The notes beneath the pieces were generated by a model, which saw only the letters and a program-made list of their open reading frames with translations, made no database searches and had not been told where the DNA came from. A program made the position numbers and the translations under genes. Shown piece by piece: positions 1 to 64,000 of a stretch of 64,000 nt of DNA; position 1 is the first letter of the stretch, and every line of letters starts with the position of its first letter. The DNA is taken from NCBI GenBank assembly GCA_014825775.1, contig MVAQ01000018.1, forward strand, positions 62,001-126,000, written 5' to 3'. This stretch comes from Krasilnikovozyma curviuscula (lineage: Eukaryota; Basidiomycota; Tremellomycetes; Cystofilobasidiales; Mrakiaceae).

Positions 1-963
1 TCAGGGCAAAGGATGATAAGAAGGGAGGTGTAGGTGAGAACTTGGTGACTGGATATGAGCCAAGGAGTTTGAAAGATCGGGACATGTCTTGGAATAATGC
101 TAGAGAGATTGCTGATAAAGGAAGTAATCAGTGGGATATAGAGAGGCCCAGAAACGCTGTTGGTGAGTCTCGATCTTGCTTTGGTCCACAATCGGTGAAT
201 TTGGGATGTCGCTCTGGTGGGGAATCGACCATCCGTTCTGTGTACTGACTGCAACGCGCATTTCCCTTAACTCTGCAGAACATGTGCTGACATCTATGGA
301 TAGGATTGTCAATTGGGCTAGGCAAGGTTCGATGTGGCCCTTGACTTTTGGTTTGGCGTGCTGTGCCGTCGAAATGTGAGTGTTGCAGGTGGAGTCACGA
401 ATATAGGCTTATTTTTTGTAGAGCGGCTTTCTGATACTATGTTTTCTATGAACAGGATGCACATGGCAGCTGCTCGGTATGATCAGGATCGAATGGGTAT
501 CGTCTTTAGAGCTTCACCTCGTCAGGCGGATATCATGATTGTGGCTGGCACCCTCACCAACAAAATGGCACCTGCTCTAAGAAAATGTTACGATCAGATG
601 CCTTCACCTCGTGTAAGTCCTCCTCTATCTCACCCTTTGCTCTAAATTGGCATCTGATGCGATCCGGCGCGACCGCAGTGGGTCATCTCCATGGGTTCTT
701 GCGCAAACGGAGGTGGATACTACCACTACTCCTATGCTGTCGTCCGGGGATGTGATAGAATTGTTCCGGTCGACATATACGTTCCAGGTAAGCAACCTAA
801 CACGATGTGTCTCATTACTGTCTCACTACTTCAGTCTGACCGGGGTTTCTTCTTGAGGTCAGGTTGTCCACCGACCGCAGAGGCTCTGTTTTACGGTATG
901 CTCCAACTGCAGAGGAAAATAAGAAAAGAAAGAGCCGTCATGAGGTGGTACAGAAACACCTAA
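1..963 (+). CDS. NDUFS7: NADH:ubiquinone oxidoreductase 20 kDa subunit (NDUFS7/PSST), 5' truncated by window edge
   Basis: Core complex I subunit of the mitochondrial inner membrane peripheral arm. It carries 4Fe-4S cluster N2, the last redox centre before ubiquinone. Visible exons are 3-162, 279-375, 456-612, 679-787 and 863-963; together they give 207 residues in one frame ending at TAA. Seen in the protein: [20 protein letters not shown] with the tandem Cys pair, the joined [13 protein letters not shown] block, [15 protein letters not shown], and CPPTAEAL with the last cluster Cys. Two codons are split by introns (GAA at 162/279, ATG at 375/456). The first bases (tcag) look like a 3' splice site, so the presequence exons lie to the left of the window. 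Identification is near certain; only the start is missing. Confidence 0.95.
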
Positions 964-1156
964 GTTTCATTTTACGACCAAGTTTGGTTGAGAAAGACAG
1001 TGCTCATTTTAGACTGTATCCCATGCCTTTCATTCTCGAGAACTCGAAAGTCCATGAACAAGTGAAAAAAATTGTATATCATCAAGTGTATACTGAAGAT
1101 TCCACCAGAAGATAGTTGACTGGTCCAACTTTTCCAATCCGTCACCCTTCACACTC

Positions 1157-2776
1157 TTATAGTTCTGGTGAAGCAATCGCGAAAGGTCCTCGAACGCTGT
1201 CAACAATTCCAGCGCCTTGAGTAAAAATGGGAATAAATCCAAAAGGCTGTTGGCTTGGCACTTGTGCGCATACGTATGGGAAGCTATGGTTAAGGGTTCA
1301 GCAAAGCGCTGGCTATGCGCGCAAATGGATGGATCGAACTTACCCAAGTTCGAAAGGAACCGCTGCCTCCAGCCTATTGATCTGATCTTCATTAAGCTTG
1401 ATTCTGAGAGCACCAACGTTACCCTTCAACTGGGGAATGCTTGTTCCACCGACTGGCAAATATCTCGTGAGCAGTTACCGGCAACTGCTGAACTGGTCGT
1501 AAGACTCACCAATTGGGAAAACGTAAGGTTGTTTTTGCAAAACATAAGCCAGAGCGATTTGAGTCATACCCTCTTCACCTAAACCCATCTCCTGGCTCAT
1601 CTCTTCCAGGATAGCGGCAACTGCTTTTTCCTTCTCACTTTGAGGGCCACCTCTCGAGTTTTTCAGAACTTCATTGTTAATCTTACTGGCAGATTTGTAT
1701 TTTCCTGTGGAGGAGCACATCAGGTGGGCAATGTGGGCGCGGATGGAGCCTGAGCTGTGAGCTCACCTTGTCCGAGCGATCCCCATGACAGCACTGCCAT
1801 TCCTTCATCTAGACACATTGGTAAGATCTCACGTTCGATATCACGATTGTGAAGTGACCACAAGCCCTCTGGTCTCAAATCAGTGGTCAACAGGAGAAGA
1901 TGATTATCAGCGAGAGATGTGAATGCTCACGGTAGACAGCAAATGGTGTCATTCCGTGCTGACGTGCATACGCATTGGCTTTCACCACGACCCCTGTGTA
2001 GAAAGAGCAATATGTCAGCGAATCTGAAGGGTTATGAGAAGCAAGATTGAGTTAGACACTCACAAGCAGGTGTATCAGAGATTCCCAAGTACAAAACCTT
2101 GCCAGCCTTGACAAGAATATCCAAAGCTTTCATTATTTCAGCTACACCAGTCGAAAAGTCCCAATTATGGATATACCTATAGTAGGTCAAGTTTGTCAGG
2201 TTTAGTAGAGAAGAGGGCGATCGACAAGAGAGCTGACAGGATATCGATGTAAGTTGTCTGCAATCGAGCAAGGGAAACGTTAACGGATATATGAAGGGAC
2301 TTTGCTGAGTTTCCAGCATGGTTTACTTGAATCGTTGGCTTGGTTTGGGAGGTGCGGTCGATGCTGGAGCAGGTGAATTTGGTGGCGATAACCATTTCGT
2401 TTCTTCTCCCTTCGCCTTCTTCTAGGAGGGCTCCCTCGCTACGAGCTTTGCACCAAGCTCCAATGATCCTCTCACTGGCACCGGACTGGTAAGTATTCGC
2501 TGTGTCGATGAAGTTACCCCCCTCGGCATAATACGCATCGAGCAGGGCGAACGACTCTGCTTCGGTGCACACCTTCCCGTTCATAAAGGCTGCTGAATTT
2601 GCCCCAAGGCCCATAGCACCGAAGCACAATGGAGACACGCGGACTCTGCAAGAGGCGGACAAGCATCGCGAGCGAATACGGTCGGTGTCGTTCAATGAGG
2701 CGAGTGTCAACTGGGCGGGCACTCACCCAGCAAGCGGGGACAAAAGCCGGTAACGAGAGAGTAGAGAACCTGACAT
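1157..2776 (-). CDS. Aldo/keto reductase, aryl-alcohol dehydrogenase (AAD) type
   Basis: NADPH-dependent oxidoreductase of the AKR9/AAD14-norsolorinate-reductase type; the substrate cannot be read from sequence. I chose the start at 2776 because it gives MSGSLLSRYRLLSPLAG joined to VRVSPLCFGAMGLG across a GTGAGT intron, as in the family N-terminus. Next come NFIDTANTYQSGASE (catalytic Asp and Tyr), a lysine motif around VIATKF, TTYIDILYIHNWDF (catalytic His position of the family), VLYLGISDTPAW, and GNVGALRIKL-EDQI near the end. About seven short introns are needed. The C-terminus is read as ELGFPYVCAQVPSQQPFGFI through to SPEL-stop, matching the family tail. The gene converges on NDUFS7 with a 193-nt gap. 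Confidence 0.9.
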
Positions 2777-3127
2777 GCTGAAGAGGATGAGGATTTGAAG
2801 CAGAAGCACTCTAAATCTCTGCCTCTTATATGGCGCTCTTCCTCCACGCCTACTCCACCCGGTTCGTGAAGAAATAAAAACAATTCAGTCTGTTCCTGAC
2901 ATCAATGACAAATCGATGGTATAACCCTCATTAAGGCTCCATGTCTCGTTTAATTGTTCCAAATAAAAGAAGGTGCCATTTGCGAAATACATCTGCAACG
3001 CCCCGTCATAATATTTGTAGCCTTGCTCAGGACGCCCCAATTAACGGGAAGAAACGGCTTTCAGAAGCTGCATACACTGCAACACCAAAGAAAGATACTG
3101 CAAAGTCATCTATCAGAACAGCCGTTG
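2777..3127. other. Intergenic, upstream of the aldo/keto reductase
   Basis: About 350 nt between the reductase start and the stop of the next minus-strand gene. It must hold the reductase promoter and the 3' end of the F-box gene. I see no coding signal or clear motif. Confidence 0.5.
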
Positions 3128-4359
3128 TCAAACTTCTCTCTCACCCTCAGCCTCCCACTTCCTGTTTACCCATCTAACCAGCGCACTCTCCTCACCTGCT
3201 GCAACACCATCACTCACAGCCTCAATTTCATCTTCTTCACTTCTCTCTTCTTCATGTACAAATTCGACCTTCCTAGTCCAGCTCTCAACGGTGCCTTGTT
3301 GCGCCAGCTGAATCTCTAACTCCTCCCGCATCTCCCTTGCCCACCAGCCTTCTGTGTCTTTCGACACGAGCCGAACCTCAATGATCGCGTCTTCAGAGAG
3401 GGCGAGGGCTATCCGCTTGAGCTCCCAGATGCGTACCGCCGGCTCAGGGTAGATGCGGAGGAACTGGACGCTGTCGAGCTCGTGAATTGGGACGTGGTGC
3501 AGGTGGTGTGCGAAGAGAGAGAGGTGCGTTGTGGAAAAAAAGTGGTACGGGTGAAGGGAGGCTAACGTGATCTCCGGAGAAGATCGTGACGAGAGTGTCA
3601 AGAACTTTGGTGAGAAGTGACCTGCAATTCGTTTAGTTACGAAAAGGTCAGTACAACCTCAGGGCGCACATGGCTCGCTTGAAACTCACCAATAAATTTG
3701 CTCTGAGAAAAGATAAAAATGTTTCGTTAGTCAGAAAAGTTGCTTTTGAACATCAACAGAGCGCAATGAAGTGCTCACAACTCTCCTCGCCATGGGCTTG
3801 GGCCGATCCGTGTCATACGATGGCCCCCGAGAAAGGTCCAGGTGTAAGCTTTTCATTCGAGGGAATAAGAGTTGTCCATCGTGATGACTCGACAGCGATA
3901 TCTCAGTCGGCACTTTGGACAATGGTCCCTCCTCCAGCGTCATTTCCTCGACGCATCGCCAGTCCTTCAACCGTACTTTGTAGATTTGCTGGATTGAGCT
4001 TCTGAGTACATCTGGACTTGATGCCTTGTCTCTGATTGTGAACTCTGGTCTGTGAATGGGTCCGATGAGGAAGAACGAGTTCCATGCATTTTGAGTAGAG
4101 AGCTGTCAGGACGTAAGGAGCCGAGTAAGTGGCCTCCTCACAATAGGAAAACGTCAAATGAGCTTACTGTAACTCTTTGATACAATATTGGTCGTAGTAT
4201 ATGGTGGAATGTTGAGTTGACCGTCAATAGTCGTGCTGTCCAGTAACTCGACGGCTCGCCAGCGTACAGTAAGATTTCTTCTATGACTTCGAAGGGTAGG
4301 GAGGTGAATGATGCTAAACCTTCATCCCATTCACTCCATTCGTCAGGATATCTATGCAT
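3128..4359 (-). CDS. F-box domain protein
   Basis: Likely substrate-recognition subunit of an SCF ubiquitin ligase. The N-terminus has a recognisable F-box: FTSLPFEVIEEILLYAG, then a helix ending in HHILRPILYQRV. The model joins ...QRVT to LSTQNAWNSFFLIGP across an intron, continues through a KDWRCVEEM block and LFPRMKSLHLDL (LRR-like strand), then uses a 13-nt exon at 3690-3702 (SKFI) before the long last exon with PIHELDSVQFLRIYPEPAVRIWE. The C-terminus is acidic. The target is unknown. Further exons upstream (up to about 4.8 kb) are possible, because minus-strand reading frames continue there, but an F-box this close to the ATG argues that 4359 is the true start. Confidence 0.7.
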
Positions 4360-5088
4360 TTGTTGTATCCTGTAGGTGTGGATGACTTAGAAAGACATTT
4401 CTTTCTGGCATTGACCAACGTATGCGGCGAATTTGAAAGGAATCCCAGAACTTTGGATACTCGATTGGAACCAGAGCGATGATACTATCAATTTGAATGG
4501 GACCATCAAGAGTAGAAGAAGTTTACTTGAGTCGCTCGCTGTATTACTTGTGAATCGTCTCGTACTCACCCAACTGGAAACCAAATTCAGCAGGAGTTGG
4601 ACCCAGATAGATTGAAATTGATGGCCAACTGAAAGGGTCTGCAGAGTATTTCTGTATAAATTGTGTGAATGTGGTTAGAGCTCTTCTTGTGGGTCCGCCA
4701 CAATTGCTTCGCACACATTCCGTTTCTCGCGGTGCTGCCTTTTGGTCTCCAAACAGCAAAGATAGCAATCCTGATATCGATCTACTGGAAAGTCAAACCT
4801 TCGAGGCTATCAATAGACCAGTAGAATCCAGCTGTGGAGTGTGGCACGAGGTGAGTCGTCCTTTCCTACCTTTTCGATGCCTCCTTGTCTCTTGGTCGGA
4901 CTTGGGCTCAAACTTCTGTATCCCAAGATTAGGAGAAGTATTAAGAGTAGGAGGGTGTCTGTTTGACGAGAACTGACAGCTGGTAGATACAATCTGGTCA
5001 GTACAAGTTCTCTTTAGGGTCCTTTGTCGCTTGGGAATAGCTTAGTGGACTGAGACCGCCTCTCATTCTCCTTTGAACTAGTTTTAGG
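4360..5088. other. Divergent intergenic region, possible unplaced minus-strand exons
   Basis: Separates the F-box gene (minus) from the Zn2Cys6 regulator (plus). Short minus-strand frames occur at 4544-4768 and 4387-4584, one holding a stretch around SISIYLGPTPAEFGFQL followed by a GTGAGT donor. They could be 5' exons of the F-box gene or noise. I could not join them convincingly. Confidence 0.35.
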
Positions 5089-7901
5089 ATGACTTCGACA
5101 GAGTTGTACAACCATCTGTTCCATCAGCAGTCTCACCCTAATCCAGCTGTAGTTGCATCTCAGTCCGCTTCCAGCAGCACCTCGTCGACCTCCCCTTCGC
5201 AGCCCAAACCTCCGTCGTCCCAAGGACAAATTGAGGCGCAGGAAACCAAAGAGGAGAAGCAGAAGCGGTCGAGAGAAGGTTGTTACACATGTAGAAAGGT
5301 AGGCTTCTTATTCGTCCCGAACGCCTTCGGTTGTTCACCTTTCCTCCGTTGCAACTAAAGCGCAAGAAACGGTGCGACCTCACAAGGCCAATTTGCAACA
5401 TGTGCTCTAGGCTTCAGTTCGAATGCGAGTTTCCTCCGCTGGTGGTGAATGAAGTTACAGGTGAGGTTCATGTAGTCAAACAGCCCAACAAGCGACGAAA
5501 AGGAGCGGCTCCACCTGGTCCGCCCCCTCAAACAAGCAAACAGCCCCGCACAGAATCGCCAGCCAACAACTCGTCGTCATCAACAATGCAACCACCAGCT
5601 GCACCTGATAGCACAACTCCTGACGGCCCACCGCCTATTACACCTTCACCGCACGGTGACATTATCAGTGGCTCAACAATGCCTCCGTCTTCTGCAGTAG
5701 ACAGCAACATCAACAGCAAACCTCCTTCAACGTCCGTTTTATTTGGTGGGAATGTTCCCTCAAATGAGGAAATGTACAGAGACATGCTCAGTCACATCCT
5801 CCAAGGTGCTAGCAACTCCCTTCAACCACAACAACCTCACGCCTCAACTTCTACCTCTGCGCAGACGACACGTCCTCCAAGTGAGCAGCTGGTACAAAAC
5901 ACAATGAACATGCCCAGCAAAAACACTTTGAACTTCTCACTCAATTCCTTTCCAGACTGGATGGGAACCAACGCTGTGTCATCTCCGTCCACTTCAGCAT
6001 CTCGATCTCACCACCACCACGACAACTCTTCTCACCACCCTCACATGGAATCTTCTCCGGGCCTGTTTGGTGGCTCTCCATGGAGGGGATTGACGGATAT
6101 GCCCTTCTCGCCGATACCCAACTGGCTCCTCGCATCGTCTGGTCCGTCACCACTGTCGCACTCAGCTCCATCTCCCCCACCCTCAGCAGCTATTCATGAA
6201 ATCCATGACGAACAGGAAAATAATAAAACGGCGTCTGCGAGACCTTTGTCAGAACCTGTAGCCTCAACTAGCGGTTCTCACAACGAAGACCCTCCTATGT
6301 CGATCCCTTCTCCTTTTAACTTCTCCGACTTTTTGGGTCCATCGCCATCCTCACACCGAAAAACTCCACAGTATTTCTCTCCAATGTATGACTCTCTTCC
6401 GTCGCCATTTTTGAAACCCTCAGAGCTGTTCCCAGAATCCAATGCTGAGGTCGACGAAGATCTCACCCAAGCGTTGCTAGTGAAAGCATCCTATAATCCC
6501 AGCCCACCACCATCTCTAGCTCTCGGCCACCCAATACTGAACCACCAGCTTCTTGAGCAACACGCACCGATTTTGCTCGACTACTTTGTCAACAAACTTG
6601 CACCTCTTATTTCCGTCACACCACCATCTTCCCCTCAGTCCAACGGTCTTCTCGCCTTCTTGCCCATGGCATTCTCGTCTAGTTTTGTACTCAATGGGCT
6701 GCTAGCCTGGTCAGCCAACCATTTAGCTGATATTGGTGGGGAATGGAAAGAAATCTCTTCCGTCAGCTGGAGCGTGTTGGAAAAGGAGGTCACCCAAGTA
6801 GAGGAACAAAAATCAATGGGGCTCATTCATGGGATGGAAGAAACGGTGCTGGCAGGTTTGTTGATCAAGAATGGAGTTGAGATTTGTAGAGGTTCGACTC
6901 ACGGGTGGTGGAAACATGTTGCTGATCAGAGATCTGTGAGTGCAATCACAGTCTCTTTTCAAGTTATTTTGTTCCTCGATCTCTGACTTGTTTGTGTTAA
7001 TTGTACAGATCATCAAACAGCTTGGCGGTATCCACAAGTTCAAGCAACTTTCTAGCTCCTGGAAGACTCTGCTCCACAATTTCGTCTACCACGAGTTGCT
7101 GGCTTCTGCTGGCACGATCGAGGGTCCATCACTAGATGCTGAAGATTATAAGAACATCCTGAATGGTGGAGATGCAGAAGTCGATACCTACATGGGACTA
7201 TGTGGACCTATTTTTGAGGTAAACTTCCGTGTCAAACCTGTAGTTTTAGTCGAAGCCAACTGACCAGCTTCCGCCATTTCAAGATCATCGGGGAGATCGC
7301 TCGAGTGGCAGTTAAAGCTCGCGAAGCTTTTGAAGAAGAATCTCCTAAGGAACGAAGAGACGCTCTGGTGTCAATCGCGGCTTCAGAAGCAATGATCAAG
7401 TCTCGTCTCGACACTGTGGCACCTAACGTCTCGGATGACCCAAATGAAACTTATCTCATCTCTGCTTTCAATGCATTTACTCTCTCAGCTAGGCTGTACC
7501 TCAGTCAGACTGTCAGTCGCAACTCTCCTGCGACGTTGTCGTCTCAGATCATCGTCGGACAACTGTTGACGGTAATTGGACAGCTAATTGGAACACCATC
7601 TGAATCAGCCATGCTGTTCCCTATCTTTATTGCTGGCATAGATGCCGTCACCGATCAGGACAGGGACCAAGTTCGTACCTTTTTCCTTTCGATAGATCAG
7701 GCATGTAAGATTGTAAGTGGTGTCATTGCATTGCGAAGGGGTACTCTTCGGGAACTGAATATCACCCTTTTTCCTTTACAGGGCAACATTCAAACCGCTT
7801 TTGAGCTCTTGCAAGAAGTATGGGATAGGAATGATCAATCCAAGTGGATAGATTGGGCTGCTGTGTCGAAGGAGTGTGGTTGGAACATCAGTTTTGCATA
7901 A
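5089..7901 (+). CDS. Zn2Cys6 fungal transcription factor with fungal-TF (PF11951-type) C-terminal domain
   Basis: Sequence-specific nuclear regulator; the target pathway is unknown. Exons 5089-5298, 5361-6935, 7009-7218, 7284-7712 and 7782-7901 sum to 2544 nt, 847 aa, in a closed frame. The binuclear zinc cluster lies at about residues 62-95: REGCYTCR joined to KRKKRCDLTRPICNMCSR and ECEFPP, six cysteines. The intron falls exactly inside the cluster, a common position in this family. A long Ser/Pro/Gln-rich disordered middle (residues ~110-430, with a His run) follows. The C-terminal half is helical, from LLEQHAPILLDYFVNKLAPL through GMEETVLAGLL to the end, resembling the Fungal_trans_2 domain of the UGA3/ARG81 kind. 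No neighbouring pathway genes suggest a target. Confidence 0.9.
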
Positions 7902-8318
7902 GGATCATGGGGAATGACCGATCGAAGACGGAAGACTAGGCTGTTGTAATGGAAGAGCACGATTGGAACATTATTTTGCGTAAGACCTGCGCTTGTACTC
8001 ATGTTGTTTTGGGCTTTTGATTACGCTCTGCGCGAAATTGAGCAAATCTACTCTTTATTTATTTTTTTTTTTTTCTTTTTTCCTTGAGGCCAAGCTTTCA
8101 TATATCTAACAGAGAGAAGAAATTCTACAACGTCGAAAATGATTTCATTGTCTCGCTCTAAGCAAAATGAAACCAATGAAGGAATTTTGATTGGCTCGTG
8201 ATAAATGTGGTCCTTCCGAGAGCCGACTTCGCTCTCGTTTTCATCCAACCCATTTCCGCAACCTCCTTCCAATTCAACTCTACCCAACGACAGACCTAAG
8301 CAGGTTCAGTTGGTAGAC
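7902..8318. other. Intergenic with poly-pyrimidine run
   Basis: 3' end of the transcription factor gene and promoter of ETF-QO. Contains a T-rich tract at about 8052-8085. No gene seen. Confidence 0.5.
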
Positions 8319-10772
8319 ATGTCGCTCTCCCTTGCTCGACTACATGGCTCTTTCAGGGTTTTCTCTAGCATTTCAGGTCGGTCTAGCTGTGTGGCTTCAA
8401 CTTCACGAAGAACCTTCGCATCAGCAGCACGCAGGCTGTCAGAGGGAGAATTTCCTGGTGACGATATCGAAAGAGCTCAGGATGAAGTTGATCTGCTCAT
8501 TGTGGGAGGAGGACCCGCAGGTTTAGCCGCTGCGATCAGGTTCAAGCAGCTCGAGCAAGAGAAGGGAGGTGATGAGAAGCGTGTTGTAGTATTGGAGAAA
8601 GGTCCAGAGATTGGTGAGTTTGTTCTTTGTTGCGTTTCTTTGACGTTCTTTACTCGTTTTGCTCATTGCAACGTCTTGGTCTCGCAGGTTCGCATATCCT
8701 ATCGGGAGCTGTAATAGAACCTAGAGCCCTGAATGAGTTGATTCCTGATTGGAAAGATCTTGGTGCACCAGTTGGTATCATTTCGTTGCTCCTTTCTTTC
8801 TGCTCTCGACTGACGGTCGACTGCCCGCTTTTCCCATTTTCTTTACCACATCGTGGCGGCTATTGCTGTTTATCTTTACAGATAACGCAACTTGCTACCT
8901 CCTCTACTATGAAGTTCTTGACATCAAACTACTCCCTACCACTTCCACACCCACCTCAAATGTCCAACAAAGGCAACTACATCGTATCGCTCTCCCAGGT
9001 CACTGCCTGGTTGGGTGAACAGGCTGAAGCTCTTGGTGTCGAAATTTATCCCGGATTTGCTGGATCAAAGCTTCTCTACTCTGAAGATGGCAGCAGAGTC
9101 ATTGGTGTCAGGACAAACGACGTCGGCCTGGACAAGGACGGCAAAATGAAGGAATCGTTCGAACCTGGAATGGACTTCTTGTCCAAAGTTACTCTGCTCG
9201 GTGAAGGAGCTCACGGATCTCTGTCAAAGATCGCCATGAAGAAGTTCGACCTCAGGAAGGACTGCGATCCTCAAACGTACGGTCTGGGAATCAAGGAAGT
9301 TTGGAAGGTCAAGGATGAAGTGTACGAGCCGGGCAAAGTAGTCCATACTCTTGGTTTCCCATTGGACTACCAGACGTATGGTGGTAGTTGGATGTATCAC
9401 ATGGAAGGTGGTTTGGTCAGCATTGGTATCGTCATCGGCTTGGACTACAAGAATCCTTACATGAGTCCCTACAAAGAGTTCCAGGTAAGCAACGTTGTCC
9501 TCGACCTGTTTCCACTTCAATCGCTAATTTTAATGCTTTTCAGAAACTGAAACATCACCCGTATTTTGCTAAAGTCTTGGAAGGAGGTGATCGTCTTGCA
9601 TACGGAGGTCAGTTACCATCGCCGCAATATATATGGGAGTTCATGTATATCTCAACTGACGATCTTTCGCCTCTCGGGGGGTGCCTCTCCTTTCCTTAGC
9701 CCGTGCTCTTAATGAAGGTGGTTTCCAATCAATTCCAAAGTTGTTCTTCCCAGGTGGAGCTTTGATTGGTTGTTCAGCCGGTTTCCTCAACGTGAGTGTG
9801 TCGCCTTGCCCTCGAAGAGCCGGCTCTTACCATGACCGTCACCTCTTAGGTTCCAAAAATTAAAGGAACTCACAACGCTATGAAGTCTGGAATGCTTGCT
9901 GCCGAATCAGCTTTTGAAACCATCAGCGCCGGATCTGAAGAAACTGACATGTCAGGCTACGAAACTGCTATCAAATCTTCTTGGATCTGGTCTGAACTAA
10001 AGGAAGTGAGAAATTTGAGACCATCATTTCACAATCCTTTGGGATTATGGGGTGGTATGGCCTACTCTGGTATCGATAGCTTATTGCTCAAAGGAAAAGT
10101 ACCTTTCACCTTCAGAAACAAGGTCGAGGACTTTGATGCGACAGCGAAAGCTTCGTGAGTTCCTTCAATTTACTTTAATGCATTTTCGAATTTTTCGCTG
10201 ATCTATCTTTGTCTACGTCTTTGCAGCACTCAAAAACCAATCGTTTACCCACCTCCTGATAACAAGTTGTCGTTTGATATCCTCACCTCTGTCTCTCTCA
10301 CTGGTACCAACCATGCGGAGAACCAACCATCTCATCTACGTCTCCCTAAAGAAGAAGGCGCTCGAAAACGTCACACTCAAACGAATGTTGCTGGTGAGTC
10401 GCAATGTTGATAATATAGTGCCGACCCTTTTCTGACCTTCAAAACTGACATTTAAATTTCTCCTCATCTCTTCTCTAGAATATGCTGGTCTCTTGCAATC
10501 AGCGTGTCCAGCAGCAGTCTACGAATACATCGACGACGAGAATGCTGATCCAGAAGCAGCGGACGGAAAGAAATTCATCATTAATTCTCAAAATTGCATT
10601 CATTGTAAAACCTGCAGCATTAAGGTTCCTACTCAGGATATTGAATGGACTGTGCCTGAAGGAGGAGGAGGTCCAAAGTACTGTAAGTCCTCAAGTCGCG
10701 CCCCTTTTTTTTTTTAGCTGTTCACAACTGATGGAAGTTATGGCCATTCTCCGTGTCACAGCTCTTACTTAA
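8319..10772 (+). CDS. Electron transfer flavoprotein-ubiquinone oxidoreductase (ETF-QO), mitochondrial
   Basis: Passes electrons from ETF (fatty-acid and amino-acid oxidation) to ubiquinone in the inner membrane. Exons 8319-8613, 8688-8770, 8882-9484, 9544-9607, 9700-9791, 9850-10154, 10227-10393, 10479-10682 and 10762-10772 sum to 1824 nt, 607 aa, in frame. N-terminus is Arg/Ser-rich (mitochondrial presequence). The FAD motif is [18 protein letters not shown]; then [41 protein letters not shown] and [20 protein letters not shown]. The 4Fe-4S ligands are in [11 protein letters not shown] and [11 protein letters not shown]. The last coding exon is only 11 nt and gives the tail GGGPKYSLT. An earlier acceptor (10717) would need a 35-nt intron and gives a poorer tail. 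The donor at 8771 is the unusual GTTGGT. Confidence 0.95.
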
Positions 10773-11083
10773 TCGACTCTGCTAAGCTTATAAGTTTGAG
10801 GTGGTATGCATTACTATGCACCAATTCGATTTCGTAACACACCTAGTCATTTTTTGCAAGTCGCGTCACGGCAGCTCTGGCAAATGTAAGTTCGCGACTT
10901 TAGTAGCGACTCGTTTCAGAGCACATGTATTTTTCCCAGGCATCGTGTTGTATGTCTACCATAAGAACACACATCAATTGGCTTCTCACTTTCTCTCTTT
11001 GCGCTCAAGACCACACTACTCATTCGCCGAAGTGGAAACACTGATGTTGGTCGTCACTGAACCCACTTTATGGATAATTGCAG
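10773..11083. other. Intergenic, possibly degraded upstream part of the MFS relic
   Basis: Downstream of ETF-QO. Around 10865-10960 the plus frame has a GSSGK...FFPGIVL pattern that loosely recalls GGGGK..RFLFPGFIIL in the intact MFS gene. The match is weak and is offered only as a hint. Confidence 0.25.
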
Positions 11084-11291
11084 TCGGCGAAACGATCGGC
11101 CTTTCAGTCTAACCAACAAGATCTCTTTGGGTCTTTCAGTGGTGGAGATGTCAGCATATGGCGGGGATCACAGCACTTCTTTTGGATGTTGCTGGCCTGC
11201 ATTAGGTTTATAGCGATGCTGTTGGCTGCGACCTACAGACATCCAGAGAGGGTCGACGAGGAGAGTCAGCAGTTTTTCTCCACCGGTGGCA
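11084..11291 (+). pseudogene. Relic of an MFS transporter C-terminus
   Basis: The plus frame reads QQDLFGSFSGGDVSIWRGSQ, then FWMLL and TYRHPERVDEESQQ. This matches the last exon of the intact minus-strand MFS gene in this window (QQGLFGSFSGADITVWRGSQ, FWMLL, YRSPKVVDEETPQ at 60520-60710). Upstream of QQD the similarity continues in a different frame (VGETIGLSV against VGAVIALSI) and then meets a TAA, so a one-base frameshift separates the two halves. No upstream transporter exons with 12-14 helices are present; ETF-QO ends 311 nt before. Divergence at many codon positions means it is an old copy. It could still be transcribed as part of a neighbouring UTR. Confidence 0.7.
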
Positions 11292-11647
11292 CAGACTTCA
11301 ATAAACATCTTGAAAACATGATATGTAGCCTATCAGTATTGGCAGCATTAAGAAACTAGCGAGTGCAAGATTTAAATTGAAGATAGAAGGCAGCGGCCGA
11401 ACCCCGATCCGGCTTTCTTCTGAGGTGCGGCTTCGACCAGTCGACCATTTCTCCTCCGATCTCGGCATAGGAGGCTCTCCAAGTTGATTCCACTGGTACA
11501 AATCATTGACCTCTCTGTCTACCCTTGGTCTGGCACCTACCCGATTACTGATCATCATGTGTGGCGCAAGCATTAGATAAATTGCATTACCGTTGGGTCG
11601 TCAAGGTTAGCACCAGTCTCCATCTCCCACGGTCCTTTCTCGACACG
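11292..11647. other. Intergenic, promoter of the glycosidase gene
   Basis: No coding signal recognised between the MFS relic and the glycosidase start. Confidence 0.45.
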
Positions 11648-13729
11648 ATGGCCTTCAGAAAGGCCTCTCTGCTGCTGGCTGTGCTGACCCTGGCTGGTCG
11701 CTCAGCTACAGCCCAAGTTTCCACTATTACATCCTCGATCCTTAGCCTGGTCGAGCAGCGACTGAACCAAAGTGCATCTGAGGTGAATATTTGGCTGGTT
11801 CCCTTTCAATATAAAGGTTCTGCACTGACTGTTTCACCTCATCGTGGATCTCGTTACTGCTCTTCCATCGCAGAGTTGGGGTAAGTAATTTGTTCCAGTA
11901 AAAAAATCTAGCGTCTGTGCGTGCGTGTTCACTGACCGATTTACCTGACCGAACACAGAAAACGGTACCAAGGCTGAAGCTTTGACAGAACTGCATTACC
12001 CATCTCTATCTGTCTTTAACTCCTCTTTCCTTTCCTTCTCAAACGCTCCCGCTATACCTCAACTAGTCTCAGTAGCAAATGCAGCGATCCAAGCCCACCA
12101 AGCCAACAGCCTTCAACTCGTCCCTGATTCCAGCGCTGGAGACCCAGCTTCTCTGGGAACTGTCATGCTGGTAGTAAATGGAACTGGTGAAGGTACGATG
12201 AACTTCACCGTATCGTCGACTATGAATGCTAGTAAGTGCCCACTGCTGCGCCGATCTTTCTCATTTCCCCCGGATACCATGCACTGATCGTATGATCTCT
12301 CTCAGCTGCGCCATCAAACAGTACTGCCAACTTCACGATACCGACCAACACTACCTCGAACTCTACCAGTCCTGCAGTGACCAGTGTCAGTTTGACATAC
12401 GCCGAGCTGGCGCTCAACGAGGTACGCCATCTGATTAACAGGGTTAAACGTTCGCGCCAAGAGCTCACCATCATTTTGGTGCTTTGGCACCTGCTATTGG
12501 CGCTTTTTGTAGCTGACTGCACTTACTGTAAACACGCCTAGAACTTCTGACGGTGCTATTTCTCATCGAACAGATGAGGTGCAGCTTTGGGCGTGAGTGA
12601 CCAGCATTCCCCAACTTCTCCCTTTCCACCTTGTGCGTCATTCTTATTTTTACTGCTTTTTATTTACAACAAAATTATATATTTGATTCCAGTGATTTCA
12701 TCTACATGGGTGAGTAGTCTGCCTCCTTCAGATGCTATTGCTGAAACCTTAACTATGGAAGTGTCGAAACGTCAAAGCCTAATCCTCTTTCCTTCATCTT
12801 TTGCAATCTCCAGGACCGCCATTTATGGCTTACGTTGCTGCCCTCACACAGAACCAAACCTTGATGATGGACGCCTATAACCAAATCAGACTCTACCGCT
12901 CATACCTCCAGTCAACAGACGGCGGCCTCTGGAAACACATTGTTCTAGGAAGCTACAACGACACGAATATCTGGGCGACGGGAAATGCTTGGGCTGCGGC
13001 TGGTGCTATAAGAGTTGCTGCTAGTGAGTGTAAAGTGATCTGAGTTGACGGCGTTCGCGGTGTTCCTAGTATTCGCAGTATTCACTGACGGGAATGTCAT
13101 TGTGTTCCTCCAAATAGCCATCATCCACTCAAGCTTTGCCTCTTCGATGGCCAGTGAGATTGCTGATCTCAAGAACTGGACGACCCAGATTGTCAGTGGT
13201 TGCGAAAGAGTTTCGGTAAGTGATCTGGTTACCAGCTTTTCTTCTTGTTCAACATCGCTGACTACCAACGATCTCTGTTTACGCTATCACCTAGAAATCT
13301 TCGTCCGGCTATCTTCCAAACTACCTCACCAACTCGTCAACTTTCTCTGACTCGTCTGCGACGGCATTGATTACCGCCGTCGCATATCGAATGTCGACCC
13401 TGTTCAACAGCAGCGCCTACATACCGTACGCTGAAAGAGCGTACTCAACTATCACATCTCAGTTGGAGGGGACCAGCTCTGGAGGGTGGCTGAGTCCCGT
13501 CGTAGACCCATTGTCGTGGGATGTGCAGGGCCAACATAGTCCAGAGGGACAGGCATTTGTGCTGCTGATGGAGGCTGCGAGGCAAGATTGGCTCACTGCG
13601 GGTGCTGCCAATTCCAGTGGAGGCATCCCAGTTACTCCAACGAGCGCTGGTGTGAGCGACAAAATGGGAAGGAGTACGGTCTTTGCAACGATCGTCGTCG
13701 CGATGATCTGGTTGACAGTTCTCTTGTAA
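11648..13729 (+). CDS. Secreted GH88/GH105-like (six-hairpin) glycosidase, probably GPI-anchored
   Basis: Predicted extracellular (alpha/alpha)6 glycosidase of the unsaturated glucuronyl/rhamnogalacturonyl hydrolase type; the substrate is uncertain. Nine exons (11648-11782, 11874-11880, 11959-12231, 12306-12421, 12513-12592, 12693-12709, 12814-13023, 13118-13215, 13295-13729) sum to 1371 nt, 456 aa, closed frame. N-terminal signal peptide is MAFRKASLLLAVLTLAG..ATAQ. After ESWENGTKAEALTELHYP come many N-glycosylation sites, then SHRTDEVQLWADFIYMGPPF (the family's D-x-x-Y-M-x-P-P region), GGLWKHI, and WATGNAWAAAGAIRVA. The C-terminal hydrophobic tail after a Ser/Gly stretch (STVFATIVVAMIWLTVLL) looks like a GPI signal. 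Two exons are very small: 7 nt (11874-11880, completing S-W-E) and 17 nt (12693-12709). Confidence 0.8.
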
Positions 13730-14168
13730 AAACAAAAAAACAAGAAGCAAAGAAGCAACAAGGCAGAACAAGTTGCTGGCTCTCTTGATCTTACATCTTA
13801 GAGTTTAATGATATTTTCTTTCTGGTTTTGCGCGCTGCTCACTCTTACATTCTTGGACATTGTTGGTTTACCTTTTGATTAAAATTATTAAACTCAAATC
13901 TATTTTTTTTTCTTGTAACTTAACACGTAGCTAGCAACTTGTTATACAGATCTTGGTTGCCTCTGACTCAATCGAAATTTCAGTATGACAGAACGCGTCG
14001 GATGCTGAGTTGCAAAAATCACTTTCGTCCGACAGGGGCAAGGTCACGCAGCGTGACCACCCATTCTGATATTCTTTGTGAGGATGAGTTAGCTTTTGAT
14101 TCCCACCCAGGTTTTAAACGCAAATCTCACCCAGCAGGACAAGTAGAACATCGAGGTAAAGGTAGAAG
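13730..14168. other. Intergenic
   Basis: Contains A-rich runs just after the glycosidase stop and a T-rich run near 13900. It holds the 3' end of one gene and the promoter of the next. No gene seen. Confidence 0.5.
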
Positions 14169-16597
14169 ATGCCTTCTGGAAATTCAAGCAGTGCTGCTAC
14201 TGCGCTTGGCGAAAGGTGTCTCGTATGTGTCGTTGGAACTGGAGCTGTTGGTTTGGTTGCCGTCAAGAACTGTCTCGAAATTGGACTGGATGTCATTGCC
14301 TTTGAGGAGAGAGGTCAAGGTAGGTTCCGTTGGAGGCTGCTGTCCTGTCAGATTTGGTAGCTGACAGTTTCGGGCTATTACTGTAATCCAGTGGGTGGGC
14401 AGGTACGTTCCTCCACAGTCTATCTGATATCTAATAGCAGATTACTACATTGCCAAGCTCACGAATGTCTGACTCTAGTGGGTGAAGACCGACGATGAAA
14501 CAAAAGTCAGTGTGATTGATGTGACGAGAGCTAACTTCTCAAAATTCAGGGTAAATCTTAAATCTATGTAGTACTATTCTCTACTCCCTAATTTTGAGTG
14601 CCTTTCTTCTTTAACAGATGATGTACACCGACTTTCCCTTCGGAGATTCCGTTCCAACCTTCCCAACTCATCTCGACCTCGCAAAATACCTCAGCGATTA
14701 CGCTGACCACTTCAAATTGAAGCCTCACATCAAGTTCAATACTAAAGTCGTTTCTATTAATCTTGTTAGTGAAGGGCCAGACAAGTGGGAAGTCAAATAT
14801 GTAACTGTAGGTGGTGGGGAGGTCAACACGATTGTAGTTGATAAAGTTGCGCTTGCTTCGGGAGTCTTGGGAGATCCACAGGTTCCAAAAATAGAAGGAC
14901 AGGATCTGTTTGAAGGGTCAATTAAGCACTCCATTGCTTTCAAGTCGTGAGTTTGAATAATTTCTTACCAGACCACGTATGTCGCATTTACATTATTTAA
15001 CTCTTACCCGTTGTTGAACCTTCACATCTTATTACGTACTTAGGGGTGATGAATATATTGGCAAAAATGTCGTTGTTGTCGGCTCCAGATGCTCAGCAGC
15101 AGACACCATCAGCACCCTGGTACGCGCCAACGAATTTGTCAACGCAGAACTCGAAGCAAAGACCTCAAACGCTCAATCGCTTGCTTCAGGAACCTCTGCC
15201 AAAAGCTCAAGCTCATCTCCCCATATCTACATGGCTCACAGAGGTGGAGCAGTAGTGGTCCCGCGTTTCTTGAAGGGCAAGGTTCCAATCGACTCTCTGC
15301 TCACCTATCGAGGAGCCAAAATCGGAAATTGGGGAGACAGATGGCTTGGTATCGATTTCAGTGGCAAGTGTGTCTACTTTCACTTTAGTGTGATTGTGTA
15401 CTCATGAGTTTTCTTTTGTGCGATCAGGCTGGTTAACCAACAAGATAATCCTCTTTGTTTCTTGGTTGAGTTTCACATTAAAACCTGAATGGCAACTCAA
15501 CCCGGGTCCAGACTGTCGAGCTCAAGGTAAGAACAGAAACCACACTTTTTGTGGACTTCATGGAAAGATAAGTTACTCTTACTTTCTTGGTTTTAACATC
15601 TTTCAACAGTTCCTTGCATCAGCGACAATCTCATTGACAACCTGATCAAGGGCGCAGTAGGTGAGACGAGAAACTTCTCTTCACAAGATGTCGATCTTCC
15701 AAAATCTAATCATATTTTCGAACAACTCCAGAATCTGTCCCGATGATCTCCAAGTTCACAGGCCCCTCTTCTGTCCAACTTACGGATGGTCGCGTTCTTG
15801 ACCACATCGACGCCGTTGTCCTCTGTACAGGCTATTCACCACTGGTACACACAGAGCTTCTAGGTGGATTAACTCTTGTTACAAGATCCAATAGTGCAGG
15901 AGTCAAATTGGGACATGAGCTATACAAGCAGGTGCTGTTTATTGACAGACCAAGTCTAGCAATGCTGTGCCATGGCTACTGTAAGTCTGAAATTCTACTA
16001 TGCACAGCGGGTAGACAAATCAGAACTGAATTTATGTCACAAAGTACCATTTGGTGTCCCAGCGATAGCTGACTTACGTTCAATGTGGCTGGCGCAGATT
16101 TGGAGTGGAAATCTCCAGCTCCCGTCACTGAGTGATATGAAGAAGGATATCGAAAACTACTTCAAATGGATATCTAAAGTCGCATCAGTGTACATGAATC
16201 CTCTCTACCGAACCTCACATCGAGCGAAGTAATCACTAATGATGATTCCCCTTTGCAGTGCTCCAGTCATCACTTCAGCCCTTCCGGTCTTCCCTTATAC
16301 CGAGTTCTTCGCTCAATCTGCTGGCTGTCAAATGGAGAATTTCTCGTGGTCTCTCAAGGGCTGGAAGTACTGGTTCAAGAACAGAAAGTTGGCGTCGCTG
16401 ATCAATGACGGCTACTGGTCCCCCGCGATATACAGGTTGATTCCAGCTGAAGAAGGAAAGAGAAAAGTGAGTTTGTTTTCGTCTCATCAATTTCTCAGTT
16501 CATTCATTTTATTTCAACCAATACTTTTCTGGATGTGTAGGCATGGGACGGCGCTAAAGTAGCGATCTTAGACGCAAACAAGCCCCTCAAACTGTAG
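14169..16597 (+). CDS. FAD-dependent monooxygenase (FMO-like)
   Basis: Flavin monooxygenase of the dimethylaniline/Baeyer-Villiger-like group; the substrate is unknown. Near the N-terminus: CVVGTGAVGLVAVKNCLEIG (FAD GxGxxG, residues ~20-35), ending in the dinucleotide-binding acid VIAFEE. An 11-nt exon at 14392-14402 supplies the V-G-G-Q of GQVGGQW. Then MMYTDFPFGDSVPTFPTHL, LASGVLGDPQVPKI, the second GxG motif KNVVVVGSRCSAADT (NADPH site), and VVLCTGYSP. C-terminal part includes WLTNKIILFVSWLSF (hydrophobic), VITSALPVFPYTEFFAQS and the tail ILDANKPLKL. At least nine introns are needed. The donor after FSGK is not a strong consensus, so that junction is least certain. Confidence 0.85.
14392..14402 (+). 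other. 11-nt microexon of the FMO-like gene
   Basis: Flanked by ...atccag and gtacgt. It restores the frame and the conserved G-G-Q after the FAD-binding segment. Confidence 0.75.
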
Positions 16598-16703
16598 GCA
16601 AGTGTAAAACTTGAATGAGAAGTGCGAGTAGTTCTGAACATTTATCTGTCTTGTCAATAGCACGGAAAGCTTCAAGAACATGGGATAGCGCGTAAGACGA
16701 GAA

Positions 16704-19245
16704 TTATGGGTATAGCTGACGACGTTGAATGTATGCTGTAGTGACTATGCGAGTAGTGTGTGTTTGATTGTTCGGTAATTGTTGAGAATCATAGGTCAGT
16801 GTCGATGAGGTTGCAAATGTGGTTGCGCTGTGTTGAGAGTATGGAATGACATTAACCTCTACTCCTCCAAGCCGCGGCTACAGCTAGTCGTTTCGTCTAG
16901 TCAAAGATCAAGCAAGATTTTTGTCATTAAAAGAACAGAAGCACATGATAGCTTCAAAGCTTACCTGATCAAGAGTGATAGCTCCCATTTCCAGACCAAT
17001 TTTCTGTCCATCGTCTTCTTCATCATCGTCGTCGTCACCCATTCCTCTACTAGTGGGAGTTCCTCTCATTCCAAACGCTGAGCTAGGAGCGCCGACACTG
17101 CTAGCACCGCCGAACGTTCCAATAGAAGAGGTAGGTGCCGCACCAAAAGCCTTAAACTCTTTGATGACTGTTCGAGAAGGTGGGCTGGACGGTTTTGTAG
17201 GTGACGGTGTTGATCTTGGTGACACGGGATCTGCCACTTTTGGTCGGGCAGGTATTATCGGTCGGGTGTCTGCCGCTGAACGGTAGGATGAGGAGGAGTA
17301 TCGTGATTGAAGGTACGCGTCTGTGAATCTCGATCCTTGCTGTTGAGAGGAAATGTAAAAGCACGTGAGTAAAAAGAAGAAAGTAATAGGTCGTAGATAT
17401 GGAGATAAACAAATGAGTACTCACAACTTTCTTGAGGTGAGGTCTCGCTTCCAATAGAGTTGGAGTGGTGGACCAAACCTGAACATTGTTATTCGCCTCC
17501 TCCGAATCCTTGTAGATGTTTTCAACTACAAGCTTTTTAGTAGACTCATTTCTCAGCATAAGCTGTGAAGACGACGTAGGGGGTTGATCAGCGCAATTTG
17601 CGTAGCATTCCTGACAAAGCGTAATTTCTCACCTTCTCGTGCAGCTCCCTAGCAATATCGTCGACACTCTCAGCTCCACTTCTCAATCTCTCGCCAACCT
17701 GCTGCCCAACCTCCCTGATCAGTCTCTCCATATCCAAGTGCTCCAACGCCGACCCAACAATCGCATGAGCAAGCAGACTAGCGGTTGTAAGAGGAAGCAT
17801 AACACCCGACGTGATAAGACATAGAGCCTTGTAGAAATCAGGTGCGTTGATGTATCCCGAAAGACCAGGTTCACAAGCGACGACAAAGAGTGTGATTCCT
17901 TTCTCGGCCATTTCACGAGCAATCAAGATTGGATCTCTGCCGTCTGGATCTCCGTTGGCGAACCCATCACCGTATTCGCCTAAAATGAAGCAATTTAGAA
18001 AGGCGTTCGTGTAGAGTGAACTTGCAGCAGCTTACCGATTCCATGAGGTGGTGCATCAGTGACTAAGACGACCATCTTGGCTGCATCTTCACGCCATTCA
18101 ACGCCGTGTAAAGCTTGATACATCGCTGACGTAGAAGCTTCAGGTCCATCACCTCCTCCACTGGCATACAAAGTGCCCAGATGAGCTTGAACGTCCGGTA
18201 TAGAAGAGGTGAATGGAAAGACTCTGGTGACGAAAGAATGATCTTGAGGTGGGTGATCTTTTTCGATAGAATCGGGAGTCAGCCCAAAGAAGCAAGTTGC
18301 TTTAGAGTTTTGAGAAAATTCTTACCTCTGTAGGAGATGACAGCAACTCTAAGATCCGATGGATCGCTCAGCTTGTCTGATTGAAGAATCGCCGCGCATA
18401 TCTAAACACAACCAGACCGCTCAGTGTATCCTCAAAAATATTTCAGAAAGAGGAGTTTACTCACCTCTTCGATATTCTTGGTAGCTGTATGAGTACAAAG
18501 GAAGCATAAGAACGGGTAGCGATGAGGTCGGCGCTTATTATTCAGATTCAAGAAATGTAGAGCTCAAACGGACCTGAACTAATGTAACTTCCCATTGAAC
18601 CAGTAGCATCCTGGATGAACACCAAATCACTGGAGAAAATCGATTATGGAAATTGTCGGAATGGAGGTTTGAGGAATATGTGACAGCAAAGACATCGATT
18701 GTCGAAAGAAGGCCCGTGCAAGTCGTAGTGGACAAGGAAGACAAATCCGGTCAGTACATGTTGACAAAGATCATCGAGAAGTTACAACAATATGATTTCT
18801 ATCCGCTCTGCTTAAATTGAGGAATTCCTTGGGGACAACGTTCAGCTGGAGTAATCGAGAATTGGGCAGCTGCCATAGCAATCCGAGCTCTGAGAACTCC
18901 CAGAACAGTCACCGATTCTCCAGATAACAACTAGGCGAGATTGCAGAACGATCTTCAGCCCAGCCAAACAAGCGTGTCCAAGTTCTTTGAACGAGTACGC
19001 TGCTGACGTTCGAATCGACTGCTTGCTCCAATAATCCGCTTCAGAAACCTCATCCCCCTTCCACCCATCCAGTAGCTCATATACCAGATCTGTAATCCAC
19101 TGAGATCTTCTTTCCAGAGAAGTCTTCCCAGAGAAGATTGTCGGCGAAAGAAAAGAAGACAAAACACTCACAGCAGTCGTCGACCCATCATGCCTTCCAT
19201 CTGTTTTTGAAGGACGCTCTCGTCGTCCATCATATCGACTTCCAT
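16704..19245 (-). CDS. von Willebrand factor A domain protein (fungal VwkA-like vWA family, no kinase domain seen)
   Basis: Cytosolic vWA protein; the family resembles the vWA part of Dictyostelium VwkA, and the fungal role is poorly defined. The vWA domain is near the N-terminus: DLVFIQDATGSMGSYI (MIDAS D-x-T-G-S), then ATKNIEEICAAIL, VAVISYRDHPPQDHSF, ASGGGDGPEASTSAMYQAL, VEWREDAAKMVVLVTDAPPH, GITLFVVACEPGLSGY. A helical segment follows (LDMERLIREVGQQVGERL), then a Ser/Pro/Gly-rich tail with an acidic DDDDDEEDD run. The start at 19245 gives an exon ending MMGRRLL that joins LDLVFIQD through a ~540-nt intron, longer than usual; an extra exon may lie within 18842-19171. The C-terminal exon ending at 16704 is tentative; the coding part may stop near 16940. 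Confidence 0.75.
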
Positions 19246-19542
19246 GGCCAATGGTGTTCGTTGCTGGGGAAACTAGAAGAGCGTAACTTTGCTTTCAAGA
19301 TGAAAAAGTAGCAGAAAATGAGGAATTGAAAGGTAGGCGTTGCAAGCACCTCGCGATAGGTACAAGTTTCGATTTTCTTCGAGTTTTTGGTTTCTTTAAT
19401 GTTATTTGGATTAATCGCCTCTGCAAAAGGCGTATACGAGTTCATTTAAGGCTCGACCTACCTCTAATGGTCAAAAGAATCTAGTACTTGCTTGCCTCCG
19501 ATGCTCGTGAAAACGAAGCGCACCAACAGAAACAACATGGTT

Positions 19543-20658
19543 TTATATCTTATCTGCCGGGACAGGAGTTACAAACGCCAAGTCCTTGTAGTTCTTGAGT
19601 TCTCGGATTGAAGCCAGGATATCATCCTTTGCACGGTGAGCAACGACACCTTGATCTTCACGCGCGTCACGCTCCTTCCTTAAACGACTTGTCAAAGCAG
19701 CTGAAAACAAATAGTCCTTGTCAGTACATCGAAGAGAAAGAACACATAAAATCGCTCACGGTTCCATCTTGAAACGAGTTCCTTGACCGTGCTAACGTCA
19801 ACAATCCTATAGTGCATATGATTGACCAGCTCCTGATAGTGAGGGTCCGCTTTGAGAAACGCCATATCAGCATGAACAGATGATCCCGCCAAAATGCCGA
19901 TTCTCTCCTCAGGGATCCATTTCTTGACGTATGCAAGCACTTCAGAAGCGACGAAGTCGGCCGCGTTTGGTGATGCGAGGCAGGCCGCTGTGAGGCCCGT
20001 CTGAGGAAACAAATGAGGGGTCAGTGAGGAGCACAAGAACAATAGGGATCAATATAAAAATCCAATGAACCTTGCCGTGCATGTCTGTACACCATTCGCC
20101 CATGCTTTAGGAAACAGTCTTGTTAGTGTAGAGTGAGATTTGGCGACGTAGTGAGTGCGGTGCTTACCCATCGAGCACCTCCTTTGGCGTTTGAATTACA
20201 AACTCAATACCTTCGTCTACGCAGTTGAGGTTTCCATCTGTAATGATGACGGCAATCTGTTGAAGTAAAGTGAGTTAACGGAAGACTTAAAAGGTTGCTA
20301 AACCTCTTTGACGCACCTCGATGATCCTGTCCGTTTTCAGGTCCACTGAGATAAATAAGACGGTCAGTATCCACCTAAGTGCGTGTAAAATTACAATCCT
20401 TGAGGTAGTTGCTCACACTGAATAGGACAAGAAACACATCAGCTTCGTCCTCGGTGTGGAAATGACGAAAGGACAGATACTCACTCCAGTCATCTTTGCA
20501 ATCATAAACGGAACACAACAGTCTGTTTAGCTAACTAGACCATTCATTCGTGGCAGCTCTAGCGTTGGACTCACTTCACAATCGATCCAAATCAATCCAC
20601 CGTCACTCTTTGCTAGAGGAGCAGTTCTACCAATCTTGAGATCCTTTGTAGCCTCCAT
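19543..20658 (-). CDS. Oligoribonuclease (DEDDh 3'-5' exonuclease, REXO2/Rex2 family)
   Basis: Degrades short RNA oligomers in mitochondria and cytosol. Eight exons from ATG 20658: 20575-20658, 20485-20493, 20417, 20317-20345, 20168-20256, 20071-20104, 19760-20000 and 19543-19700. They sum to 645 nt, 214 aa, in a closed frame. Motifs are LIWIDCEMTGLDLKTDRIIE (DE of motif I), IAVIITDG, GEWCTDMHGK, SSVHADMAFL (motif II), HYRIVDVSTVKEL (motif III D), and VAHRAKDDILASIREL (motif III H and D). The exon giving M-T-G is 9 nt and the next is a single T, both with consensus splice sites. The open frame continues upstream of the ATG, so a longer N-terminus, perhaps a mitochondrial presequence, is likely in one isoform. 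Confidence 0.9.
20417..20417 (-). other. Candidate single-nucleotide exon of the oligoribonuclease gene
   Basis: On the minus strand the base T sits between acceptor cctattcag and donor gtgagc. The intron before it (20418-20484, 67 nt) starts GTGAGT and has a GCTGAT branch-like site. The intron after it (20346-20416, 71 nt) has ACTGAC and ends atctcag. Inclusion gives the conserved E-M-T-G-L-D. Leaving it out shifts the frame. The only alternative I found is a GTATCT donor four bases downstream of the normal one, giving E-M-T-G-V-M-D. Confidence 0.6.
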
Positions 20659-21862
20659 CACACCCTCTATTGTCTTTTTGTATGCTGCTGCTGGTAGAGA
20701 GGGTGGTGTGGGTTCGTAGTAAGCCCTATTTCGAGGGTTGAGCCGACGAGGAATGATGAATGGATTGAGAAAGCCCTCAGGCGACTGCAGTAAAGGTTTG
20801 AGAAACCCTCGAAGGATCGAAGGGGGTCGTATCGTATCTGATATTCCTCCTTCTGTTTCAATACGAGTTGCTGGTGCCCTTGCTTCGATTTTGTAATTGG
20901 AGTTGAGGCTCTGTTGGTTGGCGGAGGGAGTATCCGCGAAGCAAGCACTGGCACGATCCCCTTTTCGACAGTCACAGGAAATTCATCTGCACCTTTAAAC
21001 CTAAAAGAGTTTATTAGACTTGAGTAGGAACGAATGCCATTTCGTCTCTAGAGGGCTAACAGGACGAGGAGCACGTATCCGAAGTGCGATATAGAGCAGC
21101 CCGGTCTACGCAGAGAGCTGTTTTTACGTGTCCATATCATTTCGCATTCTTTGCACTCTCCCGATGAATCTTTCTATCGTTGCACTGCGAGTTCTGTCTC
21201 TCTCTTTATTTATTTTGAGTTTGGAACTCGTCAGCGAGCGGCGCGATCTTGATCTCATCTTGACTCAAACACAAGTTTTGCACGAACTCTGCCAAGCAGC
21301 CGAGATATGACAAAAGGCGGTTTGGTTCACATGACTCTAAGATAATGAATGCGATAGACCTGGAATCTTTTGGGATAAATCGATGGGTAGCGTGGTGCTG
21401 CTTTTGTTTTGTCGGTTTGTTTTTCGGGATTGCGCTGGGTGGTGTATTTGACGCGCTCTACTCACCCGAGATATTTGACCTCCAGGTCAGCATACTTTCC
21501 TATCTCCAAGTTCTGTAGGCACTGTTCAGAGCTAGGTACGGCAACGGAAGGATGACGACGGGCAAGGAAGTTAGACTTTTTGGTGGCGCTTTCAGCAAGA
21601 ACGTGCTCACAGTCCAAATTCAATTTCGAGCTTGGTCGTCTGAGCAGCCTGCAAACGCCCACTGGCTAATCCTCCCAGATCTTTGGTATACAATAATAAA
21701 CCACTGGTACGACGACTCAACCTCTTGAAGGATAGGAATCACAGTAAGTACAACTTTGCGGATGCCCTCAAGCTGCGTAAGGCTACTAACCTTTTGCCTG
21801 GTGTGCACCACTCCCTGTCCTCTCAGTAATTTGTGGGATTCGCACCCTCTGCCTTTGCTCAG
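20659..21862. other. Divergent intergenic region, with open N-terminal extension of oligoribonuclease
   Basis: Between two divergent genes. From 20659 to about 20985 the minus frame stays open in phase with the oligoribonuclease and is Pro/Arg-rich (PRRLNPRNRAYYEPTPPSLP), but it lacks an ATG. It could be read only via an upstream exon. The rest (about 21000-21862) shows no convincing gene. Confidence 0.4.
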
Positions 21863-24727
21863 ATGAAGGCTGCGCTCCCTCTCTCACTGCTGGCTCTGCT
21901 GGGTCAAGGGCTGAACTCAGTCCAGGCAGCAGCCTTTGTACAGGAGCGAATACGAGGTGAAGGCGGTCAGGTCGTTCTCGGTGCAGACGGATCGAATCCA
22001 GGTGATGGATCATCAGGTTCATCAAGTTCAGCTACCGGAGAGAATTTAGAAGCAGATTTATCCGTCGGAGTGATGAAAAGTAAAAGTGAGGACTATCTCG
22101 AATTGAGGAGGTGCAACCCATTCATACATGGAGTGTAAGCTAACGGTCTGATTCAATACTTTTTAGAGCTTCACGGCCGATTCTTACAGTTAGTAACATT
22201 CCATTCTTGATTGAGGGTTCCTACTGGCTCTTAAAAAAAAAACCATACACTGATGGAATTTTTTGTGTTGACAAAAATACAACAGCATCACCGACATCCA
22301 CCCTGATCCTTGGTACCTCAAAGGATCGTCCGTCGAGTCGGGTTGCCACGTCAAGGAGAAGAAGAAGCTTCTCACTAATACAGGTGACAAGGAAAAGGAC
22401 AATGATGGCCTTGCTGGCTACTGGGGTAATGCGGTCTCGTAAGTCTCCAAAATCAATTATTTTGGGCTTAATTGTCCTGTATGAAGCATGAAGAGCAGTT
22501 GGGATACTGTCTTGATTTCTTCTGAGCGTTCTTTCCCACTCTGGATTGCTTACACCTCCTGAGCTGGTCAAGAATGTTATAACGTGGGGCAATCAATATT
22601 CACTGACTTGCTTTTGTTTTGCCAGGGAATGTGATACACCCATCTCACTCATGAACCTCACTTTCGACTGGATCGAGAAAAATATCGCTGACGAGGTTGA
22701 CTTCGTTGTTTGTAAGTACCCAACTATGCGCAATCCCTGACGCCGCCACTGCAGATTCCGCCTGACAGGGCCCCATTTTATAATTCTAGGGACAGGAGAT
22801 AATGCCCGGCATGATATTGATAGAACAATTCCTCGAACACCGAAGGAAATCTACAATCTCAATCACATGGTAACCGATCGAATGTTGAACATTTTCACGA
22901 AGAGGAAGATTGGTGTCGTTCCCAGTGTTGGAAACAATGATGTCTTCCCCCACAACATCATGTTCCCAGGTCCAAGCGATGTTATAAGGAACTATCTGAC
23001 GTGAGGCTCTAACAAAAAACCGTCCTTTTTATTCCATCAACTGATAGTTTACTCACGAAACTTTTCCATCGCGTCTCCCCGTAGTACATGGAAGAAATTC
23101 ATTCCCTTCGCCCAGCAACACACATTCGAACGTGGTGCTTACTACTCAGTTGAAGTCATCCCAGATCAGCTAGCTGTTATCTCCCTCAACACCTTGTACT
23201 GGTACGACACCAACAAAGCCGTCCAAGGCTGCGCGATGGGTTCCAAGCAGCCTGGTGCCATGGAATTGGATTGGCTAGATGTTCAACTAGAGATGTTTAG
23301 AGATCGAGGTTTGATGGTTTGGTTGAGTGGACATGTACCGCCGTCCAGTCAAAATTACTTCAAAGATTGCTACTCAAGGTATGGGGAGTTGATGCTGAGG
23401 TATCAGGACATCATTGTTGGTCAGCTGTACGGCCACATGTACGTTTCCGTTTTCGCATGGTCAAAATACAAGTTTTTCTATGGTTTACTGACAGCGACTC
23501 CTATTGGTATTTCGCAGGAATATGGACCACTTCTTCATGATTGACTCAAACTCTCTGGCAGACTTTGCTCTCTCTGGCGACAGCAAAGCCAAAACCAAGT
23601 CAACAAATTCGAAAGAGAAAAAGAAGTTATACGACCCTTCAGCTCCTTTCAACACGACCGACCTACCCGACTTCAGAATCACCAAAGATCGAACGAAGAC
23701 CGGTTCTCTTGAAGGCGACTTGCTGCAGTTCTTTGACGACAACATCCCCAACAAAGAATCGAAGCTTTGGGAAGAAGACTGGAGTGTCGTAAATGTCTCG
23801 CCTAGTGTGATTCCAACGTACCTCCCTTCTCTGAGGGTTTACAGCTACAACACTACTGGAACACCTTATATCCCAGGAGAAGGTGATCTGGAACCTCCGA
23901 GACCAAATCCTGATGATGATAAAGAGCTGGAAGATGGTGATGAAGATGATGACGAGGCTGATTTTGAGGTCGTCGATGACAACGAGTACGACGACGAAGA
24001 CAGTTCAGAGGAAGACATGATGAAGAAGAAAAAGAAGAAGAAGAAGAAGAAACCTGTTGTCAGTATATTCTACGTCATATCTTTGATGTTCCTGGCCTTA
24101 CGACCATTTTCTTGGCTCCTTAGCGCATGGTGGGGGATAAGTACTGTCGCAAATTGAAGAACAGGTTAAAGAAGAAATGCCAACCCGCAGTTCCAAGAAA
24201 TCATTCACCATCGTCGCCTAGTCGTACCAACAGGCTCTTCACTGCCCTAGGGTACGCTCAGTTCTACATCCCAAGCTTGAACCACCCCAAGAGTAAACCA
24301 CCGACGTGTACGTTGCTTTCCTCCTAACTTTCTTTGGCTTGCAATCAGCTCCTTCTTTAACCTTGCTTTGGTAATTTCTCTCAGTTCAACTCGAATACGC
24401 AACATATACACCCACAGCTCTTTATCCGAAGAACAAGCTCAATGAGCCGCCGATTCCACCGCATCTCCTCCCATCCAACATAACAGCTAGCATAGAGGAT
24501 GAAAAGATTGTGTTGTACGACATGCACGATCTCACGATCGGGTCTTACCTTGAGTTTGGGAAGTCGTTGACCAAAAACAAGAAGAGCTGGAAGGAGTTTT
24601 TGCGCTTCATTTATGGTGAGTCATAGTCTCTCTTTATTGTTCCTTTTGTTGTTTTGCCATGCTTACCCTAATTACTCTCATGATTCAAGTGAGCACCGGA
24701 GCTGAAAAAGACAATTTCACCATTTGA
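21863..24727 (+). CDS. PPN1: Vacuolar endopolyphosphatase (Ppn1 family)
   Basis: Cleaves inorganic polyphosphate in the vacuole; calcineurin-like metallophosphoesterase. Ten exons (21863-22079, 22167-22188, 22286-22438, 22626-22711, 22790-23000, 23085-23438, 23518-24058, 24124-24307, 24385-24615, 24690-24727) sum to 2037 nt, 678 aa, closed frame. Start chosen at the ATG of a signal-anchor, MKAALPLSLLALLG. Metal motifs in order: KLHGRFLHITDIHPDP, WTGDNARHD, SVGNNDVFPHN, WLSGHVPPS, QLYGHMNMDHF. Near the C-terminus a D/E/S-rich stretch runs directly into a poly-lysine block (residues about 520-570), unlike the rest of the protein. A 22-nt exon at 22167-22188 encodes most of LHGRFL. Transcribed divergently from the oligoribonuclease gene. 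Confidence 0.93.
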
Positions 24728-25146
24728 TGGGGCATTTCTCAGTCAACTTTGTCCATCGCCGACCGCCTCGCATTCATCCTTTTCGCTCTACACTTTAGCT
24801 TCCCACTGTACTCAACGCACCAGCATTCTACCTGTGACGAATTAATGACTCAATAAACCCCGTACCATCAGTTTTTAAGCATCGAACCCAGAAGCATAAG
24901 TATCAAACGCATATTACTTATTTACCTGTGTTTCTATTATTATCATCGCTTTTTTTTTTTGTTCTACTATGTAATAATAAAGAACTAGCTCCATACAGCT
25001 TTTTCCCTTCGTCGTTTTCCCTTAGCGTCGCGCCCGCTCGCACTTCCATATTAGTTTGTACCAGCCTCTGTACTCCCAATTTCGCTATCAACCCAAGACA
25101 GAGACAGAAAAACCAACAAAGAAAGCCCTATGACGTAAAAAACCCC
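24728..25146. other. Convergent intergenic region
   Basis: 3' regions of the endopolyphosphatase (plus) and the CFA-synthase-like gene (minus). T-rich run near 24950. No gene seen. Confidence 0.5.
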
Positions 25147-27227
25147 TTACTTCTCCTTCTCGGGATTCGCAGACGGCGCAAACACCTCACAAGCGAGGCC
25201 CTCATTGCCCTCTTTCGTAATTCTGAAAACGTGGACGCCAATGATGCGCGTGGTGAACCCTACCTCGCAGTAGTTGAAGTAGTACATCCACTTCTTCTTG
25301 AAGACGGCCACGTCCTCGGCATCCATTCCCGGGTGGTCCCGTAGGAGGGAAGGCAGGATGTGGGAATCGAAGGATGCGAGGAAGCGGTTCTTCCAGGTGC
25401 GGAGAGTGCGTGCGTAATGCGGCTTGTGTTTAAACATCGCAGATGTCAAAATGAATGCGAAAATGGAGAAAGAGGGAGCTAAGGGCTACTTACTCCAATG
25501 TTGCACACGTCGTCTACGATGAACTGTTCATTGGTGCCCTTTTTGATGGACTCGACGAGGAATGTAAACGACGGCAAGAAGCCACCAGGAAAGATCCATT
25601 TCTGAATAAAGTCGACTTCGCGCTGGTAGTTCTCAAACCCTGCGCGGAAAGGAGTTGACAGAGGTGTCGTCAGAGAATCGTCAGAGAAAGCTGGGGGAAA
25701 TGTGTGTAAGAGGGGTTAGGCGGGGACTCACTTCCTTCTGGGATCGTAATGACCTGTGGGGGTTTACAAAGAAGGAAAGAGGAATCGTGTTCAGCATTAG
25801 TTCTTCTTGGGTTGCAATAGAAGTAACGTGGTTCAGCAGGGCTTGGCCTTAAGCAACACACATACCTGGAAGACACCGCACCCTCTCTCGTTCAGCGCCC
25901 AGCCAACTTGGCTCCAATAGGTGGACATCCAGTCCTTCCCAACAGCCTCAATCATCTCGATACTCACGACCCTATCGAACCTGCCCTTCCACTCGGTGGG
26001 CAACGAGCGATAATCGAGTAGGTGGACCGTTATGCTGTCCTGCAGACCAGCGGACGCAATGCGCTCGCGTGCTAAAAGGGCCTGTTGTGTTGAGAGGGTG
26101 AGAGTGTCGATGACGCACCCTGTCTGCTTTACAGCCTGTTTAAGGGGAAAGAAGAATAAGCCAATTAAGGTCAGAGAACATGGAAACAAAATGAAATCTC
26201 TTTTGCTCTGACCTCAATAGCAAACGATCCCCACCCGGTACCGATCTCCAATACCCGGTCACCTTTCTTCAAATCGGCCTTCTTGATAATAAGCCTCAGT
26301 TTTGCATACTGCGCCTCCTCGAGCTCCCGCACCTCCCTCTCGCGGTTGAGAGCGCGCTTCTTCTCGTCGTCCTGCGTCGCAAGCTTCAGAGGTAGGCGGA
26401 GGAGATTCTCAGACCCGCTTGTAGACGAAATGGTGGAAGACGAGAGGTCGCCGTCGAGCGAAGGGAAGAGCGCGCACGAATACGTCATGTCTGGCGAGAG
26501 GAAAGCGGAGAACATGCTACAAAAACGAGCGACGGCCTTCAATTCCCAAACTTTTACCAAAGCCAAAGGGAAAGAGTTTATTGCTTACTCATTACCCAGA
26601 TCGTAGTGTCCAGCGATGTTTTTCTTGCTGCCCCTTATGTCATTGTCAAAGACTTTTTCATTGAGGAACCCGGACAGTCTGGCGACTACCTTTGTGGGGA
26701 GAGACGAGACGCCTGAGATAGACTGGGAGACGACGGCTGATGTTTTGGAGGAAGAAGAGGAAGAGGAGGGTGGATCGGGTCTGTTAAGGATAAAGATCTG
26801 AGTGTTTGTCGCCGGTCGTCAGGTAAAGCTGTCGATCGCGGCGGGCATGACGAAACATAGAGGGATGGGGAGGAAGACGTACTTTGAACAAGCTAATGAG
26901 GTCGTCACATTCCACCTCGCCCATCATATATGCCTCACTAAAGCCCAGATCACCCTGCAGCACCAGTCTCAACCAAAAGCTCTCGTTCAGCACCCTCAGT
27001 TCCGCCCTTGGTCCCTCGACCTCATCATCGGAAGAGGGTGGAGGGAACGTATATATGGCACCGTCTGAGACGGTGAGGACTCTCAGCTGCCCACGTTTGA
27101 TACGGGACATGAGGGTGATGACCAACGTGCGGCAGAGCAGGTTGGGGCCCGTGGTTGAGTACTTGACGAGGGAGGAGTACGTCGAGTTGATAAGGCTATT
27201 GGCCGCTGAGAGGACCGTTGACGACAT
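25147..27227 (-). CDS. Cyclopropane-fatty-acyl-phospholipid synthase-like methyltransferase
   Basis: SAM-dependent enzyme predicted to act on the double bond of phospholipid acyl chains. Family N-terminal domain first (LCRTLVITLMSRIKRGQLRV, then FWLRLVLQGDLGFSEAYMMG), linker with NIAGHYDLGNSMFSAFL and DMTYSCALF, then the SAM-binding core: GDRVLEIGTGWGSFAIE (motif I), TLTLSTQQALLARERI, RFDRVVSIEMIEAVG. C-terminal part has YQREVDFIQKWIFPGGFLPS, the R-T-L-x-x-W region, and KKWMYYFNYCEVGFTTRIIG. About four introns. The related fungal sphingolipid C9-methyltransferase has N-terminal membrane helices that I do not see here, so CFA synthase type is preferred. The coding region looks somewhat GC-richer than its left neighbours. 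Divergent from the beta-lactamase-fold gene. Confidence 0.88.
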
Positions 27228-27616
27228 GATTGGATAGGATAAGAAATCAGCGTTGGGATGGAGGTTGGGACCTAGGAACCAGCTGGCACTTTTTTAGAAA
27301 TAGATGGATCGAAGAGGTGATTCCTCGATCGCGGGAACGTCGTCGATGATGAGAGCCATTTCCACGGACGGGCTTATTCACCGGTTCCCTCCGTATATTC
27401 TCTTTATTTTCTTAATTCAACTATAAATTGATTGGAATCCGTTAAAAATCTCGTTATGATCCGGTAGCAGTAAGAAGTATGCTATAATAAAAAAGACTGA
27501 ACATTAGCTGGGCGGTGGAAGGAAGAGTGGGGGGTTTCACAGTGGGGTGGCTCTCTCGAGGCTATCTTCTGTGAGCACATGGTGTTCCTCCCTCAGTCGA
27601 CCTCACCAGACGAAAA
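27228..27616. other. Divergent promoter region
   Basis: 389 nt shared by the CFA-synthase-like gene and the beta-lactamase-fold gene. AT-rich around 27395-27500. No coding signal. Confidence 0.5.
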
Positions 27617-29723
27617 ATGGCATTCATCACACCTGAGCTTTCGTTATGGATCGAGGGTATCCTCAGTGCATGGGATATCCGAGGGTGTGCCATCTCCATC
27701 GTCCAAGGGGACGGCCCATCGACTGGCTGGAAAGAAGAAATCAAGTGTTACGGTGTAAGAAACGTCGCTGGGGATCCAGTCACTCCTCAGGTGAGTCATA
27801 CTATGACGAAAACGACGAATAGGACCAAGAAGCTCTTTTGTAAATGGGACTGACGACCCGCTTACTTGACTCTATGAAACAGACACTCTTTGCCCTTGCG
27901 TCCAACAGCAAAGCGTTCACCTCTGCATCTCTCGGCTTAGCGCTATCCCAATCCCCAACGCACTCGAGCACGTTGTACGACACTAAAGTCAAGACACTCT
28001 ACCCTGACTTTGCGCTGGTCGACAAGGTCGCGGAGGAGTCCGCGAGTTGTGTCGATGTGCTGAGCCACATGACGGGTGTACCGCCGTACGACGAGAGTCT
28101 CAGCACACAAGACAAATCTCTTGAAGGACTAGTGAGTAGAGATGAAATGGAAGACTGAAGAGAGGAAGCTTGGCTGATAGCAAATTTCTCCCAGGTTGCT
28201 CGACTCGCCCATTTGAAGCCCTCAGCTGAGTTCAGGCAGAAGCATCAGTACAACAATATGGTTAATAAACAAAACCATTCGTTTTTTTCCATTGGTAGCT
28301 GATTGTAGCTAATTTCACTGCTATCCGTTTACGCAGATGTATGACCTCGCTGCCTTCCTCGTCCAGCACCTCACCTCGATGCCCTTCCCGACGTACCTCG
28401 CCACTCACATCTTCACACCACTAGGAATGACTAGCACAACGCTCTCCCCTCCTCCATCTACTCTCGCCTCCGACAAGCAGCAATACGCCACTGGCTTCTG
28501 GCGCAAAGGCCAGTCCTACACCGGCTCCTCTCCAGATACTCCCTTGACCGGTACCCTTGTCGGCCTGCAGAGCGGGTTGGCTAGAGACGGTGGGGTTGGA
28601 TTACAAGGTGCAGGGAGTGTGTGGTCAAACGCGGTCGACCTCGCCAGGTGGATGAAATGCTTGTTGCGCCGGGGCAAACACCCGGAGACGGGTCAAGAGA
28701 TAAGTGAGAAACGACATCACTGTTTTGTTTGCCTCATTTCTCATTACCCTTGCTAAATTTTGTTATCTGTCCGCTTGACAGTCCCCGAGAAGGTGCTCGA
28801 CCAGATGGAGACGTCACGCGCGATCGTTGAGGGCCTTCCACTTTATCCTGAAACATCCCAGCGGCTCTATGGCCTTGGTTTCCGGAGGTACAACTACCTG
28901 TCCACCCCGATCATCGAGCACGGCGGCGCTGTAAGCGGCTTCAACAGTCAAGTCGCGCGGTTTCCCGCGCACGACCTCGCGTTGGCGGTGGTAATGAACT
29001 CAAGTCCTCTGGGAGAGTTTGTGATGCATATAATCAAGTGGAGAATATTTGAGGTTATTACTGGTGTACCTGAAGAGCAGAGAATCGACTGGAACACTCG
29101 GTTCGTAACCTCTCAACCTCCTCCCTCTCGCTCGCTCTTAAATAGCATCTCATTCTTCCTCCTTCGAGTGGTTCTGTAGTTTGAAAACCAAGCACCTCTC
29201 GTCCCTCCTCGCCCTCCAAAAAAACCTCACCTGGCCAGCTCAACCTCTTAACCCCCGGCCGTCCCCCTTCCCGGCAGCCCAACTAGTTGGAACTTACTCG
29301 TCGCCGGCTTATGCTTTCCCTTTGCACCTCACGCCTGCAAAGATCTTGCCCTCCATAGGGCACTTGCCCAAAATGGAGGATTCTCCAAGCTTCATGCCTA
29401 TGTGGGGCGCACTCAGCGTCTTCCTCGTGCCATGGGACGGCGCTGTGTTCAAGGGTGTCTCTGAGTTCGTGTTTGCGGGCGAGGGGAAGGAGGCGGAGGT
29501 CGGGGGTGAGACAATCTACACCATGCCGTTAGATGTCGAGGTTGATGTTTCTTCCGATGGGATTGTGTTGGGGCTCGGCATCCGTGGGTTGGCCGGCGCC
29601 GAGTGGTTGAGTGATGCCACAGAGGGCGAAAGTGTGAGAGAAAGGAGCGAGGTTTATTTCACCAAGGAGAACGAGGCGGTAAAAGGAATGGTTCTAAGAG
29701 GGACAATCTCGTTGGTTGGATGA
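27617..29723 (+). CDS. Serine beta-lactamase/transpeptidase-fold hydrolase (class C-like, PF00144)
   Basis: Probable esterase or peptidase of the penicillin-binding-protein fold; eukaryotic members are rarely true beta-lactamases. The active-site serine is in ALASNSKAF (S-x-x-K). The second motif is HQYNNM (Y-x-N), read across an intron to MYDLAAFLVQHL. The third is IEHGGAVSGFNSQ (H-G-G in place of K-T-G). Other family marks are HIFTPLGMTSTTL and AGSVWSNAVDLARWMKCLL. A C-terminal lipocalin-like region (QLVGTYSSPAYAF, ending GTISLVG) follows. Five or six introns. No signal peptide seen at MAFITPELSLW, so probably cytosolic. Substrate unknown. Confidence 0.85.
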
Positions 29724-29948
29724 GAATTTTGGGCTTAGTAGACAGCGAAAACAAGTGCGGCCGGCCATCACCCTTCACCAGAAGCTAGCCCTCCGTTTCC
29801 GTCGTTTTCGTAAAGGTGCGCTTTGTACATCCTCGTATGTAAGCACATTCAGAGAGCATACACAGTATCGTTAAAGTCTTACAATGTCTTAGCACTTGAG
29901 GCGGAGAGAAAGAGATAATCAACAGTGATACACTTAAGATCTGCTCTA

Positions 29949-32440
29949 CTAACTCAGGTCGACCTCACCCATAGCCCTCTCCGCCTCCGCCGCTTCTTCA
30001 GCCTCCCTCCTCTCATCCTCTTCCGCCTCTCTCCTCTCCCGCTCAACCAGCGCCTCCTCCATCGAAATGCCCTTGTCACCTGTCGTCTCTTCGTCAATTT
30101 CCTCTTCTCCGAGCGGAACGTCATTGAGCTGAATTTCGACGCTCGGCGTGCTCGATATCGATACAGTCCGCTTCCACTCGGGTGGTACAGGCTCACTAAT
30201 GACAATCGGAGGAGTTGAAGGTCCGGCGCTACTCTGCGGCAAAGTTGAGTTCTCCTCGACATCTTGGGAGGACGGTGCGGTTTGGCCGGTCGCAGCATCC
30301 GCCAGCGACCGAGCTTCTTCAAGACTCATCCCAGCGTTGACACCTTTTGCTTCCTTCTCAATCTCATCCTCCTCTAGCGGCGTGTCGTTCAGCTGGATTT
30401 CGAGCGGCGTCGGTGGCGGCGGGGCCGACTTGGGTCGTTCGACAGAAGCTGCTACAGTGTCCGAATTTGGAATGTCGACTTTAAGATCTGGAACTCCTGT
30501 AGAAGGTGGAACGATGGCTTCCATGACAGTCGGCTCGTAGTCTTCTTCGGCGGCTGCTGTCGGGTCGAACACCTTGTTTTCAGGGATCGGAACGAAGGTG
30601 GGAGTAGCATTTTCAGGTGGAGGACTTGTAAGAGGGAACCTAAACAGATCACAAATAGCTTTTGTCAGCACCTCGATCAAACAAGCGATGACAAGGTCAG
30701 AAACCACATGACTACTTACTTGAATCCTCTATTGAGAGCACCCGATCCTGTCCTCTTTGGGACTTCTTCTTCTGTCCTTCCACGATTCTCCTCTTCCTCT
30801 AACTCTCTCCTGATCTCACTCTCCGTTTTGGCAGGAATAGGAGCAATAATCTTTGAGACGCTCGAGTTGCTTGGACTCCTGGCGAAAGGCGCTGGTGCGG
30901 TTGAGGAAGCTGAGCCTATGAATGGCGGGTTAGAACCTAAAAGGTGTTGGGATATTGGGACCATTCTGAACGAAGAGAGAGACAGATAAAATTTCAGTGG
31001 ACTGGAGATGTAAAGGACTCGAGATGCAAACAAGCAGATGACGAGACAAGAACTCACTTCTTCGCGTCACGACACGCCAAGACCCACTGAGGTTCGACGA
31101 TCGGTAGGGACATCTGCATAGCCTTTTGATACTCAACACTTGGACCTCTATTACCACGCCAGATCAAATGCATGAAAGCAAACGATTCAAAGTTCAGCCA
31201 TCTCTCCAAACAAAAGGAAATATTGCATTAAAACTGACCCTCCAGGTTCATCTCCAGGCTGAGAGCAAACAAAATGACTCGTCTCAAGCCCAATCTTATT
31301 CTCCGGTGAGCTCAACCTGCCACCCATCTCCTCCAGCGCCTCGATGGCCTTTGCACGAAGGATAGGATCGGGGATGGGTCCTAAGGTGATAGAGATTCCG
31401 GTGGTGTCATTAATGTGGTGTGTTTTGAGACGGATTACATTTGACGGGTATGTCCCTGACGTTGTTTTACTGAGTAGGAAGTATGTCAGTGCGGGGGCTC
31501 GTGCACGAAGCAAGGCGTCAGGGGGGAAGCTATCTTACAGAACAAGTTGGAATGTGTAATCTCCTTCGACAGCTAATCCTGATACTTTGGTAGAAGTGTT
31601 AGAGCCTGGATTTGGAATACTAGCGAGACGAACGCCGTTTCCTGTAGCAAATTCGAAGCTGGTCAGCATGCTGCTGAGGCAGAAACGACCAGCACGATGT
31701 GCGAAAGGAGATTTTCAACTCACTATATAGATCAAGGCTTCTGATGTCTGCACGACCAAGCTCGAGTTTACCCCATTCGAGGACGACCGACGTCTGGGTG
31801 ACAGCCCTCAGAGAGAGCACAGGTGCTTTAGGCTGGACCGTTCCGAACTCCTTCAGGATTTCCTCTTGCAAGGTGAGGAAATCTCTTCGTGATGCATCTT
31901 CAGCTGGTTTGTTTCGGTGGACTGATAGAAAAGAGCCAGCAGCGATTGTGGAACGCGGTCAGAACAAAGGGTGAGGTGGCTGCGGACACTTGAATGTTGG
32001 CTTCATTTACCTGATATGTTAACGATAGAGCCTGAGGTGATTCCCTGGGGAAGTAACAGAGAGGGGAACTCTATCAAGTGAGCTCTACATAGCGAACAGG
32101 TTCGTCAGTGGGCCGCTGGAAGGGTGGGGGATTAGTTGAGGTGACGACAGACCTCTCTCCAATGAGAATCTGAGCAAGGGGAGGACGAAAGACATCAGTA
32201 CGGATCCCTTACTGAGCAAGAGAAGCATTACTCAAGAAGCATTACTCACTGCCATTCCAGCATCGAGTTTCCCAACTACGTACAACCGAAGGTCAGTTAC
32301 CTCGGATTCCATCTCCTTCACCTCGCCAGCTGCAACGAAACTCCTTACCTGTAAATGTTTGCTGCGACAGAAAAAGGTGAGGTTGATCAGCAAAGATCCG
32401 CTGGACCAAATAAAAGGATTAAGCTCACGTATCCACTCAT
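29949..32440 (-). CDS. CHS5: Chs5-like exomer scaffold (FN3 + BRCT)
   Basis: Scaffold of the exomer coat that exports chitin synthase and other cargo from the trans-Golgi. Start at 32440 gives MSGY joined through a 13-nt exon (32349-32361) to QTFTVGKLDAGMA, like the yeast N-terminal dimerisation segment. Then HLIEFPSLLLPQGITSGSIV, EEILKEFGT, the FN3 domain (APVLSLRAVTQTSVVLEW through SGTYPSNVIRLKT), and BRCT (ITLGPIPDPILRAKAIEALE, THFVCSQPG, SLPIVEPQWVLAC). The C-terminal ~250 residues are acidic and disordered and contain two copies of a ~30-residue repeat starting EIQLND. About eight introns. The FN3-BRCT order makes this a secure call. Confidence 0.9.
30050..30404 (-). repeat. Two copies of an EIQLND repeat in the Chs5 C-terminal tail
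   Basis: Copy 1 (about 30310-30404) reads EIQLNDTPLEEDEI and ends GMSLEEA. Copy 2 (about 30050-30140) reads EIQLNDVPLGEEEI and ends GISMEEA. They are separated by a Ser/Pro-rich spacer. Confidence 0.8.
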
Positions 32441-32782
32441 CTTGGACATTCTGCAGCTCGGACTTCTTGAACGGTGAGCGGCAGACTGAGCTCACGCCAA
32501 GGAGGCGAGGGGCGTGAAGAAAGTCGAATATCTTTGCAGTTTATGTTTTTCATCTAAAACAGCTCTAGGGTTGAGATGTAGATAGATTATACTTACAAAT
32601 GCAGCTGATACCCTGGAAGGCGCCTGACTTTCTTCCTAACTAGATTGCGACGCTCGACAAGTCACGTTGGTGGGGCGCTGTCAACCCTGTGGTCAGAGAT
32701 ATCTGCGGGTTATTTATCGATCTCAATATATACTATTTCAATGTTCTATTCCATAGAGATTTCTCCTAGACAGCCTGTCGTT
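32441..32782. other. Intergenic
   Basis: Chs5 promoter and amidohydrolase 3' end. No further feature recognised. Confidence 0.45.
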
Positions 32783-34961
32783 CTAAATAGCGACCTCCAC
32801 GTCCAAGCCATCAACCAAACTCATGACACATCTCCCGTCCTTAATGACTGCCTTGAAGTAGACATCTGGCTCGCTCAAGATGGTCACATCCTCCAATGGG
32901 TTCTCCTTGAGCAAGATAAGATCGGCATACGCTCCGGGCGCAATCACCCCAAGCAAGCCCTCGCGGTCCACAAGCTTGGCCGCGTTGGTCGTCGCTTGCT
33001 TGAGGATTGTTGGCGAGTCGAGGAGGGCCGCTCGGGAGACGAATTCTTCTGTAGCGTAGGTCGCCATTATCCCTCGACCCTGTGAGAGACAGATGTGTTA
33101 GGCGACAGTGTTTGAAAGGAAAGTTGAGAGGCGTGCTTTACCAAATCCGTTCCATAGCAGACGACGACGCCAGCTTCTTCAGCTATCTTTATACTAAACT
33201 CAGACGACACTATTTAGTAAGAATATACTACGTCTTGCAAGTAGTGGCGAACTTACGCTTCCCAAGCGGCTTTCCCAACCATCTTCATCTTCTCCATCTG
33301 CACGCTATTCAACGTAGCTCCAAACTCTGGCACCCGGAGATACAAATCACAGATTGCGAGCGTAGGAATGAAGAAGACGTTGTTCTCAGCCATGAGTTTA
33401 GCCGTCGATGCATCGAGGAAAGCCCCGTGTTCGATGCCCTTGATGCCGCCGGCGATGGACCGGCGTATCGCTTCATTAGTGAAACAGTGCGCCGTCACCA
33501 TCGTAGCTCCCATATCTGTTGCGGCTGTCACGATAGCAGTAATCTCTTCTATGGTGAACTGAAGAGAAGTGAGCTTATCCGTTTGACCTGAAAAAGAAAG
33601 AGACAACGCGTTACACCTCAGTATATGAGGAGCGCTAAGATCTTACACAGTGCACTCACTCAGAACACCACCACTGGGTGAATGGAAATTGGCAGGGATC
33701 CCGATCAGACTATTGAGTTGCTAATTCATTGCCAACAGAAACTCACGATGTACAAATCTGTTAGTTACGCCAGTACAACAAGGGTGAAATATTCAGTCCT
33801 TCTCTACACATTATGAAGATAGGAACGAAACTGACCTTGATATGATCAGCTCCCTGTCTCATCAGCTCCCTAACAGCCTTCAAGCATGCAGGTACCCCGT
33901 CGACGACCCAACCTCCATTCTCAAGCCTCAACGTGCCCGGAATGTAGACTGGCTCACCGCCAACACGATGACCGTGCCCACCTGTCTGGGAAAGTACAAA
34001 ACCTCCCTGGAAAATTCTTGGGCCGGGGATGAGCCACTGGCGTGAGACAATAAAAGGTGATGAGAACAGAAGATCACACGAGAAGATTAAAGGCGCATAG
34101 ACTAACTTGTTCAGTTGCAGCAGCGTATGATTTGGTAGCACCACCAACATCTGTCAGAGTGAGTCAGTACTATTGAGCGGTAGAATTCAGGGTTGAGGGG
34201 TCAATGTGATGGGACGCGTACCTCTGACAGTTGTGAACCCTCTCGCGAGATATCCTCTGATGGAGAACGTCGCTCCTAGAACAGCGGAGTCTCTTGGTTC
34301 ATCAGCCTTCACATGAAATAAGCAAAGGTCTTTAGCTACACGTGAAGTGGGAAGGTAAAGGAACCGTGTGCTTACACCAACTTTAGACGGGTCGCTCAAA
34401 GGACCACCGCCAGTGACATGAGTATGGCAATCGATCTGGAAAGTTGCACAAGTCAGATTCTACATCTACAAAGGAGCAAAATGTGTAGTATGGTCTTTTC
34501 TCACCAGTCCCGGACAAGCATACACCCCTTTGCAGTCGACGACCTCATACTCCGAACTCTGCAGGTGTGTGTTCAGCTTGGTGGGCTCAACACCAGTGAT
34601 GAACCCTCCAGAAAGTGTGATGGTCGAGTCTGGTGAGAGAGAACCCGTCTCTGGGTGGACAACCGTCACATCTATCGGCCAAGCGCGAACAGCAGCAGGT
34701 CAGCGTATGATTATCTTCCACAGAGGACAGTTTTCAAGATAGAGACAGGAACTCACTGATAAGCTTCACCTTCTTCTGCTCATCTAGTTTGAACCCCTTA
34801 TAAGCAGAAGGTGCCTTGGGTCTATAGAATACTGACGAAGGATTAGGTAGAACACGCTTCGCAGCAGCTGCAGCCGGCTTGGCTGCTGGCGCCGAATCTG
34901 GGATGATGAGTTCAATAGATTCCGACATCACAGAAGGGGAACTGGTGATTGTAATCTTCAT
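32783..34961 (-). CDS. Metal-dependent amidohydrolase (imidazolonepropionase/aryldialkylphosphatase-like)
   Basis: TIM-barrel hydrolase of the amidohydrolase superfamily; the natural substrate is unknown. Motifs: GVYACPGLIDCHTHVTGGG (H-x-H metal ligands after the beta-sandwich strand), ARGFTTVRDVGGATKSYAAA, RIFQGGFVLSQTGGHG, RQGADHIK (likely carbamylated Lys), MVTAHCFTNEAIRRS and GIKGIEHGAF (His ligands), VVVCYGTDLG (Asp ligand). The C-terminal sandwich is GVIAPGAYADLILLKENPLE. All expected metal ligands are present. Start 34961 (MKITITSSP) is in frame with a second ATG at 34928. Ala/Pro-rich N-terminus with no clear signal peptide. Many short introns, about nine. Confidence 0.87.
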
Positions 34962-35173
34962 TCTGCCAGTTGACTTGAAAAGATGCAGGGCAGCAAGCGT
35001 GTAGGTGAACGTTCGCGGTTGAGCGATCGCGGGGACCTTCCGGCTTGCCAAAAGTAAAAGACAGGAAAATAACAAACAAAACATCGTAACATCATTATAC
35101 ACACAATCATCAATTCGGAAAGGAACCCCAATGTCATCCCCAGACTATATATTTTTTTTCCATCTTGAAAGCT

Positions 35174-37029
35174 TTAAAACGCCTTCGCAAACCTTCTCCT
35201 GTTCATTCCCTCGACACCTAGTCCTTTCAAACCACTTTTACCAACAACATCATCCTCCCTTACCATCTTCAGCGGCATCTTGATCTCCCATCTCGGACTT
35301 GACTCCTCCTCCTTGACAACCTTCAAGAGCTCATCCTGCCTCTCGCGCTTGAGCAGCGTTGAGAGATACAACACCTCATCTTCATCCGAAGTGTCATGCT
35401 CATACTCAATCGGGACACTAACAGAGGTGAAAGAGCTGCTCGAGGAAACAGAAGTCGCGATCGAGTCGCTCCGCCTGGAGCCGAGTTTCATCATGTGTGA
35501 CGTCGTCTTTCGCAGAGTAGGTGTTTGGGTCGGTGAAGGGCTTGATCGGGAGTTGTTACTGTTATGATTTGCCGGAAAGCTGAACGGGTCGTTGTTTTTG
35601 CTGCTGAGAGAAAACTCACTGATGGTCGACGCGATAGAATGTAAGTTGCTGATGGACTTCATTCGTGAGAGGCTAGACAAGGAGAGTCGATCCTTGTTAA
35701 ATTTGGTCGTTGTGGAGAGTGGAGACAGTGGTCTCAGCGAAAGGTGAAAGGAGGGGTCCATCGCTGTGCTTGGAGATTCGGTAAGGATCTCAGAAGTGAC
35801 GGACGATCGACCATGACGAGGCGACAAAGACTTGATACCTTCAATAGAAGAGGTTGTGTGGCTTCTTACAGTGGCGGGTGGTGATTCCGGTGGTGTGAAG
35901 AGGACGGGAACAGTAAAGCTTCTTTGAAAAAAGAAGTGGTTGGGTGGCGTTTGTGTGTATTGCCCTCCAATTGAGTCAATTGAGTCAACTGGTGAGATTA
36001 TTTCCTCAGAACTCCCTCGGAGATGTTGTTCAGAGGAAGGGGGTGAGGTTGGTGGTGTAAGAGGAAGGCTCTTTGACCAGCGTTGAGACCTGAACGGTGG
36101 TTTGTTGTGAGGACCTGATGATGCTGTGACAATATCCTCCTTCTGCAGCTCGAGCAGCTCATGATGGAATGAGAGGGTCATGTTTGGGCGACGAGGACGG
36201 GGTGGTGGTGGGTTATTGAGGTTTGGAAGTGGGAACCGAGTAAGGATTTCAATGAGATCATATGTCGACTGGCCAGTAGGTTTCATTTCGGGGACCATGG
36301 TGACATCGGCCGCTGGCAAAAGCTAGAAGAAACATAGGAAAACGAACGAGTCAGACAGATGCAAAGTAGGAATCGAAAGGAACTCAATCTCACATCTGGC
36401 GACTTCCTCGCGACTCTAGGAGCGACAAACGAATGAGGGCTAACCTCCTCATCTCTCCTGAAAGCATCTTCTCTTTTCCAAGGAGTTCTCCCTCTTCCAC
36501 TCCAAGAATGTTTGTAACCACAATCACCACCACCTCCATCTCTCATTTTCATAAGATCGTCCAACTTCTTAACGTTTGGAAACGTAAACCCAATATTCAC
36601 GCGATCCTCCTCGATTGAAGGCATCGCAGCACGTTCATTTTCATCCTGGCGTCCCCTTTGGAAGTGAACTGGGCTAAACACGTCTCCTGCTGTCTCATCT
36701 TCTTCTTCTCCCTCGTCCCATGAGCTCTTGATTTCCGCCGTCTCGACGAAACCTTGGGCACTCTCGGAAAACGCGCGTCTGTTTTGAACATGCTCCTGGA
36801 CTGGATGGAGAGTTGAGCGAAGGCCATGCTTGGGTAGAGAGAGGGAAGGAACCTTTTTCATTCTGGAAGGGCTGAGAGAAGGCGGAGAGTCGACAGGGAG
36901 TGCGGGGAGCGGGGTTGTTGGAGCCAGAGTTGGAGGTGAGTAAGCTTGGAGGGAACAGGAACGGACTGGGACTGAGGTGCGAGGATTACAAAGAGAGGAT
37001 GGTGTCGGAAAAGAAGAAGTGCCTGACAT
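35174..37029 (-). CDS. Ser/Pro-rich protein of unknown function
   Basis: I do not recognise a domain. One intron (about 36320-36390) joins RVARKSPD to LLPAADVTMVPEMKP. The protein is roughly 600 aa, almost wholly low complexity: a proline-rich N-terminus, an acidic patch (WDEGEEEDETAGD), a conserved-looking stretch around RVNIGFTFPNVKKLDDLMKM, then many S/T-P sites, consistent with a phosphoregulated scaffold. The most ordered part is near the end: EYEHDTSDEDEVLYLSTLLK followed by RERQDELLKVVKEEE and a basic tail RRRFAKAF. No signal peptide or membrane segment. Function not assigned. Confidence 0.75.
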
Positions 37030-37598
37030 GGCGGACGGTGATTAAGGTTGCAGCAGAAGAGCTAATGTGGTTCGAATTGAGATGCAATGTGGCTCCTCTG
37101 CGGTTTCAAAGCAGTAGAAGCCAGTAAACCACAAGACCGGCCAGATCACGACGAGAAGCAAACCGTGTACCTCTATTCAGAGGCAATGCAAAAATCCGCC
37201 TGTTTATGCAAAGTCGGATTTCAAACGTACGCCTCTTGTAGGGGGCGACAAGTTCCAAACACGACGAGGACTGGCCACCCTTTAGTACGCCGATCAAACG
37301 ATTCGCTGTGCAAGGGGGGGATGTGTTTGATGAAAATTGATTGAATTGGATGAGAGATGGCAGTTGAGTTCGCACTAGAGGGGAAATCCCGAGCCCCTGG
37401 AAGGGAAGAGGATTGTGAATGTGCTACGCCTAGCTGAGACCTGTGATAGCTGCGCCACGCCAATGGAACCTTGTGAAAAGCTCTAGAAAGAAGCTTAAAA
37501 AAACGAGGGCGATGTTAACTTACAGAAACCAATTGAAAAGAAGTGAGCATTCATGGTCGGTGTGGGGTACCTTTCTACCGGGATGAGAATCCTGCCTG
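37030..37598. other. Intergenic
   Basis: Promoter of the Ser/Pro-rich gene and 3' side of pirin. Only short unsupported reading frames. Confidence 0.45.
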
Positions 37599-39021
37599 TC
37601 ATCGTGGACCCACATTGGAGATCGATCTCCCAATCTCGCTCTTCCACCCTCGAGCCCTTTCAAACCCGTTCTTACGACCATCGAAGTCCTTAAGCGCCTG
37701 TATAGCTTCTTCTTTTGATGTTACAACAAAGGGACCATGCTAAAGGAACAGAAGAAGGCGAACAAGGTTGGAAAAGATTTGGGCGGGCGTCCAGTCAGCC
37801 ACTGCCCAACAAAGGAACCGATGAGACACCGCTGCGTAAGAGAAAGGTTACCTGGAACACGGGCTGGTTGAGCTTTTCACCTGAGAGGAGAATACCTTTC
37901 CACCCAACTTCGGTGGCAGAGGTGAGTTGTACGCCATCTTGACCGGGAGCGTCCGAGAGAACGATCGCAGAGAAGGGTTCGTACGTGGTTTCGTTTATTG
38001 AGAGTGAGCCTGAAAGAGTATAGACGACGCTAGTCCACCCAGACGGTAAGGGCTGAAAGAATGTGGTACCCTGAGATGAGAGAGCGATGTCGTAGTAGCT
38101 GTCCAAAGCAGAGAAAGTTCAGGAATCACATCGCGGACTAATGAACGTGTGTGTGCAGACTTACAGACAACCTATATCTGCTGCACCCTTAACACCTTCA
38201 GTTTCACCACTGATAACTTTCACAATGATATCTCCTTCCGGTGAAGTATAGGTCGGTATGTCTTCTCCTTGCCATTGTTGATACGAGGGGTCGGAGGTTT
38301 TAGCGGCCAGCGGTAAATCAATCCAACTGCGGAGCAAGAACAGCGTCAGCAGACAACAACATTTTTATCGATGAAGAGATTCCATACATACAGTTGAATG
38401 CCACTTGGGTTCGGTTGACCCACAGTGTGGATTGGCATCTCTACAAGGACAGAGATGACACATGTCAGCACATGCTATCACGTCACATTTAACTTTCAAC
38501 GTTGACCCACCAGCATGCATCATCCCTCTTCCAGCAACCTAAACACTCATTGAGGTCAGCGGTTTCACTGCAACTCAAAATACCAACTGAAACTCCACTC
38601 GCCATGAACTGCACCCCTCCTGGACCAATCGTACCTCTGTGACCAATAAAATCCTCATGTTCCATATCTCCTTGTATCATGTGGGTTAGTGTTGATTGAC
38701 CTCTGTCTGAAAGAGAATGGAAATCAGCCTGGAGGCAACGAGTAAGGGGATGAAAGTAGAGCAAGTACGAGGATGATCCGCAAAGCCTTTCCCAGGTCCG
38801 ACTTCGAAGTCTAATTTAGGAGAAGCAGCAACAGAGAAGAAAGGGTAAGAAAGAGAAAGGAGGAAGCTTGATGGCGGACCGGGCAACAACCTACGATCCA
38901 GCAGTAGAAACGGCGACAGGCTTCGTAGCTTCATTCCACCAATACTCCTTCTTACAACCGCACCCACACCTTCCGTTTGAGGCATTGCAAGTACTGATTT
39001 GGTGACTGTCCTTGAACACAT
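37599..39021 (-). CDS. Pirin family protein (cupin)
   Basis: Iron-binding bicupin; pirins act as nuclear cofactors or quercetinase-like enzymes. Start 39021 gives MCSRTVTKSVLAMPQTEGVG then VRRSIGGMKLRSLSPFLLLD. Introns join HFEVGPGKGFADHPH to RGQSTLTHMIQGDMEHEDF, supplying the H-x-H...H iron ligands; the Glu ligand is in VMHAEMPIHTVG. Next GIQLWIDLPLA, WQGEDIPTY, and the C-terminal cupin (YYDIALSSQGTTFFQPLPSG through SDAPGQDGVQL). Last exon reads HGPFVVTSKEEAIQALKDF and ends NVGPR-stop. Several introns. Full length for the family, all ligands present. Confidence 0.92.
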
Positions 39022-39987
39022 TTTCTCTGGTCTCGGTGTGGCTGATTGAGTTGAGCTCAAAGTCGATTCTAGCTCAAAATCACGTTGGAAAAGGACAGCA
39101 ACTTATCAGATCAGCTCAAGTAAGGCTGAGATGTTTGATATGGGACGAAAGAGGGGGCCTCACAATAAGAGAAATGACAAGCAAGGCCAAACAGCTGGAG
39201 GGACGCGCTGTGCACGAGTAGTACTCCTAACCTCGACCTTCGTTTTATCCAATTGTTCCAAAATCAGAAGTGACAGCTGCCCAGTATTGTATAGAGCCTT
39301 GGGTTTAACAAGGAGGACAGCTGGAAGTAGATAACTGCTTGAGAAGGAAATGGCCGGAGGCGTGCACACTTGCGACGGTGATGGAGAAGTTTTGCAGCTG
39401 TGAAGAGAGGAAATGCATCAAGTTATCGTCAAACAGGAATTGTGGAAGGTTTCTATAAGAAGGCATATCCGTGCTTAGTGGCTCATCAAGATCAAATGTA
39501 CTGAGTCGTAAGCGGATGATTGACGCGCTTCTCGATCTCCACCTGCGATAGTCTTTAGTAAAGCAGCGAGGATATTACCAGCAGCCCCACGGTGAATCTG
39601 AGTAAAAGCGAATCCTTGCTGCAAGCTTCAAGAAGGCGATTTGACCTAGTGACAATCTTTGAACGGGCTCACTTTGCTATTTTGCTCTCCGACTCGTTCA
39701 CGAGGTCTTTCAGCCAGCCAGATAAAGAGCAAACTTCACTGACGTGCTTCAAGATCAAGAAAGAAGACAATAGTCGCACTGTACAGAACGGTTTCGTTGA
39801 TAGGAAGAGCGAGGAAGCGATCGACGGTAAATGAGGGTAACCAGCTTCCCGCAGACCCAGTCTATGAGTTGGTTTCAGCAACGATAAAAAAATAAAACAG
39901 GAAGCCATTTTATATCTCAGCCTTGTGCAAGAACCATTTTGTGAGACAGATCAAATGAAAGGTGATTGTCGTCCTAGCTCTCCTTGA
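39022..39987. other. Unresolved interval, possible small minus-strand gene
   Basis: 966 nt between pirin and the DUF6534 gene. Minus-strand stretches look weakly coding: an ATG frame from 39466 to 39305 reading MPSYRNLPQFLFDDNLMHFL and, upstream of it, a frame reading GFAFTQIHRGAAGNILAALL near 39560-39620. I could not chain them into one gene or match a family. It may equally be the pirin 5' region. Confidence 0.3.
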
Positions 39988-41478
39988 TCACGAGCTGTGC
40001 AAGGCATCCCTCGACGAAAACTCCTCGCCGTGAACATTGACAATCTCCGAAATTTCCTCTGGCGAAACCGTTCTGTTGGACCCCTTCGTTTGGTCAATCT
40101 CAATCCACTCTGAATCGCCCTCATCTACATGCACAACTTTACTCTTGTGTACTCTGATCCCATCCAACTTGATATTGCCATCACTGTCAGTTCTCGAGCG
40201 TTCCCGACGTGTTGACAGTTTCTTTTTGACGTGATTTTGTGAAGTGCTGTGCTGTGATGGACTGTGGGAGCTGAGATTTTTAGGGTGATTGTTATGAAAT
40301 GCTGATTTATCATCCGATCTTGACCTGCTGAATCCAATGTGACCACCTCCAACTTCGGCATCTTTTCCACCAGAATAAGTGAGCGCCTCATTACCCCTGT
40401 ACCCTCTTCGGCTTTGAAGATTGATGATGAGAGTCATGGAATAAACTCTTCCTAAACAAAAGGCAGCTCCAGTGCACATGTTATCTTCAGGTGCGACGAG
40501 AAAGGTGACGAGGACGAGGACTGCGATTGTTGAGGTGAGAATGCCTGTTTGAAGTGCGTTTCGCCCAATACGATGCAGAAGGCTGAATGCAAACACTCAT
40601 GTTAGCTAAGTTTAACGTCATGCTAGTAAGACATACAAACTAACCTCCTTGTCTGATCAAAGTCTACTTCCTTCATGGCGCCGCGCAGGTAAGAAACCAG
40701 CCCGACTGCTATTGCGATGTCACAGACAACCGATGAAACTATCCACAGGATGACCATACTGGTTAACTTGGCACGACCGGTGACGCTAGGATGCAAAGCG
40801 ATTTCGATCGCATTGCCGAAAGCCCCAGCACACTACATGTTCGATCTGTCAGTGTAGTAACCTTTCGATAGGTACGCCCTTAGACTTACAGAAGCGAGTG
40901 CAGTAACAAAAACGAATATAGATCTCGTTATACTTTTGGTCAACCGATACAGCCTCCAGATCAAGAAGCTCTGTACAACAGTCGTCACAATGCCAGTACA
41001 GATAAGATACAAAGGGAGAGATCCAGGTTGAAGAATGACATTGTTCAATTCTCCCCAGTCTGCAACACAATCTGTACCAAAACAAAAAAGATAATGATTA
41101 GGTACATAAATCGTGTGTCAGATAAAAGGGCATTGTTGAAGCTCACAGATATAGACCGTAGCGCAGTCAGCAGCACTGCAGATTCCATCAAAGAACAGAC
41201 ACAGTCCGACTATTATTTTGAAAATCAGAGCATCTTCTGGGAATTTCGAATAGTAGCTCCAAGCTTGCATAACTCTTATCACACATCATTGCCGTCAGCT
41301 TTATGTCTCCATCAGAGGGCTCCGCATTTAGACTTACTCCAGAGTCATTAGTATTCTGTAGTGAGTCAACGAAAGAATGTTTAAGAATTGGTCTTCAGGA
41401 GGAGAAACAGCTCGGTCACACTCACAAATTGATCCAAGAGCAAATCAGGAGGGGACCAAGAGCGAGTGACAGAGGCAT
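39988..41478 (-). CDS. Multi-pass membrane protein with DUF6534 (basidiomycete family)
   Basis: About seven membrane helices; family of unknown function, expanded in Basidiomycota. Seen: LGPLLICSWIN, WSYYSKFPEDALIFKIIVGL, CLFFDGICSAADCATVYI, LPLYLICTGIVTTVVQSFLI followed by WRLYRLTKS, CAGAFGNAIEIALHP, MVILWIVSSVVCDIAIAVGL, and the DUF6534 core LLHRIGRNALQTGILTSTIA through SMTLIINLQSRRG. The cytosolic tail is Ser/His/Lys-rich and ends in an acidic stretch. The first exon (ATG 41478) carries the typical LGPLL helix but does not join the next segment in phase with sites I can see. A shorter start at 41271 (MQAWSYYSKF) is possible. Confidence 0.72.
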
Positions 41479-41757
41479 AACAGGACAAGGAAAAGGGTCG
41501 ACAACCACAATGAAGAAGCAGAGGAAGACAGTATTGAGAGTTGGTTCTTATTATACATCAGATTCACCCTTTCGATTTTTTTAAAATGAGTGTAGAATTG
41601 CGACAGGAACGATGGTAATTATCTCCTAACAGTACGAGGGGGTCACTCATCAGCATTTCGCCCTGTCTGACATATAAAACAGAAAGGTATACTGACAATG
41701 GCATATATACACAAATGGAACAACCTTCAAGACGCTCTTACCCCTCTCCTTATTCCT

Positions 41758-43291
41758 TTAATCTGTCGCCGCCCTCGCTATTTCTTCACGCCAGAGCTCA
41801 GCAAACTCCTCGATATCTTTCCCACTGGCGATTTCCAATACATCTGCAGGATACACTGGCCAAGTGGGAGCATTCCGAGCTGCAGTTGGGTGTTCTCTTG
41901 AAGGGATGACCTTGAGGATTGGGAGGAGAATAGGGTTGTTGAGTAGCTCATTCCCGTCCGCATCTAAAGGTGTGAGTCCGGACGATGGTAGCCGTACAGG
42001 GGATGTGAGCGAGAGCGTGTTGAGTAAAGAAACTGGATCCGATGGTTGACCGGTATAAATGGAGAGAAGCTCTTCCCATTCGAACAACAGCGGTGAGGTT
42101 CGCGGCGCGAAGAGATTGAAATCGATGATGTGAGCGGAGGTGTGATTGGAAGAGAGATAGATATCAACAGCGTCTGATTGAAGTTTGTGGTTTCATATGT
42201 AAGAGATGTAGTTAGTTTGTGAGAATGAAGCAGTGTTCGAAGGTCGAACTCACAGGAGTCTTCCTTCCCACCCGCAAATTTGTTTCGAATCCGAGTTTCC
42301 CAAAAGTCTTGACATGTATTCTTAATTTGTTCAATCTTCTCTGGTGCTTGAAGATGTGGATAGAAGTTGGGATCACGTTGACTTATTCCTGTGAGGCGTG
42401 GGCACAGCACGGATGTAGTGTCCGACAAAGAGTGGGATAAGCTTGTACTCATGTACTTAAGATCCTAAAATTAGCAGAATAGGTACTTACCCAGAAGCAC
42501 ATTGCCCCTGACAAACAATCTGAACTCTCTGCTTCTCTCGATCTCGTACCACTTCTTAGCGATAACTTCTAACTGATACTTCTCGTCCTCTTCGTTCTTG
42601 GTGCTTCCTTCTCCATGATCTTCCTGAACGCACCCATCCCAAACCATCTCCTCGTCCAAGTCATGTCCAACCAAGCTGCTTCCTTTGAGGACCATGAAGC
42701 AATCTTCCACGGTGGTGCATTTCAGCGGTGCTGGTAACGGCAAGATCCACTGTGCATCTTGAGGAGCTGTGAAGTTCAGTTTGATGAATACACCTGTCGG
42801 ATTACACTCAAATTGGTTTCGAAGATTGGCTGTCAGGAGCGGGAACGAGTAGGTTTTGGGTGGTAGTGAGCTTGATGTTGATGATGAGCTACCATAAAGG
42901 ACAGGACAAGTACAAGTGAGAACTTGGATTTTACTAGCTGGAATTTCTGCAAACTCACTCGCTTTCATCGTCTTGGTCCTCGTCTTCCTCCTCATCGTCC
43001 CCGTCGACTTCCACTACTCCCTCTGGCATTCTCACTCCATCCTCCTCGAACCAGCTTCGAAAATCAAGCTCTTCTTGGCCAAGCTTGAAAGCTTCACCTC
43101 GTACGCTAATCCTCTTGAATGTCGGGTACCATGACGAAAATTGGCACGAAAGCTAGAACACGATTTTGAATAACTGGTCAGCCAGCATGGGTAGCAGCAG
43201 GGAATCAGTGAAAAATGTTTCTCACGATTGTTGATCTATATAACGGAGGGAACAGACCAGGGACAGAGGAATCCGTCACAGCAACAGGCAT
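41758..43291 (-). CDS. CDC123: Cdc123 (D123), eIF2 assembly factor
   Basis: ATP-grasp-like protein that assembles the eIF2 alpha-gamma complex for translation initiation. Start 43291: MPVAVTDSSVPGLFPPLYRS, then after an intron LSCQFSSWYPTFK (family signature) and KLGQEELDFRSWFEEDGVRM. An acidic run (DGDDEEEDEDQDD) leads to EFAEIPASKIQVL and FIKLNFTAPQDAQW (nucleotide-binding Lys region). C-terminal half: FRLFVRGNVLLG joined to ISQRDPNFYPHL, then DIYLSSNHTSAHIIDFNLF (metal-binding D-x-N) and LFEWEELLSIY. Around five introns. All family blocks are present in order. Confidence 0.93.
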
Positions 43292-43442
43292 TGTTTTGAT
43301 AATCACAAACAAAAATGTTTTGGTTCGCGGGAAACAGAAGGATGCGCCACAGTTTCACCTTTTATTGATCAGGCAATTCTTTCATATGGTAAGTAATTGT
43401 AATCGTTAAAAGTATCTAAACATAAGATATCAAGAAATAATC

Positions 43443-44648
43443 TTAAGCCTCGATTGGAGCAGCCTCCTCAGCGGCAACTTCTTGTTGAGGAGCAGCAACT
43501 GGGATTGGACCCTTTGACTCAGAGGATGGTCCAGCGAGAGGAGCCTCAGGCTACAAGTTCAGAAAAGAAAATAAGTACAAGTCAATAAAAGCTAAATGTG
43601 AAGACCGAAGGTGAAAGAAAGGAAGACTAACCTTAGCATCGATGATGGTAACAGCATCTGGCAATGGGTGCTTTGGTCCGAGGAGACCAGCTGGGTCCCA
43701 AGCCTTCATGATCTTGACTTTGATACCCAAAACACCTTGTCTGAGCAGAACGTGTCTGACGGCCTGATCGATAAAGTCAACAGCTGGCTGACCAGAGTGG
43801 ATCATGAATCCGTCGGTGAACTACAGGGGTAGGGTAGTATAAATGTCAGAGAAAAGTTCACCACAATTGCTTCTTTTCCAATCCTAGTTCCTCCATCGAG
43901 TATAACTATGTCTGTCCCAACCAGAGAAGGAAATTATAGAATGCTGACCTTCATAGACTTAGCTCTGGCAGCTCTCAATTTACCAGAAACGACAACTTCA
44001 CAACCCTTGGCACCAGACTCCATAACGAATCTGAGCACACCGTAACAAGCACGTCTGACGGCAAGACCACCGAGGAGCTTGTATCTGAGGGATTCGGCTT
44101 GGGCGACGGCAGAGAGACCTCTGTTCTGGACCTTCTCGGCGTAGAGTTCGAGAGAGTTGTCTGGGAACTGATGGGAACACGGTCACGCAACACGAAACAC
44201 ACACATCAGTACTGAATTCGCTCAGCTCATGAAATGACAAAGTATCACTGACCTTGAATCTCTTCTGGACCAAGGAGGTCAACTCTCTGATTCTTCTACC
44301 CTTCTCACCAAGAACTTCCTGGGTGTGGGTAGCTCTGATGATAATCTCAGTTCTGGCGTGGGTAACTCTAACCTCACATCCGGAGTAACCTTCCTCAGCG
44401 AGCTCACGAGTGAAGAACTCGTTCAACTCGGCTTGGAAAACTGTGAAACATCCAATTCAATCACACCGTCAGTTCCCTCCCCTCCAATGAGTTGAACTCC
44501 AACAAATGCTGATCAATATACTGACCTCCGTCTGATAGGGGGCAATATGAAAGGCAAATATCAGAACACTTCAACTGAGCAAGTGAACGATGCGAAGTTA
44601 CTCACCAGCAACGAACTTCCTCTTCTTGGAGATTTGAGCGCTGGCCAT
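43443..44648 (-). CDS. RPS3: 40S ribosomal protein S3 (uS3)
   Basis: Small-subunit ribosomal protein at the mRNA entry channel. Start 44648: [14 protein letters not shown], then D-G completed by a 6-nt exon (44526-44531), then [22 protein letters not shown] domain: [20 protein letters not shown] and [19 protein letters not shown]-terminal domain: [70 protein letters not shown]. The tail is Ala/Pro/Glu-rich and ends PIEA. A 5' UTR intron is likely at 44651-44716 (GTAAGT to TTTAG two bases before the ATG). At least five coding introns. Confidence 0.97.
44526..44531 (-). other. RPS3: 6-nt microexon of RPS3
   Basis: Minus-strand ACGGAG between acceptor ctatcag and donor gtcagt. It completes FVADGVF, the invariant N-terminal segment of uS3. 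Skipping it would delete two residues, altering a highly conserved stretch without a frameshift. Confidence 0.8.
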
Positions 44649-45149
44649 TTCTAAACGAATAGACCTCAATCAGCTCAACAGGAATATCCTCCAAGCACTA
44701 AAGTCTTCGCACTTACTGTCTTGCTGGATGAAGATTCAACACTTCGAGCTCGAATAATTGAGGGCGGCGGCGGTCAGGTAGAATTGGACCGAGCGCAGAG
44801 GTATAGTTTTCACCGTGGGAAAAAGCTAAGTCCCCGACAATCTTCTTTTCAAACGCTCTGTTCTCACAAAATTTGGTCAAAGATGAGTTCTATATTACAT
44901 GTTTCTCATTCTTGCAGAATGACAAAAAAAAATTGAACAGTTTTCAGCTTATCTGACCTTCAGGATTCTTGACAGTCCTTTCTTCATTCTTAAGGGGCAT
45001 GCCGGTGATTTTTTGAGAAGCATTAGTTTTATTATTCAAATTGCAAGCACTAGAAGCTCATCACAAACGAATATCGCCCTGTATTTTGCGCCATCTTGCT
45101 TTGTAACATTTCATGAACCGTAATTAGTACGCCCTCCACACGACTATGA
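44649..45149. other. RPS3 promoter and Mak21 3' region
   Basis: Holds the likely RPS3 5' UTR intron (44651-44716). No other gene recognised. Confidence 0.5.
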
Positions 45150-48100
45150 CTAAATGTTATCCTCTGCGCCGTCCTCAATGATTTTCTGCCAGTCCTCGTA
45201 GCTGCCGAACAACGGAAGAGCCTTCCTCTTTTTTCTCTCCTTCTTCGCATCTTCATTACGCTTCCTCTTACCAACCTTCTTCGGGTCGACCTCCTCTGCC
45301 TCCTCGTCAATTAGGAGATTTTCTGGTATGGCATCCATTCCAACAAGTTCGTCATCGTCCAGATCTTCGCCTTCTTCATCAGCGAACTCGAACGCGACTT
45401 CGTCGTCAGAATCGAATTCTACCAAGACAAAACAATGTCAATCGTCAGCGAAAATTATATATTCAATAGTGAAAAAAGATCACAGTACTGACCTGCATCA
45501 TCAATCTGCCCATCAGCGCTGTCGACATCTTCCTCATCCTCGTCACTATCATCACTATCGTCGATGTCACTCGGCTCAATCTGATCTTCATCCAAGCCTC
45601 CAGCCACGATATCATCATCGTCATCTTCTAGGTCCTCAGAAACATCGTCGTCAGAGTCATCTTCCATGAGATCTTCATCGTCAGCGATCTCAGGCATGGA
45701 GGCTTGCATAGCCTGAAAAAAAAAATACAAACAAGAGATCAGAATTGGCCTTACAGATACTACTTAAGAAAGGATTCGGTAACTTACTTTCCAGATCTCG
45801 TCTTCTTCCAGGTCACTCTGAGCCTCGTCTTCATCAGGCTCGTCGCCTTCACCAATGGCTTGTTTAGCTTTCGATTTTGAGGAATGAGTCGCATCTTTAT
45901 CTTCCTCATCTTCGCTCTCTCCAACATCGTCGTCGTCGTCCCCGCCATCGTTTTTAGCCTTTCTTTCGGACTTTGCCTTCTTGTCCTTGGCGAGTTTGGC
46001 GGAGAAGAACTTGTGGAAGAAGAGCTAATAAACCGACGAGAGATCAGGAATCAGTGACCACTCTTTAACCGCACAACGAATAACAAATTCTCACCTGATC
46101 TACGTCAACTTCTTCCTCCTTCAAATCCCAGAACTTCCTACTATTGACCTCCAGATCCCCACCGCTGGCACCGCCCTTCACAACACCCAGCTTTTCGCTT
46201 CCAGCGATGGCCGCCGGCTGCATGAGCGACACACCTTTCGCCTTAACCTTCTTAGCGTTTCTGTAGACAAATCGATCCAAGAAGTGGATCAATGTGTTTT
46301 GGGTCAAATCGGAGGATGAAGTAATTGGTTGGCCGGAGAGAAGCTGGGAGGCACAAAGGGAGACTGTCGGGTGGTAATGAGACAAAAATGGAGTCTGATT
46401 GTCGAGTCAAAAATAAGAAAACATCACGTTAACCTATGATAGGGGTTTTTGTAACTAGAAGACAACTTACCATTTCCCACAAGCAAGACTTCTCTGCATG
46501 AGCGTATCTTGGATCTCTCTTCCTTCCGTCATAGCTCTCAGCCCACTTCTTCTCAACTTCAGGAGCTTCCTCTCCATCAGCAGCTGTAACCTTCTTGTCA
46601 GCGTCCACAAACCTCTCCTCTTCGTCCTCTTCCTCTGGTTCATTGAGCAACCTCTTTAGCCCACCTACGGTCGAAAATAATTCGCCCAACAAAAAGAAAG
46701 TTCCACAGATGAAAGAAGGCTGCTGCATGCTGCAAATTTGAATCAATCTCTTAATCAATGCCGCAGCTCGTGGAAGGCCGCACGCAGGAGCTTTCAGGGA
46801 CTTGAACAAGAGGTTAAGGTACATTGCTTGCTTGGAACTTGAAGCCAGTCGAGGATCCATTAGAGAGTCGTAAAGGGTTCGGTAGAATCGATCGGTGACT
46901 GTTGATGCGGCCGTTGTTCCGACACTTTGAGTGGCGGACGAAGTGACAAGAGAAATGAGGGAAAGAGCTTGGATTGAAATGTTGAATGTTCCGATGTGAG
47001 TGATTTTGAAGAGCGTATCCATGTGCTTAGCGAAGCTGAAGAATGGAGGAAATTAATTGAGGAAATGTTAAACAAATAATCAAAGAAACTAATACTTACG
47101 AAGCGTCCTCCATCTTCGCGAAAGGCAACGCTCTGTTGACACCAGCCAAAACAGCAGCGATCATCTTTCCTTCACTTTCCTCCACACCATCACCACCGGC
47201 AGGAACTTGTTTCTTCTTATCCCAAGACCGTCTATCTCTGAAATCTCTCTTTGTCTTCTTATCGCCCTTTGCACCGTTCTGCTTGTCCTCCTCAGTGGGC
47301 TCAGCGACAATCAAGGCATCTGCTTCAGTTTCATCGATGCCGGATTTACCATCGCCAAGTAGCTCTCTAAATACTTCGAAGTATACTTCGACCAGCTTGG
47401 AGGCAACCTCTTTGTCTTTGACCGTTAAGGTGGTTTGATTGAGGGTGATGATGCCGTAGTAACGAGCGTGGTTCGCACCGTCCCGTTTCTCTTTGTCGCC
47501 GTCTGGAGCTTTGGATTCTGATTTCTTTGACTTTTTGTTATGGGATTTCTTGGCTTTCGGCGGTGGTAATGGAAGAGGTGCGAGCACGAGCTGGGAGATT
47601 TCACGGACGACAACGGACTTCATGGACGGGTGAGCTTGAAGGAGCTGGAGCGTGTGGTAAGAGGCCTTGGAGGCAACTGTCTTATCACTATCACCCTATA
47701 AATATAAATGAGAATTGAGTAAGATCAAAAAAAGTCTTAAATCAAGATAGAAAGCGGCAGCTTACGAGTTTATTGACCATTAATCTCAAGAGATTCTGTT
47801 CCTGCTCGGGCTTCTCTTTTAAAAGCATAAAGATGATCGAAATGGCTTGGGATCGAACGAAGGGTTGAGTATCGTGCGACAAAGCCTGCAAAGGAGAGAA
47901 AGCGAAGTCAGCGGACGCCATCACTATCACTACCAAAACGTACCTCCAGAACTTCAAGGAAGCCGAAGAACCAAGTCTTCAACCAATTCTCGAACGCCCA
48001 GAATGCTAACCATCCCTCTTCGTCCTCCTTTCCAACCACCCTCTGCAGTAAAGAAGCTTGATCTCTGAAGTACTTCAGCTTTCTGGGTGGACAACCGGTG

Positions 48101-48967
48101 GAAACCCACCAATCCGCAACAGCTCTAGCTACCTGCACTCGCTCAGTTCTACCGCCTTTGGTTGATATCTGTCCTTCCTTTCTGCCCATCAGTGAGCTTA
48201 GAGTCTCCAACGCCTTGATGTTCCTGATTGGATCAGATTGGACCAACAGTGTCAAGGCGGACAGTTTATCGGAATGAGTTCCGCTGGTTAGGATCTGCGT
48301 CAAGAAATTCTGATCTGCTTTAGATTTGGTGAGTTCGGATTTGGAAGCTGTCGCAGCGTTTGAGGTTGACTGTAAACTGTCGAGGAGAGTACTGGCGCGT
48401 GAATGCAGAGCTGCGATTTGTGAAGCCATCAATGGGGGTTGAGTAGATGGACCAGCATCTGGCAATGCAGTCAAGCTGGACGGGATGTACCACTGCGGGT
48501 GAGCTGGAAAGAGAGATTGCTATATGATAGAGACGAAGGATCAATCGTCAGCGCCACTGTGTTGCAATTTTTCCTGCAAAATGGAAGATGAAAGGAGAGT
48601 ATTGCCCGATCATAGTTGCAAGTAACAAGGAAAATCCAAGGTGACCCGGATGATAGGCTGGTCCGTTAGGATATCCCCTTCTGCCAATCGTCTAGCCCCA
48701 CTATCAAATTTCCCGTCGACCTAAAACGCGACTCACCAGATTTCTCTTCTCCCTCCTGGCTTGTTCGTATGCAACTGCGATGTTCTCAGTTTCTCCATCA
48801 TCTGTAAACTTGATCTTGGTCTTCTGGGGGAGCTGAGTGAGATCCTTGGGAATCGCAGCTTGTTTCGCCTTCCTGGGACCTTGAGTGGAGCCTGAAGCTG
48901 CTGGAGCGGGTTCCTGGTGGCCCTTGGCTGTCTGGGCCTTCTTGGGAGGAGCGCCCTGTTTCGCCAT
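45150..48967 (-). CDS. MAK21: Mak21/Noc1 ribosome biogenesis factor (CBF/Mak21 family)
   Basis: Nucleolar factor for early 60S pre-ribosome assembly, partner of Noc2. Start 48967 (MAKQGAPPKKAQTAKG), basic N-terminus, then EQARREKRNL joined to QSLFPAHPQWYIPSSL. HEAT-like helical body: RVQVARAVADWWVSTGCPPR, LKYFRDQASLLQRV, then a Lys-rich insertion (KKSHNKKSKKSESK). The CBF domain is DPRLASSSKQAMYLNLLFKS, QPSFICGTFFLLGELFS, and DPRYAHAEKSCLWEM. After HYHPTVSLCASQLL and DLTQNTLIHFLDRFVYRN comes a very acidic nucleolar tail with D/E/S runs and a closing KRKRNEDAKKERKKRKALP. Roughly ten introns. Confidence 0.93.
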
Positions 48968-49337
48968 ACTGATATCTAAGCTGCTTTGATAGCGGTCAAG
49001 GTGAAACTTGCGAAAGTGCGCCAATCGGTCCACAAATTTGAGAGGTTTTCTTGGTCCAATTTTTCTCGTCCCACCAACATATCAAGTGGAAAGGGTAATT
49101 CAATAAGAGAGTAACAGGCGGGTCTTAAACTCAAAAACTATATTTTCGAATAGGTCATCTGTCCCTGGTTGCGCTGGAATTCCCTTTCCTCCAAGACAAC
49201 CAGAGACAACGAACCTTCTCGCACAGCCAATCCCACCTTCAACTCCTTCAGATTATTCAAGGAACTCAGCAACGACCTACAAATCAGAGCAACTTCAGTC
49301 TGAACCTACTTAGAGCCATCCACTCGCCTTTGTTACA
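48968..49337. promoter_or_regulatory. Shared divergent promoter, Mak21 / Ctr copper transporter
   Basis: 370 nt between two divergent starts. GTTGCGCTGG at 49168-49177 fits the S. pombe Cuf1 copper-signalling consensus D(T/A)DDHGCTGD. The consensus is degenerate, so one match may be chance. Confidence 0.3.
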
Positions 49338-50155
49338 ATGGCCCACTCCTCCCACATGTCGTCTGAAATGGCTCGATGCAGTATGAACATGCTATGGAAC
49401 TTTCAAGTAGAAAATACCTGTGTCGTGTTCAGGAGGTTGGTGTTTGTCTACCTGAGTGAGGATATGGGAATAGGACGCTGATTCATTCATTCGTTGTCAT
49501 CTTCGTGGTCCTTCCTCTTGATGATAGCTGGCATATCACTTCAAAGTTCACGATGGTCCTTTCATGGTCAGCACTTTACTTCATCTGCTTATCCCCTTGT
49601 CCTGGTATATAGAAGTACTGATCCAAAATGTTACTATCAGCTTACTGGTCGTAGCCTTCGCCGCCTCGTACGAACTCGTCCAGTCTCGCAGTCGTGCTCA
49701 CGAAAGGAAGATTGTCTCGGCGATACTCTCAGTACGTAAGGCACCTGGACAGGAACGATCACCCTCTCCAATACTATCCGACTCTGAGATTCCAAGAAGT
49801 TTGGTGTGAGTTCTTACCTGTTCTCCGCAGCTCTGGACACGGAGCTGTTGGTTCGTCCATGATTGGGCTGCTATATGCTGCGTGAATAGTACAACCCTCG
49901 TTTTACAATATTGCTGACTTTCTGATGTATATGTATGTGTGCAGTGTCAGCTTACCGACTTCAACTCGCGCCGTCCGATCACTCTATTACGCCGTGTCGG
50001 TCTTCATCTCGTTCATGCTCATGCTGGTCTTCATGACGTACAATGGCTATCTGATCTTTTCTACTGTGCTTGGGGCTGGTATTGGTCACTTCTTGTTCCA
50101 CAGGGAAGTTGTTGTAGCGGATTTGAGCGCTGGGAAGGGTTTGGCATGTCATTAG
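49338..50155 (+). CDS. Ctr-type high-affinity copper transporter
   Basis: Trimeric plasma-membrane (or vacuolar) Cu(I) importer. Exons 49338-49435, 49528-49566, 49641-49805 and 49945-50155 sum to 513 nt, 170 aa, closed frame. Met-rich N-terminus MAHSSHMSSEMARCSMNMLW (two MxxM-like spacings). TM1 begins after TCVVFRSWHITS, the usual Ctr entry motif, then TMVLSCLLVVAFAASYELVQ. A basic cytosolic loop follows. TM2 carries FMLMLVFMTYN with the selectivity M-x-x-x-M, and TM3 has G-x-x-x-G in VLGAGIGHFLF. Compact like short fungal Ctr4/Ctr5 types. The C-terminal tail has only a terminal Cys-His. Confidence 0.93.
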
Positions 50156-50773
50156 CAGGATCGATCGGTCACCAAAGATGGTTGATGAGGTTTGAGCAAT
50201 GCAGTTCTGATAAGATGAGCTTCTAGGAAGGAAGATAGGAGCAGGCAGAGAGCAACAGAGCACGATCTTGCCATCACGAGTGTATGTTTAGCCTGTATGT
50301 TTAGCCGATGCGGATGATATGTCCAGGTTGAAATTGTAAATAACGTTCCAGTAATGATCTCACGATTTGTACCTTGATATCAAAAGCTGGTGTTGCAAGG
50401 CAGTTGTAGAACTTTGAAACCAGATCTGCAGCAAGTTGCGCCTGCGAGTTTCACGACGCACAGCGCAACGTCTCATTTTCCCTTCATCTGCGTTGAAAGG
50501 CACTGACATCGGCCAAATACTACTCCTACGCCTGAATGAGGATCTACGATTGAGGTGTACCCCATAGGTTCGGATTGGCGGCGCTTCCCTCCACAGAGAG
50601 CTTCCTTTGACTTCCAAAGGTATTATTCAGGAAGGTCAGGTTAGTGCACTGTCACTCAGAACTTGGTCAGCATCTAGCCTCATCAATGTTTTGTACTCAT
50701 TAGCTCAGTCTAGAAACTCACCTAGGCCGAAGAAATCGTCTTCCAAGAGGTCTTTGGGCAAGGCAAGGCAGTG
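50156..50773. other. Intergenic
   Basis: 3' region of the copper transporter and promoter of the DHHC gene. No gene recognised. Confidence 0.45.
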
Positions 50774-52609
50774 ATGCCTCCCCAACTCTCTGACCCACAC
50801 TACGCTCCTCTTCCTCCGATAACACCCCTAAGCTATGGCTATGGTTCTCCCCTATCGAGAATACAAAACCAGCAGCCCAGATGGAAACGAGCTCTAGTGT
50901 TGGCTCCGATAGGAGGTACGTCGCCTGTCTTTCCGCTCCTTTCATCTCGAGCTAGCTAACAGACGTTCTTACAAATGGATTTGAATGGCTTCTAGTGGTA
51001 ATTGTGTTGATAACTGCTCCATACATCCCATTTGTTGGTGTACTGTCTCTGCATGCAACCTGGGGCCAGAGGCATCGACCTTTTTATTCTTGCTTCCAGT
51101 CAGTCACCGTCTGGCTGTAATTGAATCAATCGGAACTAATCATCATTTGTATCAACAGACTCATCATATTTCACTTTCTCTTCGGTATGACCCTCTGGTC
51201 CTACATCACAGCATTCAGAACCCCAGCTGGTGCTCCTTCGAAACCCATACCGATACCCGAGCTCGAAAACGAGGAGGAGACAATTGGCCTTCAATTGATC
51301 GATGAGAACAATAACGACCTATCTTCTGGCGCTGGTTCAGGGAGCTCAATCATGGCGAAGGGAACGAATGGTGGGAGGAGATGGTGTAGGAAATGTGAAG
51401 CGCCAAAACCAGACAGGTGTCATCATTGCTCAATGTGTAAAGTGAGCCATAAATCATCTTTCTAGTTCTTTGCTGGTACTTTACTGATATAGAATCTTTC
51501 GCTTGACGCTCTCAGAAATGTGTTCTCAAAGTAAGGCTGGGTTTTGATCATTTTCCTTGACAAACCTTTACATATCGTCTCAATCTCAAACGTTGCATTT
51601 CTCAGATGGATCATCATTGTGTCTGGTTAGGAACGTGTATCGGCTACTTTAACTACAGGTCCTTCTTGTTATTTTTGGTGAGTCAAAAACGCGCCGATTC
51701 GATGCTTAATCGCTCAGCCAATCCTCTCCCTCAGACCTACACCGCGCTTTATGCCTGGTATATTGCTTTCGAGTCGTTTTTTGTAGTGAAAGCATTCTTT
51801 ACTGAGAGCGATGCTATGGTGAGCATTGCGATCTCATCACATATAGGTGGTGACTGTCACTCACGATGATCTGTCACTTCTCTCTAGACAGAAGTCGGTC
51901 TTGCGCCAGTATCTCATCTTATGCTATTGGTCATGGGAATTACTTTTGGTCTCTCGATTGGATCGTTTGCTGCTTATCATTGGTATTTGACCTGGTAAGT
52001 TCAAGCGGATCTCCCGAAGAACAGCACTCTTCTCGCTGACATTGCCTTCGTGGATACTACTTCTTCTTCCTCTGAATCTGACGGATCAGCCATAATACTA
52101 CCACTCTCGAATCTCTTGATCCCCGTCCACCGTTAGCTGCGCTGCCAGACTCACCAACCAACACCACGACCTTCCGATGGCGGCCCGACCACGTCTTGAC
52201 ACGCCAAGAATTCAGGTCGCGCTACAGAGCACCCAACGTCTGGGATCTGGGATGGAAACGTAACATTGCCTCTTTGAACCCAGGCTATTCATTGCACCAC
52301 CGTCGACATCTCTCCTGGAGGTTCTTGCTTCCGGGACGTGTTGGCGGCGATGGGTTGGAGTTCGAGTACAACGAGGCACTGCTAGAACGGCTGAGGAGGA
52401 AGACAAGGAAGGTGAGGCTGGGACAAAACGATATCGACACAGATGATGAGGAGAGTAGCGGGAGTGAAGATCTAGGTTTGGACAGGATGGACTATGACCT
52501 TGACGCGGAAGGTTCTCAAGGTGAAGAAGAGGAAGAGAGCAGCGGTAGGCTGAGAAAAGAACCTGGCAGAGGGAAAACTTGGGAAACGAGAAGTAGGAGG
52601 AGTCCATAA
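50774..52609 (+). CDS. DHHC palmitoyltransferase (Pfa-type)
   Basis: Integral membrane protein S-acyltransferase. Exons start at 50774, 50997, 51159, 51516, 51606, 51735, 51888 and 52090. TM1-2 are [18 protein letters not shown] and [16 protein letters not shown]. The zinc-finger cysteine-rich domain is [20 protein letters not shown], then [20 protein letters not shown] with the active D-H-H-C. TM3-4 follow ([17 protein letters not shown] and [19 protein letters not shown]). The TTxE-like motif is NTTTLESL, and [11 protein letters not shown] resembles a PaCCT region. The C-terminus is acidic and disordered. Resembles Pfa3/vacuolar or Pfa4 enzymes; I cannot decide which. A 15-nt exon (51516-51530) encodes K-C-V-L-K inside the DHHC domain. 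Confidence 0.93.
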
Positions 52610-53612
52610 AAAAAATCGAGATTCACTACCGTCAAAATCATAAACTGTTATTATACCAAGCGCACTTGATACCACAAATTCCAATGACTTGAAGCTATCA
52701 GTTCATGTTGGTAGCAAACACTACTAGAGAGATCGATGAACTAGTCTTATTCACCTCATCTACCTCCTTAGCTTTCTGCTCGGGTCGCATTTGCCCGCCT
52801 GAAGTTTCTTAGACGGGTGATAGCAAAAAGAAACTTCTCTCCTGAAGCAAAACATCGCGCAGGTAAAACAAGGGGCTCGAGAGACGACGAGAGGATGGTT
52901 TTGACACTGGCTTCACTTCTCTGGCAGTGGCTGGTGGTGCAGGAGATGAGCTTCTGAAAATCGCTCATATGGAGATGTCTATTTGGTGTCACGGAGGTAC
53001 TTTGCTTTCATTTCGATAACAATACGAGGATGTAAGTTATTTGTTATTATGCTGATGGGGAAGCTACGTATAATAGTGCAGTGCACGATGTTGGAGGTGG
53101 AAAACTCGACGTGATCTCCTCTTCTCCGGGTAGATGTACTTGAGCTCAACTCGAAAGTGCATATCAGACCTCTATGCTACGATCGCTAAGATGATCTCCC
53201 CCTCCCTGTCAGCCTTTCGCCTGGTAGAGGTCTTGATCCCGAATAGCGGAGAGGGTGTCTACCCAGGGCTCTCTCGAGATGCTCTGCTGTCCATTGGAAT
53301 TTACTTCGACGTTGTCTGGCTCTGGTGCAGCGCGTATTCTTGGCTTCAAGATACGTGGGGGGTCGAGAGGCATACCCCATCAATCATGATAGCCAGGGAA
53401 CTCTGGCGAGCCAAGTGCTGGTCGGTGGTCACCTGTGTGGCGAGGACAGCTGCTGGCTCGAGGGATGGTCGTCGTCCCATGCTTTCGCCAGCCAAAGCTT
53501 CAATATCTTCAAATTCCCGCTTGAAACTGCAGAAATCCGTCAGAGAACAGATATCTTGTGGTAGAAGGCAACTTAGCTCGAGTCATCTGGGTACCTTCGA
53601 CCGTTGCATGGA
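52610..53612. other. Long region upstream of Derlin
   Basis: 1 kb without a recognised gene. A 166-codon plus-strand ATG frame (53134-53634) overlaps the Derlin start in another frame. It has no family resemblance and is more likely leader or chance than a gene. Confidence 0.4.
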
Positions 53613-55165
53613 ATGGAATCCATCCCCCCTGTGACGAGAGCATGGGTCAGTGAGTATCTGGATTCTTCCCTCTCTTAGGCTCTCAGAGGATTATACTGAA
53701 GAAGGTTCTTTATTTCCTTGCTGTATAGTTGCGAGTATAGCTTGTGCTATTGCAGATGTGGGTCCCGTCGCCTGCAGCTGCAACGTCGAGAGCTGCCGCT
53801 GACTAATACTCTATCAATATATTCTCGTTTGTTCCCATTCTAAAGAAATGCAATCTCGTTGGACCTCTTCATTTGTATTTCAGCTGGAAGGCGGCCTTTG
53901 GAAAGCTACAGGTTTGATCTGATTTCCCTTAAACCTCACCTAGAAGGGAGTCTGATGCTGACTCGTTGTTTTCCCGTTCCTACTGTAATTAATTGGTCGC
54001 TGGTCACTATTAGCTATGGAGAGTAGTGACAACATTCATCTACTTCGGATCGCTGAACATGGAAGTGGTGATACACATGTTCTTTATGTAAGTATTTCCC
54101 CTGCAGAGTTGCTATACCACAGATGCTGCTAGCCAAAGGTCAGCTGACTAACCTTGCATCGCTACTTTTTCTTTTTGGGTGCCGTTTTCTCTGTAATTCT
54201 CTGTGAACCTGGCTTTGTATACTTCATTGCGGGACGCTCGCTTGCGAACCCCCCTCTCAAACAGTTTCCGCTACTCCCGTTTCTTGGAAGAAAACCACTA
54301 CATAAACAAAAAGGCAGATTATATCTGGCTGCTAATAGTTTGCAGTAGCGGTCTCCTCGTGCGTACATTTCTCGTCTCCTAATTACCACAGTGTCCAAGC
54401 TGAACCATATGTTGTGAACAGCTCATCTCACCATTCTTCACCCTCCCATTCCTCTCTAACTCTTTATCCTTCACTTTGGTTTACATCTGGTCTCGCCGCA
54501 ACCCCAACATCCGGATGTCGTTGTTCGGAGTCGTGACCATCACAGCGGCTTACCTACCGTTCTGCCTGGTCGGGTTCAGCTGGTGTTTCTCTGGTTGGAA
54601 ATATGCTGTAGGAGATTTTGTGCGTGTATGTTTTGCTTGGCTATGGTTCGATGGGTAATTGATCACATTGGACAGAATCTCACGAGTCGCCGTTCAATAT
54701 GGATCGAAATGTGTTCATATCAGACCCAGCGCTGACAATTGTCCCTTTTTATTTGACTCGTTTGTAGCTCGGGGGTATAGTTGGTCACACATACTACTTT
54801 GGTCAAGATATCTGGTCCAGAGAAGTTCAAGCGTCAGATGGAAAGGGATGGTTTGAGACGCCACGCATAGTGTGAGCCTTTGACTTTAATTTGATTTCAC
54901 TCACTCCTTTAAATTTTAATCTTTTTGGTCGTTATATCTTTCGTTCGTTCATGATAGAAAATATCTTATCGACAGTCCGCTACCAACGGTAGAACCACCA
55001 ATAGAAGACGACCTCGAACCTCTCGTACCCCTAGAGGACGCACCGCCATTACTGATAGAGGAAGAAGCGCCTCTTGAAGGCCATCAAGAGCATCAGCGAC
55101 TACGAGAAGGGATCATCCAGCCAGACGTCGATCCTCTGGTCGTCCCGCCGCCGGCACCGTTTTAG
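53613..55165 (+). CDS. Derlin (Der1/Dfm1 rhomboid pseudoprotease)
   Basis: ER membrane protein for retrotranslocation in ERAD. Exons 53613-53649, 53729-53757, 53846-53911, 54014-54087, 54265-54358, 54422-54619, 54768-54871 and 54958-55165 sum to 810 nt, 269 aa, closed frame. Starts MESIPPVTRAWV. The L1 loop W-R motif is in LWRVVTTFIYFGSLNMEVVI. Then HMFFIFRYSRFLEE, ADYIWLLIVCSSGLLL, the Ser/Asn-rich LPFLSNSLSFTLVYIWSRRN, and TM6 with G-x-x-x-G in YAVGDFLGGIVGHTYYF. No catalytic Ser-His pair, as expected. The C-terminal tail is acidic and proline-rich without an SHP (F-x-G-x-G) box, closer to Der1 than Dfm1 in that respect. The N-terminus is short compared with most Derlins. Confidence 0.93.
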
Positions 55166-56403
55166 CTACATCGAGCTGTAATGTGACAATGTGACTATTA
55201 TACATAAAAAAAACTGCTAACATCTCATTTGGTGGCAAGATTCTTTCAGCCTGCAGGCAAATACCTGGTGGGGGGATCCCGCCTTTCAACCCAGGAAAAG
55301 GAGATCGCGGACACCCGCTGCAAATGGTGGGAGATATGCCTACAAATGTCTACAATTCGAAGCAATGCTTGATGAGCATCACACAAACAAAGGTGTCAAT
55401 CTCTATTCACGTTGGCACCGGGTAATATGGTTCAACCTTTGAAACATCATCGGTTTGTCGCGCGATGACGGCGGTGGGGAAAGTTTTGGTGCCGCCCGCT
55501 CTGAAAACGCTACTGCGTTTGATCTGACGGTTTTCACAGTACGTAAACGTACAGCTTGTGTTCCCACTATCGTCCAAGCTGGACTCATGTGAATGCTCTT
55601 TATATGCTCTCTAACGATGGTACCAACACGTGTGTATCATTATTAATTCCCACCTTCGTCACGTTGTTGATTGTTGTTTCCTTGCTCCGCGCTGTTCCTC
55701 GTAGAAAACACTCGACAAACACCATTTCCTTCGAAGTGCAACCTTGAACTTTGACTGAAGACAGCAACGAGGCGAACTTCTTCTTCAGCTACAATGCTAC
55801 CCCTGCCATCAATCAATAGATCTGTTGTTGTCGCCAGCTAGCATAGCATACTACTGAATCTAATGTCAGACACAGTTTATCCCTAGCATTGCATGAAGAC
55901 TACACAAACTTGACTTCCTTCCTCTTTTATCCTCTTTTATGAAGACGACTGAAGAAAGACTGAAAGGGACCCTCTTTGGTGGTGAGATGTAGAGAGATGC
56001 GCTGTTGACTTGCATCTTTGGCTCGAGAAAACCACTCGGAGAAGAACAGGAAGTAGTTTACATAAAACAGAATCCAATGTATGTGCCTTCTTCATGATGC
56101 ACTAGCCGAAATCTGCAAGACGAATAGTACGACCGACAGAAGAGCTGAGAGCGAAACTTCTGGCTTAATGGCCATTGATTCGTAAAAATATTACAACGAT
56201 AGCGTGATTTGTTGAGTGAGTTGGTATAGATTGTTGAGTGGTTCATGCGAAATTCTGAGGGTTCGTTAAGATGCAACAGAGATGAGATCGTTGTTAGTAG
56301 ATTGAAGATGAGGCATATACAAGTGATGATGCGGGGTGGACAAATTTGATTTAACTTGTGTGATGCTTTCAATGAGAGAGGTGAAAAATTCTGAATGAAA
56401 ACC
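55166..56403. other. Long convergent intergenic region
   Basis: 1.24 kb between Derlin (plus) and the KEN-box protein (minus). Only short frames, none resembling a family. I see no tRNA B-box or repeat. Confidence 0.45.
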
Positions 56404-57380
56404 TCAGATGGATGGGTGTCGACGAGGTACTGCCGAATGGTCAGGACTATCGCTAAGGAAGGACAGTTGTTCCAGATCCACTTTGGAAGGTGCAGGAGCA
56501 GGTACTGAATTCAGTGATATTAAAAAGAGGGAGAGGTTGGACAGATTAGGATAGGGGAGACGAAAATGCGATGAGACTCATAAAGCAGCCCTGAAACGCA
56601 GTCGAGTACTCACGACTTCTCCGCTTGACTCCCTTCGTTCTTACGAACACAGGATGACTATCTCCTTTCATCCAATACATTTCTTCTTTACCCTTTGACT
56701 CAGTTTTCGTAGTGTCAGCGCCAGTTCCGTCACGCAGTGAGATCTCGAAAACTCCAATCTCCTCAGCATCTTCGCTCCATGCGCTTTCGCTGACAGTCGA
56801 CACTCTCTGCGAGGCCGTCCGACTGAGTGAGGGGTTTGGTTTGGGAATATAGCAGTCTGAGTACAGTTTTGCTGGTAGAGATGGTCCATCTCCGCAGGTA
56901 TATTTTGGAAGAAGAGAGCTGAAGGTTTTGTGGGGTGGCGGGTCTGAGGAGGTTGAAGAATGGAGGTTGGGAAGAGGACACTACATTAAACGCGTAAAGT
57001 ATGAATGATATCAAAATATTGTTTCTTGTATATACAATACTTAAGAGAACTCACAGGAACACTCGAGCGACCTCGAACGTTCTCCTCGTTCATAGGGGCG
57101 GAACTCTGCTTGAACCATCAAAAGGCAGACGAAAGGTCAGAAATACACCAGGAGTTTCTGAACGTTGTATTAAAGAGCAATAAGTCACCTGTTTCGAGTT
57201 TCCACCGAAATTTTCCTTCTCGTTGTCACTGCCCGCTAGTCCCCCTTTCCCATTCCTGCTGCTGTCATTGTCACCTTGGATCGCCTTTTGGGAACCTCTC
57301 CTTGAAGAATAGTAGCTTGTTTCGAGCCTTGAGGTGTTAAAAGGCTCATTTGAGATGTCGAACAGCCGTGAGGCGAACAT
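56404..57380 (-). CDS. Small Ser-rich protein with a KEN motif, unknown function
   Basis: Not recognised as a known family. Four exons chain in frame: MFASRLFDISNEPF ... KENFGGNSKQ; QSSAPMNEENVRGRSSVP; CPLPNLHSSTSSDPP ... VKRRS; and LPAPAPSKVDLEQLSFLSDS ending HPSI-stop at 56404. Total about 250 aa, disordered, basic and acidic patches mixed. NEKENF at about residues 53-58 is a classic KEN-box pattern, and the N-terminus FDISNEPF is short and conserved-looking. The only segment that looks ordered is EIGVFEISLRDGTG with EEMYWMKGDSHPVFVR. If the KEN box works, the protein would be an APC/C substrate or inhibitor; that is inference. Confidence 0.65.
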
Positions 57381-58197
57381 TTCGTTTTGTAAACAAAGTG
57401 GAAGGAGCCCCAAGCCCAAGAAAGGCCTCTCGGACAGCTAAGAAGTAGCAGAAGGTACGGTTGACCCGATCTCCTTGAGTACCCTGATATGGAAAATTTC
57501 GAGAAATGTGCGAGATGGTGGGTGTTGAACGAAAACCTTGGAACCTTCGACAAATACGAAAGTCACTCGAAGGAAAATCACGCCAGCATCACGAAACACC
57601 TAACGAACACTCCTGACCGTGGAAAACCCTCTTCTTGGCTAAATCGAAGGTTCTTGCCGCTTACGTTCAAACAGGAGAAGGTTCCATTATACCTTTCTGG
57701 AAGCAAACAATAGCAGAGAATCTTCCTCGAGGCATCGCGAGAGCGAACCGCGCGCGGAGGACCTCAGCTCCGTCCGAGGTGTCCAATCGTGCAAAGCAAA
57801 CAGTGGAACAATCTTGAGTTGACTATAACAAGAATAGTAATCATTGCAAGGCCATAAAGAACTGATCAAACCATATAACTGTACAGAGGAAACAAAAGGG
57901 AAAGACACCAGGAAAGACCACACGTTCCTCGGTTCGCAACCATCGTCCATCAACAAATGATCGACCGCTCTAACTACTCTAATCTGGCACAAGGAGATGG
58001 AGAGGGTGGATCTTCTGAACGGTGTGGCACTAAGTGATATAAGAGCTAGAAACATGGTGAAGCACATCGACGGCAATTCTAATCACCAGACCAAGTCAGT
58101 CAACAGCAACCAGGTGAGTCTTGGCGTCCAAGCTTTGGATTGAGGTGGATAACAGTCGACGACGTACTTAAAAAAAGCGACGAAAAGAGCTGCGCTG
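57381..58197. other. Intergenic
   Basis: Promoter of the KEN-box gene and 3' side of the BSD gene. No gene recognised. Confidence 0.45.
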
Positions 58198-60101
58198 TTA
58201 CTCCCAATCGGAGTCCTCATCTTCATCTGCTGCAGTAGGAGCTGCTTCCTTGGCAGGGGCCGCCTTCTTCTCGTCTTTCGCAACCGCAGCTAATCCGTTA
58301 TCAGTGTTACCACTCAAAACACCTCCTTGTTCAGAAACCAAGTCGTAGCTCTCCTCACTGTCTCTAGGAGAATCAGCTGCTGAGCCTCTCGGCTTGAGGG
58401 TCGCCGTCGCGGCGGAGGCAGCGTTGGTGGTAGCTGGAGTAGGTGTGGCAGGTGTAGCCTGTGGCACAGTTGAGAATGATGGAAGTTTAGGAGTGACTGG
58501 CTTGTCTTCTTCTTCGTCGGCATCCCAGGAAAAGTCGTCGTCCTTTTGCTCAACCTGGGAAGCGATGACTGCTTGACGTCGCTGTTCGTCCTTCTCGATC
58601 TGGATGATGACGGGATCAGATATTGCTCGATCAAACAATGAATATAAAGGGCTTACTTGATCGATTCTGAAGAAGTATCGTGTCCAGAAAGCTTGCTTCG
58701 TCATTTGAGAAGGAACTGCATCCACAAAACAACTGATCAGTAACAAATCAACCTTGAGTTTGCAAAACTGAGTAAGCTACTGACCAAGTTCATCTCTAGT
58801 CGCCTTTAACAACTCGACACCTTCTCCCATTGGTCCCAGCTCAGCCCAGGTCTTTGCCGTCCAATCGTCGCCTTCGATCCCGCCCTTAGCCTCCACATCC
58901 TCCTTCAGCCACTTCTCGAAGTCAATCTTCGACTGCTCATCCTCAGCTGGGTCTACCAAAAAGATTGCCTTGTTGCCCCTTAACTGCCTCATCAATGCGT
59001 CCTTTCTCCTCGCTCGGACTGCAACCTGGTCTAATCCAGTCAGGGCAGCAACTTGAGCATCTGACTTGTCAAAGAGGACTTTGCCTGTTTGACGGTCGAC
59101 CGTTGGTAAAGTCCAAACATCTGAACCATCCCATGAGACACCAGCGGATTCGCCGCCCTCTGGTGGAACCACCTTGACGGCTTCTTTCAAGTATTCCCCA
59201 GCTTCCTTCAACCCAACAGTCGCTTTATTGAAGTATACCTCTGCAAACTTCTCGGCGTCTTCTAGATGAAGAGCGCTGTCTAGCTTCTGCAAGTTGTCGT
59301 TCAACGACTTCTGAATCGATTTCAGGTCGAGGTTCGGGTTCTTGGCGACGGCTTCCTTGAGGTTCTTCTGGACGGCTGCTGTGGATGATTTAAGCTGAGC
59401 CTGCCAGCTGGAGAAGAGTTCGGACGCGTTGACACCTGCTGCTGAGGCTGCTACGGTTATTGAGTCTCCCACAGGAGCAGTGGCCGCATCATGGTCCACT
59501 TCTTTGGATTTGCCTTTGACATCGACTGGTGCTGGTGCTGGTGGGGAAGGAGGACGGTAGACTGGCATCAAGCCGTCTGCGAAGGCTCCTGATGCAAATC
59601 CACCTGAGCTCATAGTTCCTGATTGAGCTTCGGCCGCTTGAGCTTGCAGTCGATGAAGCTCCGTCTGAGCTTGAGCAAGACCTGAAGAGATGTCCTTCCT
59701 CGCTTCTTCTAGCATAGGAGCAACCTATACAGCGGCCAACATGAGAATATCATCAGCACTAGCGTTGGATTAACGAGCTGTCTCCATCCGAAGAGATAGC
59801 AAAAGGCAAAAAGGAAACGTACCTGCTTCGTTACTGACCCCCAGAAACCCCTCAAGTTGCCCAGTACCTGTGTGACCTCAGCCTCTAACGCATTCCCCTT
59901 CTTTGCGGTGCTAGATGCTGTCGATGCCTCGGCAGCTGGTGTGCTATCAGCCGCAGATGGTTCAGGCGCGACGAGAGCAGAAGAAGTTGCAGCAGGGCCC
60001 TCTGTCGCAGCATCCATTGAGGCTGATGCGGCCGTTGAAGCTGCGGTAGGGGTTGAAGCTCCTGATGTTGGTACAAATGCTGAATCTGTTGCTGGATCCA
60101 T
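58198..60101 (-). CDS. BSD-domain protein (BSDC1-like)
   Basis: Function of the family is little known; BSD domains occur in TFIIH p62 and synapse-associated proteins. Start 60101 (MDPATDSAFVPTSGASTPT), Ala/Ser/Thr-rich N-terminus, then LEAEVTQVLGNLRGFWGSVT with a helical/amphipathic region KNLKEAVAKNPNLDLKSIQK and VYFNKATVGLKEAGEYLKEA. The BSD domain is in the middle-to-C-terminal part: RKDALMRQLRGNKAIFLVDP, FEKWLKEDVEA, TRDELVPSQMTKQAFWTRYF with the diagnostic FW...YF pair. The tail is acidic (DDDFSWDADEEEDK, ending DEDEDSDWE) and Ala/Pro/Thr-rich. Three or so introns. Confidence 0.88.
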
Positions 60102-60506
60102 CGTAAAGGAATTGAATCTGGCTTTGAAAGTTCGAAGCTAGCACGGACAATCAGCAGCGTCCTTGACGCAACAACTTTGGCCACCAAGAAGAATTTCAAC
60201 AGGAGAAGCTGCTGGACTTATACGTTTACTTTGGAAATAAAGAGGGTATTCCCTCACGTTCGGGTCTCTGATCTGACTTTGATGTTGGCTGATACCGACA
60301 CGCAGGCGGGAGGACTGGGAGAGGTTCAAATCACGAGAAGGTCTGAGCTTGACAATGGAGATTCAAGAAGAGTACAGTTTCATAGTGGAGACGGAGAAAA
60401 ATGCTGAGCTTGCAATCCGTCAAGTTGAACAGAGGGGTACATATCTATTAAATAGCTATAAAGTGGTGATTATGAGCCGATATAGGTAAGGTTGTAAATG
60501 CCAAAT
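60102..60506. other. Intergenic
   Basis: BSD gene promoter and MFS 3' end. No gene recognised. Confidence 0.45.
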
Positions 60507-62569
60507 TTACGATTGAGCAGAGGCATTAGAATCAAGCTGAGGGGTCTCCTCATCCACTACTTTTGGGGAGCGGTAGAGAGAGACGAACAAGATGAGAATG
60601 ACGCCTGTGAACGCAAGGAGCATCCAGAAACTGTATTGAGATCCTCGCCAGACTGTTATATCTGCTCCACTGAAAGAACCGAAGAGGCCCTGCTGGATCG
60701 AGAGCGCAATGACGGCGCCGACTAGAGCAAGGTTGAAGAAAGGAGGGCGGCGCCTGTTAAATTTGTTGAAGCAGTCGTCGGTGCGAAGACACTGGCTCAC
60801 CTTGGAGGATCACGTTGAACCAAGCTCCAGATACACCTGCCATCTCCGGCGGAGTAGACATGATAAGACCGACGGTCGCACTAAGATATGCCATCATCGC
60901 ACCTGCAACCGTAAATAACGATCAGCGTCTGTGTTGCCATTATAAGCAGAGAGGTCTCTGGACTTACCAAAAGAGAGGATGATGAACCCAGGGAACAAGA
61001 ATCGCCAGTAGTGCTTTCCACCTCCACCATTAGATTCAGCTATCAAGATGATCCCAACGGCGGCCACTAAATGAGTCCCTTCGTTAATGTTGGCGAACGA
61101 GGAGACGATGACTGATCAGAAACTTACAGATCAATCCAAGAATGACTGTATATTTTGGTCTACTCAGTACAGATGGAACAGCAGTAGCCAGCATTCCAAA
61201 GGCAAGACCAGCTATTCCTTGGGGCAACACACGCACAGCAGAGAGAATAGCGGAGTGACCAAGCGCGCTCTGAGAGAAGGTCGACAACTGCGTCTGGGAA
61301 GCAGCCCAGACAGCGTAAGGAATGAGAGCGACGATTCCCCAAACGAAGAAATTTGGAATTTTCCATGTGGAGCTTGGCAGGATGGCCATGTCGAGAGGCA
61401 GACGGGATTCTAGCAGGTACAAACATCATCAGTACGTATACGCCAATCCATGATGATTGAAAGAGAGGTTTACCATAGATGAAGAATGCAGGAAAGCCAA
61501 CAACGGAAATAAAGAAAGGAGCCAAGAATCCAGCGCTTCTCCAGCCCTTGATGTTACCCTCAGTCAGCGAGAGAATGAACAAGATGAGGGTGATCAGAAT
61601 GATAAGGGACCCGAGTACATCGAGCTTCTTCCATCGAGGGCTGGAGGTTGAGTCACGCTTATGGGATGGTGCTGCCTGGAGAAGGTACCACGCAAGAGTG
61701 GTGAGCGGAATGACGACAATGGCAATGAATCTGTAAATCCACTTCCAGCTGAGCAAAGACGAAAAGACGAATTTAAGGTCAAAATATCCTTCGAAATCAG
61801 AAGATAAATTAGGCTCACCTAGCCAACATCAAAATTCCCGCAAACAACACCCCGATGATGTTACCAACAGCGCCCGAGAGCTGGAAGATACCCAGATATT
61901 TCTGTTGATCTGCAGGGTTGGGGAAGAGATGGATGATGATGTTGATTGCGGATGGGATGGTCAAGCTGCCAAAAATGCCAGACACGGCCCGTAAGACCAA
62001 GAATGCGTACTTGTTGGTAGCGAAGCTGATTCCAATGGAGATGATACCCAGACCAAGAAACCCAGTCAGGAAGAGTTTCTGAGGTGAGTACAGGTCTGCG
62101 AGACGTCCAGACAGGAGCAAGAACGACGCAAAGGTAAGGGAGTATGAAGTGATGATCTGGAAATCCAACTCCAGTCAGAATCCTGCGGTTGTAAGGAGTA
62201 ACAAGATGAAAGACGTACCCAAGCTGATGACTCTAGCCCTAGATCAGTTTCTTCTGCGATGGCGCTGGTCGCAATAAAACAAGAAGAGACCGACATGATA
62301 TCGACAACTGCCCATGAAAGTGTGTCAGATCCAAGTGTAAAAGAAAAAAAATTGAAAAGCAATTCACATTGGGCTAGCGAGAATACAATCAACAAGATCA
62401 TTTTCTTTCCCATCGAGAGAGTAGCGAGAGAGCTATCGACATTGCCGCTTTCCAGCTGTTGACTCTCCACGTCAGATTCTTGTTTCATGTCAGGCTTGGC
62501 GCCTTCAGATGGCTGAAGGGCTTCAGTAGCTAGTGTTCGTGATGAACTTGAAGCGGTGTTGGCTGACAT
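60507..62569 (-). CDS. Major facilitator superfamily transporter, DHA2-like (Atr1 type)
   Basis: Plasma-membrane or vacuolar proton antiporter, probably drug or toxicant efflux. Start 62569 (MSANTASSSSRTLATEAL), hydrophilic N-tail, TM1 MILLIVFSLAQ, then SSAW(V) to IITSYSLTFASFLLLSGRLA with the G-R-L-A-D motif A, FLVLRAVSGIFGSLTIPSAI (motif C-like), LSGAVGNIIGVLFAGILM, SWKWIYRFIAIVVIPL, and later helices to GFIILSFGAMMAYLSATVGL. Last exon starts GAPPSFFNLALVGAVIALSI and contains GLFGSFSGADITVWRGSQ, ending SNASAQS. The helix pattern is of the 14-TM DHA2 kind. About nine introns. A broken relative of its last exon lies at 11084-11291. Confidence 0.9.
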
Positions 62570-62990
62570 TGTGAGCGATGTGAGTAAAAGCGGAAGAGGT
62601 TGTGGGAGAAGGTGAGGTGATGAAGCGAGGAGTAGATTCTTGCTTTATTAACAGACTTTATATGGCATAGTGCTTCCCTCGTTACCAATCGCGAGATAAA
62701 GTTCCTCGGTCTTTGGGTAAGGGTAGATCGACGAGCGAGGTTGATAAGCAGAGCGCTTGCTGGTTCGGGCTTGGATGTCTCATGCTTCTGTAATCGAACC
62801 ACAAAATTTGTCTTCCTCAGCACTAGAAGAGAGAAATGCTGATACGCTAGGCTAGTAGAATGATCGAGAAAGGGAAACCCACCTAGGAAGCCCGGTGTGC
62901 AGTGGAGAGGAACCTTTGGGGAGGCGCGGCGTCCGCGGACGCAAACAGCAACTCAACGTGTTGGCCCTTCCCCTTCCCCAAGAGAAAGAA
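62570..62990. other. Intergenic
   Basis: MFS promoter and F-box 3' side. No gene recognised. Confidence 0.45.
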
Positions 62991-63722
62991 CTACGAGCTA
63001 ACCAGTGCAGCTTGTGGAGCTTCAGACCTTCCTTTCTTCTTCACCTCATCTCGAAATTCAAACTTCGCAACCATCCCCCTCGGCGCATGAGCCTCAACGC
63101 ACAAGCGATCAGGAACAGACACCTTCAGTTGAGGATGCATCTGATTGATAAACTTCAAGCAGTGGGTATTGAAGTAGACCTGTGAGTGCTGGGAGGCGAC
63201 GTACACCAGGCGCAGATGGGGGAAATTTGTGAGGACGGGAAGGAGCTCAAGGCAGGATTCTCGGGCGAAGGAGCTGATGGTACATGATCTTTCCAGACAT
63301 CCAGCAAGGAGCATCAGCATTTTGGAGTTAATGATACCGAGGAAACGAAGATTAGAGGCTCACACCACAAGGCTTTTGAAGTACTGACTCTTTTGCAAGA
63401 GATTCGTCACCTGCTGGTCCTCCTGCCAATCTGGAATCCTAGCGGCATTCTTGCCCAGCGTCCTAGATTTTCTTGTCGACACAGGTTCCGAGTGCTCCCA
63501 TCCAAAGTGAAGGTGAGCCAAAGCGATCGGGGCGGTGAGGTTTCGAATCGTCCAGCTGGTTGCTGTGAGGGTAAGGAGGTCTTTCTTGCCTGATTGGATG
63601 TGTCGAGGAATATCTTCAGAGAGTATGATTAGGTTCGAGATGATTTTGAGGAATATTTCCGTTGGAAGCTGCTCGAGGTAGCATGGACCCTTAGGCCTGT
63701 CCTGATACCAGGACATCAGCAA
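62991..63722 (-). CDS. F-box domain protein
   Basis: Probable SCF substrate receptor. F-box near the N-terminus: YLEQLPTEIFLKIISNLIIL and TLTATSWTIRNLTAPIALAH. Exon 1 (63722 down to about 63360) ends YFKSLVV and joins SFARESCLELLPVLTNFPHL through a GTGAGC intron, giving an LRR-like strand (RLVYVASQ). The C-terminus is VAKFEFRDEVKKKG..ALVSS-stop. About 210 aa, short for the class, so it may be missing sequence or be a recent shortened family member. It is not obviously related to the F-box gene at 3.1-4.4 kb beyond the domain itself. Confidence 0.6.
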
Positions 63723-64000
63723 GAGCAGATTCGTTTCGGACTGAGATTAAACGTACTCACAAGGTTCTAGAGGTAGAGCTACTGTTACCCATTAGTACGT
63801 GGTCTCGAATTTCTAGACTGATAGTTAACACACAGAGGAAGGATGAACGAGCGCCGGCGTCCCAGGTGAGGCGACGGACACTGGTCAAGCTTGCATTCTT
63901 CGTACGTGGTGAAATCAGTCTGGACCAGTCTGTAAAATAACAAGTAGCATATATCCGTCGTTCGTAAAGGTCTCTTCTCCTCCATCTCATCTCCAGCATT
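63723..64000 (-). other. Open minus-strand frame running off the right edge
   Basis: A minus-strand frame is open from 63757 to the window edge (RDLYERRIYATCYFTDWSRL). It could be the 3' end of a neighbouring gene or an upstream exon. Too short to call. Confidence 0.3.

Follow-up and report, generated by a model that had tools for sequence, protein, structure and literature searches.

A candidate one-nucleotide exon in the leucine-wedge codon of an oligoribonuclease gene from a tremellomycete fungus

One thymine, read on the minus strand at position 20417 of the window (the whole 64,000-nucleotide stretch of Krasilnikovozyma curviuscula DNA considered here, part of a 22.4 Mb assembly in 387 contigs), is very probably a constitutive single-nucleotide exon that would lie between two U2-type introns removed one by one and would complete the codon for Leu32 of an oligoribonuclease (Orn/REXO2). 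That an acceptor (cctattcag) and a donor (gtgagc) directly flank one base is confirmed at the sequence level, just as the initial annotation had reported, and the interpretation of this base as an exon is the best supported of those tested. The T is required both for the reading frame and for a leucine that is conserved in 279 of 280 sequences. If the interpretation is true, a second fungal phylum gains an example, tied to a particular gene, of an exon that could not be smaller, placed in the codon of an active-site residue whose mutation disables a bacterial homologue, and the mechanics of splicing at two sites separated by a single base can be tested in a compact genome of short introns, both introns here being of normal size. 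In addition, Orn can be misbuilt by gene finders that set a lower limit on exon length, since my own model predicted an incorrect active site once it was denied exons of less than 3 nt, and the deposited models of three named relatives (Tremella, Cutaneotrichosporon and Naganishia) are also damaged at this motif.

The gene occupies positions 20658-19543 on the minus strand and, judged by family score (191 bits on NCBIfam NF003765 against a cut-off of 106) and motif spacing, its predicted product is an oligoribonuclease. It opens with an 84-nt exon 1 (20575-20658, from the ATG to ...WIDCE), followed by the 81-nt, phase 0 intron 1 (20494-20574), which separates DCE from MTG, and by exon 2, a 9-nt microexon ATGACTGGA encoding M-T-G (20485-20493). 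Intron 2 (20418-20484, 67 nt) runs from GTGAGT to cctattcag with a predicted branch-site motif AGCTGAT at 20438-20444, whose branch A at 20439 lies 21 nt before the acceptor end; the candidate exon 3 is the single T at 20417; and intron 3 (20346-20416, 71 nt) runs from GTGAGC to tatctcag with a predicted branch-site motif TACTGAC at 20363-20369, whose branch A at 20364 lies 18 nt before the acceptor end. The remainder consists of exon 4 (20317-20345, 29 nt), intron 4 (20257-20316, 60 nt), exon 5 (20168-20256, 89 nt), intron 5 (20105-20167, 63 nt), exon 6 (20071-20104, 34 nt), intron 6 (20001-20070, 70 nt), exon 7 (19760-20000, 241 nt), intron 7 (19701-19759, 59 nt) and exon 8 (19543-19700, 158 nt, stop included). 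With the T included the eight exons sum to a closed frame of 645 nt and a predicted protein of 214 residues in which the conserved motif is kept (WIDCEMTGLDLKTDRIIE), whereas omission of the T breaks the frame, which then ends at MTGWT-stop. The first exon sizes (84, 9, 1 and 29 nt), their positions, the branch sites on both sides and these two consequences for the frame had all been proposed from the letters of the window, and all were reproduced; the proposed "84+" becomes 84 nt if the ATG at 20658, the first in-frame ATG after a stop, is the start.

Several smaller features of the locus can be recorded here. The gene model merges Orn with upstream exons (22022-20575), lengthening exon 1 to 20947, and a plus-strand gene starts at 21863, upstream of Orn. 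The donor of intron 6, GTTCAT, is weak and odd (4th percentile of 598 predicted introns), and the homologous HGK-TGL join requires it; the Orn gene can tolerate poor donors, since intron 6 uses this one. A protein search of the fungus's own genome detected no second copy of Orn, its four exon matches all falling in the same gene, and a pseudogene reading was rejected in view of the intact 645-nt frame across eight exons.

The ranking of possible splice patterns was obtained with a splice and gene model that trained itself on 264 kb, made up of the window and a further 200 kb from this genome, and that gave 88 genes and 598 introns, with an intron score that counts donor, branch site, acceptor and length; the training set was the model's own gene predictions rather than RNA, and the results are therefore to be read as rankings and not as calibrated probabilities. 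Predicted introns have a median length of 74 nt, a 90th percentile of 112 nt and a 1-99% range of 55-369 nt, so that 67 and 71 nt are typical, and the description of the flanking introns as normal in size holds for two complete introns that both score at the 86th percentile of the 598 (12.12 for intron 2 and 12.14 for intron 3; 12.09 and 12.08 when rescored with the Orn gene left out of training). All splice patterns between the donor at 20574 and the acceptor at 20256 were then enumerated, allowing GT or GC donors, introns of 35-320 nt and at most four internal exons, and dropping later donors that scored under -9. On splice and coding scores, without protein homology, the parse containing T20417 ranks first of 5,470 in-frame parses with 14.18, followed by 10.32 for a parse giving MTGCEQLPQGLIIE, 9.07 for one in which the T is kept and exon 2 is skipped, and 6.65 for one giving MTGDLD. 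The sequence MTGLD is otherwise given by three parses, all of which use T20417 and score -2.9 or less.

The same base stands out when the search is widened. With one-base exons allowed throughout, T20417 is the sole one called among 665 introns in 88 genes (before overlap removal), exons of 2, 3 and 4 nt being called once each in that run, and in a permissive re-run (82 genes, 611 introns) it is the sole exon of 2 nt or less. By combined acceptor, branch and donor score it is the strongest of 1,864 AGNGT sites on both strands (528 kb). Its split score was reached by none of 20,000 Markov middles and none of 20,000 genomic middles in a first run, by none of 75 predicted introns of 100-300 nt, and in a larger Markov null by 18 of 600,000 middles, five of them with a T or C that would keep the leucine. 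T is not the favoured base at donor position -1 (22% vs 43% for G). Of the 518 internal exons predicted across the window and the added stretches of the genome, 31 do not exceed 15 nt, a count from which microexons may be common in this genome.

What the T would supply is the first base of TTG, the remaining TG coming from exon 4, and the placing of this base in the active site agrees with the identity of the codon as Leu32, the equivalent of the wedge residue L18 of Vibrio Orn. In the Vibrio enzyme D12 and E14 are part of the DEDD motif, L18 (L21 in human REXO2) acts as a wedge that separates the two bases of the substrate, and the alleles listed as catalytically inactive include L18A (PMC6613908); the matching residue has been named the L-wedge (PMC8492067). 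Ungapped alignment to REXO2 (6n6i) places D26, E28 and L32 on D15, E17 and L21 with the spacing of the structure, and because this spacing is the same, T20417 can be taken as the first base of the leucine-wedge codon. The census of relatives comprised 224 distinct proteins from two listings (the best 120 of 1,146 and the best 120 of 129), of which 200 cover residues 26-37 and the other 24 were left out, including the Tremella mesenterica protein P0122, which begins at the M of MTGLD and hence falls outside this coverage, together with 80 bacterial loci (the best 80 of 318 relatives in genome contigs, all with bacterial titles). Residue 32 is Leu in all 80 loci and in 199 of the 200 proteins, the remaining one having Ile, and when the residue after Gly/Ser31 is read directly among the 196 proteins in which the motif was found, it is Leu in 195 and Ile in one. 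The loci were partly chosen by the pattern IWIDCEMT, which biases conservation before Gly31 and leaves Gly31 and Leu32 themselves outside the pattern. Insertions or deletions were flagged near the motif in 6 of the 200 proteins and 12 of the 80 loci: one residue just after position 32 in five proteins, one residue after position 34 in the 12 loci, and three extra residues after position 28 in P0127. Since one-residue insertions do occur near the motif, length alone does not exclude the rival splice patterns.

One of these rivals had been put forward alongside the one-base exon, namely a single 135-nt intron whose donor GTATCT at 20480 would follow a 13-nt exon 2, and the one added residue claimed for it was reproduced (215 aa, MTGVMD); it needs no one-base exon to close the frame, and its branch site and 3' end both score well. 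However, its donor scores -2.90, below all 598 training donors (partly by construction, as training was cut at -1), and even with thresholds relaxed a donor at or below -2.86 occurs in 1 of 611 introns and a C at +5 in 2 of 611; the length of 135 nt scores at the 5.2 percentile, and the whole parse reaches -1.65, 15.8 nats under the T20417 parse. In its favour, the GTTCAT donor of intron 6 shows that a weak donor is no bar to use in this gene. At the protein level Leu32 is replaced by Val, seen in 0 of 280 sequences at that place, with an inserted residue besides, and 7.6 bits are lost on the NCBIfam Orn model (183.4 against 191). It is highly improbable, and as the competing model it stands only in part: it closes the frame, but it is outscored by other rivals that had been overlooked, namely exons of 23 and 10 nt, a 4-nt GATT exon and the skipping of exon 2, each of which changes the motif and falls short of the one-base exon in score.

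Among these, the 4-nt exon GATT (20398-20395), preceded by an 86-nt and followed by a 49-nt intron, would be in frame and keep LD after an inserted Asp (MTGDLD), but its score lies 7.5 nats under that of the one-base exon, a 49-nt intron falls below the first percentile (55 nt) with lengths of 49 nt or less in 1 of 611 introns, and an insertion between Gly31 and Leu32 is flagged in 0 of 280 sequences; I consider it less credible again than the GTATCT intron. The second-best parse, 3.9 nats lower than the first, has one exon of 23 nt (20417-20395) and another of 10 nt (20326-20317) and is what the gene model chooses when exons under 3 nt are barred, but neither the conserved Leu32-Asp33 nor the distance to IIE is kept, and position 32 becomes a Cys that is found in 0 of 280 sequences, so that it is scarcely believable and the least likely of the three. 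As an observation apart, the end of intron 3 (20374-20346), read in frame after MTG, gives V-D-T-D-R-L-I, which resembles the true LDLKTDRII, its T-D being supplied by the intron 3 branch site; DNA likeness between this intron end and exon 4 is low (raw local score 5.0).

How could such an exon be spliced? On the favoured explanation introns 2 and 3 would be two ordinary U2-type introns one base apart that share neither donor nor branch site nor acceptor, and each short intron would be recognised as a unit by intron definition. Their removal would be sequential, because sites so close together, with a single base between them, probably leave no room for two spliceosomes at once, an argument made likewise for the APC11 gene by Guo and Liu (PMC4674806), and in the first step the pre-mRNA beside the T would act as a temporary exon. 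Joining of the T to the TG of exon 4 would then yield the codon of the leucine that serves as wedge in the active site of the dinuclease, and mis-spliced transcripts bearing a stop would presumably be discarded. Six faulty products were considered, and five meet an early stop (the T skipped; intron 2, intron 3 or both retained; exon 2 and the T skipped together), while skipping of exon 2 alone keeps the frame and deletes MTG. The direct skip from 20484 to 20346 makes a passable intron of 139 nt (8.95, 39th percentile, with its length scoring at the 2.3 percentile), and some skipping of the T is accordingly to be expected.

This passable skip could also be put to use by the cell, in that inclusion of the T would give active enzyme and its regulated skipping an early stop and less Orn, which would add to the main explanation rather than replace it. 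The score of the skip intron and the stops that follow both skipping and retention of either or both introns speak for it; however, any frame-breaking microexon would behave alike, and I consider this addition unlikely. Similarly, since five of the six mis-spliced forms meet a stop and working Orn would be made only if both introns are exactly removed, the gene could conceivably act as a sensor of splicing fidelity that ties the disposal of RNA dinucleotides to the performance of the spliceosome, a speculative idea that I hold to be a shade more doubtful still.

One-base exons have been described before, and the original assertion that they are extremely rare in any eukaryote is in this respect too strong: very rare they are, but they have been published in plants and in Fusarium and mentioned for Cryptococcus. 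For the single-nucleotide exon of Arabidopsis APC11 there is proof from cDNA and from mutated reporters (Guo and Liu, 2015; PMC4674806), and this exon resembles the Orn case in that one base between two canonical introns is required for the frame of a single-copy gene; it had been missed by annotation, and intron definition and recursive splicing were proposed for it (PMC4674806). It differs in being from a plant and in its assigned intronic stretch of 422 nt, whereas the Orn introns of 67 and 71 nt are typical and the Orn case stands at the level of sequence. The plant VPS55 microexon of 1 nt is land-plant-wide, has RNA-seq and RT-PCR proof and was, like that of Orn, missed in reference annotations (PMC8831610). 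A fungal case is the one-nucleotide exon of Fusarium CYP621A, which recurs across many Fusarium genes and is supported by 18 SRA reads (Nelson and Syed, 2026; PMC12940212); as in Orn, one base lies inside the codon of a conserved motif, in a stretch that at 139 nt in F. graminearum is more than double the length usual for an intron (PMC12940212). There the base is the central one of a Gly codon in an ascomycete, whereas in Orn it is the T of a Leu codon in one basidiomycete genome. Finally, 1-bp exons are mentioned for Cryptococcus neoformans var. grubii in one sentence, which names no gene (Janbon et al., 2014; PMC3990503); Cryptococcus shares with the present fungus the class Tremellomycetes and very intron-rich genes. 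The 2026 paper claims the first fungal one-nucleotide exon (PMC12940212), a claim that sits beside this sentence of 2014. The kind is consequently already known, even within the class, and the open-access literature searched shows no earlier case in this gene or at this residue; by the same measure, no nuclear one-base exon of Basidiomycota would have been assigned to a named gene and residue before this one. Spliceosomal twin introns (stwintrons) are also alike, in that two introns are removed successively from a composite stretch, but in a stwintron the whole stretch goes, whereas complete removal breaks the Orn frame. A stwintron reading was rejected on the early stop that follows full removal and because the first donor is preceded by an A where the [D1,2] type needs a G.

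The history of these introns is read here from the proteins of relatives. No related Orn loci were found in viral contigs, the best 80 of 318 loci in genome contigs included no fungal DNA, and no Orn protein more than 60% identical over most of its length was present among the matches listed. The deposited models of relatives break at the DCE-MTG motif: that of Tremella mesenterica (P0122) starts at MTGLD, the VDCE present in Cutaneotrichosporon P0002 is missing from P0124 of that species, and Naganishia P0024 reads WIARLKEGTGLD at the motif. These breaks suggest that intron 1, which precedes the ATG of exon 2, is old in the class, and comparison of the protein models P0002 and P0124 lets us infer that its position is shared with Cutaneotrichosporon. 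The damaged models P0122, P0124 and P0024 also point to missed microexons elsewhere in the class, and the metagenomic protein P0121 begins MFSI-GLDVEKD, as if in another relative an intron ended in or beside the Gly31 codon. P0134, from a contig of up to 23 kb, is continuous from MTGLD across the places of introns 2 to 6, and its tail suggests a frame read without splicing, in which case introns 2 and 3 would have been gained in the lineage of the window or lost in that of P0134. No likeness between introns 2 and 3 was detected (local score 8.0 against a shuffle mean of 7.7, p 0.475), which leaves a tandem duplication of one intron unsupported. The 139-nt stretch has no second match in its own genome at E <= 10 (a search that scores loose-first-look candidates only), and membership of an introner family is likewise unsupported.

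In the Orn tree (43 rows picked) the window sequence groups with Mixia (84/85), outside a clade of 19 tremellomycetes, a result that does not place it. The neighbouring ETF dehydrogenase gene has 18 named sequences among its 20 best matches, at 69-76% identity, all from tremellomycete genera, and the first other named fungus is Rickenella at 66%. The ETF dehydrogenase tree (quick method, 30 rows picked, no bootstrap) joins the window with Phaffia (SH-aLRT 97), and in it the Tremellomycetes are not one group, the starred branches forcing at least two changes; Phaffia rhodozyma and Cryptococcus are both Tremellomycetes by taxonomy look-up. On these comparisons the source is probably a tremellomycete close to Phaffia and may belong to the Cystofilobasidiales. 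Furthermore, FF domains (Pfam PF01846), which occur in PRP40, were matched six times at two places in the fungus's own genome (L106, L107; C1, C68). PRP-40 is required for microexon splicing in worms (PMC8378409), and the genome may encode a candidate helper factor for the splicing of microexons.
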